A stretch of 34,554 nucleotides of DNA from a virus, in the IMG/VR virus record IMGVR_UViG_3300031772_000145, positions 1-34,554 of that record; one strand, given 5' to 3'. Numbering within the stretch: position 1 is the first letter of the stretch; each line of letters starts with the position of its first letter. The notes beneath the pieces are model-generated. The model was given only the letters and a program-made list of their open reading frames with translations, did no database searches and was not told the DNA's origin. The position numbers were made by a program, and so were the translations under genes. This document shows positions 1 to 34,554 of this stretch, one piece after another.

Positions 1-186
1 TGGCTCGCGCCGACCTTCGATGACTGGCTATGCCCCGCCTGCCAGAAACTCACGGCGGATACGATACGGGCGCATCTTGCAGGGCTGAACGACATCGTTC
101 TGGCGGTTTTGCGGGAACAGGAGGCGGGCGCCGCGCGGCGCAAGGCAGGCAAGCCTATTCGGGTAAAAAGGAGCAAGCCGACATGA
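1..186 (+). CDS. C-terminal part of a small zinc-binding-type protein (cut by window start)
   Basis: Frame 1 is open from the first base to a TGA at 184-186, giving 61 residues that begin WLAPTFDDWLCPACQ. The CPAC pair followed by a basic tail suggests half of a zinc-binding site, the other half being in the missing N-terminal part. The stop overlaps the next gene's start as ATGA, typical of this operon. The partial gene at 34469-34554 carries the complementary Cys pairs and may be its N-terminal half if the genome is circular. No family recognised. Confidence 0.6.
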   Translation, partial: WLAPTFDDWLCPACQKLTADTIRAHLAGLNDIVLAVLREQEAGAARRKAGKPIRVKRSKPT

Positions 187-389
187 CGATTCTACAGCAA
201 GGTTTGACGGTAGAGGAATCGGTGCGGAAGGCGCTTGAGCAGGTGTTCGTGCAACTGGCTGAGGAACTCCCACCAGACACCATCTCGCCGATGCGTCTGT
301 TCTTCGCGGAATATACCGTACTCAGGGCATTTGACAGCTACATGAACGGCCTAGAAGAAAAGGAGCAAAATGAACGACAAGATGTCTGA
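183..389 (+). CDS. hypothetical protein, 68 aa
   Basis: Starts MTILQQGLTVEES at an ATG that overlaps the upstream stop (ATGA). A longer reading frame begins at 30, but its first 51 codons are a shadow of the upstream gene. Predicted mostly helical (EESVRKALEQVFVQLAEEL), acidic, without membrane segments or cysteines. Its last bases overlap the start of the next small gene at 370, so the three are translationally coupled. Function unknown; position with micro-proteins in the plus-strand unit gives no specific role. Confidence 0.6.
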   Translation: MTILQQGLTVEESVRKALEQVFVQLAEELPPDTISPMRLFFAEYTVLRAFDSYMNGLEEKEQNERQDV

Positions 390-510
390 ACGTCTCATTG
401 CATCTGGCAGCGTGTCCACTATCGAAGGCCGGGGCTGCGGTGCCTGGTGCGCCAGAACGGGGCTGCTGCTCACGCTGGCCGTGCTGCTACTCGTGGGGCT
501 GCTGCGATGA
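370..510 (+). CDS. 46-aa membrane micro-protein
   Basis: ATG at 370 follows a GGAG-type site (361-365) inside the preceding gene. The product is 46 residues: a polar N-terminal part (MNDKMSERLIASG) and a C-terminal transmembrane helix of Leu, Val and Ala ending in Arg (about residues 29-45). The stop overlaps the next ATG (ATGA at 507-510). Single-span micro-proteins like this in phages can be holin or antiholin components or act on the host membrane; nothing here decides which. Confidence 0.55.
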   Translation: MNDKMSERLIASGSVSTIEGRGCGAWCARTGLLLTLAVLLLVGLLR

Positions 511-719
511 TAAACTGGAGAAGCGCCTGGCACGGCATACGGGCAATGCGAAAGCCATTTCCCGACCCACGACCAACGTTTGTCATCAGGCGGCAAGAAC
601 AGACACGGCGGCCTGGAAGCAGGTTCTGGTGCCATTTCTGGACCCCAATGTGGCATCAGGGACGTGGCCCTTACATTTCCATTGGGCTGGGTTTTTTCGA
701 GATCTTGAGGGGCTATTGA
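507..719 (+). CDS. basic Trp-rich hypothetical protein, 70 aa
   Basis: Starts MINWRSAWHGIRAM at the ATG overlapping the upstream stop. The frame extends upstream to 447, but that part lies over the previous gene and has no ribosome site. The protein is strongly basic and rich in Trp, Arg and Pro with a more hydrophobic end (YISIGLGFFEILRGY). It could be membrane-associated. It is followed after 9 bases by the 729 gene. No family recognised. Confidence 0.5.
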   Translation: MINWRSAWHGIRAMRKPFPDPRPTFVIRRQEQTRRPGSRFWCHFWTPMWHQGRGPYISIGLGFFEILRGY

Positions 720-728
720 GGAGGCAAT

Positions 729-1850
729 GTGAAAACCTGGACGGAAACGATTCTGGATGTCATGCTGATTCTGGTGTGCGGCGTGCTCGTGGCCTTCATT
801 GGCCTGGCTGCTCTCCAAGGGTGCATGCGCGGCGACTCACTCGCGCCCCTGGCGGCCACGGCCTGCGCTGAGCAACGCGCTATTGCGTTTGCGACAATAG
901 ACGAATACGCGGCGCGCATTCCTACACTTTCGGCGCGCATTTCTGAGGCGCAAGGCACGGCTGAGGCGCTGCTGGCCACAGTCGAGGCGCAGACGCCATG
1001 CCCAAGTGCGACGCCGCCCTATCCCACGCCCATTGCGACGCCTACGCCGCCGCCGGTGATCGGGCTGTGCCAACTGTGCACACTGGGCGGCCGCGAATGT
1101 CCAGCGGGGTTTTCGTGCGCCTACTGTCCGCAGCTTGGCTACCGGTGCGTAGACCCTGTCTTGGTGAACGGCTCGTGCAACACGTGTCGTCTGGCTGAGT
1201 CGAGTGTGCCTATCCCTTGGTTGCCAGACTGGTCGGCAATTGGCCTGTGCACGCACTACACCGATGGCACCACAGCCAGCGGCGAGCCGTTCCGGGCCGA
1301 CGGCATGGCGTGCGCGGTGGATCGCTCACTGTGGGCCATGCTCCAGGGGTTGACGCTGAAAGTGACGAGGAAAGATACTGGCGCATCGCTCAATGTCTAC
1401 GTGAACGATGTAGGCCGCCTATACGATTCCGGGTGGTGGGCCTGGGGCGTGCGCAGAGTGGGGCGGTATGACGTGGCGCGCTACTGGCCCGCGCAGGAGG
1501 GCATAGGCTACCAGGTGGTGATCGACCTGCCGGAGGGCACGGCGGCAGGATTCGCGCCGGACACCGCGCTGGTTTCTGTGGAGGTGTGTGGAGGTGGTAC
1601 GATGAGTGCACAGGAATACATGAGTTACGTCGCCCGTTGTCCAAAATGCGGAGCTGTTCGCATAGCGGTGGTTGATGCTCCTAGTCACCCGCGTGACATT
1701 GCCAAAGAAGTAGCTCGCGCTATTCGTGATGGATACCTGATTGAGCGTGTCACGTGCGAATGGGTACGGACTATGGCGAACTTTCACTGCACATGCAAAG
1801 ATGTCCAAGCGCCGCTGCCCGGCGTTGACGGCGGGGAGGTGGTGCAGTGA
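729..1850 (+). CDS. membrane-anchored Cys-rich RlpA-like (double-psi beta-barrel) protein fused to a zinc ribbon
   Basis: GTG start at 729 behind a GAGGAGG site, 373 aa. Residues 8-31 form a membrane segment ending in a lipobox-like LQGC (C32). A helical stretch (about 45-88) and a Pro/Thr linker (91-110) follow. Residues 114-153 hold eight cysteines in CxxC-like spacing, probably a disulphide module. Residues 172-286 resemble the RlpA double-psi beta-barrel: TASGEPF with E186, then LNVYVND with D227, and a closing Val-rich strand. In RlpA proteins this fold binds or cleaves peptidoglycan glycan, with an Asp and a Glu implicated in activity. From M292 the protein continues as a typical phage zinc-ribbon micro-protein (CPKC ... 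HCTC), very likely an in-frame gene fusion. An envelope or lysis-related role is inferred. Confidence 0.7.
   Translation: MKTWTETILDVMLILVCGVLVAFIGLAALQGCMRGDSLAPLAATACAEQRAIAFATIDEYAARIPTLSARISEAQGTAEALLATVEAQTPCPSATPPYPTPIATPTPPPVIGLCQLCTLGGRECPAGFSCAYCPQLGYRCVDPVLVNGSCNTCRLAESSVPIPWLPDWSAIGLCTHYTDGTTASGEPFRADGMACAVDRSLWAMLQGLTLKVTRKDTGASLNVYVNDVGRLYDSGWWAWGVRRVGRYDVARYWPAQEGIGYQVVIDLPEGTAAGFAPDTALVSVEVCGGGTMSAQEYMSYVARCPKCGAVRIAVVDAPSHPRDIAKEVARAIRDGYLIERVTCEWVRTMANFHCTCKDVQAPLPGVDGGEVVQ
1602..1850 (+). CDS. zinc-ribbon protein from an internal start, 82 aa
   Basis: ATG at 1602 lies in frame inside the longer gene and has a perfect GGAGGT at 1590-1595 with 6-base spacing, so a separate product is likely. 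The sequence (MSAQEYMSYVARCPKC... FHCTC) has two Cys pairs about 50 residues apart flanking an alpha-helical core (HPRDIAKEVARAIRDG). This pattern is known from stand-alone small zinc-ribbon proteins of tailed phages. The codon just before the ribosome site is TGT; one base change would restore a TGA that separates the two genes. Confidence 0.55.
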   Translation: MSAQEYMSYVARCPKCGAVRIAVVDAPSHPRDIAKEVARAIRDGYLIERVTCEWVRTMANFHCTCKDVQAPLPGVDGGEVVQ

Positions 1851-1951
1851 TACTCGCGGCCTTGCAACTCGTGGGCACAATCGCGCTGGGCGTGTGCTTG
1901 GGTCAGGCCCTGTGGTGGGTGATGCAACGATTGCTGGGAATAGGCAGGTGA
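1847..1951 (+). CDS. 34-aa hydrophobic micro-protein
   Basis: GTG overlaps the previous stop as GTGA. The product (MILAALQLVGTIALGVCLGQ... then a basic end) is one transmembrane helix of about 27 residues with Arg at the C-terminus. Such a short membrane peptide next to a peptidoglycan-type protein would suit a holin or spanin accessory, but this rests only on topology and position. Confidence 0.4.
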   Translation: MILAALQLVGTIALGVCLGQALWWVMQRLLGIGR

Positions 1952-2053
1952 ACTGTACATTTTACATCTCCACGAGTTCTGGCGCGATTGGCAGGACGCT
2001 GCGGGCTGGGCGCTGCAATTGCATCCTGGCTGGTGGGATCTGAAGGAGGAGAA

Positions 2054-2278
2054 ATGGTAGACTATTCCGAGATTGATTGCCCTGACTGTCCACATTGGCT
2101 CGCCGTATGTGCTAGTCGTAGTTGTCGTGGCACAGTCCTGGCCCGCTATCGTAGCTCGCAGGATGCACTTGCCACGGCGCTAGGAGAGCTGCGCGAATTG
2201 CGCAAGGAACTCAAATTGTGCAATGAATCGGCTCAGCAAATGACTGATGCCCTAGCCAATGTCCTCCTGGCCGAATGA
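2054..2278 (+). CDS. Cys-rich N-terminus plus coiled-coil protein, 74 aa
   Basis: ATG at 2054 has an AAGGAGGAG ribosome site at 2042-2050. Residues 9-24 contain CPDC, then two further cysteines, suggesting a small metal-binding knuckle. Residues 35-70 (ALATALGELRELRKELKLCN) form a predicted coiled coil. Start chosen over the upstream in-frame ATG at 1988 because of the strong ribosome site. Function unknown. Confidence 0.65.
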   Translation: MVDYSEIDCPDCPHWLAVCASRSCRGTVLARYRSSQDALATALGELRELRKELKLCNESAQQMTDALANVLLAE

Positions 2279-2352
2279 TATGTACAAACAAACTCTGTGA
2301 GATGGAAAAAGCGCTCACGGAATTGCGCATGGCAGTACACGAATTGCCTTGA
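2275..2352 (+). CDS. 25-aa micro-protein, coupled
   Basis: An ATG overlaps the previous stop (ATGA, 2275-2278) and reads MICTNKLCEMEKALTELRMA to a TGA at 2350-2352. It has a CxxxxC pair followed by a short amphipathic helix, echoing the architecture of the preceding gene in miniature. Only the overlap and composition support it; it may be a leader-type peptide or a partial duplication. Confidence 0.3.
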   Translation: MICTNKLCEMEKALTELRMAVHELP

Positions 2353-2427
2353 TGTGTCGCGCTAGGTGCGGTGGACTACAACTATCGCACCTACTCATAG
2401 GATAGAGTTATGAGAAGGGAGCAGGAA

Positions 2428-2808
2428 ATGAAGAACCGTTGGATTCTGATCGTGCTTCTGGTGGCATTGCTGTTGGGACCGGCGCAGGGAGCGCAAGCCT
2501 GGGTTCCCCCCAGGATTCCATCTCCGCCACCCGCGATCTCGGTGCAGGTGATGCTTTGCATAGGGAGCCCGGCCGTTGTGTTCTTTGTAGATATCAAGTC
2601 CACCATCCCGATCAAGGACGTAGACGTGTGCGTTTGGCAAGTTGGTGAGTACGTGGGCTGGGGTCCGGAGCTTTTGGACGTGGATTCTGGTCTGCACCAT
2701 TGCCAAGCGCTCTTTGTTCTCCCGCCTGGGAACTATAAGGGGTTGGCCCTGGCCCACTTGGTGACTGGTACTGTCTTGCTGGGATGGGTTGAATTCCAGG
2801 TGCAGTGA
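2428..2808 (+). CDS. secreted hypothetical protein, 126 aa
   Basis: Starts MKNRWILIVLLVALLL at 2428 behind GGGAGCAGG; the in-frame ATG at 2410 lacks such spacing. The first 28 residues are a classic Sec signal peptide ending AQGAQA|W. The mature part begins Pro-rich (VPPRIPSPPPA), followed by beta-strand-rich sequence with three cysteines. Exported phage proteins in this position may act in the periplasm or cell wall, or modify the host surface. No family recognised. Confidence 0.7.
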   Translation: MKNRWILIVLLVALLLGPAQGAQAWVPPRIPSPPPAISVQVMLCIGSPAVVFFVDIKSTIPIKDVDVCVWQVGEYVGWGPELLDVDSGLHHCQALFVLPPGNYKGLALAHLVTGTVLLGWVEFQVQ

Positions 2809-2851
2809 TCGCTCTCACCGGCGCCGTCACGGTGACAGTTCACTGATAGAA

Positions 2852-2881
2852 ACGCGGGGGCACCGCAAGGTGCCCCCGCGT
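2852..2881 (+). terminator. strong 13-bp GC hairpin after the secreted-protein gene
   Basis: A perfect inverted repeat (2852-2864 with 2869-2881) closes a GCAA tetraloop of the GNRA class. It lies 44 bases past the stop at 2808 and is followed by a second, weaker hairpin (2900-2914). No T-run follows, so it may be a pause or stability element and not a simple intrinsic terminator. The remaining bases to 3015 hold only the ribosome site of the next gene. Confidence 0.45.
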
Positions 2882-3015
2882 CACCGCCTCGTGCGTCACC
2901 CCCACCTAGTGGGGAACGCGCGTGGACGGTCCAGCGGCGCAAATAGGTGCGGCACGAGCGGTGCTGTCGCGACAACGCGGCATACTTGGCGAAAATAGAA
3001 GAAGGGAGGAGTTAG

Positions 3016-3546
3016 GTGTACGCGCTATCTTTGGTCTTTGAGTCTGCAAGCAGGGAAAACCATTTCCGCCACGCCATCATGAGCGAGGACGAGGTCGGCG
3101 GCTGGCTGCTCTGCAATGGAAAGCCACCCCCGCGATTCAACAGTCGGGCCTATAGGCGTCTGGCAGGGCAAAGCGCCTGGTTTGTGCACAGTTTCATCAT
3201 AGTGCCAAACCACGCCAAGGAGCCTAAAACCTCTTGGTCGATCTGGGACTGGACAGAGGCGCAGGCGCTTGCGGTGGAAACGGCCAAGGCGCAAGACTGC
3301 CAGGCATTGCCTTTTCACACGCATCCTAATGGCATTTTGGAACCTTCGATGAATGACATCGCATTCTACGCCAGGAATAGCGGAGGCGTCTTCTATGAGT
3401 TCGTGATCGCGTCGTCGCATCCTTTGCGCCTCGCGGCATGGTCGGCCAACTCCCGCGCGACTTGCGCGAATGGCAAGACGGCGGACTTGGCGTGGGCCAA
3501 CTTTGTGCCGTGGCGTCGTCTTGTACTGAGGGGGATTGTAAAGTAG
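3016..3546 (+). CDS. JAMM/MPN+ (JAB1-type) zinc metalloprotease-like protein
   Basis: GTG start with GGGAGGAG at 3004-3011; 176 aa. The complete JAMM signature is visible: H101-T-H103, seven residues, S111, two residues, D114 (HTHPNGILEPSMND). An upstream acidic residue (E26) sits in HAIMSEDEVGGWLL, which resembles the HA..P.E..G.L motif of bacterial JAB domains and would supply the general-base Glu. JAMM proteins remove ubiquitin or ubiquitin-like tails, or act beside NlpC/P60 peptidases in lambda-type tail proteins. Here the domain stands alone, outside the tail module, in the early/accessory unit. That makes anti-defence or host-protein processing plausible; this is inference. Confidence 0.75.
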   Translation: MYALSLVFESASRENHFRHAIMSEDEVGGWLLCNGKPPPRFNSRAYRRLAGQSAWFVHSFIIVPNHAKEPKTSWSIWDWTEAQALAVETAKAQDCQALPFHTHPNGILEPSMNDIAFYARNSGGVFYEFVIASSHPLRLAAWSANSRATCANGKTADLAWANFVPWRRLVLRGIVK

Positions 3547-3569
3547 AATGTGACGAAGGGGGTGGACGC

Positions 3570-3893
3570 ATGACAAACCCACTGGAAACCGCAGCGTTAG
3601 ATGTAGAGGCCGCACTGACCACTTGGTTCGGTGCGATTACTGATTGCCTCAGACCCATGTGGGCAGGACTGGAGAACCGCATCCTGGCACTGCACACCGT
3701 GCTGCACGACTATTACGTACAAAACGATGCGATCTATGGCGATACTGACGACGGCATGTATCGCTGGTACCATGAGCAGGCCAGGATTGCTAATCTGCAA
3801 GCCGAGATCGACGCCATCAAGGAGCGGCAGCAGATGGCGGTAGATTTGCGGCAACAGTTTGCAGGGCGCTACAACGTTGTCCCGCGCCTATAG
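3570..3893 (+). CDS. hypothetical coiled-coil protein, 107 aa
   Basis: ATG at 3570 follows GAAGGGGGTGG. Longer in-frame starts fall inside the JAMM gene and are ignored. The protein is helical throughout (ETAALDVEAALTTWF... YHEQARIANLQAEIDAIKERQ), with a likely coiled coil at about residues 65-95, and ends RYNVVPRL. It is the last plus-strand gene before the convergent junction with the minus-strand virion operon, nine bases away. No function assigned. Confidence 0.65.
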   Translation: MTNPLETAALDVEAALTTWFGAITDCLRPMWAGLENRILALHTVLHDYYVQNDAIYGDTDDGMYRWYHEQARIANLQAEIDAIKERQQMAVDLRQQFAGRYNVVPRL

Positions 3894-3902
3894 CGCCGGA
3901 GG

Positions 3903-4268
3903 CTAGGCCCCCAACTGTGTGCGCTCTTGGTGTTCGCTACTCACGGTAGTTGCCTTCGGGCGCGGCACGCTCGATAGCTTGCGGATGTGCGCCACTTGCG
4001 CCGCCATGAACGCAGTCGCGCCGGCGACGATGGCCCGCCCCAGGGCGTCAGCCCCGAAAATTGCACCTGCGCACTGTAGGCCAAAAGATGCAATGAGCAA
4101 CGCCCCGACCGGCACTACCAGGCACAGCCCGAGCATGAGCCAGCGCTTGGCAACTGCGCTCAGCGTGGCGAATGCCGGGAACATCTCGACGATGAATGAC
4201 CACAATGCCCCCACAAACGCTGCTACTGCCAGATTGTCCACCATGATTCCGAGTAGCCAACTGCACAT
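3903..4268 (-). CDS. holin-like membrane protein, 121 aa, three transmembrane segments
   Basis: ATG at 4268 with GAAGGGAG upstream. Predicted membrane segments at about residues 11-33, 43-70 and 77-95, then a polar, charged tail (KATTVSSEHQERTQ). Size, three-span topology, charged C-terminus and location as the last gene of the virion operon, after an XhlA-like protein, match phage holins. A holin would oligomerise in the inner membrane and release the cell-wall hydrolase. The family cannot be fixed from motif alone. It ends tail to tail with the plus-strand gene at 3893 with no clear terminator between them. Confidence 0.6.
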   Translation of the reverse strand: MCSWLLGIMVDNLAVAAFVGALWSFIVEMFPAFATLSAVAKRWLMLGLCLVVPVGALLIASFGLQCAGAIFGADALGRAIVAGATAFMAAQVAHIRKLSSVPRPKATTVSSEHQERTQLGA

Positions 4269-4300
4269 TTCTGTTTCTCCCTTCTGATATATTACATGAG

Positions 4301-4495
4301 TTACTTGACGAGAGGGCCGGGCATAGGATCCTCTGTGGATGCGATGAATGCTTCCAGGATGGTCGCAGCATAAGCAAGATCGCGCAGTGCGATCTGCCAG
4401 TGCCAGGTCGGGCTCTTTGCTCGTTCATAGTTCCCTAACTGAGCCGCGCGCGACGCGAGCACCCGAAGCTCACTACGGGTAAACATCTTAGCCAC
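4301..4495 (-). CDS. hypothetical protein, 64 aa
   Basis: GTG start at 4495 with a near-perfect GAGGAGGTGA site. Soluble, helical and basic N-terminal half (MFTRSELRVLASRAAQLGNYERA), then an Ala-rich helix and a short Pro-rich end. It sits between the XhlA-like and holin-like genes, so a link to lysis timing is possible but unproven. Confidence 0.6.
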   Translation of the reverse strand: MAKMFTRSELRVLASRAAQLGNYERAKSPTWHWQIALRDLAYAATILEAFIASTEDPMPGPLVK

Positions 4496-4513
4496 TTTAT
4501 CACCTCCTCTCTC

Positions 4514-4774
4514 TTAGAGTCCTAACTGCGCCTTGAGCCATGCCGCGACAATGACGCCCAATACCCCCGATACGAATCCGAAAGCAATTTTCCATATTTC
4601 GCCGCCGCGTCTCTGAGTTCCCTCTACGGCGCATAGGCGCTTTTCATGATCGTCCAGCACCGCGTCGTGCTCTTTCATGTATTCGAGTACCTTGTCCACG
4701 TCCCTGCGCAGGCCCTTGACTGCCTCCATGAGTTCTCCCATGCTTCGATTCATCTGTCCTACCGTTTCATCCAT
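4514..4774 (-). CDS. XhlA-like lysis-cassette protein (coiled coil plus C-terminal TM)
   Basis: 86 aa. Residues 1-52 are a heptad-rich coiled coil (MDETVGQMNRSMGELMEAVK... HEKRLCAVEG) followed by one transmembrane helix at about 62-81 (KIAFGFVSGVLGVIVAAWL). This architecture is the hallmark of the haemolysin XhlA family, small membrane proteins placed beside holins and endolysins in prophage lysis cassettes of PBSX type. Sequence identity cannot be tested here. It lies just after the tail-fibre gene, where lysis genes usually begin. Confidence 0.6.
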   Translation of the reverse strand: MDETVGQMNRSMGELMEAVKGLRRDVDKVLEYMKEHDAVLDDHEKRLCAVEGTQRRGGEIWKIAFGFVSGVLGVIVAAWLKAQLGL

Positions 4775-4787
4775 ACCTATCTCTCCA

Positions 4788-5555
4788 CTATGCGTTCGCC
4801 AGCACCGGCGCGTGCAGGAATCCGCACCAGATCAGTTCCACGTCACAGATGGCGTACAGTATGCTCGATCCGCCGCCTGTGTGGTCGACCTGTAACTGGA
4901 AATTGACGACGTACTCACTCGTTTCTGCCGCTATGCCTGTGCACGCGCCGATAACCCGGTTGGCAGACGTTGACGAGCCAGCCGTTTCTACAATCTCAGA
5001 AACGGTGCCACAAATGCCTGTCGCGCCGGTGTTAATCAGCGAGCGCGTGAACATGTGGATAGCGCCTTTGCAGGCAATCGCATCATCATCCGCTAGCAAG
5101 CCATTGTCCGTGATGAGCGACGTCACCTTGCAGATGTACACCCCGCCGTCGGTACTACCAGGCTCATTCGTGGTCGTGATCGTGAACACCGCCGTGGCCA
5201 CGTTGTCAACAAGCGCTTTGGAGAACACACCGCGGATGATATTGGACGTATGCTGCCATTGCCCTGTGAAACCCGCTGCCGCAGGGAAAAGCGCATCAGC
5301 GCCACACGCCAGGAGCTTGTTGGCTGTCGGTGTCGTCGCTGCGTGGATATTGTCGACCGTGTCAGCATTTGTGACCGATGTGGCCGTGGCTGCGTTGCCC
5401 GTGATGTCGAAAGGTCCCTTTGCCGAGGCGTCCAGCACGCATACCCGATTCGCTGTAGCGGCCACGGTCGGCGGGCCGCAGACGTTGGATTCGAGCTCAG
5501 CCAGGCGTCGCTTGATGGCCTGGATTTCGTCGATCAAGGTCGGCTCGCCCGGCAT
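4788..5555 (-). CDS. tail fibre/appendage protein
   Basis: ATG at 5555 has GGAGG seven bases upstream and shares its A with the upstream stop (TGATG); an in-frame GTG at 5561 is less likely. About 255 aa: an N-terminal helix (IDEIQAIKRRLAELE) likely to trimerise, then a fibre-type linker (GPFDITGNAATATSVTNADT, a pattern common in phage tail fibres). A beta-rich C-terminal region (about 100-255) with several Cys residues follows and could be the receptor-binding head. Last structural gene before lysis functions. Confidence 0.65.
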   Translation of the reverse strand: MPGEPTLIDEIQAIKRRLAELESNVCGPPTVAATANRVCVLDASAKGPFDITGNAATATSVTNADTVDNIHAATTPTANKLLACGADALFPAAAGFTGQWQHTSNIIRGVFSKALVDNVATAVFTITTTNEPGSTDGGVYICKVTSLITDNGLLADDDAIACKGAIHMFTRSLINTGATGICGTVSEIVETAGSSTSANRVIGACTGIAAETSEYVVNFQLQVDHTGGGSSILYAICDVELIWCGFLHAPVLANA

Positions 5556-6643
5556 CAGCACGCCTCCAGGGTCGGTTTGACGGCCTCGTTCACATTGGTG
5601 CCCGCCGGCGTGACCGTCACGTCCAACGCTATGACCTTGCCGTTGAAACTGAATGTAGTGTAGCGCTTGCTTTGCACCGTGATCTTGTCACCCAGGTCGA
5701 ATGTCGCGCCGGACGTGGCCTGCCACAACTCGGGCCGCGGCAGGGCGTCCATCGTGATGATGGCCTTCGCATCGTTCAGCGCTGCATCGCCGCGAGTGTT
5801 GAGATCTGCCGTCACCGTGAGTTGGCGCGCGTCGATGAACTGCTCACGGCGTTTGTAGGCCGTGATGTCGCCTGCCGTGCTGCGCTCTACAATAGTACGA
5901 TTGATGCCCTCGCCCGATCCGCCAGCATAGACGTAATTGCGATGCGATAGTACGTCCTTTGTCCACGTCATCGACAGCACATTCTCACGGTCAGTGGTCA
6001 GCACGCATTCGAGATTCACGCCGTTGCCAATGGTGCGGTCCTTGCCCCACAACGCCGCCGTCGTGAACGTGCAACCTGCCGCCCCTGGCACGAAGCGCCA
6101 GTCTACCGCGCCCGCGGCGTACTTTTGCAGGCACGTCAGCAGGTTCTCGTAGCGCGCCTTGATCGTGGTACTGGTGACGGCGTGCGCATCTGCCGCTACA
6201 GTTAGATCCGAGAACTTGCGTGCTGCCACGGTTGTGCCTGCGCCGCCCTGGTTGTAGACCCACGCCTTGAGCGCATCGTCGAGATGGTCGGTGCGCGAGT
6301 CGTATTCCTGGCCCGCTGCGGGCACGATGATGCGCCACGCGGCGTAGGCGGCGTGATCCAGCGCATATAGACTATACACGTCGCCTACAGGCGCAGTCTG
6401 ACCCGTCTGCCAGCCCACGCGTAGCACGATGCCGCCGAATACCTGCAGGCCGTCGCGCCAAATGGCGATGCGCCTCATGGTGTCGCCATAGGCAATGATC
6501 TTGGCATCACCGGGGCTGATCTTGATCTCGGCGTAGCCTACGGCGCTGAGCACCTGCGTAAAGTGAAGGCCTTGCCAGGCGTCCAGTTCACATAGTTCTG
6601 CGTAGGCATCATTCAGGAGCTTGATCTGGTAGAGCGTGCTCAC
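5555..6643 (-). CDS. ReqiPepy6 Gp37-like tail/baseplate protein
   Basis: 362 aa from a GTG at 6643 that overlaps the previous stop (GTGA). Features resembling the siphovirus Gp37-like family: a short N-terminal beta domain (YQIKLLNDAYAELCELDAW), FGGIVLRVGW, and a later block (NVLSMTWTKDVLSHRNYVYAGG) followed by a basic KRREQFIDARQL motif. These proteins sit at the tail tip next to the distal tail protein and resemble baseplate hub components. Position downstream of Dit-like and baseplate genes agrees. Confidence 0.6.
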   Translation of the reverse strand: MSTLYQIKLLNDAYAELCELDAWQGLHFTQVLSAVGYAEIKISPGDAKIIAYGDTMRRIAIWRDGLQVFGGIVLRVGWQTGQTAPVGDVYSLYALDHAAYAAWRIIVPAAGQEYDSRTDHLDDALKAWVYNQGGAGTTVAARKFSDLTVAADAHAVTSTTIKARYENLLTCLQKYAAGAVDWRFVPGAAGCTFTTAALWGKDRTIGNGVNLECVLTTDRENVLSMTWTKDVLSHRNYVYAGGSGEGINRTIVERSTAGDITAYKRREQFIDARQLTVTADLNTRGDAALNDAKAIITMDALPRPELWQATSGATFDLGDKITVQSKRYTTFSFNGKVIALDVTVTPAGTNVNEAVKPTLEAC

Positions 6644-7173
6644 AAAATGAATCCTGCCACTTTCGGCGTCCAGTTGACGACAAGCTGCGGCGCGCTGCTG
6701 TGGTCGCCCGCATCATAAGCGTAGAAATATGGAGTTCCTAGAGTTGTAACAATGCTGAAAGCAAGTGCATCACCGCTAACTCGTGTTGCCTGTTCTAAAA
6801 GTTCTTGTATAATTGCAGATAGATCATCTGAATTGTACCAAGTGCCATTACTTCGCGCACCAGTTACCCATAGCACATCTGCCGTTGTGATAGGTCTATC
6901 GTCTGGGTTGCAATTTGGATTTTCCCACGCGCCAGGATTGGCTTGTTTGATGCCCACGATATGAAGAGTTGACGAGACTCCATCGCTGTAGGCCCTGAAA
7001 CGCAAATATGAACTGAGAACTTTGTGCCCGCCAGTGAGAAGTACACTGAGAAACCGCAAGCCAGCCATAGAGCCAGACGTTTTCATTTGAAGAAAGTCTG
7101 CCTCGTTTTCGCAAACTCCAGTCCAGAAACTATCGTCATGGCTCGCCGCAACGGTGTAGATGCTTTGTCCCAT
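6640..7173 (-). CDS. tail-tip/appendage protein with DNRLRE-like beta domain, 177 aa
   Basis: Begins MGQSIYTVAASHDDSFW. Central part (SSYLRFRAYSDGVSSTLHIVG... ARSNGTWYNSDDLSAIIQ) and the end (SSAPQLVVNWTP) resemble the jelly-roll DNRLRE-type domain found in adhesins and in some phage structural proteins. That suggests surface or glycan binding; the assignment is tentative. The gene is visibly AT-richer than its neighbours, and its lower-GC stretch (about 6720-7130) suggests recent acquisition. Its stop overlaps the next gene's GTG. Confidence 0.5.
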   Translation of the reverse strand: MGQSIYTVAASHDDSFWTGVCENEADFLQMKTSGSMAGLRFLSVLLTGGHKVLSSYLRFRAYSDGVSSTLHIVGIKQANPGAWENPNCNPDDRPITTADVLWVTGARSNGTWYNSDDLSAIIQELLEQATRVSGDALAFSIVTTLGTPYFYAYDAGDHSSAPQLVVNWTPKVAGFIL

Positions 7174-7174
7174 G

Positions 7175-8497
7175 CTAGTCTACCAGCGCGTACTTGTACG
7201 CGAGAATCAGCGTGATGTACTGGCCAGGCAGGGTTGACCCGATCACGTCCACGGCGGCAAATACGCGCGTACCCGCTCCGACTGCAGTCACATCAGGCGC
7301 AACCACGGCCGTCGGACCCGTCGCGGCATCGGCCAGGCTGGGCCGGTTGCCCTGCGTGGTAAACACGGTTGTGCCCGCGCCTGCACCCGTGTGCACGTCC
7401 ATCAGAAACGCGCAGCCGGTGGGTGCGACGTTGGCGATAATGTAGCCGCCGGTGAGCGTCAGGGCAAAAGGCGCCACGTACTCGAGCTGGATGTTTGTGC
7501 TCACGACTGCCGCGCCGGGGATGTGCCAGACGAATGCGCCCTGCCCTTTGGCAGTCATCTTGGACGCGACCACGGCGGATGCCAGTATCGCATCGCCGTC
7601 TACGCTGTTGTGCGGCAGGTAGCCACCCGCGTCACATGCCACAGGGCAGAACGCCGCCGCTGTGGTCAGGGCGTTGTCAGCCTGCCCGAACAGCCAGGCC
7701 CAGGCTAGCGCCTCGCCGGCGGTCGTTTCGAGCGCAATGGCGAATGTGCCGACCTCGCGATTCGTTTTGGGCGTGGCCTCGCCTGCCGTGGTAGAGGTCA
7801 CGAGATACTGTCCGCGCGTTGTGGCCGCGTCCACATGCACGCGCGCCAGGCCCGATTTGATGACCAGGCCAATGGCGGCATCCTCAATGCCATCATCCTC
7901 ACCCACGACGCCCAACACGGCCAAGTCACGCGCCGCCGTGGTGGTCTTGAATTTCTTGTCGCCGTCGCTGTCCACGATCACCACGTCACCCAGAGGCAAA
8001 GCCGCGCCCGCGCTGTTGGTCAGGTAGTGCCTTGCGGGGGCGTTGGGGCCGGCCCACTTGCGCTCATCGGTGATGTTTGTCTGCGCAATCGTGCCTGCCG
8101 ATGCCGCGACGTAGACCTGGCAGAGCGAGATTTCGTAGTCGTTGGCGGCATAATCCAACGCCGGCGCAACCGGCGGCGTGTCAGGCGTGCCCGCCACGAG
8201 AATGCAGTCAATGGTTTTTGCGGCCAAATCGAGGTGCAGCACGACACGGTTGATCCGATCTTCTGCCGCGTCGGGAACCATTGCGATGTTCTGGCTCGCG
8301 CTGTTGTAGTACCAATAGCCGCCAATGAAAGCATAGCCCGCCGCGATTGCTACGTTGAGATCCGCGCCCGAGCAGGTGCACGCCAGCTCGTTGGATTGCC
8401 CCTGCACCACGCCGTCGCGTGTTATCGATTCGAGTTCTGCGGCAACCTGAACCGCACTGTACGATCCGCCACTGAACATTCTGTATGACTCAGCCAT
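7175..8497 (-). CDS. baseplate upper-protein-like/tail appendage protein, 440 aa
   Basis: The N-terminal half (MAESYRMFSGGSYSAVQVAAELES, GGYWYYNSASQNIAMVPDAAEDRINRVVL-type region, then YEISLCQVYVAA and ITDERKW) follows the pattern of phage proteins that attach receptor-binding modules to the baseplate. Residues about 160-260 include a capsid-decoration-like segment (VIVDSDGDKKFKTTTAARDLAVLGVVGED). The C-terminal third (about 330-440) is a Gly/Ala/Thr-rich beta domain that could bind the cell surface. Lies between the distal tail gene and the AT-rich appendage gene. Confidence 0.6.
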   Translation of the reverse strand: MAESYRMFSGGSYSAVQVAAELESITRDGVVQGQSNELACTCSGADLNVAIAAGYAFIGGYWYYNSASQNIAMVPDAAEDRINRVVLHLDLAAKTIDCILVAGTPDTPPVAPALDYAANDYEISLCQVYVAASAGTIAQTNITDERKWAGPNAPARHYLTNSAGAALPLGDVVIVDSDGDKKFKTTTAARDLAVLGVVGEDDGIEDAAIGLVIKSGLARVHVDAATTRGQYLVTSTTAGEATPKTNREVGTFAIALETTAGEALAWAWLFGQADNALTTAAAFCPVACDAGGYLPHNSVDGDAILASAVVASKMTAKGQGAFVWHIPGAAVVSTNIQLEYVAPFALTLTGGYIIANVAPTGCAFLMDVHTGAGAGTTVFTTQGNRPSLADAATGPTAVVAPDVTAVGAGTRVFAAVDVIGSTLPGQYITLILAYKYALVD

Positions 8498-9367
8498 TTA
8501 TGCCCCCAGATAGTAGTTATAGTAAGACACAATCACGCTGCCCTCGGTCGCGCCCGCGCCCGCGATGCTGATCAAGTTGTGGCCCTGGATGAGCGGCCAG
8601 TATTGTGACCCCGTAGCAATGTTCACATCGACGGTTGTGCCGCCGCTGTTGTCCCAGAACTTGGCCGTCTTGTTGCGCATGTCAAAGGTCAGCGTGTCAT
8701 TCACATCCATCGTTTGCGTGACCGAGATTGTCTTGCCGCTCGTGTCGTTTGTAACAGCCGGATTATCCACCGGCCCGTTCACCAGAACGGTCGGCCACGT
8801 GTCCAGCTCACCCGCATTCACAATGTCGGCATCGGTGTCGATCGCGGTCTCGGTAAAATCCAATGTGGCCACACCGTCAAACCACGGGAAGGCCAGCCCG
8901 CCCAGCGCGCCCAGGTAGATCGTCTGACTCTGCAATGTGGGGTCGTACCAGTGCGGGTTATCACCCCGAAATACGAACACGCGCCGCGCGTGCATCACGT
9001 CACGATCCTGGCTCATCTTGCCAAATGAAAGCAGCCGACAATCCAAATAACGCCATGTGCCGTCCACACGCAGAAATCGCAACGCGCCGCCGCCTGAATA
9101 GGCTGAGCAGTGTCGCCGTAGCAACTCCTCGCGCGCCAGTAGCGCACTGGCCGAGGCGCACAGAATGTCGATCACGACGCTGAAGTCTCTGGGCGGTGTG
9201 TAGATACCCCGATAGACCTGGCCATCGCGGTAGGCGATGCGGTCGCCTGCGATTTGCAGCGGCAATGCACCGGCATCGCCATAGTAGGCCAACGTTGTCA
9301 CGTTGCCATCGTTCAGTGCTACCAACTCACTGTATGCGTTGTAGAAGTAGAAGGTATCGCCCGCCAT
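8498..9367 (-). CDS. distal tail (Dit-like) protein, phage tail family
   Basis: 289 aa from ATG at 9367, with AGGA eight bases upstream; a GTG at 9373 that overlaps the tape-measure stop is the alternative. N-terminal FYFYNAYSELVALNDGN and IYTPPRDFSVVIDI, followed by a long helix with ALLAREELLRRHC and then GGALRFLRVDGTWRYLDCRLL, match phage distal-tail proteins. The second domain (about 150-289) is beta-rich and may be a galectin-like insertion as in Dit of SPP1 type. It sits directly downstream of the tape measure gene, the canonical Dit position. Confidence 0.7.
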   Translation of the reverse strand: MAGDTFYFYNAYSELVALNDGNVTTLAYYGDAGALPLQIAGDRIAYRDGQVYRGIYTPPRDFSVVIDILCASASALLAREELLRRHCSAYSGGGALRFLRVDGTWRYLDCRLLSFGKMSQDRDVMHARRVFVFRGDNPHWYDPTLQSQTIYLGALGGLAFPWFDGVATLDFTETAIDTDADIVNAGELDTWPTVLVNGPVDNPAVTNDTSGKTISVTQTMDVNDTLTFDMRNKTAKFWDNSGGTTVDVNIATGSQYWPLIQGHNLISIAGAGATEGSVIVSYYNYYLGA

Positions 9368-9369
9368 GC

Positions 9370-11955
9370 TCACGTTCCTGTCAGACGCGACATCAGTGCC
9401 AGCATCAGCATCTGCGAGACTGCGTCCGAGTAACCTGGTTCCTGCCGAAATGCCTGATAAATAAGCTGGTACACGTTCTGCGTCTGCGGCGTCTGCCCAC
9501 CGCCCTCCGCCATGACGCCGCCCATCGTGTTGCCATGAGGAGTCATGATGCCAGTTGTAGCACCGCCCAGCGTCGGGTGTTGCGGCTCCGGCTCTTCAGG
9601 CAAGCCCCCAGGGTGTGGATTTACCCATGTGCCGCCTGGCCCCACAAATCCCCAATCTGTTCTATTCTCTTGTTGCAAACCAGGGCGTACAAGGTTGCCA
9701 GGGGCTTCTGTGGTTCCTGGCCCAGGTCTACCGCGTCGGTACCAGTTAGTATAACGAACCAATAACTGCTCACGCTGTGGATCGTACCATTCCTGGAATC
9801 CCGCCGTATTGAATTGCCAGTTTGTGAAATCCGGGCCTGGCCATTCACCCCAAGATTCCTGCCACTCCACGGCGCCTGAGGTACGATAAGCAACTGCTGT
9901 CCCGAATTGATTTGTGATAAATTGTGCGGTAGAGGCAGGCGGTTTGGGCGGCTCCTCCCCCGGTATCATTGGTTCTGGCGAGGGTCTCATGCCGCCTGTG
10001 CGATATCCCCCTCGGATACCGCCTGGGCCTACAAAGCCACCACGTCCGCTCGTATCGATTGCGCTCAAACCACCGAGCGGGAATGGACTAGGAGTGCCAG
10101 GGATGTCGGGGCCAATGGGAATCCCACCCGTACCAGTGCCATACCCTCCCCAGATTCCGCCGGGGCCGGTGGATCCACCTTTGCCAATCATATCGATTGC
10201 ACTCAAACCAGCAAGTGGGAATGGGCTAGGCGCGCCGGGAATGTCAGGGCCAATTGGGATGCCTCCCGTGCCGCCCTGCATAGCGCCGACCATCGCGCCC
10301 GCCATGATGCCTGCGAAAGCAAATGCCTGGCCCATGCCCTGCGCCTCAGCGGTCACGCCGCGCATAGCATTGCCAATGCCAGTCAGGGCATTCTCCAGCG
10401 GGGTAGGACTGCCAGGTGTGAGCCAATCTGGCAATTGCAGATTGGCAATCGCGTTGCGGAAATCATTCACACGGTCAATCACCCATTGAATAGCCGCCTG
10501 GACGCCAGCGAAGGCGCCTTTGATTCCGTCTAGCACTACAGTCAAAACATTGCAGGCTAATTTCAGGCCGACTTCAAATAGATCTTTGATTTCCTTGAGT
10601 TTGGGGATCAGCCGTTCGTCTACAAATTTATGTAGCGCCTGAATGGCTGGCAGTAGGATGGTATTCCAGATTTCGACCAGGGTGTCAATCGCGGGCGGAA
10701 TGTTTTCACCTAGCCACTTTGCAATTGCCATCAGGATTGGCACCAGCTTGGTGCTGATGAATTCCCATGCCATTTGCAATGCCGGCATCAGCACCGTGTC
10801 CCAGGCGACCTGCAACGCGGCGACCAGGGGCGGCAGGTGCGTGCCCAGCCATGCCCCTACCAGAATCAGGACGGGCACGAGGCTATTCTGAATGAAGCCC
10901 CACACATTCTGCAGGGCTGGCATGAGCACCGTATCCCAGGCCACTTTCAGTTGCGCAATGAAAAGGGGTACGTGAATAGCCAGCCATTGCCCGAGCAGGG
11001 TCAAAATAGGTATGAGGCTGGTTTGTATGAACGTCCAGATAGCTTGCAGGGCTGGCATCAGGACGGTATCCCAGGCCATTTTGAGAATGACGATGAATGC
11101 CGGGATATGCGTAGATAGCCACTGCCCGAGCAAAAGCAAGGTCGGAATCAGCGGCGCCTGAATGAATGCCCACACGTTGCCCAGCGCGGGCATCAGGCTG
11201 GACGTGAACCAGGGTATGAGCTGTCCGATGGCTTGCTCTACGTAGGGCATGGCCTGCATCGCCAAATCAGCGAATTTGGTCGTCAGATCCGTGAGCACCG
11301 GCAGCAGGGCCGCGCCTACCGTCTCTTTGAGGTTGCCCATCGCGATTGACAATTTGGCTTGCGCGCCCTGATAGCTGTTTGCCATCGCCTCAGCGGATCC
11401 GCCGAAGCGGGCGTTGATGGCGGCGAATATCTCCGTTGCCGATGCGCCCTTGGCGACTTCGATGCCGTACTTCTCCAGGCGCGCCGTGTTACCAGCCAGC
11501 GCCAGGGCAACCATATTGGTTGCCTGCTCTTGGCTCATATTTGCGCCGGCGGCCAATTCCGCCGCCGCCGTGGTGCCTTCCAGCGCGCTCTTGTAATCGT
11601 GCGTGACGGCCATCAGGCGCGTGATGGATTCGCGCCCTGCGCCGTCATCCATCGCCACGCGCCGCAGTTGCGTACTCAGGTAGCTTTCGATTGCGCCGCT
11701 GGCCGTGCCCCAGTCCGCCCCCGTGTTCCGGACGGCTTGGGACATGCGCACGATGCCTTGCTCCTCTTCGCCTGCCGCTTTCGCCGCGTCGAGCAACGAC
11801 TTGCCCAGCACGGCAACGCCGGCCACGGCCGCCGCGCCCATGCCGAGCATAGCCGTGCCGACACCGCCCAGCTTTTCGTGAATGCCGCCCAGGGCGGCAC
11901 TCGCCTCGTCTTTGAGGCTCAGCAATATGGCGAGTTCGAGGGCCTCACTTGCCAC
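9370..11955 (-). CDS. tape measure protein
   Basis: 861 aa from a GTG at 11955. Residues 1-240 contain Ala-rich helices, a hydrophobic segment (about 35-55) and the TMP core (QAVRNTGADW, ESITRLMAVTHDYKSALEG, NSYQGAQAKLSIAMGNLKETVGAALLPVL) seen in minor tail/tape measure proteins. Residues 250-455 hold 45-residue tandem repeats; 470-505 are another helix. Residues 545-860 are an unusual Gly/Pro/Trp-rich tail with two 46-residue repeats. The protein sets tail length and is injected at infection. It is preceded by frameshifted chaperones and followed by Dit, the standard order. Codon composition of the C-terminal part (about 9640-9910) is lower in GC. Confidence 0.9.
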   Translation of the reverse strand: MASEALELAILLSLKDEASAALGGIHEKLGGVGTAMLGMGAAAVAGVAVLGKSLLDAAKAAGEEEQGIVRMSQAVRNTGADWGTASGAIESYLSTQLRRVAMDDGAGRESITRLMAVTHDYKSALEGTTAAAELAAGANMSQEQATNMVALALAGNTARLEKYGIEVAKGASATEIFAAINARFGGSAEAMANSYQGAQAKLSIAMGNLKETVGAALLPVLTDLTTKFADLAMQAMPYVEQAIGQLIPWFTSSLMPALGNVWAFIQAPLIPTLLLLGQWLSTHIPAFIVILKMAWDTVLMPALQAIWTFIQTSLIPILTLLGQWLAIHVPLFIAQLKVAWDTVLMPALQNVWGFIQNSLVPVLILVGAWLGTHLPPLVAALQVAWDTVLMPALQMAWEFISTKLVPILMAIAKWLGENIPPAIDTLVEIWNTILLPAIQALHKFVDERLIPKLKEIKDLFEVGLKLACNVLTVVLDGIKGAFAGVQAAIQWVIDRVNDFRNAIANLQLPDWLTPGSPTPLENALTGIGNAMRGVTAEAQGMGQAFAFAGIMAGAMVGAMQGGTGGIPIGPDIPGAPSPFPLAGLSAIDMIGKGGSTGPGGIWGGYGTGTGGIPIGPDIPGTPSPFPLGGLSAIDTSGRGGFVGPGGIRGGYRTGGMRPSPEPMIPGEEPPKPPASTAQFITNQFGTAVAYRTSGAVEWQESWGEWPGPDFTNWQFNTAGFQEWYDPQREQLLVRYTNWYRRGRPGPGTTEAPGNLVRPGLQQENRTDWGFVGPGGTWVNPHPGGLPEEPEPQHPTLGGATTGIMTPHGNTMGGVMAEGGGQTPQTQNVYQLIYQAFRQEPGYSDAVSQMLMLALMSRLTGT
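9991..10269 (-). repeat. 46-residue Gly/Pro-rich direct repeat in the tape measure C-terminus
   Basis: Residues about 563-655 are two copies of a 46-residue unit containing GGIPIGPDIPG, SPFPL, GLSAID and a GPGGI stretch. A third short echo (GFVGPGGTWVNP) lies near residue 770. The pattern resembles a flexible or collagen-like linker and is atypical of tape measure cores. Confidence 0.8.
10669..11208 (-). repeat. 45-residue (135-bp) tandem repeats in the tape measure gene
   Basis: Residues 250-429 consist of four units of 45 residues, and a fifth, diverged unit continues to about residue 455. The unit runs W-D-T-V-L-M-P-A-L-Q, a Trp/Phe-Ile-Gln helix, an LIP kink, then G-x-W-L and a His-Pro pair. 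WDTVLMPALQ is identical in three units. Unit number should change tail length by a fixed step if it varies between relatives. Confidence 0.85.
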
Positions 11956-12408
11956 GGTTCTTCTCCCGTTTTGCCTTCGTTTGCTCCCACGCCTGCGCGC
12001 GCAGGAACCACTTCCGCCGTGGGCCGCTCAGCCCGCCCAGGGCCCACGGCGGCATACCCCAGGACTGCGCGCGTTCCAGGATGACGCACCACCCCGGCAC
12101 GCGCTCACTCACCCCGGCGGCGTAGAGGCTGAGCCGTCGGGCGTCGGAGGGGGGACGGCATCGTCTTTCAGCGCAGAGAATGCGCTCATGATGTCAGTCG
12201 AGAATGCCTTGAACTCGCACAGGTTGAGCTTGCCGATGTCCTCACGTGTCCAGTCTGAGCAAGACGCGCAGAGTTCCTTGAACGCGTCCAAGTTCTGCCG
12301 GTTCATCTTGCCACCCGTGGTGATGCCGTCGAACACCTCACTCAAATCCACGAGCTGGTCAATGCTTAATTTGTCGAAGTCAATCCCTGCCGGTCGGTCT
12401 GGCATCAT
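11945..12408 (-). CDS. tail assembly chaperone, frameshifted long form (GT-like)
   Basis: A -1 slip at 12148-12154 joins the first 87 codons of the short chaperone to a second frame that stays open to a TGA at 11945-11947, giving about 154 aa. The added 67 residues (SDARRLSLYAAGVSERVPG then ILERAQSWGMPPWAL and a basic end) form a compact domain with no start codon of its own in a sensible place. The extension ends 11 bases inside the tape measure gene. This is exactly the lambda G/GT arrangement, in which both forms coat the tape measure protein during tail assembly. Frameshifting itself is inferred from the sequence. Confidence 0.7.
12109..12408 (-). CDS. tail assembly chaperone, short form (G-like)
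   Basis: About 99 aa. ATG at 12408 overlaps the tail tube stop (ATGA); an ATG directly follows at 12405. An in-frame GTG at 12435 lies within the tube gene. Mostly helical and acidic (GIDFDKLSIDQLVDLSEVFDG, then LDAFKELCASCSDWTREDIGKL), ending in a Pro/Ser/Thr-rich tail after the slip site. Size and the position between tail tube and tape measure genes identify it as the gpG-type chaperone. Confidence 0.75.
   Translation of the reverse strand: MMPDRPAGIDFDKLSIDQLVDLSEVFDGITTGGKMNRQNLDAFKELCASCSDWTREDIGKLNLCEFKAFSTDIMSAFSALKDDAVPPPTPDGSASTPPG
12148..12154 (-). other. programmed -1 ribosomal frameshift site
   Basis: On the minus strand the bases read C CCC CCT in the chaperone frame, satisfying the X XXY YYZ slippery rule; a prolyl-tRNA pair can re-pair one base back. 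The downstream sequence is GC-rich and could fold as a stimulator. Supported by an overlapping second frame open to the tape measure start. Confidence 0.7.
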
Positions 12409-13412
12409 GGCAGCGTACTCACTTCGTTCACGCAAGTGAACACGCCGCCGCTGGTCACGCTCACGAGCTCGAAGGCGAACGTCAGCACGTCATCGCCGCC
12501 CTTGTCCCCCAGGCTGGGTATGTCGGTATAGCGAATGCCGATGTCGGCCTGCACCGTCTTGTAGCCCCAGGCGCTGCCAGTGCCGCTCGTGGTCTGGGCG
12601 CTGCCAACGAACGTGATCCGCATGTAACGTGTGGTGCGGTTGCGAGCGCACAGCAATTCAGCCGCGCCATTGGCGTCATTCTCCAGCAGCAATTTGCCAG
12701 TTACGGTCGGCGCCACCTGCTTGACGGTGTAGAAGTACACCGCCGCGCCGTCGCCGGTGTACAACGCCTGATAGCCCGTCTTGACGTTGAGCGAGAAACC
12801 AACCCATGAACCGGTGATCGCGCCGCTGCCAAACGTGGTGGCGTGCAAACAGAGCGCGCCCTTGTTGAACAGCACCTCCTCGACCGTCGGCGCGTTGATC
12901 GTGGCGCTGAAGGAGGACAGGGACGCTTGCCGCCCGCGCAGTTTGGCGCTCAGCATGACTGCTTCGTTGGGCGCGCCCTCCAACGTGAACTCCTCGGCGA
13001 ACACGTAGGCCGCCTCATCCACACCGGTGTTGTCGCCGCCCTCAAAGGTGTAGCTCTGCGGCGTGCCCGCGCTGGTCGTTGATAGCGTGGCCGTGTAGAT
13101 GTAGTCGCTGCCGCCGGTGCCATCGACTGTGCCCGAGGCCGCGCCCGCTGCAATGCCCATCGCCATGACGTAGGGGAACTGCTCGAACGTGAGCGGCGTC
13201 TTGTCCAGGTTGATGGCCGCGCCCACTTGCGGAATGTAGGTACGGTTGAGCGGCTGAAAGCTGCCGCGATCCTCTGGCACGTCCTTGATGACCGACTCAT
13301 CATTCAGCAGCCCCGTGCCGCGCCAGATGGCAGTCGTGGTCGCCACTGCCGTTCCCGCTGTCGTTTCCTTGGTGAACTGAATACGCCTAAGTGCCTTTAA
13401 TCCATAAGCCAT
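12405..13412 (-). CDS. major tail tube protein
   Basis: 335 aa from ATG at 13412 with AGGAGG close upstream, the strongest ribosome site of the tail block, as expected for an abundant protein. Opens MAYGLKALRRIQFTKETTAGTAVATTTAIWRG, a common start for siphovirus tail tube proteins (short basic segment, then T-x-G-T-A). The rest is beta-rich with many Thr, Gly and Val and three widely spaced Cys. It is immediately followed by the chaperone pair and tape measure gene. Possible target of the glycosyltransferase encoded next door. Confidence 0.75.
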   Translation of the reverse strand: MAYGLKALRRIQFTKETTAGTAVATTTAIWRGTGLLNDESVIKDVPEDRGSFQPLNRTYIPQVGAAINLDKTPLTFEQFPYVMAMGIAAGAASGTVDGTGGSDYIYTATLSTTSAGTPQSYTFEGGDNTGVDEAAYVFAEEFTLEGAPNEAVMLSAKLRGRQASLSSFSATINAPTVEEVLFNKGALCLHATTFGSGAITGSWVGFSLNVKTGYQALYTGDGAAVYFYTVKQVAPTVTGKLLLENDANGAAELLCARNRTTRYMRITFVGSAQTTSGTGSAWGYKTVQADIGIRYTDIPSLGDKGGDDVLTFAFELVSVTSGGVFTCVNEVSTLP

Positions 13413-13413
13413 G

Positions 13414-14649
13414 TTAGACCTCCTGATCTACTCTGAAAACGCCGTCCACAATCCGTTCTGGATGCTTATCCAGCCAATCCATGAAGTACGTTTTGTCCAC
13501 CAGCACCGTGCTGATATGCGGCGAGGTCGTTTCCACGTCGCACCAGATGTCGAATCCAGCCGCCGCCGCACGCCTGCAGAATACGAAATCGTCTGACGTG
13601 GCAGCGCGCTTCCAGGCTTCCTTGTAGGTGTAGCCAAACCACGTCGGCTCAATGCCCTCGAATACCTCGCGCGCAATAGCAATGCAGCCCGTCGCTACTT
13701 GGTCGACCTTCTGCAGTCCTGTCTCTTCTGTGACAGCCTGCAATATCCCCTCGGCATTCTCGCGCCAAGCCATCGGGTCATGTGGCTGCCCACGCCTGAA
13801 TGACAATCCGCCGACAATCTGCTTGCTTGGATCGTTGACCATGTGCCGCAATAGTCGGTGTACAATGTCCGGCGCGTGCACCTGGTCGCCGTCCAGCATA
13901 ATGACGTGCGTGTAGCGCGGATGATCGAGCAGATACCACGCCGCCAGGTCGCGCGCTACGTCGGTGCGTGTCTGCGGAATCTGCACCCAGTCGAAGCGCC
14001 GCTGCGCGATAGCGAGCAGGCTTTCCGCCGCCTCGGATGCCCACGGCAAGGGCGCGAACAGCACCGGCCGCAGCCCTGGCGGCATCGGATTGGCTTCTAC
14101 GCTGACATCTATGCGCCCTGGATAGCGACCCCATTCGTCAGGCTTCACCTCCACGTCCTGATAGGTGCATTCGCGCCGATAGTAGCTGGCGTGCTCAGTC
14201 AGCGCGTCGCGGTAGTGCGGCTCATTGGCATCATCTGCAATCAGCACACCGCCGTCCGCGACCACATCCAGTGTCTTGCGCAGATACCAGGACCTGGCCG
14301 CAATCTCAGAAACGTCGAAAAACACCAGGTCAAAGGGCGCCTGCCCTGCCAGCCCAGGCGCGCCCCAAGTGGCCGAATGTCGCCAATCCAGGCCCTGGGC
14401 CATCAGGAATTCGCGCGTCTTGTCCAGCCATGCCGCGTCGCTGTCGATGAACCAATGCTCCGCGTCGTTGGCCTCCGCCCAGGCCCGCAGCACGTAGCTG
14501 CTGAATCCGCTGCCGATGTCCAGTAGGCGCTTGGGTTTGCGCTCCTCACATAGTTGCCAAAGATACTTGGCAATCGGTAGTGAGCAGGCGTAGACTGCCT
14601 TGCTCACAGCGGGTACGTATTCAGAGTAAGCCTTGTCGATATCAATCAT
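13414..14649 (-). CDS. fusion of SAM-dependent methyltransferase and GT-A glycosyltransferase
   Basis: 411 aa from the ATG at 14649 overlapping the upstream stop (ATGA); the frame extends to 14736, but only inside the previous gene. Residues 35-150 are a class I methyltransferase: motif I LLDIGSG (42-48), acidic motif II WFIDSD (66-71), FDLVFFD (106-112), GGVLIADD (133-140). Residues about 190-395 are a GT-A glycosyltransferase: HVIMLDGDQ with a D253-G-D255 metal site, GGLSFRRG, VATGCIAIAREVF, SDDFVFCRRAAAAGFD and a late metal-type His (SPHIST, H378). The pair could glycosylate a virion protein and methylate the sugar, or build a host-type glycan. Its location between head-tail completion and tail tube genes favours a virion substrate; that is inference. 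Confidence 0.8.
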   Translation of the reverse strand: MIDIDKAYSEYVPAVSKAVYACSLPIAKYLWQLCEERKPKRLLDIGSGFSSYVLRAWAEANDAEHWFIDSDAAWLDKTREFLMAQGLDWRHSATWGAPGLAGQAPFDLVFFDVSEIAARSWYLRKTLDVVADGGVLIADDANEPHYRDALTEHASYYRRECTYQDVEVKPDEWGRYPGRIDVSVEANPMPPGLRPVLFAPLPWASEAAESLLAIAQRRFDWVQIPQTRTDVARDLAAWYLLDHPRYTHVIMLDGDQVHAPDIVHRLLRHMVNDPSKQIVGGLSFRRGQPHDPMAWRENAEGILQAVTEETGLQKVDQVATGCIAIAREVFEGIEPTWFGYTYKEAWKRAATSDDFVFCRRAAAAGFDIWCDVETTSPHISTVLVDKTYFMDWLDKHPERIVDGVFRVDQEV

Positions 14650-15059
14650 GTCACCGCCGGACTTTGTTTGATCGGAATATTGAACTGGATTACCAAGTAC
14701 TTGGCATCTGCCCACGTTTCGACGTGCATCTCCCACGTCACGGGCCCCGTGAATCCCGTCACCGCGCCGCCTAGTGTCGTGTCCGAGGCGAGCTTGTTGA
14801 GAATCACATCAATGAACGGCACGGCAGTAGCATAGTCGCTGGGCAGGTTGACCCGCGCCACGTACAACGCCGCCACAATGGTCGTTTCATTGATTGCCCA
14901 GGCGTTACTCTGCGTGTTGCATCGGCCGCTTTTCGGGTATGACACCAGAAACGGCGTCTGGAAAATCCCCTCCGGTGGCTCGTGCGGCGCAGCCACGATG
15001 CCAGTCAGCGCGCCCAGAATGTCCTGCACCTTTTCGGCTGCCCCTGCTATCGTTGCCAT
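14646..15059 (-). CDS. tail terminator/tail completion-like protein
   Basis: 137 aa. N-terminal helix (ATIAGAAEKVQDILGALTGI), then alternating beta strands with PFLVSYPKSG, and a second helix (YATAVPFIDVILNKLASD) before a terminal strand. Size, fold pattern and place after the HK97-gp10-like gene agree with tail terminator or minor tail proteins that cap the tail tube. Start overlaps the previous gene by 13 bases. Confidence 0.55.
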   Translation of the reverse strand: MATIAGAAEKVQDILGALTGIVAAPHEPPEGIFQTPFLVSYPKSGRCNTQSNAWAINETTIVAALYVARVNLPSDYATAVPFIDVILNKLASDTTLGGAVTGFTGPVTWEMHVETWADAKYLVIQFNIPIKQSPAVT

Positions 15060-15439
15060 AGCGCCGCCAACTTCTCTTTCAATCGCGCCAGGTATTCGTC
15101 ATATTTGGCGCGCCACTCCGCCACATATCCCGTGAACCAGCCCGCCGTCGGCGTGCCTGCGAACGGGCCGGCGCGATAATGGTATGGCCCCGCATCCAGG
15201 TCTGCGCCATACTCCACATTCGTGCCCACCTGCGCCCACGCGGGCGGTTGGGTGCTATCCAATTCGTGTTGAATGCTGGCACGTAGGCGGCCCGTATCCA
15301 CAGGCGAGCGTTCCTTCTTTGCCTCTTCGACTGCCGATGCCGCATCACGCATGAATTCAAAGATGGGTTGCTGCAGTTGCTCTGGTTTCAGCTTGGCAAT
15401 CAATTCATCCAAGCCCTCGATTTTGACTTCCAGCGTCAT
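15047..15439 (-). CDS. HK97 gp10-like head-tail joining protein
   Basis: 130 aa from ATG at 15439 (ATGA overlap). The family signature is clear: a long N-terminal helix (IEGLDELIAKLKPEQ), then ERSPVDTGRLRASI and a following VGTNVEYGADLDAG strand-turn. These match the PVDTGxLRxSI and GTNVxYA motifs of HK97 gp10-like proteins, which connect head completion proteins to the tail. Downstream of the connector gene as expected. Confidence 0.75.
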   Translation of the reverse strand: MTLEVKIEGLDELIAKLKPEQLQQPIFEFMRDAASAVEEAKKERSPVDTGRLRASIQHELDSTQPPAWAQVGTNVEYGADLDAGPYHYRAGPFAGTPTAGWFTGYVAEWRAKYDEYLARLKEKLAALWQR

Positions 15440-16359
15440 GCCGTCACCCGCCGCAGGCCGCTATTGATGAGCAGCTCTACGATGTCGGGATCCAGCGCCT
15501 TGGTATACAACAGCGTGCCAAATGGCCCGCCCGCGCTTGCGTCGGCAAAGCCCTGGCTGCCGCGTTTGAACCAGCGCACGGTTTCGATGCAGCACGCTTG
15601 CTGCACCAGCGCCTCGGGCCACCAGACATAGACCGTCTTGGCCTTGGCGTGCGTGGCTGCTGTCGTACCGTTCCAGCCACGCCGGATGCTGGCAACCTGA
15701 GTGGTCGTATTCGTGGCCGTCACCAGGCATTGCTCGGATTCGATCTTGATGGTATTGCCCACACTCAGCCGCGGCGTCAGCCCATACAGGTTTGCGCCGT
15801 CCACGTCTGTGACCATCACTGTAGTCTGCGCTGCCGTCATGCCGGCCGCATCCTGTACGGTATCGCCACTGTCATCCCACGCGCGGGCATAGTCACCATG
15901 ATAGCCCCACAGGCCTACGATCTTGAGGCCGCGTTCGTCTACGTAGAAGCAATCCAATGCGCCGTTCTCACGCAGTACGAGCTCGTTGTAGGGCGTCTCT
16001 CCGTCGCGCAGGTCGCGCCCGCCGTAGAGCAAGTAGTCATCAGTGGTCAGCGCCGTGTAGGACGCGCCATAATCTGCGCTGTAGTTAATGCTTGTCACGG
16101 CCAGCAGGTCGGGCAGCCACACTTCACGCTCCCCGACCGTGGGCCAGGTGCGCGTCGCTGCCAACTCGTAGAAATGGCGATGGCACACATTGTCAATCAG
16201 CCGCGATGCGCGCTCTGAAAGCATGGCCAGGATCGCGTCGCTGCTTGTGCCCGTGAATGCATTCGGTGCTGCGGCCTTGATTTCGTCCAGCGTGGCGTAG
16301 GCATTGACCGCCCTGCCCGTGGCGGATACGCCCGCTCCAGTCAAATGGATAATTGTCAT
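15436..16359 (-). CDS. head-tail connector (gp6-like) protein with inserted beta domain
   Basis: 307 aa from ATG at 16359 (ATGA overlap); an ATG six bases earlier is possible. The N-terminal part (YATLDEIKAAAPNAFTGTSSDAILAMLSERASRLIDNVCHRHF) has the helical pattern of gp6-like connector proteins, which detect sets of alpha helices ending in R-x-I-D. The middle is beta-rich (about 75-240). The C-terminal helices (EALVQQACCIETVRWFKRGSQGFA) resume the connector pattern. It is longer than the typical 100 aa connector. Confidence 0.6.
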   Translation of the reverse strand: MTIIHLTGAGVSATGRAVNAYATLDEIKAAAPNAFTGTSSDAILAMLSERASRLIDNVCHRHFYELAATRTWPTVGEREVWLPDLLAVTSINYSADYGASYTALTTDDYLLYGGRDLRDGETPYNELVLRENGALDCFYVDERGLKIVGLWGYHGDYARAWDDSGDTVQDAAGMTAAQTTVMVTDVDGANLYGLTPRLSVGNTIKIESEQCLVTATNTTTQVASIRRGWNGTTAATHAKAKTVYVWWPEALVQQACCIETVRWFKRGSQGFADASAGGPFGTLLYTKALDPDIVELLINSGLRRVTA

Positions 16360-17090
16360 GACCATACCACCGTTGTTGGACCCGGGTCGTTATGTCCTGC
16401 TAATTGACACCAGACGTAATAACTACCCGCATCCAGCCTGAAAGTCACATGACCTAATGTGTCGGTACTGCTCGAGGCCACCACATTGCTACCTGGCAGA
16501 TCCGTAGTCACCCATACCTCAACGCCATCCAGTGGATTGGTGCCATCATCAATCGTGATTGTCTTGCTGATCGCGCCTGCGCCGCCCAACGCCGAAGTAT
16601 CGGCCAGGATCGCGTCGACCACAGTATCCACCGTGTCCAACTTACCGTCGTGCGTTGTGAGCGCGCCCGCTTGAGCCGCTGTCTTTGCTGCGTCATACGC
16701 GCCAGTGAGCGTCATCGCTGCCCCGACAGGTGCAGCCGCCTTTGCTGCGTCGTATGCTGCCGTCAGCGTCATAGCCGCGCCCGCCGCGAGGTCGTTCAGG
16801 TCGCTCGTGAGCTTCGTATCCGCGAATTCCTCCCAGATGAAGTCCCCCAACGCCTGTCCGTCCACCGTCGCTGCCCCGTAGACCTGTACGCGGTCTCCAG
16901 CGACCAGGGCAGGCATGGTAGCGGCCCACTTGTAGATTGGCCCCGTCCCCGTGATCGCGACCGCATCGGCTGTGGCGGTGCCGTTCTTGTAGAATGTGCC
17001 CACAGGCCCGACCGTGGCCACCATAGGCACACCGTCGCCGTTCTTGGTGACAAACGCCCCGCCGCACACCTGCCCGGTTTTGGCTGTCAT
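16356..17090 (-). CDS. Ig-like decoration-type virion protein, 244 aa
   Basis: ATG at 17090 overlaps the LamG gene stop (ATGA). Residues 1-95 are beta-rich with a WEEFADTKLTSDL end. Residues 104-142 are two 19-residue copies of GAAMTLTxAYDAAKxAA, a helical connector. Residues 172-233 (ISKTITIDDGTNPLDGVEVWV ... STDTLGHVTFRLDAGSYYVWCQLAG) match the carboxypeptidase-regulatory/Ig-like beta sandwich found on capsid and tail surfaces. Such domains bind surfaces or glycans weakly. Sits with a lectin-type gene between capsid and connector genes. Confidence 0.65.
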   Translation of the reverse strand: MTAKTGQVCGGAFVTKNGDGVPMVATVGPVGTFYKNGTATADAVAITGTGPIYKWAATMPALVAGDRVQVYGAATVDGQALGDFIWEEFADTKLTSDLNDLAAGAAMTLTAAYDAAKAAAPVGAAMTLTGAYDAAKTAAQAGALTTHDGKLDTVDTVVDAILADTSALGGAGAISKTITIDDGTNPLDGVEVWVTTDLPGSNVVASSSTDTLGHVTFRLDAGSYYVWCQLAGHNDPGPTTVVWS

Positions 17091-17920
17091 CGCTTCACCG
17101 CCTCAATGAGAGCACTGCGTGCCCCGCCCAGACTAGCCAACGTCGAGGGCGAGAACGATGGCGCGCCCGCCGTGAACCCCACCCACCAGCGCGCCACGGG
17201 GCGGTACAAGTCCCAGGGCTGGGAGTACATCTGCCAGGCAATGGGCGCGGGCACTCCAAAATTGTAAAGCCGCACGTCAGCCAACATCCCACTCCAATAG
17301 TATCCAGAATATAGTCCTCTCCGCCCGATAGAAACCCCCTGTTGCGCGGGCGGATTGATTGTCGTTGCACTTTGATTATCCTGAACGCCGTTGACATATA
17401 TAGTCCCTGTCCACGCGCCTGTAGTGCCCACCCGTGTCGCCAGCACGTGATACCACGTATTGGCAGCAAGAACTTTATTTCCTGTTAGGGTATAGGTTCC
17501 GCCACTGCTCCACCGCAACGTCAAATAGGTGGCCACATGATTGAGCAATAATAGATACTGATATGTCCCGCCGGTGACATCAGCATCTCCAATCATGCAT
17601 TTTGACGTCGCAACCGTGGTACTATTGAACCGGCAGGAAATGCTCATTTCGCCCGTCAGACTAGGCGGGCTAATTGCTACGTATCCCGTCGACCCATCGA
17701 ACGTCAACGCCGCACCCATCTGCGCATCTGCGGCCCACGTCAGCCCGCCGTTGAACGTGCCGTCCAGCCCGCGCCCGCCCAAGTCGCGCAGCTTGTTCAT
17801 GCCACGACTCGCGAACATCGGCCAGTCCGCGACGATCCCCGCCGCCTGCGGACTCTTCGGATTGATCTCCCACGCCTCACCCATCGGCGGGTATGTGAAC
17901 GCTTGACTCGTGAATGGCAT
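17087..17920 (-). CDS. LamG/concanavalin A-like lectin-fold virion protein, 277 aa
   Basis: Residues about 65-230 show the LamG jelly-roll pattern: GAALTFDGSTGYVAI, EMSISCRFNS, TLRWSSGGTY, NTWYHVLATRVGTTGAWTGTIYVNGVQ, GVSIGRRG and MLADVRLYNFGV. The C-terminus carries a Pro/Ser-rich end and a final helix. A carbohydrate-binding decoration of the head or neck is the likely role, from fold and location. The central part (about 17280-17660) has lower GC than its neighbours. The gene overlaps the Ig-like gene by four bases, so they are probably one functional pair. Confidence 0.7.
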   Translation of the reverse strand: MPFTSQAFTYPPMGEAWEINPKSPQAAGIVADWPMFASRGMNKLRDLGGRGLDGTFNGGLTWAADAQMGAALTFDGSTGYVAISPPSLTGEMSISCRFNSTTVATSKCMIGDADVTGGTYQYLLLLNHVATYLTLRWSSGGTYTLTGNKVLAANTWYHVLATRVGTTGAWTGTIYVNGVQDNQSATTINPPAQQGVSIGRRGLYSGYYWSGMLADVRLYNFGVPAPIAWQMYSQPWDLYRPVARWWVGFTAGAPSFSPSTLASLGGARSALIEAVKR

Positions 17921-17927
17921 TCAGCAC

Positions 17928-18572
17928 CTACACGATAGTCTGACTGTCGAAACTCTGAGCCAACACCTGCACGATGGCATTGTCGCCTGCCGCGTCGTCA
18001 CCGTAGTCAAAGATGACCTCCCACAACGAGCCGCCGTCGATCCACAGCGGGAACAGCACATCCGCCTTGTTGCGCACGGTGTCGGCCTGCGCCAGTGTGT
18101 GCGTGTACTGTAGCGGCGCGCTTAGGGTCAGCCCCGTGCCGACCGCCACGGTCAACTTGCTCACGCGACTCCACTCCAGCCGCGTGAACGCCGCGTCTGT
18201 GATGCAGATCAGGTCGCCCGCGGCAAAGTTCGCCACGCCCGCGGTCAGGATCTCGTTCTGCCCCGCTGCCGAGGTGGCCGCCACGGTGGTATTGCCGTTG
18301 CAGGCGGTGGTCGGCGCGGCCATCGCCAGTTGCACGCCTGCGGGATGCCTGCCGCCTGGTGTGGCCACGTCGTTGTTGAGCACACGGCGCACCAGGATGT
18401 CGATGCCGTTGGTCAAGGCGGTCGTGCCGCCGCGCCCGATCTTGAAGAACAACCATGCGCCGTACTTCGTGCGCAGGTCAATCGTACCGCGCGCAGTGCC
18501 AAGCCGCGCCAGGGTCGCCGCCGCAATGACGCTCACGTTGTCCGTGTAGACCGGGGTCGTCGTCTTGCTCAT
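17928..18572 (-). CDS. virion structural protein, 214 aa (unassigned)
   Basis: Starts MSKTTTPVYTDNVSVIAAA at 18572; nine further upstream codons lie over the previous gene. Mixed alpha/beta with many Ala and Thr: LRTKYGAWLFFKIGRGG, ILVRRVLNND, then FAAGDLICITDAAFTRLEWSRVSK and GGSLWEVIFDYGDD. Looks like a beta-sandwich head or neck protein, similar in style to head fibre or decoration proteins. Not recognised as a named family. Confidence 0.55.
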   Translation of the reverse strand: MSKTTTPVYTDNVSVIAAATLARLGTARGTIDLRTKYGAWLFFKIGRGGTTALTNGIDILVRRVLNNDVATPGGRHPAGVQLAMAAPTTACNGNTTVAATSAAGQNEILTAGVANFAAGDLICITDAAFTRLEWSRVSKLTVAVGTGLTLSAPLQYTHTLAQADTVRNKADVLFPLWIDGGSLWEVIFDYGDDAAGDNAIVQVLAQSFDSQTIV

Positions 18573-18573
18573 C

Positions 18574-18912
18574 TCATGCCGCCTTTGCACCCATCTCAAC
18601 TATCAGGTCGCAGATGTCGTCAAGTTGTTTCAGCTCCGCCAAGGTCTCTCGGTCTACCACGAACAGTACATTCGCCCCTGGGTGTGCCGTCACCAGCACC
18701 TTGACGGGCAATTGCGCATGGGCTACCCATAGATAGCGCGACTTCGTGGCATCCTCGTAGCGCGTCACGAGCCAGCCGTCCGCGGGCCGCACACCGATCT
18801 GGGCCAACGCTTCCTTCGTGGCGCTCAGCGTTGCCGCGTCCAGCCGCTGCGCCTCCTGGGTCTGGTTTCGCTGCTTCGCTGCCAGTAGTGTCAATGCCTG
18901 TTGAAGGTTCAT
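18574..18912 (-). CDS. hypothetical head-region protein, 112 aa
   Basis: ATG at 18912 (MNLQQALTLLAAKQRNQ). The frame extends to 19134 as a shadow of the next gene and is not used. N-terminal coiled helix (about 1-40), then a small alpha/beta domain (GWLVTRYEDATKSRYLWVAHAQLPVKVLVTAHPG ... ICDLIVEMG). Ribosome site weak (GGTGG). The two-base gap to the next gene suggests coupled translation. Confidence 0.55.
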   Translation of the reverse strand: MNLQQALTLLAAKQRNQTQEAQRLDAATLSATKEALAQIGVRPADGWLVTRYEDATKSRYLWVAHAQLPVKVLVTAHPGANVLFVVDRETLAELKQLDDICDLIVEMGAKAA

Positions 18913-18943
18913 CTCACGCCACCAACCCCACTCTACCGGCAGT

Positions 18944-19153
18944 TCATTTCGTGCGCACCCGGTACTTGCGAACCATCTTGTCAGCCGGGGGCGCGTCCAG
19001 CGCCGCGTTTGCCACTTCGCGCACCTGCTCGAAGTGGTTGGCCTGCGCTGCCATGAGCGACGCGCCCACGGCATCCGGCACGTCGAACTCTGCGCCCGGC
19101 GTAACGTAGCCCACGCCCGGCACGTTGAATGCAAATCGCGCCTTGAGTCTCAT
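18944..19153 (-). CDS. small head-region protein, 69 aa
   Basis: ATG at 19153 with GGAGAG just upstream. Short beta start (MRLKARFAFNVPGVGYVTPGAEFDVPDAVG) followed by helices and a basic end (DKMVRKYRVRTK). Similar short proteins follow capsid genes in many siphoviruses and may be completion or adaptor proteins. No motif fixes the role. Confidence 0.55.
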   Translation of the reverse strand: MRLKARFAFNVPGVGYVTPGAEFDVPDAVGASLMAAQANHFEQVREVANAALDAPPADKMVRKYRVRTK

Positions 19154-19159
19154 ACTCTC

Positions 19160-19645
19160 CTACCTTTCCACGACAAAGTACAGTACAGCGGTTGTGCCCG
19201 GCGTAGTCTCGCCGAGTTTGACAGTCAGCGGGCCTGCCAAGGGGAAGCGGTCGTGGCTGTCTGTGATGGCTGCCGCCGCATTGGTCACGAGCGAGGCGCG
19301 CGGGTAGACCATCGCATCGGTGAGCGAGTCGATCTTCTCGTAGATCACGCCGCCCACCGGAGAGCCATAGGTGATCGTCAGGTCGGTGGTGTTCGTGATG
19401 CTGGCAGTATAGTCGACGTAGATCGCCACGAGCTCGCCGCGCAATGCCTGCGTAGTCAGCGTGGTTTCACCTGCACCCGTGCCCGCCATAACTGCGCTGT
19501 AGGCTTCCATCGAGATGTCGTGCCCGATGCTGGCCGCCTGGATAGGTACTTCCGGCCCGCGCATACAGGCCACAAACCACATCGAGCCAAGCAGCATAGC
19601 CACAAGGAGTAACCAGCCCAGATTGTATAGAGTGGACCTCTTCAC
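19160..19645 (-). CDS. membrane-anchored protein with beta-rich ectodomain, 161 aa
   Basis: GTG at 19645 chosen because GGAGG lies five bases upstream; the frame upstream to 19714 runs through a hairpin. Residues 1-30 (KRSTLYNLGWLLLVAMLLGSMWFVACMRG) are a basic start plus one transmembrane helix or lipoprotein-like signal (VAC). The rest is beta-rich (ELVAIYVDYTASITNTTDLTITYGSP, TVKLGETTPGTTAVLYFVVE). An export signal on a gene inside the head operon is unusual for a virion protein. Preceded by the 19663-19684 hairpin, as is its upstream neighbour by a near-identical one. Confidence 0.65.
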   Translation of the reverse strand: MKRSTLYNLGWLLLVAMLLGSMWFVACMRGPEVPIQAASIGHDISMEAYSAVMAGTGAGETTLTTQALRGELVAIYVDYTASITNTTDLTITYGSPVGGVIYEKIDSLTDAMVYPRASLVTNAAAAITDSHDRFPLAGPLTVKLGETTPGTTAVLYFVVER

Positions 19646-19662
19646 GTTCACCTCCAAAGTCG

Positions 19663-19684
19663 GGGGGCGACTTGCGCCGCCCCC
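19663..19684 (-). promoter_or_regulatory. GC hairpin before the GTG-start membrane protein
   Basis: A 22-base element with a GGGGGC/GCCCCC stem (19663-19668 with 19679-19684). It ends 12 bases before the GGAGG of the 19645 start on the minus strand. It differs at only three internal positions from the copy at 21512-21533, and both precede a gene encoding a membrane-anchored product. Confidence 0.6.
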
Positions 19685-19692
19685 GTCATGCG

Positions 19693-21498
19693 TTACGCGC
19701 TTGCGTCGAAGCAATCGATGATGCGCCAGACCGAGTTGTTGGCATCCCAGTAGAGAGTCAAGGTATCGTTGGTGTCCAGCGTGCGGTCCTTGCCCAGTGC
19801 GGTATTTGCGCCGTTCTTGACCACGACGGTATCCGCGTCGGCGTCCAGGTTCACGAGGATCAACAGTTGCCCGGCATATGCGCCGTCACTCAGGCTGGTC
19901 ACATCGTTGAGCGTGCCCGCGATGCTGCCTACCGCGTCGCCATCCGAGACGGTCAGGACCATAATCATTTTGCCCGTGACCTGTACGACCTCGGCATTGG
20001 TGATGCCCACGGTGCTAGAGATTGCGCCGTAGTAGCTGAGCGCACCCACGTAGGTGCCCACAGTGATGCCCGCCGTGGTGGTGATTCGGTCTGTGCTCAC
20101 ACCGTTATTGGCCGATACCAGGCTACGCAGCGTTGATGTCCCGGTGACTTCCAGAGCGCCTACAATATCAGCCCCGGCCCCGACCGTAATCTGGTCAGTC
20201 GTGTTGATTGTGTTGGCTTGGAAGTATCCTTTGGCCGTCAGGGTCCCAGTGACATCGACAGCGCCGATGACGTGCGCCGTACCTGCCACGTCCAGAGTTG
20301 CGCCGATTGTCACGGCATCCGTAGTGTTGAGTGTATTGGCGTCCAGAGTGCTGCTGATGACAGCCGCGCCATAGCGCAGGATGTCAGTCGCGTTGGTGCT
20401 GGTCAGGTTGCCCGCGACCTGCAATCCATTGCCCGCCGCCCCCAACCCCGTCCACGTGTAACCCCCAGCCAGGGTAGATACGCCCGACACATTCAGCGTG
20501 CCCGTTACCAAAACGTTGTCATTCAGGCGCAGCGAGCCGCTGCTGTCCAAGAACGGCGAGTAGAAGTCAATCGCGCCACGTAGAGTTGTGGTACCAGTGA
20601 CCTCCAGCGCTCCTACGATGTCCACGCCTGCACCTACAGTCATCTGGTCAGTGACATTGATTGTATCGGGCGACAGCATGCCAGATACCGACGCGGTGCC
20701 GGTGATGACAACGTTGTCATTGATGCGCACGCTCTGCGCCGCGTCCTCGATTGTGCCGTTGATGTAGGCGATCCCGCGTAACGTCGAGGTCCCTGTGACC
20801 TCGAGCGCGCCCACGATGTCGATACCCGCGCCGACGGTCATCTGGTCGGTGACATTGATTGTATCGGGCGACAGAATGCCAGATACGGCCATCGTGCCAG
20901 TGACCAGAACGTTATCGTTGATTCTGACCGACTGCCCGCTATCCAGGAATGGCTCGTACATGGTCACCGCGCCACGCAAGGTGCTAGTACCTGTGACCTC
21001 CAGCGCGCCGGCCACGTCGATGCCGCCCAGGGCCGTGATATTGTCGGTCGCCTGCACGGTGTTGGCAATCAGTTTGCCACCCACAGTTGCCGCGCCGATT
21101 GTAGTTACGGTGCCCGTCAGGGTACTGGCTCCATTCACAGCCAAGCTCGTGCCGGCTGTGATGGCAGTGGTAGCATTCAACGAGCCTACAGACGCCAGGC
21201 CGGTCAACGTTTGCGCACCGTTCAAGGTCGCGGTACCGGTGACTTCCAGGGTACCCACAACGCCCAGGTTGCCCGAGTCACCCTTGAGAGTGATCTTGGG
21301 CGTCGCGTGATCGTCGCTGTACAGCGTGATGTCCGCACCGTTCCAAGCATACGAATCTTCGCGGGTGTTGAATGCCTCACGCGAGCGGATCGATGCCACG
21401 CCAATCTGCGTGTTGTGGTTGCTGATAGCCAGCATTGCCACGAGCGTCGCTGCGATAAGCAACGTCACGCCAATCAAACTCAATCGTTTCTTGTCCAT
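19693..21498 (-). CDS. membrane-anchored beta-repeat (fibre/adhesin-like) protein, 601 aa
   Basis: ATG at 21498 with GGAGGG upstream. Residues 1-27 (MDKKRLSLIGVTLLIAATLVAMLAI) are a signal-anchor helix. Residues 80-480 are low-complexity Thr/Val/Gly beta repeats (GTLEVTGTATLNG, VTGTSTLRG) that suggest a long beta-solenoid or triple-stranded fibre, including 66-residue repeats. The C-terminal 90 residues (GQLLILVNLDADADTVVVKNG ... NDTLTLYWDANNSVWRI) match a cap domain common at the ends of phage fibres and spikes. It lies directly after the capsid gene. Either a head fibre with an odd N-terminus, or a surface protein shown on the infected cell. Confidence 0.65.
   Translation of the reverse strand: MDKKRLSLIGVTLLIAATLVAMLAISNHNTQIGVASIRSREAFNTREDSYAWNGADITLYSDDHATPKITLKGDSGNLGVVGTLEVTGTATLNGAQTLTGLASVGSLNATTAITAGTSLAVNGASTLTGTVTTIGAATVGGKLIANTVQATDNITALGGIDVAGALEVTGTSTLRGAVTMYEPFLDSGQSVRINDNVLVTGTMAVSGILSPDTINVTDQMTVGAGIDIVGALEVTGTSTLRGIAYINGTIEDAAQSVRINDNVVITGTASVSGMLSPDTINVTDQMTVGAGVDIVGALEVTGTTTLRGAIDFYSPFLDSSGSLRLNDNVLVTGTLNVSGVSTLAGGYTWTGLGAAGNGLQVAGNLTSTNATDILRYGAAVISSTLDANTLNTTDAVTIGATLDVAGTAHVIGAVDVTGTLTAKGYFQANTINTTDQITVGAGADIVGALEVTGTSTLRSLVSANNGVSTDRITTTAGITVGTYVGALSYYGAISSTVGITNAEVVQVTGKMIMVLTVSDGDAVGSIAGTLNDVTSLSDGAYAGQLLILVNLDADADTVVVKNGANTALGKDRTLDTNDTLTLYWDANNSVWRIIDCFDASA
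20479..21021 (-). repeat. 66-residue (198-bp) tandem repeats in the fibre-like gene
   Basis: Residues 160-225 and 226-291 are near-identical units (GALEVTGTSTLRG ... VRINDNV ... LSPDTINVTDQMTVGAG), and a third unit begins at 292 and diverges after about 48 residues. Corresponding DNA positions repeat with exactly 198-bp spacing (for example 20651 and 20849). A shorter form of the motif recurs nearer the C-terminus. Confidence 0.85.
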
Positions 21499-21510
21499 GT
21501 TTGTCCCTCC

Positions 21511-21534
21511 AGGGGGCGAGTCGCCCCGCCCCCT
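21511..21534 (-). promoter_or_regulatory. GC hairpin between capsid gene and fibre-like gene
   Basis: Inverted repeat AGGGGGCG/CGCCCCCT (8 bp, eight-base loop), 22 bases after the capsid stop on the minus strand and directly before the GGAGGG of the next gene. Probably attenuates transcription or insulates the very highly expressed capsid gene, or shapes the ribosome site. Near-identical twin at 19663-19684. Confidence 0.6.
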
Positions 21535-21556
21535 ATAGTGTTGGGTCATTCCGAAT

Positions 21557-22870
21557 CTACGTTACCAGAATGTGGCTGATGCCCGCGGTGTGCGTGAGGG
21601 CAGTCTTGGTCACCCCGCCGTGGCTGCAGACAGCCAGGCGGAAGCTGATGACCATCATCACCTGCCGCTTCTGGATGTCGCGGTCGACCTCGACGGTGAT
21701 GCCGCGCTTGTAGCCCAGCGTCCACATGTTCTTGTTGAACAGGATCGCCTGCCCGAAGGTGCCGGTATCGGCATCGTCAACGAAGTGGTCAGCCTCCGTC
21801 CTGTGGATGGACGCGCTCACGATGATCGGGTAGCCGCGATAGGCTGCAACTTGTCCGGTCAGCAGTACGGCGCTGGTACCGATGTCGCTCAGGGTCTGAA
21901 TGCCGTCCAGGTTGCAGACGCCCTTGAAGTAGGTCGCCACGTCACACAGGAAAAGCAGGTCCTTGGGATTGACGGCGTACTTGCCGAGCAGGGCCAGCGC
22001 ATTCAGGATATGCGTATCGCTCAGGGCCGCGCCTGCGGCGTCCACGCTCATGGCGGTGTTTTGCACCTGGAACAGTTCCCGTAGTCCGTTCTCGCCGTTG
22101 CTCAGAAACGGTTGAGTGGCTGCCGATGCGCCGTTGTCGTGCGCGTTGATGTTGTTGGAAGTGTCGTTGTCGGCATTGATGACAAAGTAGTCGATCTGCT
22201 CGGCAGCACTTTGTCGAATGCGCGCCTCAATGGTCGGACGCACCGCAATGATCGCGTCCTCCTCCAGGTCATACTCCCAGTCAATCTCGCCGATCTGCTC
22301 GGTGGCAGTCAGAGTTGACTTGCCAGTGGCCAGCTGATGGCTCGCCGTAGACCCCGTAACCGATACGCCCTTCTGCCAGGCCAGTGTGCCCAGGCCCATC
22401 GGGATCACGAATGGGTTGGTCGGCATGTTGATCTTGTTGGGCAGGTTGGCAGCCACGAGGCTGTCCAGCAGCACGTCGTCCCAGAGTGTCGGGCGCAGGC
22501 CGTGCAGTACGAGCTCATCGCCCGTGAGAGCGCCGGTCGCGGTCATGGCGGCCTTCACTAGCTCGTCATTCGGCTTGCGGTACTTGTCAGGCATGACCTG
22601 ATGCGCCCGAGTCATCAGCCATGCGGCAAAGGCGGCGTCACGGGTCGCCATGCCGTTGTAGCGTCCACCTACGATCTTCTCGCTGACCTGGCCCACGGAC
22701 GGAATCTCTTCCGTCTCGCCGCGTCGCGCCGGCTTGGCCTTCTCGATGGCGGCCAGCGCGGCCTTTTCGAGTGCGGCCTGATCGATGGTCGCCGGGTCGT
22801 GTTTGTGATTCGTGAAAGCAACCTTGATGTCTTCCAGGGTCTTGGTAAGTCCTTCCAATTCTGCGTTCAT
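21557..22870 (-). CDS. HK97-family major capsid protein
   Basis: 437 aa from ATG at 22870 (ATGA overlap, AGGAGA upstream). Residues 1-85 form a charged helical delta-domain-like region (LEGLTKTLEDIKVAF ... KAALAAIEKAKPARR) that acts as scaffold and would be removed by the adjacent protease. The remainder has the HK97 fold pattern: E-loop region, GEIDWEYDLEEDAIIAVRPTIEARIRQSAAEQIDYFVING-like spine helix, then P-domain/A-domain strands (LLTGQVAAYRGYPIIVSASI, TFGQAILFNKNMWTLGYKRGITVEV). Order protease-capsid is standard. Confidence 0.85.
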   Translation of the reverse strand: MNAELEGLTKTLEDIKVAFTNHKHDPATIDQAALEKAALAAIEKAKPARRGETEEIPSVGQVSEKIVGGRYNGMATRDAAFAAWLMTRAHQVMPDKYRKPNDELVKAAMTATGALTGDELVLHGLRPTLWDDVLLDSLVAANLPNKINMPTNPFVIPMGLGTLAWQKGVSVTGSTASHQLATGKSTLTATEQIGEIDWEYDLEEDAIIAVRPTIEARIRQSAAEQIDYFVINADNDTSNNINAHDNGASAATQPFLSNGENGLRELFQVQNTAMSVDAAGAALSDTHILNALALLGKYAVNPKDLLFLCDVATYFKGVCNLDGIQTLSDIGTSAVLLTGQVAAYRGYPIIVSASIHRTEADHFVDDADTGTFGQAILFNKNMWTLGYKRGITVEVDRDIQKRQVMMVISFRLAVCSHGGVTKTALTHTAGISHILVT

Positions 22871-23868
22871 TTGTTCATCTCCTGAAGTGATTTCGCAAAC
22901 TCGCCCAGTGCACTCAGTGCTTCGTCCGTCAAACTGACGCTGGTATTGGCAGCATCGGGAGCAATGACTTCTGCAATGACGACGCCCTTCGGCGCAGGTG
23001 CATTGGTGTCGAGATATGCCTGCAAATCCTTTGCCCCCTTACGTAGCGAGGCAACGATTTCAGTAATCATGGCGTGATCTTTCCCGCTAATCACACGCCC
23101 TTCCTTTGTGATAGCCTTGCCACTCGAAGCGGCCTCGAATGTGCCTCCGTGGCTATCACAATGTGCTTTGGCCACGTCCGTATCCCATGCATCTTTCGGG
23201 TAGCGGTAGGCCTGCTCGGTCATGGTGGTCTCACCTGTGAGCTTGCCCATGATGACGCTGTATGGCTTGCCTTCGTGGTCGCGTTCTGTGCGTCGAAATG
23301 AATCCTTCTCGAAATCGCCGGGATCCCGCAGCCGGCAAGCGTGCTCCGTCGGGTACGGTTTCAGGCCTACGTCCACGGCCTCGACTGCGCGTCGCAACGC
23401 CTCCTGGTTGCTGGGCACAGGCACAATGGAGAACTCGAGCAGTTCACCCTTGTCGATCGTAACGCCCGCGATGCGGCCTAGCATGCCCATGTCACCCGCC
23501 TCGTCACCATCAGCGTTGACTGCATGAATTGGCATGAATCCAATCGACGTCGCATTCAAGAAGCCTCCCGCCCACATGCGCCGCACGGTGTCGGCAAACT
23601 CATAGGTACCTTCGGGCGGAAACTGAAACCTTGCTACTAATGTGTCACCTTCTGGCCGCACAGCCAGCGACTTAGCGACTGGCAATTGGGTATAATCGTG
23701 GCCGTACATCACGACGGGGTTTTTCATGTAATTGCCAATGTCCAGCCCCTCGGGACGCACGATCTGCCCATCGCGATCTACCGCGCCCGTGGTGATCGTG
23801 GCCTCATAGGTCAACTCGTCCACGGCCTTGACGGTGGTCTGGTAGAGTTTCCTCAGCATGTCAGTCAT
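22867..23868 (-). CDS. HK97-type prohead protease (S78-like) with extra C-terminal domain
   Basis: 333 aa. Residues 15-160 are the herpesvirus-type serine protease fold used for prohead maturation: VDRDGQIVRPEG, catalytic H57 in MYGHDYTQLPVAKS, catalytic S108 in LNATSIGFMP, and EFSIVPVPSNQEAL. Residues about 174-247 form an additional domain (EHACRLRDPGDF ... SVIMGKLTGE ... YRYPKDAWDTDVAKAHC) of the type seen appended to some phage proteins. The last 85 residues are helical and may serve as scaffold or capsid-binding tail. Confidence 0.85.
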   Translation of the reverse strand: MTDMLRKLYQTTVKAVDELTYEATITTGAVDRDGQIVRPEGLDIGNYMKNPVVMYGHDYTQLPVAKSLAVRPEGDTLVARFQFPPEGTYEFADTVRRMWAGGFLNATSIGFMPIHAVNADGDEAGDMGMLGRIAGVTIDKGELLEFSIVPVPSNQEALRRAVEAVDVGLKPYPTEHACRLRDPGDFEKDSFRRTERDHEGKPYSVIMGKLTGETTMTEQAYRYPKDAWDTDVAKAHCDSHGGTFEAASSGKAITKEGRVISGKDHAMITEIVASLRKGAKDLQAYLDTNAPAPKGVVIAEVIAPDAANTSVSLTDEALSALGEFAKSLQEMNK

Positions 23869-24061
23869 CGTTACTTGCCTCCTGGGGCGGTAACGGCAAA
23901 GATTGCCAATGTGTCGCAGTCACAGCGCTGCCATCGTGCAGCCAGATGCCGCCGCCCATCCACACGGCGACCAACACCACGCCGTCCACGACAATCAGAT
24001 AGCAGCCGATCCTGTCCGGCCACTTCCGGCCCGCGTCAATCCAGCCACCTTGCTTGCTCAT
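23861..24061 (-). CDS. DUF551-like protein, 66 aa
   Basis: Starts MSKQGGWIDAGRKWPDRIG at 24061 (ATGA overlap with portal). The pattern W-x-D...P, a central valine-rich strand (YLIVVDGVVLVAVW), Gly-rich turn and a THWQSLPLPPQE ending matches the DUF551 family, which ends in a T-H-W-x-x-L-P-x-P-P motif. Function of the family is unknown. Its insertion between portal and prohead protease is unusual. Confidence 0.7.
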   Translation of the reverse strand: MSKQGGWIDAGRKWPDRIGCYLIVVDGVVLVAVWMGGGIWLHDGSAVTATHWQSLPLPPQEASNDD

Positions 24062-26145
24062 GATGCTTCACCCTCCGGCAGGGTCACTAGCGTGCACCTG
24101 CAATTGATGACGTTCCCAGGGCTACCCCCAGGAGCGCCGGGGAAATCCAGATCCTCACCTGTGTTTGTGAACGGGTCCAGGATGGGCACGGTCTCGCCAT
24201 GCGCTGCCCAATGGTCGAAATCCGATTCGGGCGGCTGGCGCGTGCGCTCGTCCAGCGCAGAGATCCAGCGCTTGTTACTCATACCCTCAGCAATGCCTTG
24301 CTGTTCACAACCATAATTGAATGCCTTGATCGTCTCGGTGCGGGCAATACGCGGCGCGCGCGCCCCACTCCAGCCGTCGTACAAATCGCCGATGTTTTGC
24401 GCGATTTCGTCGACCGACCAGCCCTCATCTGCGCCTTGTGTCAGCACGGTGCGGAGCATATCCTGTGTGAACTGCCCGACCTCTTTGGTGAAGTCCCAAA
24501 TCATGGCGTCGATGGCTGTGGCAATGTCACCCGTGATGGCGAAGGCCACTTGCGGCGCACCCGGCCGGTTGAGCATGGCCGAAATCTGCTCGGCCATGTA
24601 GAGGGCGCCCGCCAGGACGGTATCGCGCCAATACCCGCCCGTGGTCTTGAGCATGGCGCGGGCGCTATCCTGGACGCTCAGTAGTTCGTCTGCGCTGGGC
24701 ATATTGCCCTCGGTGGCAGCACGTATCCTGTCCAGCAACTCGCGCTTTTCCCGCTCCAGTCGCGCCTTGATGATGCGCTCTAGGGCACGCTCGCGGCCTT
24801 CCGTTGCGCCCTTGAACAGCAGCCAGATCGCCTTGTGCGCCGGGCTATCGCGCTCGATCGTAAACGCCTTCACTACCGCCTTGGCGGGTGACGTTGCAGG
24901 CGGCGGCGTTGGCACAGGCGCGCCCGCGGGCACGACCATAGCGCTCAGGTAGCCCTGGTCTTTGCCCGGGAAGTCGCCCAGGCCCAGGTCCAGCAGGTCG
25001 TCGATCTGCTGCCAGGGCACGCCCGTCTGCCACATCTGTACGCCGCTCGTGATCTTGGCAGTATTGTCGTCCTGTAGCGCGTCTATGCCTGACAGGTCAG
25101 TCCGAACGCTCAGACCAGCGGCCAGACTGCCATTGTGATACAGCCACTCAGTAAGGGCAATGTCGCGTTGATTGCATAGCGGCTCCAGGCGGATGGCCCA
25201 CAGCACACGCAACGCCTGCGAGAAGTTCTCGTAGGTATCCCTGCCCCAACCCATGATCTCGTCGGGCACGCCAAAGATGGCGCCGATCTCCTCACGCGAC
25301 ATCTCGCGCTGTTTGACCCACTCGGCATCCTTGAGGCTGCTGCCCAGCGGTTTAATGTCTGTGACGCCCTGCTCCAGGATGGCGGGTTTCTGCGCGTTCT
25401 CCACACCCTGCAACTTGCTGGAGAACTCGGCCTCCAGCGCCAGGCGTTCACTTTTCGTGATGCCCTGCGGCGTGATGATCGCGTAGGGTGGGATCCCGCC
25501 ACGCTGGGCGAGTTTCAACGTCCACTGTTGCGCGTAGGTGTCCAGCCGCACGCTCATACGGCAGGCAGAGATGGGCGTCAGACCGCGCAGAGGCTGTTCT
25601 GGATTGTAGAATTTGAAGAACAGGAATTCTTCAGGTGGGCACGTATAGGGAGCGCCGCGGTGATCATCCAGCCGGTAGCCTATTACCGCGCCGTAGCGTG
25701 CGCCCTTGCTCGCCAGCACGCCAATTGTGGCCGACTCGCGCGGCCAGACCTCCGACCACTGCCCGCCGCGCGTCTTGACCCACTCGAAGCCAATCTCGCC
25801 GTCGAGCATCATGCGGATCGTCCACAGCCGCCACAGCTCCGAGGACGGCATGGCGGGATTGTGCTCCAGGGCCACAAGTGCCGGGTGATTCTCGACTGCC
25901 TCGCCCTGGGCGTCGATGACCTGCAGCGGCACGGCGGCCATGTTATCGGCCAGCACATTGATCGCTTTGTTGACCCACACGTGCTCCGCGTAGATATGCA
26001 AGCCTGTAGCCGAATCGCCCGACATCGTGCTGTCCCAGTCGCTGCCCATGTGCTGACGGGTGGCCAGCTCAGGATGCAATGCGAGCAGAGCGGAATCCGC
26101 GCTCTTGCCGAGCAGAGCCAGGCCCAGGCGTTGTACGACGTTCAC
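24058..26145 (-). CDS. portal protein fused to MuF-type minor head protein, 695 aa
   Basis: GTG at 26145 chosen: it overlaps the terminase stop (GTGA) and has GAGGT four bases away; a TTG at 26163 is the alternative. Residues 30-400 are an HK97-type portal (VNKAINVLADNMAAVPLQV, ALEHNPAMPSSELW, VRLDTYAQQWTLKLAQRGG, EEIGAIFGVPDEIMG). After a Pro-rich linker (about 415-430), residues 445-695 are helical and MuF-like, ending in ARIARTETIKAFNYG, RWISALDERTR and the family's NCRCTL terminus. The portal is the DNA entry ring and MuF a minor internal head protein. The two are usually separate neighbouring genes. Confidence 0.85.
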   Translation of the reverse strand: MNVVQRLGLALLGKSADSALLALHPELATRQHMGSDWDSTMSGDSATGLHIYAEHVWVNKAINVLADNMAAVPLQVIDAQGEAVENHPALVALEHNPAMPSSELWRLWTIRMMLDGEIGFEWVKTRGGQWSEVWPRESATIGVLASKGARYGAVIGYRLDDHRGAPYTCPPEEFLFFKFYNPEQPLRGLTPISACRMSVRLDTYAQQWTLKLAQRGGIPPYAIITPQGITKSERLALEAEFSSKLQGVENAQKPAILEQGVTDIKPLGSSLKDAEWVKQREMSREEIGAIFGVPDEIMGWGRDTYENFSQALRVLWAIRLEPLCNQRDIALTEWLYHNGSLAAGLSVRTDLSGIDALQDDNTAKITSGVQMWQTGVPWQQIDDLLDLGLGDFPGKDQGYLSAMVVPAGAPVPTPPPATSPAKAVVKAFTIERDSPAHKAIWLLFKGATEGRERALERIIKARLEREKRELLDRIRAATEGNMPSADELLSVQDSARAMLKTTGGYWRDTVLAGALYMAEQISAMLNRPGAPQVAFAITGDIATAIDAMIWDFTKEVGQFTQDMLRTVLTQGADEGWSVDEIAQNIGDLYDGWSGARAPRIARTETIKAFNYGCEQQGIAEGMSNKRWISALDERTRQPPESDFDHWAAHGETVPILDPFTNTGEDLDFPGAPGGSPGNVINCRCTLVTLPEGEAS

Positions 26146-27389
26146 CGGCACCTCACAGAACAATAGTATCTAAGGGCGTCCGCCGCATGATCGTTGCCAT
26201 CCAGTGGCTTCTCGCTCAACGTGCGTTTCCCTTCGGCGTACACATAGAGCTCCGTCAACTCCTGTATCAGATTGCGACAGCGCCGGTGCACCCTGATGTG
26301 CCTGTGTCCCTGCCCGTCACAGAACAGCCCGCGCAGATGGTTTATGCCCTGTACTACGTCGCCGCTGCTGCCCCGCGCAGGGATGTCCGCCATGCGGAAG
26401 CGCGCCTGCAACTCCTTCGCCTCTGGTGAGCCCACGGCCAGCTCAGGCACGGGCCAACTATTCTCAGCGCAGCGTTTCAGGACCTCGCCTACGCATGTCT
26501 CTGCCAAATGCTGCCGGTGGTACAGTTCGTCGAATATCAGCACCCCGCTGCCTGTCTGTTGCACGAACAGGATTGCGCGCGGGTCTACGTAGCCATCATC
26601 AAAGGCCAGATGTATGGGCACATCGGGCGCCGGTTCGTCATCTGTGATGTTCTCGGCCGTAAACTCGGGATAGACAAGGCCCTCGACCCCGGCGTACCAG
26701 TCACCCAATTCCCACGCCTTGCGTAACACCTCTGGCTGAGCGTGCAAATCGGTCAGATATGCCTCGCTCAGATATGGATTGTCGCGTGGGAACCCGGGCA
26801 CGAATACGAATTCATCGGTCAGTGGTTTCAAGTAGTCAGGAAAATCACGCTCGATCCAAAGTCGGCGCACCCACTGTGCACCCAATCCGTTCGGGTTTGT
26901 CGCCCCCAGAAATTGCGGTTGCTCCACGCCCGTCCAGCGCAATGAGCCACGCAGGGCATTGAATGTGCTCTCAGAATTCTTGGTCAGTTCATCCACGGCG
27001 ATGATGGCAAACTCCGAGCTCTGATACTTGCTCGCATCGTCTAGGTTGCGCAGGCATAGTACCCCGCCGCCGTACCGTGCCCTGAGTTGAAACTCGGAAA
27101 CACTGCTCGCATAGTCACCAAGCCAAGCCGGAAATTCACGGCGCAGTTTCTCGATTTGCCGATCCCGCAATGATGGGTAGTCCTCGCACGCCAACATCGC
27201 ACGCACATTTTGCAGCCCCTGCGCAGCGAACTTGAGCAGGCCACGGAGGGTATACCAGCGCAGCCAGCGCGACTTGCCAGGGCCACGTGCGCCGCCAAAG
27301 AGAAAATAGCGGCATTGGTCAGCCCTTGCCGTCGCCTCCATTTGCTTCGGCGTCCACTGACTGTCTATGTTGAATTTGCCAGTTGGCAT
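26142..27389 (-). CDS. terminase large subunit
   Basis: 415 aa. N-terminal Q-rich motif SQWTPKQMEA, Walker A GGARGPGKS (32-40), Walker B FAIIAVDE (127-134), coupling motif GATNPNG (162-168). The nuclease domain starts at IHLAFDDGYVDP (D264/D265) and ends with DGNDHAADALRYY (about 397-409), whose Asp residues hold metal. Cuts concatemers and drives packaging into the portal. The start at 27389 overlaps the small terminase-like gene by 71 bases; the overlap is retained because the N-terminal motif is conserved in terminases. Confidence 0.9.
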   Translation of the reverse strand: MPTGKFNIDSQWTPKQMEATARADQCRYFLFGGARGPGKSRWLRWYTLRGLLKFAAQGLQNVRAMLACEDYPSLRDRQIEKLRREFPAWLGDYASSVSEFQLRARYGGGVLCLRNLDDASKYQSSEFAIIAVDELTKNSESTFNALRGSLRWTGVEQPQFLGATNPNGLGAQWVRRLWIERDFPDYLKPLTDEFVFVPGFPRDNPYLSEAYLTDLHAQPEVLRKAWELGDWYAGVEGLVYPEFTAENITDDEPAPDVPIHLAFDDGYVDPRAILFVQQTGSGVLIFDELYHRQHLAETCVGEVLKRCAENSWPVPELAVGSPEAKELQARFRMADIPARGSSGDVVQGINHLRGLFCDGQGHRHIRVHRRCRNLIQELTELYVYAEGKRTLSEKPLDGNDHAADALRYYCSVRCR

Positions 27390-27660
27390 AGTCTACGATC
27401 TCGATCTGCATTGGTTCCCCATCGGGGCCGCTGATTTCATGCTTCTCCGGCACCTTGCCCTGCAGCCAATCGCTCAGCCATTGACGGTCGGCGTCCCTGC
27501 CGGCTTTGGCCTGTGCGAGCGCAGTCATGACGACTGTCTGCCAATCCTCGGGCGTAATGGTAGAACGTAAGATGCCAATGAACTTCTCTTCAATGGCACG
27601 CTTGTGTCTGCCTGGATGTTTTCGCTTTGCTTGTTCATGATTTCCTGGCTGAAAAGGCAT
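27319..27660 (-). CDS. small terminase-like DNA-binding protein, 113 aa
   Basis: ATG at 27660. Basic N-terminus (MPFQPGNHEQAKRKHPGRHKRAIEEKFIG) of the style seen in phage small terminases and DUF5681-like proteins (F-x-P-G-N ... G-R). Next comes a helical core (EDWQTVVMTALAQAKAGRDADRQWLSDWLQGKVPE) and an acidic, Gln-rich end. First gene of the virion operon and directly upstream of the large subunit, so small terminase is the natural assignment. Confidence 0.65.
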   Translation of the reverse strand: MPFQPGNHEQAKRKHPGRHKRAIEEKFIGILRSTITPEDWQTVVMTALAQAKAGRDADRQWLSDWLQGKVPEKHEISGPDGEPMQIEIVDYANWQIQHRQSVDAEANGGDGKG

Positions 27661-27702
27661 GTTTTACCTATGTTCTAGAACACAAAAGCGCCCGACTCGC
27701 AG

Positions 27703-27810
27703 TCACGCGAGCGAACGCCAGTCACGGCGGCCCAAGCAGCAGAGCACGAAGGTCCACGCCAGGTTGCCGAGCGCCCAGATCACATTCCCGATTGCACGCA
27801 GAATTCGCAT
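27703..27810 (-). CDS. possible 35-aa membrane micro-protein in the virion-operon leader
   Basis: ATG at 27810 with GGAG three bases upstream (closer than ideal) reads MRILRAIGNVIWALGNLAWTFV to TGA at 27703-27705. Basic start, one hydrophobic helix, basic end (GRRDWRSLA). It lies downstream of the minus promoter and upstream of the terminase genes. Support is limited to composition and position. Confidence 0.3.
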   Translation of the reverse strand: MRILRAIGNVIWALGNLAWTFVLCCLGRRDWRSLA

Positions 27811-27852
27811 ATGCTCCGATCAAGCCGGCCTCGAGGCCCGGCGCTTGTACCT

Positions 27853-27889
27853 TGAGTTGCCAGTGAAAGGAGGTAAAGCTGGCAACTCA
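27853..27889 (-). promoter_or_regulatory. 11-bp hairpin with anti-Shine-Dalgarno loop in the virion-operon leader
   Basis: Perfect inverted repeat TGAGTTGCCAG/CTGGCAACTCA (27853-27863 with 27879-27889). The minus-strand transcript presents ACCUCCUUUC in the loop, the same sequence as the 3' end of 16S rRNA; the plus strand shows the matching AAAGGAGGT but no start codon follows. A 12-bp palindrome with the core CTCGAG lies nearby (27827-27838). The whole stretch 27661-28125 otherwise holds the two promoters, the repeats and one doubtful micro-ORF. Confidence 0.6.
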
Positions 27890-27952
27890 TTGAGGAGAGG
27901 AAACGCGGGGCCAAATTGCCTTGTCCAAGGGCATACCTTGCCCCACGTTGCT

Positions 27953-27981
27953 ATTGTACAGCATCTTGATGCGCTTGTCAA
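27953..27981 (-). promoter_or_regulatory. sigma-70 promoter for the virion operon
   Basis: Reading leftward: -35 TTGACA (27981-27976), 17-base spacer, -10 TACAAT (27958-27953). Predicted start near 27946, about 290 bases before the small terminase gene. Near-consensus strength suggests it must be repressed early, and the 11-bp repeats lie just upstream of it. Confidence 0.8.
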
Positions 27982-27989
27982 GGCCCACA

Positions 27990-28032
27990 TCTTCATGAAA
28001 TCTTCATAACTTCTTGATAACTTCTTCATACA
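27990..28032. repeat. four 11-bp direct repeats between divergent promoters (operator/iteron array)
   Basis: Units start at 27990, 28001, 28012 and 28023: TCTTCATGAAA, TCTTCATAACT, TCTTGATAACT, TCTTCATACA. The core is TCTT(C/G)AT. An 11-bp period puts every copy on the same face of the helix, as for cooperative protein binding. The array occupies the space between the minus -35 (27976) and the plus -35 (28052), so a bound protein could affect both promoters. Confidence 0.8.
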
Positions 28033-28051
28033 AACCTGACAACTTGCCCCC

Positions 28052-28080
28052 TTGACAAACCTAGCTTTCTATGATACAAT
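28052..28080 (+). promoter_or_regulatory. strong extended -10 sigma-70 promoter for the early unit
   Basis: -35 TTGACA (28052-28057), 17-base spacer, -10 TACAAT (28075-28080) preceded by an extended TGA. Expected start near 28087, and the first gene's GGAGGT lies at 28111. Strongest promoter seen in the window; suited to early transcription by host RNA polymerase. Confidence 0.85.
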
Positions 28081-28125
28081 AGAGCAGAATCAAGAGAGAG
28101 AAACGGCACAGGGAGGTAACATAAC

Positions 28126-28326
28126 ATGTACGCCATTCAGAAGATCAGCAAGAGAAACGCCACTGAGGTCACACGGCAATTTCTGGGCTGGTACGCCATA
28201 GCCGACGAAATCACCGGCCGCATCGCAGAATCCTGGATCACTGGCAAGCCCCAGCTCGAGATTTTCGAGCATCTCACCTGTGCACTCCAGGAGTGCAAAT
28301 TCATGAATGAGGCGCGCGGACTGTAG
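28126..28326 (+). CDS. early hypothetical protein, 66 aa
   Basis: ATG at 28126 behind GGGAGGT, first gene of the early unit. Sequence MYAIQKISKRNATEVTRQFLGWYAIADEITGR then an acidic helix and FEHLTCALQECKFMNEARG. Compact alpha/beta, neutral charge. Being first after a very strong promoter fits host-takeover or regulatory roles, but no motif identifies one. Confidence 0.65.
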   Translation: MYAIQKISKRNATEVTRQFLGWYAIADEITGRIAESWITGKPQLEIFEHLTCALQECKFMNEARGL

Positions 28327-28354
28327 GGCAGAATCAAATCAAGGAGGGATTAAG

Positions 28355-28537
28355 ATGAACGCAGAGTTGACCGAGCTTCTGAAGAAGCACAATGCAAACT
28401 TCACTTTCGAGAATGGCAAGTGGTGTTTATCGGGGACTACTGGCGGCCTCGGATGGGAAACCGACGACTATGAGGCAGATACCCGCGAGCAGGCAGAGCA
28501 GGACGCCATCGCTTACCTGATCGAGTACAACAGTTAG
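28355..28537 (+). CDS. early hypothetical protein, 60 aa
   Basis: ATG at 28355 with AAGGAGGG; the frame upstream to 28307 is not used. Acidic protein: MNAELTELLKKHNANFTFENG, a Gly-rich beta hairpin (WCLSGTTGGLGWETDDY) and a helix with acidic residues (REQAEQDAIAYLIEYNS). Strong negative charge is common in phage inhibitors that mimic DNA. That reading is only a possibility. Confidence 0.65.
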   Translation: MNAELTELLKKHNANFTFENGKWCLSGTTGGLGWETDDYEADTREQAEQDAIAYLIEYNS

Positions 28538-28551
28538 CCCACAGCACCCAG

Positions 28552-28576
28552 GCCCGCCGGGTGAGGTGCGGGCAAC
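28552..28576 (+). repeat. intergenic hairpin repeat, copy 1
   Basis: A 25-bp element with stem GCCCGC/GCGGGC and ten-base loop holding GGTGAGG. It lies 15 bases before the start at 28591. Identical to copy 2 at 28823-28847 and similar to copy 3. Confidence 0.7.
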
Positions 28577-28590
28577 GTGGGAGGTAAGCA

Positions 28591-28818
28591 ATGTTCGTAG
28601 TACTATCAGGTTTCGGACGGCTGGAAGGCACGTACCGCTCTCGGCAAGCGGCAGAACGACTTATTGCCGAGATCACACCGGGGGTGAATTGGCAACCGGA
28701 AACAGCGCCACGGATTCTCGATCCGGCGACGGTTCATGCTATGAACGAATACGAGGAATCAGCTCTGGCGCACGCCGCGAGACGCGCCGAATACGGCATC
28801 TGGGGTAGAGTCGCTTAG
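28591..28818 (+). CDS. early hypothetical protein, 75 aa
   Basis: ATG at 28591 behind GGGAGGT. Reads MFVVLSGFGRLEGTYRSRQAAERLIAEITPG..., a short beta strand and a helical middle, ending with a helix (EYEESALAHAARRAEYG). Preceded by intergenic hairpin copy 1 and followed by copy 2. No known family. Confidence 0.6.
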   Translation: MFVVLSGFGRLEGTYRSRQAAERLIAEITPGVNWQPETAPRILDPATVHAMNEYEESALAHAARRAEYGIWGRVA

Positions 28819-28822
28819 TTCA

Positions 28823-28847
28823 GCCCGCCGGGTGAGGTGCGGGCAAC
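28823..28847 (+). repeat. intergenic hairpin repeat, copy 2
   Basis: Identical over 25 bp to copy 1. It begins five bases after the stop at 28818 and lies 52 bases before the start at 28900. Confidence 0.7.
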
Positions 28848-28899
28848 AGCGAGGACATGATCCGGTGAGAGGCGGATTGAACGCGAGCGGAGGGTTGAA

Positions 28900-29169
28900 A
28901 TGAAGATTCATTTGGAGCGGTATGGGGAACGCGGTTGGCAGTTCACAATTTCGGGCGCGGATGGTCTTCGGGACGGCACAGAGTATCGCACGAATCGCAA
29001 GGGCGAGGGATTGTGGATGTACTCTGAGACGAGCGGATGGTATCCCGACACCGGCAAAGCGGTCTGGGAGTTCCGACAGATCGAGGGAACCTGCCAGTTT
29101 GCACTGAGTCCAGATCGCAAGCGCGCCTATGGCCAGATTCGGTATCGCTGGACGGCACACGACCAGTAG
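28900..29169 (+). CDS. early hypothetical protein, 89 aa
   Basis: ATG at 28900 with GGAGGG seven bases upstream. Beta-rich and Trp/Tyr-rich: MKIHLERYGERGWQFTISGADG, GLWMYSETSGWYP, AVWEFRQIEGTCQFALSPDRK, then YGQIRYRWTAHDQ. The pattern of amphipathic strands suggests a small beta barrel or sandwich. Sits between hairpin copies 2 and 3. Function unknown. Confidence 0.65.
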   Translation: MKIHLERYGERGWQFTISGADGLRDGTEYRTNRKGEGLWMYSETSGWYPDTGKAVWEFRQIEGTCQFALSPDRKRAYGQIRYRWTAHDQ

Positions 29170-29181
29170 CAGTCAGCCCAG

Positions 29182-29205
29182 GCCCGCCGGGTGAGATGCG
29201 AGCAA
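29182..29205 (+). repeat. intergenic hairpin repeat, copy 3
   Basis: Differs from copies 1 and 2 at two positions (one in the loop, one in the stem), and shares the preceding CCCAG with copy 1. It lies 21 bases before the RHH gene's start at 29227. Confidence 0.6.
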
Positions 29206-29226
29206 TATTCTGAAGAGGTGAAGAAG

Positions 29227-29415
29227 ATGGCAAATATCCAGATGAATATCACCATTGACGAGGACATACACGCCACGGCGAAGGCGCTCGCGGCCTACAA
29301 CCACATCACGCTCGGCGAGTTTGTCGAGCAGGCGCTGTGCGCTTACATCCAGGGGCACCCGGTCACGCCGCCGGCACTGGGCAAGTTGGGCGGGGCAGAG
29401 GAGAAGCGGCCATGA
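29227..29415 (+). CDS. ribbon-helix-helix (Arc/MetJ-type) DNA-binding protein, 62 aa
   Basis: ATG at 29227 behind GAAGAGGTGAAG; upstream in-frame codons lie in the hairpin repeat. The fold is clear: a beta strand of alternating residues (NIQMNITIDED), helix A (IHATAKALAAYNH), a turn and helix B (TLGEFVEQALCAYIQG). RHH dimers bind DNA with the paired strands, often cooperatively at direct or inverted repeats spaced by about a helical turn. It is a reasonable candidate for binding the four 11-bp repeats upstream, though nothing tests that here. The tail (PVTPPALGKLGGAEEKRP) is flexible. Confidence 0.75.
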   Translation: MANIQMNITIDEDIHATAKALAAYNHITLGEFVEQALCAYIQGHPVTPPALGKLGGAEEKRP

Positions 29416-29621
29416 CAACGAAGGGGGATCGCATCCTTGAGGAGATGGGACTGGGATACAGGCCAGGGGAATCCAAGCCGATGCCGTCCGAGCCGCTGCT
29501 GTGCCCAATCCTGACGGCCGCCGTGTTGACAACCACAATCCCCGTTGATGAACCGGCGCAATGCATGGGCAAGCGCTGCGGCATGTGGTGGCGCTGCCAG
29601 AACCTGGAGCGTGTGCCATGA
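29412..29621 (+). CDS. early hypothetical protein with Cys cluster, 69 aa
   Basis: ATG at 29412 overlaps the RHH stop (ATGA). N-terminal part MTTKGDRILEEMGLGYRPGE, then a hydrophobic stretch (LLCPILTAAVLTTTIPV) and a Cys-rich end (AQCMGKRCGMWWRCQNLERVP) with three cysteines that may bind metal. Ends in an ATGA overlap with the next micro-gene. Confidence 0.5.
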   Translation: MTTKGDRILEEMGLGYRPGESKPMPSEPLLCPILTAAVLTTTIPVDEPAQCMGKRCGMWWRCQNLERVP

Positions 29622-29737
29622 CAGGCTACGCCCGTTTCTGGCGCTACGTGGCTGCCTGGATACGCGGCGTTGTCACATGGCGCGAAGTACACGACGAGTG
29701 GGCCTGGCAGCGAATGCTGCGCAGGCTGGACAGATAA
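29618..29737 (+). CDS. 39-aa basic Trp-rich micro-protein
   Basis: ATG overlaps the previous stop (ATGA). Product MTGYARFWRYVAAWIRGVVT plus an Arg/Trp-rich helix. Amphipathic, possibly membrane-surface associated. Ends in TAA before the strong ribosome site of the annealing-protein gene. Confidence 0.45.
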   Translation: MTGYARFWRYVAAWIRGVVTWREVHDEWAWQRMLRRLDR

Positions 29738-29754
29738 TAGCAAGAGGAGGAGAA

Positions 29755-30501
29755 ATGCCTGACAAACAGACCCCGTACAAAACGAAATTTGACCCCAGTG
29801 GCTACATCCGCACCGTCAAGTACACCAACAGCAAGACGGGCGAGGTCACGGAGCGCAAAATTCTGGATACCGCGCCTCGGCTGGCCTGGTTTCGCAGCGA
29901 CTACCCCATCGAAAGCGGTTGGCAAATCCTGACCGAGATGATCGGCGGCATCGATCAAGGCGCGCTGGTCAAGGCTACTATCGTGTCGCCCACTGGCGTT
30001 ACTGTGGCGATGGCCTACCGCCAGGTGCTCAAAACCGCCTTCGCAAACTACATCGAGAAGGCCGAAACGCAAGCCATTGGACGCGCGTTGGAGCGCTGCG
30101 GCTATGGCTGCGCCTACGCGCTGTCGCTAGAACCCGAAGAGGGCGAGGGCGAGGCCGACGAGGCCGGGGGCGCAATGACGAAAACAGAGGCACAGCCTCG
30201 CGTAGCAGAGGCAGTCAAGGCCCCTACCTCACCCGCCAGCAATGGCAAACTAACCCCCATCGACGGCACGAGCCACGGCGGATGGTGGGCGACGCTCGTG
30301 AAAAACGCAGGCGCACACGGCTACAAGAACCATCAGCACGTCATCAACGCGCTGGCATCTGAGAAGTACGACCTGGTAGCGATGGACTACGAGCACCGCG
30401 GCGATATCCTCGAGCTGCTGCGCATGCGGCATGAGCGTGAGCACGCCGCAGAGGTAGCACGAGACAATGAGGCCCCGACCGGAGAGGAGACGCAGCCATG
30501 A
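29755..30501 (+). CDS. Sak3-like single-strand annealing/ssDNA-associated protein, 248 aa
   Basis: ATG at 29755 behind AGAGGAGGAG. Residues 1-122 carry the recognisable core: YIRTVKYTNSKTGEVTERKILDT, LAWFRSDYPIESGWQI, VKATIVSPTG, and YIEKAETQAIGRALERCGYG (99-118). The last is close to the E-T-x-A-I-G-R-A-L motif of phage annealing proteins such as Sak3. An acidic linker (126-141) and a second small domain (about 170-248) follow. Likely promotes recombination or replication restart. Family assignment is by motif only. Confidence 0.6.
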   Translation: MPDKQTPYKTKFDPSGYIRTVKYTNSKTGEVTERKILDTAPRLAWFRSDYPIESGWQILTEMIGGIDQGALVKATIVSPTGVTVAMAYRQVLKTAFANYIEKAETQAIGRALERCGYGCAYALSLEPEEGEGEADEAGGAMTKTEAQPRVAEAVKAPTSPASNGKLTPIDGTSHGGWWATLVKNAGAHGYKNHQHVINALASEKYDLVAMDYEHRGDILELLRMRHEREHAAEVARDNEAPTGEETQP

Positions 30502-30845
30502 GGACAATCATTAGCGGGGGTGCGCCCCTGGAGGTCGGCATTGACAGCGGCGAGAAGCCTGATGTCGAGCAGGTCGTCCAGGGCATGGTCAACGACCTGG
30601 CCGACGCCATTGAGACGCTGCCAGAGGACGGCAAGCTCAAGTGGCGCACCTACGCCGCCCGCGCGCTCTGCCTGGATTGCGGGCCGGTGTATGCCCGCGT
30701 GATCCTGTTGCTGGACGAATGGCAACGCGTTGAGAACGATGCGTGGCGCGGCGAGACGTGCCCAGACTGCGGCAGGATCAAGGCCGTGGGCGCGGATCAC
30801 ATATGTGAGCGCAATGCGTGCCAGAGTTACGGCGAGTTGCCGTGA
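30498..30845 (+). CDS. zinc-ribbon-containing protein, 115 aa
   Basis: ATG at 30498 overlaps the previous stop (ATGA). Residues 20-50 are helical (EQVVQGMVNDLADAIETLPEDG), then CLDCGPVYARVILLLDEW. The C-terminal 30 residues hold CPDCG...HICERNAC, a zinc-ribbon-like set of four cysteines and a histidine. DNA or protein binding is possible in the context of the replication genes. Confidence 0.6.
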   Translation: MRTIISGGAPLEVGIDSGEKPDVEQVVQGMVNDLADAIETLPEDGKLKWRTYAARALCLDCGPVYARVILLLDEWQRVENDAWRGETCPDCGRIKAVGADHICERNACQSYGELP

Positions 30846-31171
30846 CAATGTTGCTGCCCCTGCATGTGACGCCGAGGCTCGCGGCTACCATCGCGCAGGG
30901 CAGGGGGATACTGAGCCATCCAGGAATATCGACCGGCGGCGAACTGATGGACTATGCCAATGGAACGGATAACCTAGACGGCGGGGGCGGCACAGTTTGC
31001 GGCGTAGCGCAATCAGGAAGCGCGCGGCTACATATGTGCCGAGGTTGCTGGTTCAAATCCAGCCGCCGCAAATGGGCGGGGCCTGGGGTTTCCAGGCAAA
31101 ATCAAATAGAGCTCAACGGATTGCCACGCGCTGCCCGGGCAACCGCCCAGCCCGGGCTACTTGACCACTAG
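30842..31171 (+). CDS. doubtful ORF overlapping the tRNA-like gene
   Basis: GTG at 30842 overlaps the previous stop (GTGA), and the frame stays open to 31171. The first part (LLPLHVTPRLAATIAQGRGILSHP) could be a short coupled protein. From about residue 57, however, the sequence GVAQSGSAR ... GCWFKSSRR is the typical conceptual translation of a tRNA, so most of the frame is not convincing as coding. Confidence 0.2.
   Translation: MTMLLPLHVTPRLAATIAQGRGILSHPGISTGGELMDYANGTDNLDGGGGTVCGVAQSGSARLHMCRGCWFKSSRRKWAGPGVSRQNQIELNGLPRAARATAQPGLLDH
30998..31071 (+). tRNA. tRNA-like gene with atypical anticodon loop
   Basis: Exact tRNA geometry: acceptor TGCGGCG/CGCCGCA (30998-31004 with 31064-31070), TA linker, D stem GCGC/GCGC with a loop that keeps GG and the terminal A. 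The anticodon stem has four pairs plus a T-T mismatch, the variable loop has five bases, T stem GCTGG/CCAGC and T loop TTCAAAT (31052-31058) are standard, and the discriminator is A. CCA is not encoded. The seven-base anticodon loop (31030-31036, ACATATG) lacks the U33 and would place ATA in the anticodon position. The arm around it is nearly palindromic (GGC-T-ACATATGT-GCC). It may be a decaying, specialised or decoy tRNA. Confidence 0.7.
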
Positions 31172-31350
31172 CAGTGGCTCCTATGCCATGATCGCAACGT
31201 GGGCCTGGCTCCGTGGACAATCGGAGCTTGCACCGAGAGGCGCTGGGATGACTGCCCATGCGTGGGTAGGTGGACAAAATGCTTGGTCAGCGACTGGCCG
31301 GTGGAAATCCGACCCAGGCCCAGCCCAAATCTGGAAGGAGGAACGTAGAA
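31072..31350 (+). ncRNA. structured non-coding stretch between tRNA-like gene and next CDS
   Basis: No convincing gene. Hairpins seen: GCCTGG/CCAGGC (31081-31086 with 31092-31097), GCCCGGGC twice facing (31133-31140 with 31150-31157), and a long-range stem TGGGCCTGG/CCAGGCCCA (31200-31208 with 31314-31322). The last encloses CTCCG/CGGAG (31209-31213 with 31222-31226) and a GGTCAG/CTGGCC hairpin. Together these suggest a folded RNA of about 120 bases ending just before the AAGGAGG at 31335. An open frame crosses it, but overlaps the next gene and lacks a ribosome site. Confidence 0.35.
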
Positions 31351-31617
31351 ATGGCACACCACGATCAGTTCAGTTCGCACAGTTGGCGCAAGGCGCGCAA
31401 TACGGCGCACGTTACGCATAGCCGCCGGTGGACGCCCGTGAAGATGTGCAGCATGGGCGCCGGATGCAAAGCACGTATGGCAGCCGCAAACGCATGGCAG
31501 CCAGGTTGGCTGCGTTGGCTACTCAGGCCAGGCAACCCACACCCGCCACAGCCACGCCCTAATCCACGGCCCCGGCCTACGCCGAATCCGAGCGGCGGGA
31601 CCTGGCAACCCAAATGA
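31351..31617 (+). CDS. hypothetical basic protein with Pro/Arg tail, 88 aa
   Basis: ATG at 31351 with AAGGAGG; the frame upstream to 31270 lies in the structured region. His/Arg-rich N-terminal half (MAHHDQFSSHSWRKARNTAH) includes two Cys in the middle, then AANAWQPGWLRWLLRPG, and a tail alternating Pro with Asn/Arg (HPPQPRPNPRPRPTPNPSGG). A basic, disordered tail suggests nucleic-acid or membrane contact. Coupled by ATGA to the next gene. Confidence 0.55.
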   Translation: MAHHDQFSSHSWRKARNTAHVTHSRRWTPVKMCSMGAGCKARMAAANAWQPGWLRWLLRPGNPHPPQPRPNPRPRPTPNPSGGTWQPK

Positions 31618-31856
31618 ATATCGACGCCACGAAGCGGCTGCCCGGGCGCTGGCACGTCTGGACAGGCATAAACATCAGCACCGCGATTTGCCTATATCTC
31701 GCCCATCATCCTGATCCGCCCGAGACCGTGGTAGTGAACACGGAACGCCGGATTGACGATACCGACGCCGTGGCCATGCACCTCCACGATATACAGCTCG
31801 TGCAGGTGCATACCGTGCTGCTCAATGATGTGTATGTCGGACCAATACCAGATTGA
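31614..31856 (+). CDS. hypothetical protein, 80 aa
   Basis: ATG overlaps the previous stop (ATGA). Small alpha/beta protein (GRWHVWTGINISTAICLYLAHH, ETVVVNTERRIDDTDAVAMHLHDIQLVQVHTVLLNDVYVG). His- and Asp-rich but without a recognised motif. Last gene before the second promoter. Confidence 0.55.
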   Translation: MNIDATKRLPGRWHVWTGINISTAICLYLAHHPDPPETVVVNTERRIDDTDAVAMHLHDIQLVQVHTVLLNDVYVGPIPD

Positions 31857-31875
31857 ATGGAACCGAAGTCGTGAC

Positions 31876-31904
31876 TTGACAAGCGCGGGGAAGTGTGGTA
31901 GAGT
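31876..31904 (+). promoter_or_regulatory. sigma-70 promoter for the replication genes
   Basis: -35 TTGACA (31876-31881), 17-base spacer, -10 TAGAGT (31899-31904). The predicted start near 31911 coincides with the first base of the leader's first stem, so the transcript would begin with structured RNA. Confidence 0.75.
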
Positions 31905-31910
31905 GTGACC

Positions 31911-32007
31911 GTCGGGGTGAAGCGTTCGAGGTCGTTTTTGCTTTAGGCAGTCAGGCAGGTAGCGCACGCCCACCCCGACAAGTGGACGGCCTCGCGTTAC
32001 CTGCCTG
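31911..32007 (+). promoter_or_regulatory. pseudoknot-forming 5' leader (riboswitch-like or replication-control element)
   Basis: Two long inverted repeats interlock. Arm A GTCGGGGTG (31911-31919) pairs with A' CACCCCGAC (31971-31979). Arm B (31952-31965, CAGGCAGGTAGCGC) pairs with B' (31994-32007, GCGTTACCTGCCTG), 14 pairs with one G-U. The order A-B-A'-B' is a pseudoknot or a set of mutually exclusive hairpins. It lies just upstream of the GGAGG (32019-32023) of the next gene and before the helicase gene. No known riboswitch class recognised. Confidence 0.7.
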
Positions 32008-32028
32008 TTCGCATTTCTGGAGGCATGA

Positions 32029-32358
32029 ATGGATATCGCAGCACATCGCACCGAGATATGGCGTCAAATTGGCATCGTAGAGGATGCCCTGTACAAATTG
32101 TCAACTGTGCCGCATAGTTACCGCCTCGATATGATCCGGACCACGACTGCAGACCTGCAGGCAAACATCAAGCACTCAGAAAGCATGATAGCCCTGGGTC
32201 GCATCGAAGGTCATGAACTGCTGGAAGCGCTCGACTACAAGGACGCCATGCGTAATGAATTGCGCACTCGCGGTGACGCGCCGTCCTTGGCTGAGGAGTT
32301 GGCAGGGCCGCGGCCCCTCCGGCATAGACATACAGGCCGGGGCGGGCTAGACCTATGA
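32029..32358 (+). CDS. hypothetical helical protein ahead of helicase, 109 aa
   Basis: ATG at 32029 with CTGGAGG five bases before; an ATG at 32025 is in another frame and leads only to a short ORF. Helical: IAAHRTEIWRQIGIVEDALYKL, LDMIRTTTADLQANIKHSESM, GHELLEALDYKDAMRNELRTRG, then a basic Gly/Arg end. Coupled to the helicase by ATGA. Expression probably set by the pseudoknot leader. It could be a replication accessory or loader. Confidence 0.6.
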   Translation: MDIAAHRTEIWRQIGIVEDALYKLSTVPHSYRLDMIRTTTADLQANIKHSESMIALGRIEGHELLEALDYKDAMRNELRTRGDAPSLAEELAGPRPLRHRHTGRGGLDL

Positions 32359-33617
32359 CCGCCAAACCGGAGGTCACCAGCGTTGGGGATGCGATGCAGT
32401 TCGTGTGGCCAGAGCACGGCATCGAGGTCGAGTTGGACCGGTTTCACGCCGGGCATGAGGAGATCACCTGCGACATCTACGTGCGCTCCCGCAACGAGCC
32501 CAACCCCGGCCTGGTACACTTTGGACGGCTCAACCTGATGACGGCGCGCACGAGGGCAGAGCTAGCCAAGTTGCTCACGGAGCGCGACAACTCAGTATGC
32601 TGGGTCGATATCCTGTTGCAGTTGTGCACCCTGGCCGTGCAGCGCTACCGCAATGGTGATCCGGCGGTGGACCTGCGCACGGTGGATCCCTACGCCCAAA
32701 CGCGCTGGCTGCTCTACCCATACATCGAACGCGGGGGGCCGACGATCCTCTATGCAGAGGGCGGCGTCGGGAAGAGCGTGCTGGCGCTGTGGATGGGACT
32801 GCAGGTTGCGCTCGGTCCACGTGACGCCCAGGGGCGCATACAGCCAAGCTCCAATGTGCTGTATCTAGACTGGGAAACATCGCCCGAAGTACACGCCGAA
32901 CGCATGAATGGGTTGTGCGCGGGCATGAACATCGACCTGGACGCGCGCCCGCCGATCACCTATCGCCGCATGGGTGCAGGCCTGCCCAGTGCAGCCGCCA
33001 CAGTACGCCGCGACATCGACAAATTGAGAGCCGGGCTGGTCATTGTGGACAGTCTGGCCTTTGCAGGCGAGGGGGCACCGGAAGAGTCAGGCACGGCCGT
33101 CCAACTATTCCAGTGTATCCGGTCATTTCCCGTGCCGTCCCTGTGCATCCACCACAAACGCAAGGGCATGGGGTTGAAGAACGAGAACCAACGCGACCGG
33201 CTGTTTGGCTCTGTCTACTACCTAAACTCAGCGCGGCTGGTCTGGGAGGCCGACGCCAACGCCAGTGATGACAGCGACGAACACAACATCGCCCTGGTCA
33301 ACGTCAAAGCCAATAATGGACGATTGCTCAAACGGCACGCCCTGGCAGTCAACTTCACGAACCAGGACGACCGAATCAAGCGCATCGAGGTGAAACCCAT
33401 CGACATGCTGGAGGCTGGCTTTGATGAGAAAGTGTCGATGCGCGACCGCATCGTGCACGAGCTTTCACGCGGCGCACTGAGCGCGCAAACGCTGGCCGAC
33501 AGCCTGGGCATGGAAGAGCGCAATGTCAGTAAGGCGTTATCAGTCCTGAAAAGGTCTGGCGTGGTTGACAATGTGGAACGTGGACAATGGTGTTTACCGG
33601 CAAAGGAAACAGTATAA
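32355..33617 (+). CDS. RepA-like (AAA_25 type) replicative helicase/ATPase with C-terminal winged helix, 420 aa
   Basis: ATG at 32355 (ATGA overlap). The N-terminal domain (1-120) is unassigned. The RecA-like core follows: Walker A AEGGVGKS (134-141), LYLDWETS (169-176), Walker B LVIVDS (228-233), then IHHKRKG (about 265-271) and RLFGSVYYLNSARLVW as arginine-finger/sensor region. Residues about 360-415 form a winged helix (DRIVHELSRGALSAQTLADSLGMEERNVSKALSVLKRSGVVD). The RepA/RSF1010-like hexameric helicase unwinds DNA at plasmid and phage origins. The iteron cluster beginning four bases after its stop supports that role. Confidence 0.8.
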   Translation: MTAKPEVTSVGDAMQFVWPEHGIEVELDRFHAGHEEITCDIYVRSRNEPNPGLVHFGRLNLMTARTRAELAKLLTERDNSVCWVDILLQLCTLAVQRYRNGDPAVDLRTVDPYAQTRWLLYPYIERGGPTILYAEGGVGKSVLALWMGLQVALGPRDAQGRIQPSSNVLYLDWETSPEVHAERMNGLCAGMNIDLDARPPITYRRMGAGLPSAAATVRRDIDKLRAGLVIVDSLAFAGEGAPEESGTAVQLFQCIRSFPVPSLCIHHKRKGMGLKNENQRDRLFGSVYYLNSARLVWEADANASDDSDEHNIALVNVKANNGRLLKRHALAVNFTNQDDRIKRIEVKPIDMLEAGFDEKVSMRDRIVHELSRGALSAQTLADSLGMEERNVSKALSVLKRSGVVDNVERGQWCLPAKETV

Positions 33618-33620
33618 CGT

Positions 33621-33722
33621 GTAACGAAATGTTACCTGGTAACGTTACCAATGTTACCGGTAATGTTACCCCCCCTATATCTTTAGGGGGGTAACAAGTA
33701 ACATTCAAAAAAGAGTGGTAAC
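33621..33722 (+). repeat. GTTACC/GGTAAC iteron cluster, candidate replication origin
   Basis: At least nine GTTAC/GTAAC motifs in about 100 bp, several as GGTAAC (33638, 33690, 33717) and GTTACC (33631, 33644, 33653, 33665), including a GGTAACGTTACC palindrome (33638-33649). Two copies form a perfect 10-bp hairpin (33665-33674 with 33686-33695) with an AT-rich loop (TATATCTTTA). Located between the helicase gene and the next CDS. Typical of an initiator-bound origin, or a multi-copy operator. Confidence 0.7.
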
Positions 33723-33745
33723 ATTCAGAGACAAGGGGGGAGACA

Positions 33746-34192
33746 ATGAGCACGCTAGGAGTGATTGGGTATCACAACGGCATGTGGACGTGCCCGAAGT
33801 GCAGCCAGGTCGCGAGCGTGATTTTTCACGAGGGGACGAATGAAAATCTGCCGCAGCCACGCGAGTATTTGTGGCTGACCTGTGAATGCGGCTACGAGTG
33901 GAAATCTGCGCCGCTGGACACAGGATACGAGCAGCCCCAAGGGGATACCGCCGCGCCGCAGTCCGATGGCCCACAGGACGAACACGCACGGGACTTCGTC
34001 GCCTCGCCGCGCAGATACGGGCTGATCCGCGTTGGTGCATTGAATGTGCACAGTGTACGGATACGGCGATACGTTCATCCAAGAGGTATCCCAGGCCGCT
34101 GCATGTGGGCCTGCGAAGGCATGAAGAAGATTGCGGAGAAATCACTGGCCGCCGGGAAGGGGGAGGGCGATGCTGTTGTACCGCATGATTGA
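33746..34192 (+). CDS. zinc-ribbon protein, 148 aa
   Basis: ATG at 33746 behind AAGGGGGGAG. Residues 14-52 form a treble of strands with CPKC (about 16-19) and CECG (about 46-49), a zinc ribbon. Residues 60-85 are Gln/Pro-rich and the rest basic (ASPRRYGLIRV, SVRIRRYVHPRGIPGRC) with a helical end. Nucleic-acid binding next to the iterons is plausible; it could also be an initiator accessory. Confidence 0.6.
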   Translation: MSTLGVIGYHNGMWTCPKCSQVASVIFHEGTNENLPQPREYLWLTCECGYEWKSAPLDTGYEQPQGDTAAPQSDGPQDEHARDFVASPRRYGLIRVGALNVHSVRIRRYVHPRGIPGRCMWACEGMKKIAEKSLAAGKGEGDAVVPHD

Positions 34193-34472
34193 GGATCCCA
34201 AAGAGGGCGAAATGGTGCAGTTCTTGGCCGTGCATGCCGTGCGTTGGCACGAGCACCCAGACGAACCGACTGTGGCCTTTATTGAGGATCGACAGGCCAC
34301 GAAGGACGCGGCGTTGGGCAGGGTGGTATATGAGAGAATGGAGATGCACCATTTTACACCTGGTAGTTTGCGCATTACGGCGAGTGACATGAGCAATCTA
34401 GGCTGGGATAGCGCGAGTGCTTTTATGCGCGCCATTGCCGACGCGCTGGCGGCTGAAGGGGCGGCGAAATGA
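34170..34472 (+). CDS. hypothetical protein, 100 aa
   Basis: ATG at 34170 with GGGAGGG; the frame upstream to 34131 overlaps the previous gene. Opens MLLYRMIEDPKEGEMVQFLAVHAVRWHEHPDEPTVAF with beta strands, then helices (QATKDAALGRVVYERMEMHHF and SASAFMRAIADALAAEGAAK). It overlaps its upstream gene by 23 bases and its downstream one as ATGA. Confidence 0.6.
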   Translation: MLLYRMIEDPKEGEMVQFLAVHAVRWHEHPDEPTVAFIEDRQATKDAALGRVVYERMEMHHFTPGSLRITASDMSNLGWDSASAFMRAIADALAAEGAAK

Positions 34473-34554
34473 AGTGCACGTACTGCCACAAACGGTGCAA
34501 AGCTGAAGATGTCCGGCAAATGGTATCTATGGGCCATCGTAGTAAATCTGTCGA
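34469..34554 (+). CDS. N-terminal part of a zinc-binding-type protein (cut by window end)
   Basis: ATG at 34469 overlaps the previous stop. The visible 28 codons read MKCTYCHKRCKAEDVRQMVS..., with CxxC and a further Cys. The frame-1 fragment at 1-186 contributes a second CPAC pair, and the two would form a compact zinc protein. Joining the ends leaves them one base out of frame. Confidence 0.65.
   Translation, partial: MKCTYCHKRCKAEDVRQMVSMGHRSKSV

Follow-up and report, generated by a model that had tools for sequence, protein, structure and literature searches.

The replication locus and its leader

The DNA analysed here, referred to throughout as the window (IMGVR_UViG_3300031772_000145), is a 34.6-kb fragment of a tailed phage, in which the portal, terminase and tape measure genes lie on the strand opposite to a replication operon. 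The operon consists of a promoter, a leader, a short gene and a gene for a RepA-like replicative helicase, and the positions of these features are collected in Table 1. An earlier reading of the locus, made from the sequence alone, had placed the start of transcription at the first base of a stem arm, here the 5' arm of helix A. This placement agrees with the promoter TTGACA-17-TG-TAGAGT, which puts the predicted +1 at the first G of GTCGGGGTG. A second strong TG-extended promoter, TTGACA-17-TACAAT (11/12), was observed at 28052-28080 of the window, at the head of the early genes, with no comparable leader structure downstream of it.

Table 1. Features of the leader and of the replication genes in the window, with the basis for each
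Feature	Position	Strand	Basis or remarks
Promoter	31876..31904	+	-35 TTGACA 31876-31881, 17-nt spacer, TG-extended -10 TAGAGT 31899-31904; layout common to L051
Predicted transcription start and helix A 5' arm	31911..31919	+	Helix listing, covariation
Helix C 5' arm	31927..31935, extendable to 31937 with G-U	+	Helix listing, p values, covariation
Constant linker GCUUUAGGCAGU	31940..31951	+	Lengthens helix B at the outer end; pairing of the linker's CUUU with the Shine-Dalgarno is possible
Helix B 5' arm	31952..31965	+	Helix listing, covariation
Helix A 3' arm	31971..31979	+	Helix listing, covariation
Helix C 3' arm	31986..31994, extendable to 31984	+	Base 31994 common to C' and B'
Helix B 3' arm	31994..32007	+	Helix listing, covariation
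Constant UUYGC (UUCGC in the window)	32008..32012	+	After B', opposite GGCAGU
Shine-Dalgarno GGAGG	32019..32023	+	Sequence
Short gene, 109 aa	32029..32358	+	ATG at 32029; ATGA overlap between its stop and the helicase start
RepA-like replicative helicase, 420 aa	32355..33617	+	C-terminal HTH; family and structure matches

Coupling of the short gene to a RepA-like helicase, also part of the earlier reading, is borne out by the ATGA overlap and by the matches of the downstream protein. This protein contains an AAA/RecA-like domain (PF13481, 8e-19) and is nearest, among solved structures, to the hexameric helicase RepA of RSF1010 (1g8y, E 4e-4), of which it is a recognisable relative with an added C-terminal HTH. 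The 109-aa protein encoded by the short gene matched no known family.

Repeats were found directly after the helicase gene at four loci. In the window, GGTAAC/AATGTTAC repeats and a CCCCCC...GGGGGG hairpin occupy 33618-33740; the corresponding regions hold AGTTACA repeats in contig L051 (about 70-215, - strand), GTACGC repeats with a similar G-run hairpin in L209 (about 1250-1395, - strand) and GACGCATGCGTC repeats in L072 (about 1220-1350). These repeats probably mark the replication origin. A GTTACC motif within the leader, which resembles the repeats after the helicase gene, occurs at chance frequency and was set aside. Elsewhere in the window, CCCGCCGGGTGAGGTGCGGGCAA is present in three copies that are 83-93% alike (28547-28575, 28818-28846 and 29177-29205), every copy lying in one of the short gaps that separate small early genes. 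A tRNA-like gene lies at 30997-31072 (Rfam tRNA, 50.9 bits); it was called by ARAGORN as tRNA-Tyr with the odd anticodon ATA, and its anticodon loop looks irregular.

Three crossing helices in the leader

We listed all helices of at least 6 bp in the region 31905-32070, and the three longest and strongest were B, C and A. Helix A (GTCGGGGTG with CACCCCGAC) is made up of nine Watson-Crick pairs, and helix B (CAGGCAGGTAGCGC with GCGTTACCTGCCTG) of 14 pairs, including one G-U. These are the 9-bp and 14-bp stems that the sequence-only reading had described as an interlocked double stem, with the 3' arm of A inside the loop of B, and both were found at the positions it had given. The crossing of A and B therefore stands, but the number of helices does not, since a third helix, C (CGAGGUCGU with ACGGCCUCG), which crosses both A and B, had been overlooked. 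The order of the arms, A-C-B-A'-C'-B', is that of the ABCABC pseudotrefoil topology and occurs in both the window and its relative L051. Apart from one base (31994), the arms of the three helices are disjoint. Both of the non-Watson-Crick pairs in the set are G-U when the RNA is read from the + strand, whereas the opposite strand would have A-C at these places, which favours the + strand RNA as the folded molecule. The position of the knot just before a ribosome site, as proposed earlier, is seen in the GGAGG and ATG that follow it.

When drawn as a three-way junction of A, C and B with the distal ends bridged and not capped, the structure would require joining strands of 7, 0 and 5 nt in the window and of about 10, 3 and 3 nt in L051. 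The strands running from tip to tip in this geometry would be about 6 and 16 nt long in the window, and 3 and 19 nt in L051. Such a triple knot is possible provided that A and C lie side by side, and we consider that all three helices probably form in one molecule at the same time.

A relative with compensated arms

A portal profile run against bacterial genomes led to contig L042, from a metagenome-assembled genome labelled Verrucomicrobia ADurb.Bin018, whose terminase and head protein are 63-68% identical to those of the window. A replicase search of the whole ADurb.Bin018 assembly then gave contig L051, with a replicase 50% identical to that of the window (E 4e-127), and we infer that L042 and L051 derive from one phage. 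The other cellular portal relatives of the window phage are in Herpetosiphon (Chloroflexota), whereas L042 and L051 are in a Verrucomicrobia bin; this bin may have a stray phage on board.

The only promoter-like site in L051 (TTGACA-18-TG-TATGAT, 11/12) is upstream of the replicase, and the gap from the -10 element to helix A is 6 nt in both the window and L051. Helix A of L051 (GGGGACACGGU...ACCGUGUCCCC), which begins six bases past the promoter, is accompanied by helix C (CUCAGCGAG...CUCGGUGAG) and helix B (CAGCUCCGGCGC...GCGCCGGAGCUG) in the same A, C, B order as in the window. After the leader come a Shine-Dalgarno and a gene of 86 aa, which, as in the window, runs into the replicase start with an ATGA overlap. 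In a scan of the whole contig on both strands, helices A and B of L051 form the top crossing pair, and none of 1000 shuffles reached their score. Upstream of this leader, at 2053-2499 (- strand), lies a 148-aa gene whose translation has, by eye, the look of a SpoU/TrmH-type RNA methyltransferase.

Because MAFFT could not align the arms, pairs were counted on arms registered by hand, and for helix C the register between the window and L051 is one of several possible. The sequence-only reading had held that arms changing without compensation would speak against the structure; the comparison with L051 did not refute it on this count. Of the 30 comparable pairs, 29 are kept between the window and L051, 18 of them with changes on both sides, two with a change on one side and nine unchanged; the single broken pair is a G.G in helix C. 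When the 3' arms of L051 were shuffled, none of 200,000 trials reached 29 pairs. The downstream short proteins of the window (109 aa) and L051 (86 aa) show no recognisable homology, so that the architecture of the leader appears better kept than the gene that follows it. On the strength of these two members, one of which is on a metagenome-assembled contig, the leader is very probably a real and conserved structured RNA element.

Chance tests on the fold

Crossing helices were scored by stacking energy only and compared with 1000 dinucleotide shuffles. The best crossing pair in the window leader scored -50.3 kcal/mol and the best crossing triple -67.9 kcal/mol; neither was reached by any of the 1000 shuffles, the best of which gave -42.7 for a pair and -50.3 for a triple. 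In a 118-nt scan, the observed pair and triple were both at the top of the window. When spans of up to 130 nt were scanned over 0.93 Mb of strand-sequence, covering the window and related loci, the triple was still first, the next triple scored -65.2 kcal/mol, and some crossing pairs outscored A and B. With a runner-up triple this close and pairs stronger than A and B, the score by itself is strong without being overwhelming. Among the other strong crossing sites, those in L072 proved to be palindromic repeats after the replicase gene and those in L019 AGGTTGGCA repeats, and they were not considered further. Helix C was the best helix available between the two loops, with p values of 0.0024 in the window and 0.013 in L051. 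Ordinary nested folding of the window leader was unremarkable (z of -0.83). The decisive support for the predicted leader structure is the covariation in the relative.

The constant element and the ribosome site

Comparison of the window with L051 revealed a near-constant stretch, CUUU(A)GGCAGUCAG...CUGUUYGC, which comprises the linker before helix B and the tip of B and lies beside the Shine-Dalgarno; the arms vary freely. In both folds, the tip continues helix B by way of a small internal loop, and the pyrimidines of the linker are within pairing reach of the Shine-Dalgarno. This linker pairing is short and partly G-U. In nested folds the Shine-Dalgarno was mostly paired, with a mean unpaired probability of 0.21 in the window and 0.33 in L051. 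Blocking the arms of A and C changed these values to 0.52 in the window and to 0.23 in L051. The Shine-Dalgarno is thus partly freed in the window and not in L051, which makes the link between the knot and the ribosome site a weak one.

Search for known classes and further members

The sequence-only reading had recognised no named RNA class, and we likewise obtained no match in Rfam 15 for the window, at both thresholds, or for the L051 leader. The leader is a so far unnamed RNA element. BLAST of the region or of the leader against phages and plasmids gave no match, and the replicase and short gene, used also as a two-row profile, detected no relatives in the viral contig collection. Relatives of the terminase and portal were present among the viral contigs, without a match to the replication module of the window, and were discarded. 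Three motif scans of the viral contigs returned coding repeats or chance matches, none of them with the helices (for the third scan, among the matches listed). A nested covariance model applied to 393 and 400 Chloroflexota genomes gave weak matches to coding DNA or to a terminator-like hairpin, again without the helices. A third member of the leader was therefore not found in the phage, plasmid, viral contig and bacterial genome sets searched. No similar leader was seen at the more distant replicases inspected in Chloroflexota, and since many related helicases are without it, the leader is not essential for that gene family.

Discussion

On balance, we favour the view that the leader acts in cis as a translational gate for the short gene and, through coupling, for the helicase. 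The RNA would fold during transcription into one compact triple pseudoknot, in which helix A would pair the very 5' end and shield the message from 5'-end-dependent decay. We propose this sealing because A starts at +1 in both members and because, in bacteria, mRNAs with a paired 5' end decay more slowly (PMC3997798). The constant linker would extend helix B, and its CUUU would pair with the Shine-Dalgarno, leaving the start site partly closed. A factor acting on the constant element, more likely a phage or host protein than a small molecule, would open the start site, and translation of the short gene, and of the helicase by translational coupling, would be set by the state of the leader. The sealing step is suggested by the anatomy of the leader, and the step at the ribosome site by weak pairings. 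Taken in full, the proposal is of a hitherto undescribed class of RNA: three helices, each at full length, would cross simultaneously as a true pseudotrefoil that is less than 100 nt long and starts at +1, and this knot would switch the translation of a phage replication operon by way of a constant recognition element at the tip of one helix; this complete version is plausible, and we put it forward tentatively.

The knot could be a passive stabiliser that does no more than close off the 5' end and make the message long-lived, with translation initiation left unregulated. In both members, the first base of helix A coincides with the predicted +1, and RppH and RNase E require single-stranded 5' ends (PMC3997798), as this explanation would have it. 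However, a simple 5' hairpin would suffice for such a role, and neither the crossing of three helices nor the constant stretch that the tip of B places next to the Shine-Dalgarno is accounted for; we regard this explanation as rather unlikely. Alternatively, A, C and B could exclude one another as states of a switch, one state having, for instance, B extended across the ribosome site and the other A with C. The nested minimum in the window, which pairs part of a C arm with the region of the start codon, is what such a switch might produce, but the C arm of L051 shows no such pairing. Exclusive states normally have a whole segment in common, whereas the arms here have one base, and both members preserve all three helices and their order, so that we find alternative pairings distinctly unlikely.

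A small-molecule riboswitch of a new class, with the constant tip of B and the linker as its pocket, would account for a compact pseudoknot with freely varying arms and a near-constant core adjoining the Shine-Dalgarno. Phage replication genes would be unusual targets for a riboswitch, however; the constant core is short, Rfam has no matching class and the operon carries no hint of a metabolite, which makes this reading highly unlikely. The sequence-only reading had also likened the leader to attenuators and to plasmid-type replication-control RNAs. We found no terminator hairpin with a U run on the + strand of the window leader and none in the L051 leader, and an attenuator is therefore unlikely, because no terminator follows the knot. 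A primer, or a leader under plasmid-type antisense control at an origin, is brought to mind by the RepA-like helicase gene that the leader precedes and by a 9/12 promoter-like site at 32214-32185 that points back to the leader. This site, the one candidate antisense promoter over the leader in the window, is at chance frequency and has no counterpart in L051; antisense control is thus unsupported, as no promoter is common to both members. The origin-type repeats, moreover, lie 1.6 kb downstream of the leader, after the helicase gene, and a replication RNA of this kind is scarcely probable. Chance interleaving of inverted repeats is next to negligible as an explanation, for although this GC-rich DNA has crossing pairs of comparable stacking energy at other places, the shuffles did not reach the observed scores and L051, an independent relative, repeats the architecture with compensated arms and with an unchanged distance to a promoter of the same type.

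A translational gate in the leader of a replication gene can be compared with several known systems. The pseudoknot of the T4 gene 32 mRNA, an autogenous operator, likewise belongs to the leader of a gene for phage replication; it lies before the ribosome site and has been proposed to set translation (PMC3014915). It is one two-helix pseudoknot followed by an A+U-rich unstructured tract that is coated by gp32 (PMC3014915), whereas the window leader has three helices that cross from +1 onwards, is without an A+U-rich tract and leaves just 11 nt, UUCGCAUUUCU, between the 3' arm of B and the Shine-Dalgarno. Moreover, the gene that it would control is a helicase preceded by a short gene, and the two leaders have no sequence relation. 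In the E. coli alpha-operon (S4) and rpsO (S15) leaders, a pseudoknot controls translation of the first gene, and of later genes by coupling (PMC10931766), as is proposed here. The comparison, made on sequences, genes and mode of control, shows that sequences and genes differ, and the repressor is known for the E. coli leaders. The window leader, although it would function in a similar manner, belongs to neither the T4 nor the E. coli operators. The ABCABC pseudotrefoil has three helices each of which crosses the other two, as in the window leader, and denotes a topology class and not a family (PMC3390330).

In natural RNA, it is rare for three long helices to cross mutually: a survey recorded 51 sequences with the ABCABC pseudotrefoil against 1688 of H-type (PMC3390330). 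In the literature examined, we found no phage replication leader of this shape. Being small, beginning at the predicted +1 and backed by compensatory change, the leader offers probing and structure determination a clean target. Such leaders escape screens that rely on nested folding, as the low nested z of the window leader illustrates. Should it prove true that the leader gates the replication genes, phage replication would have in it a compact regulator beyond those of the well-studied T4 systems.
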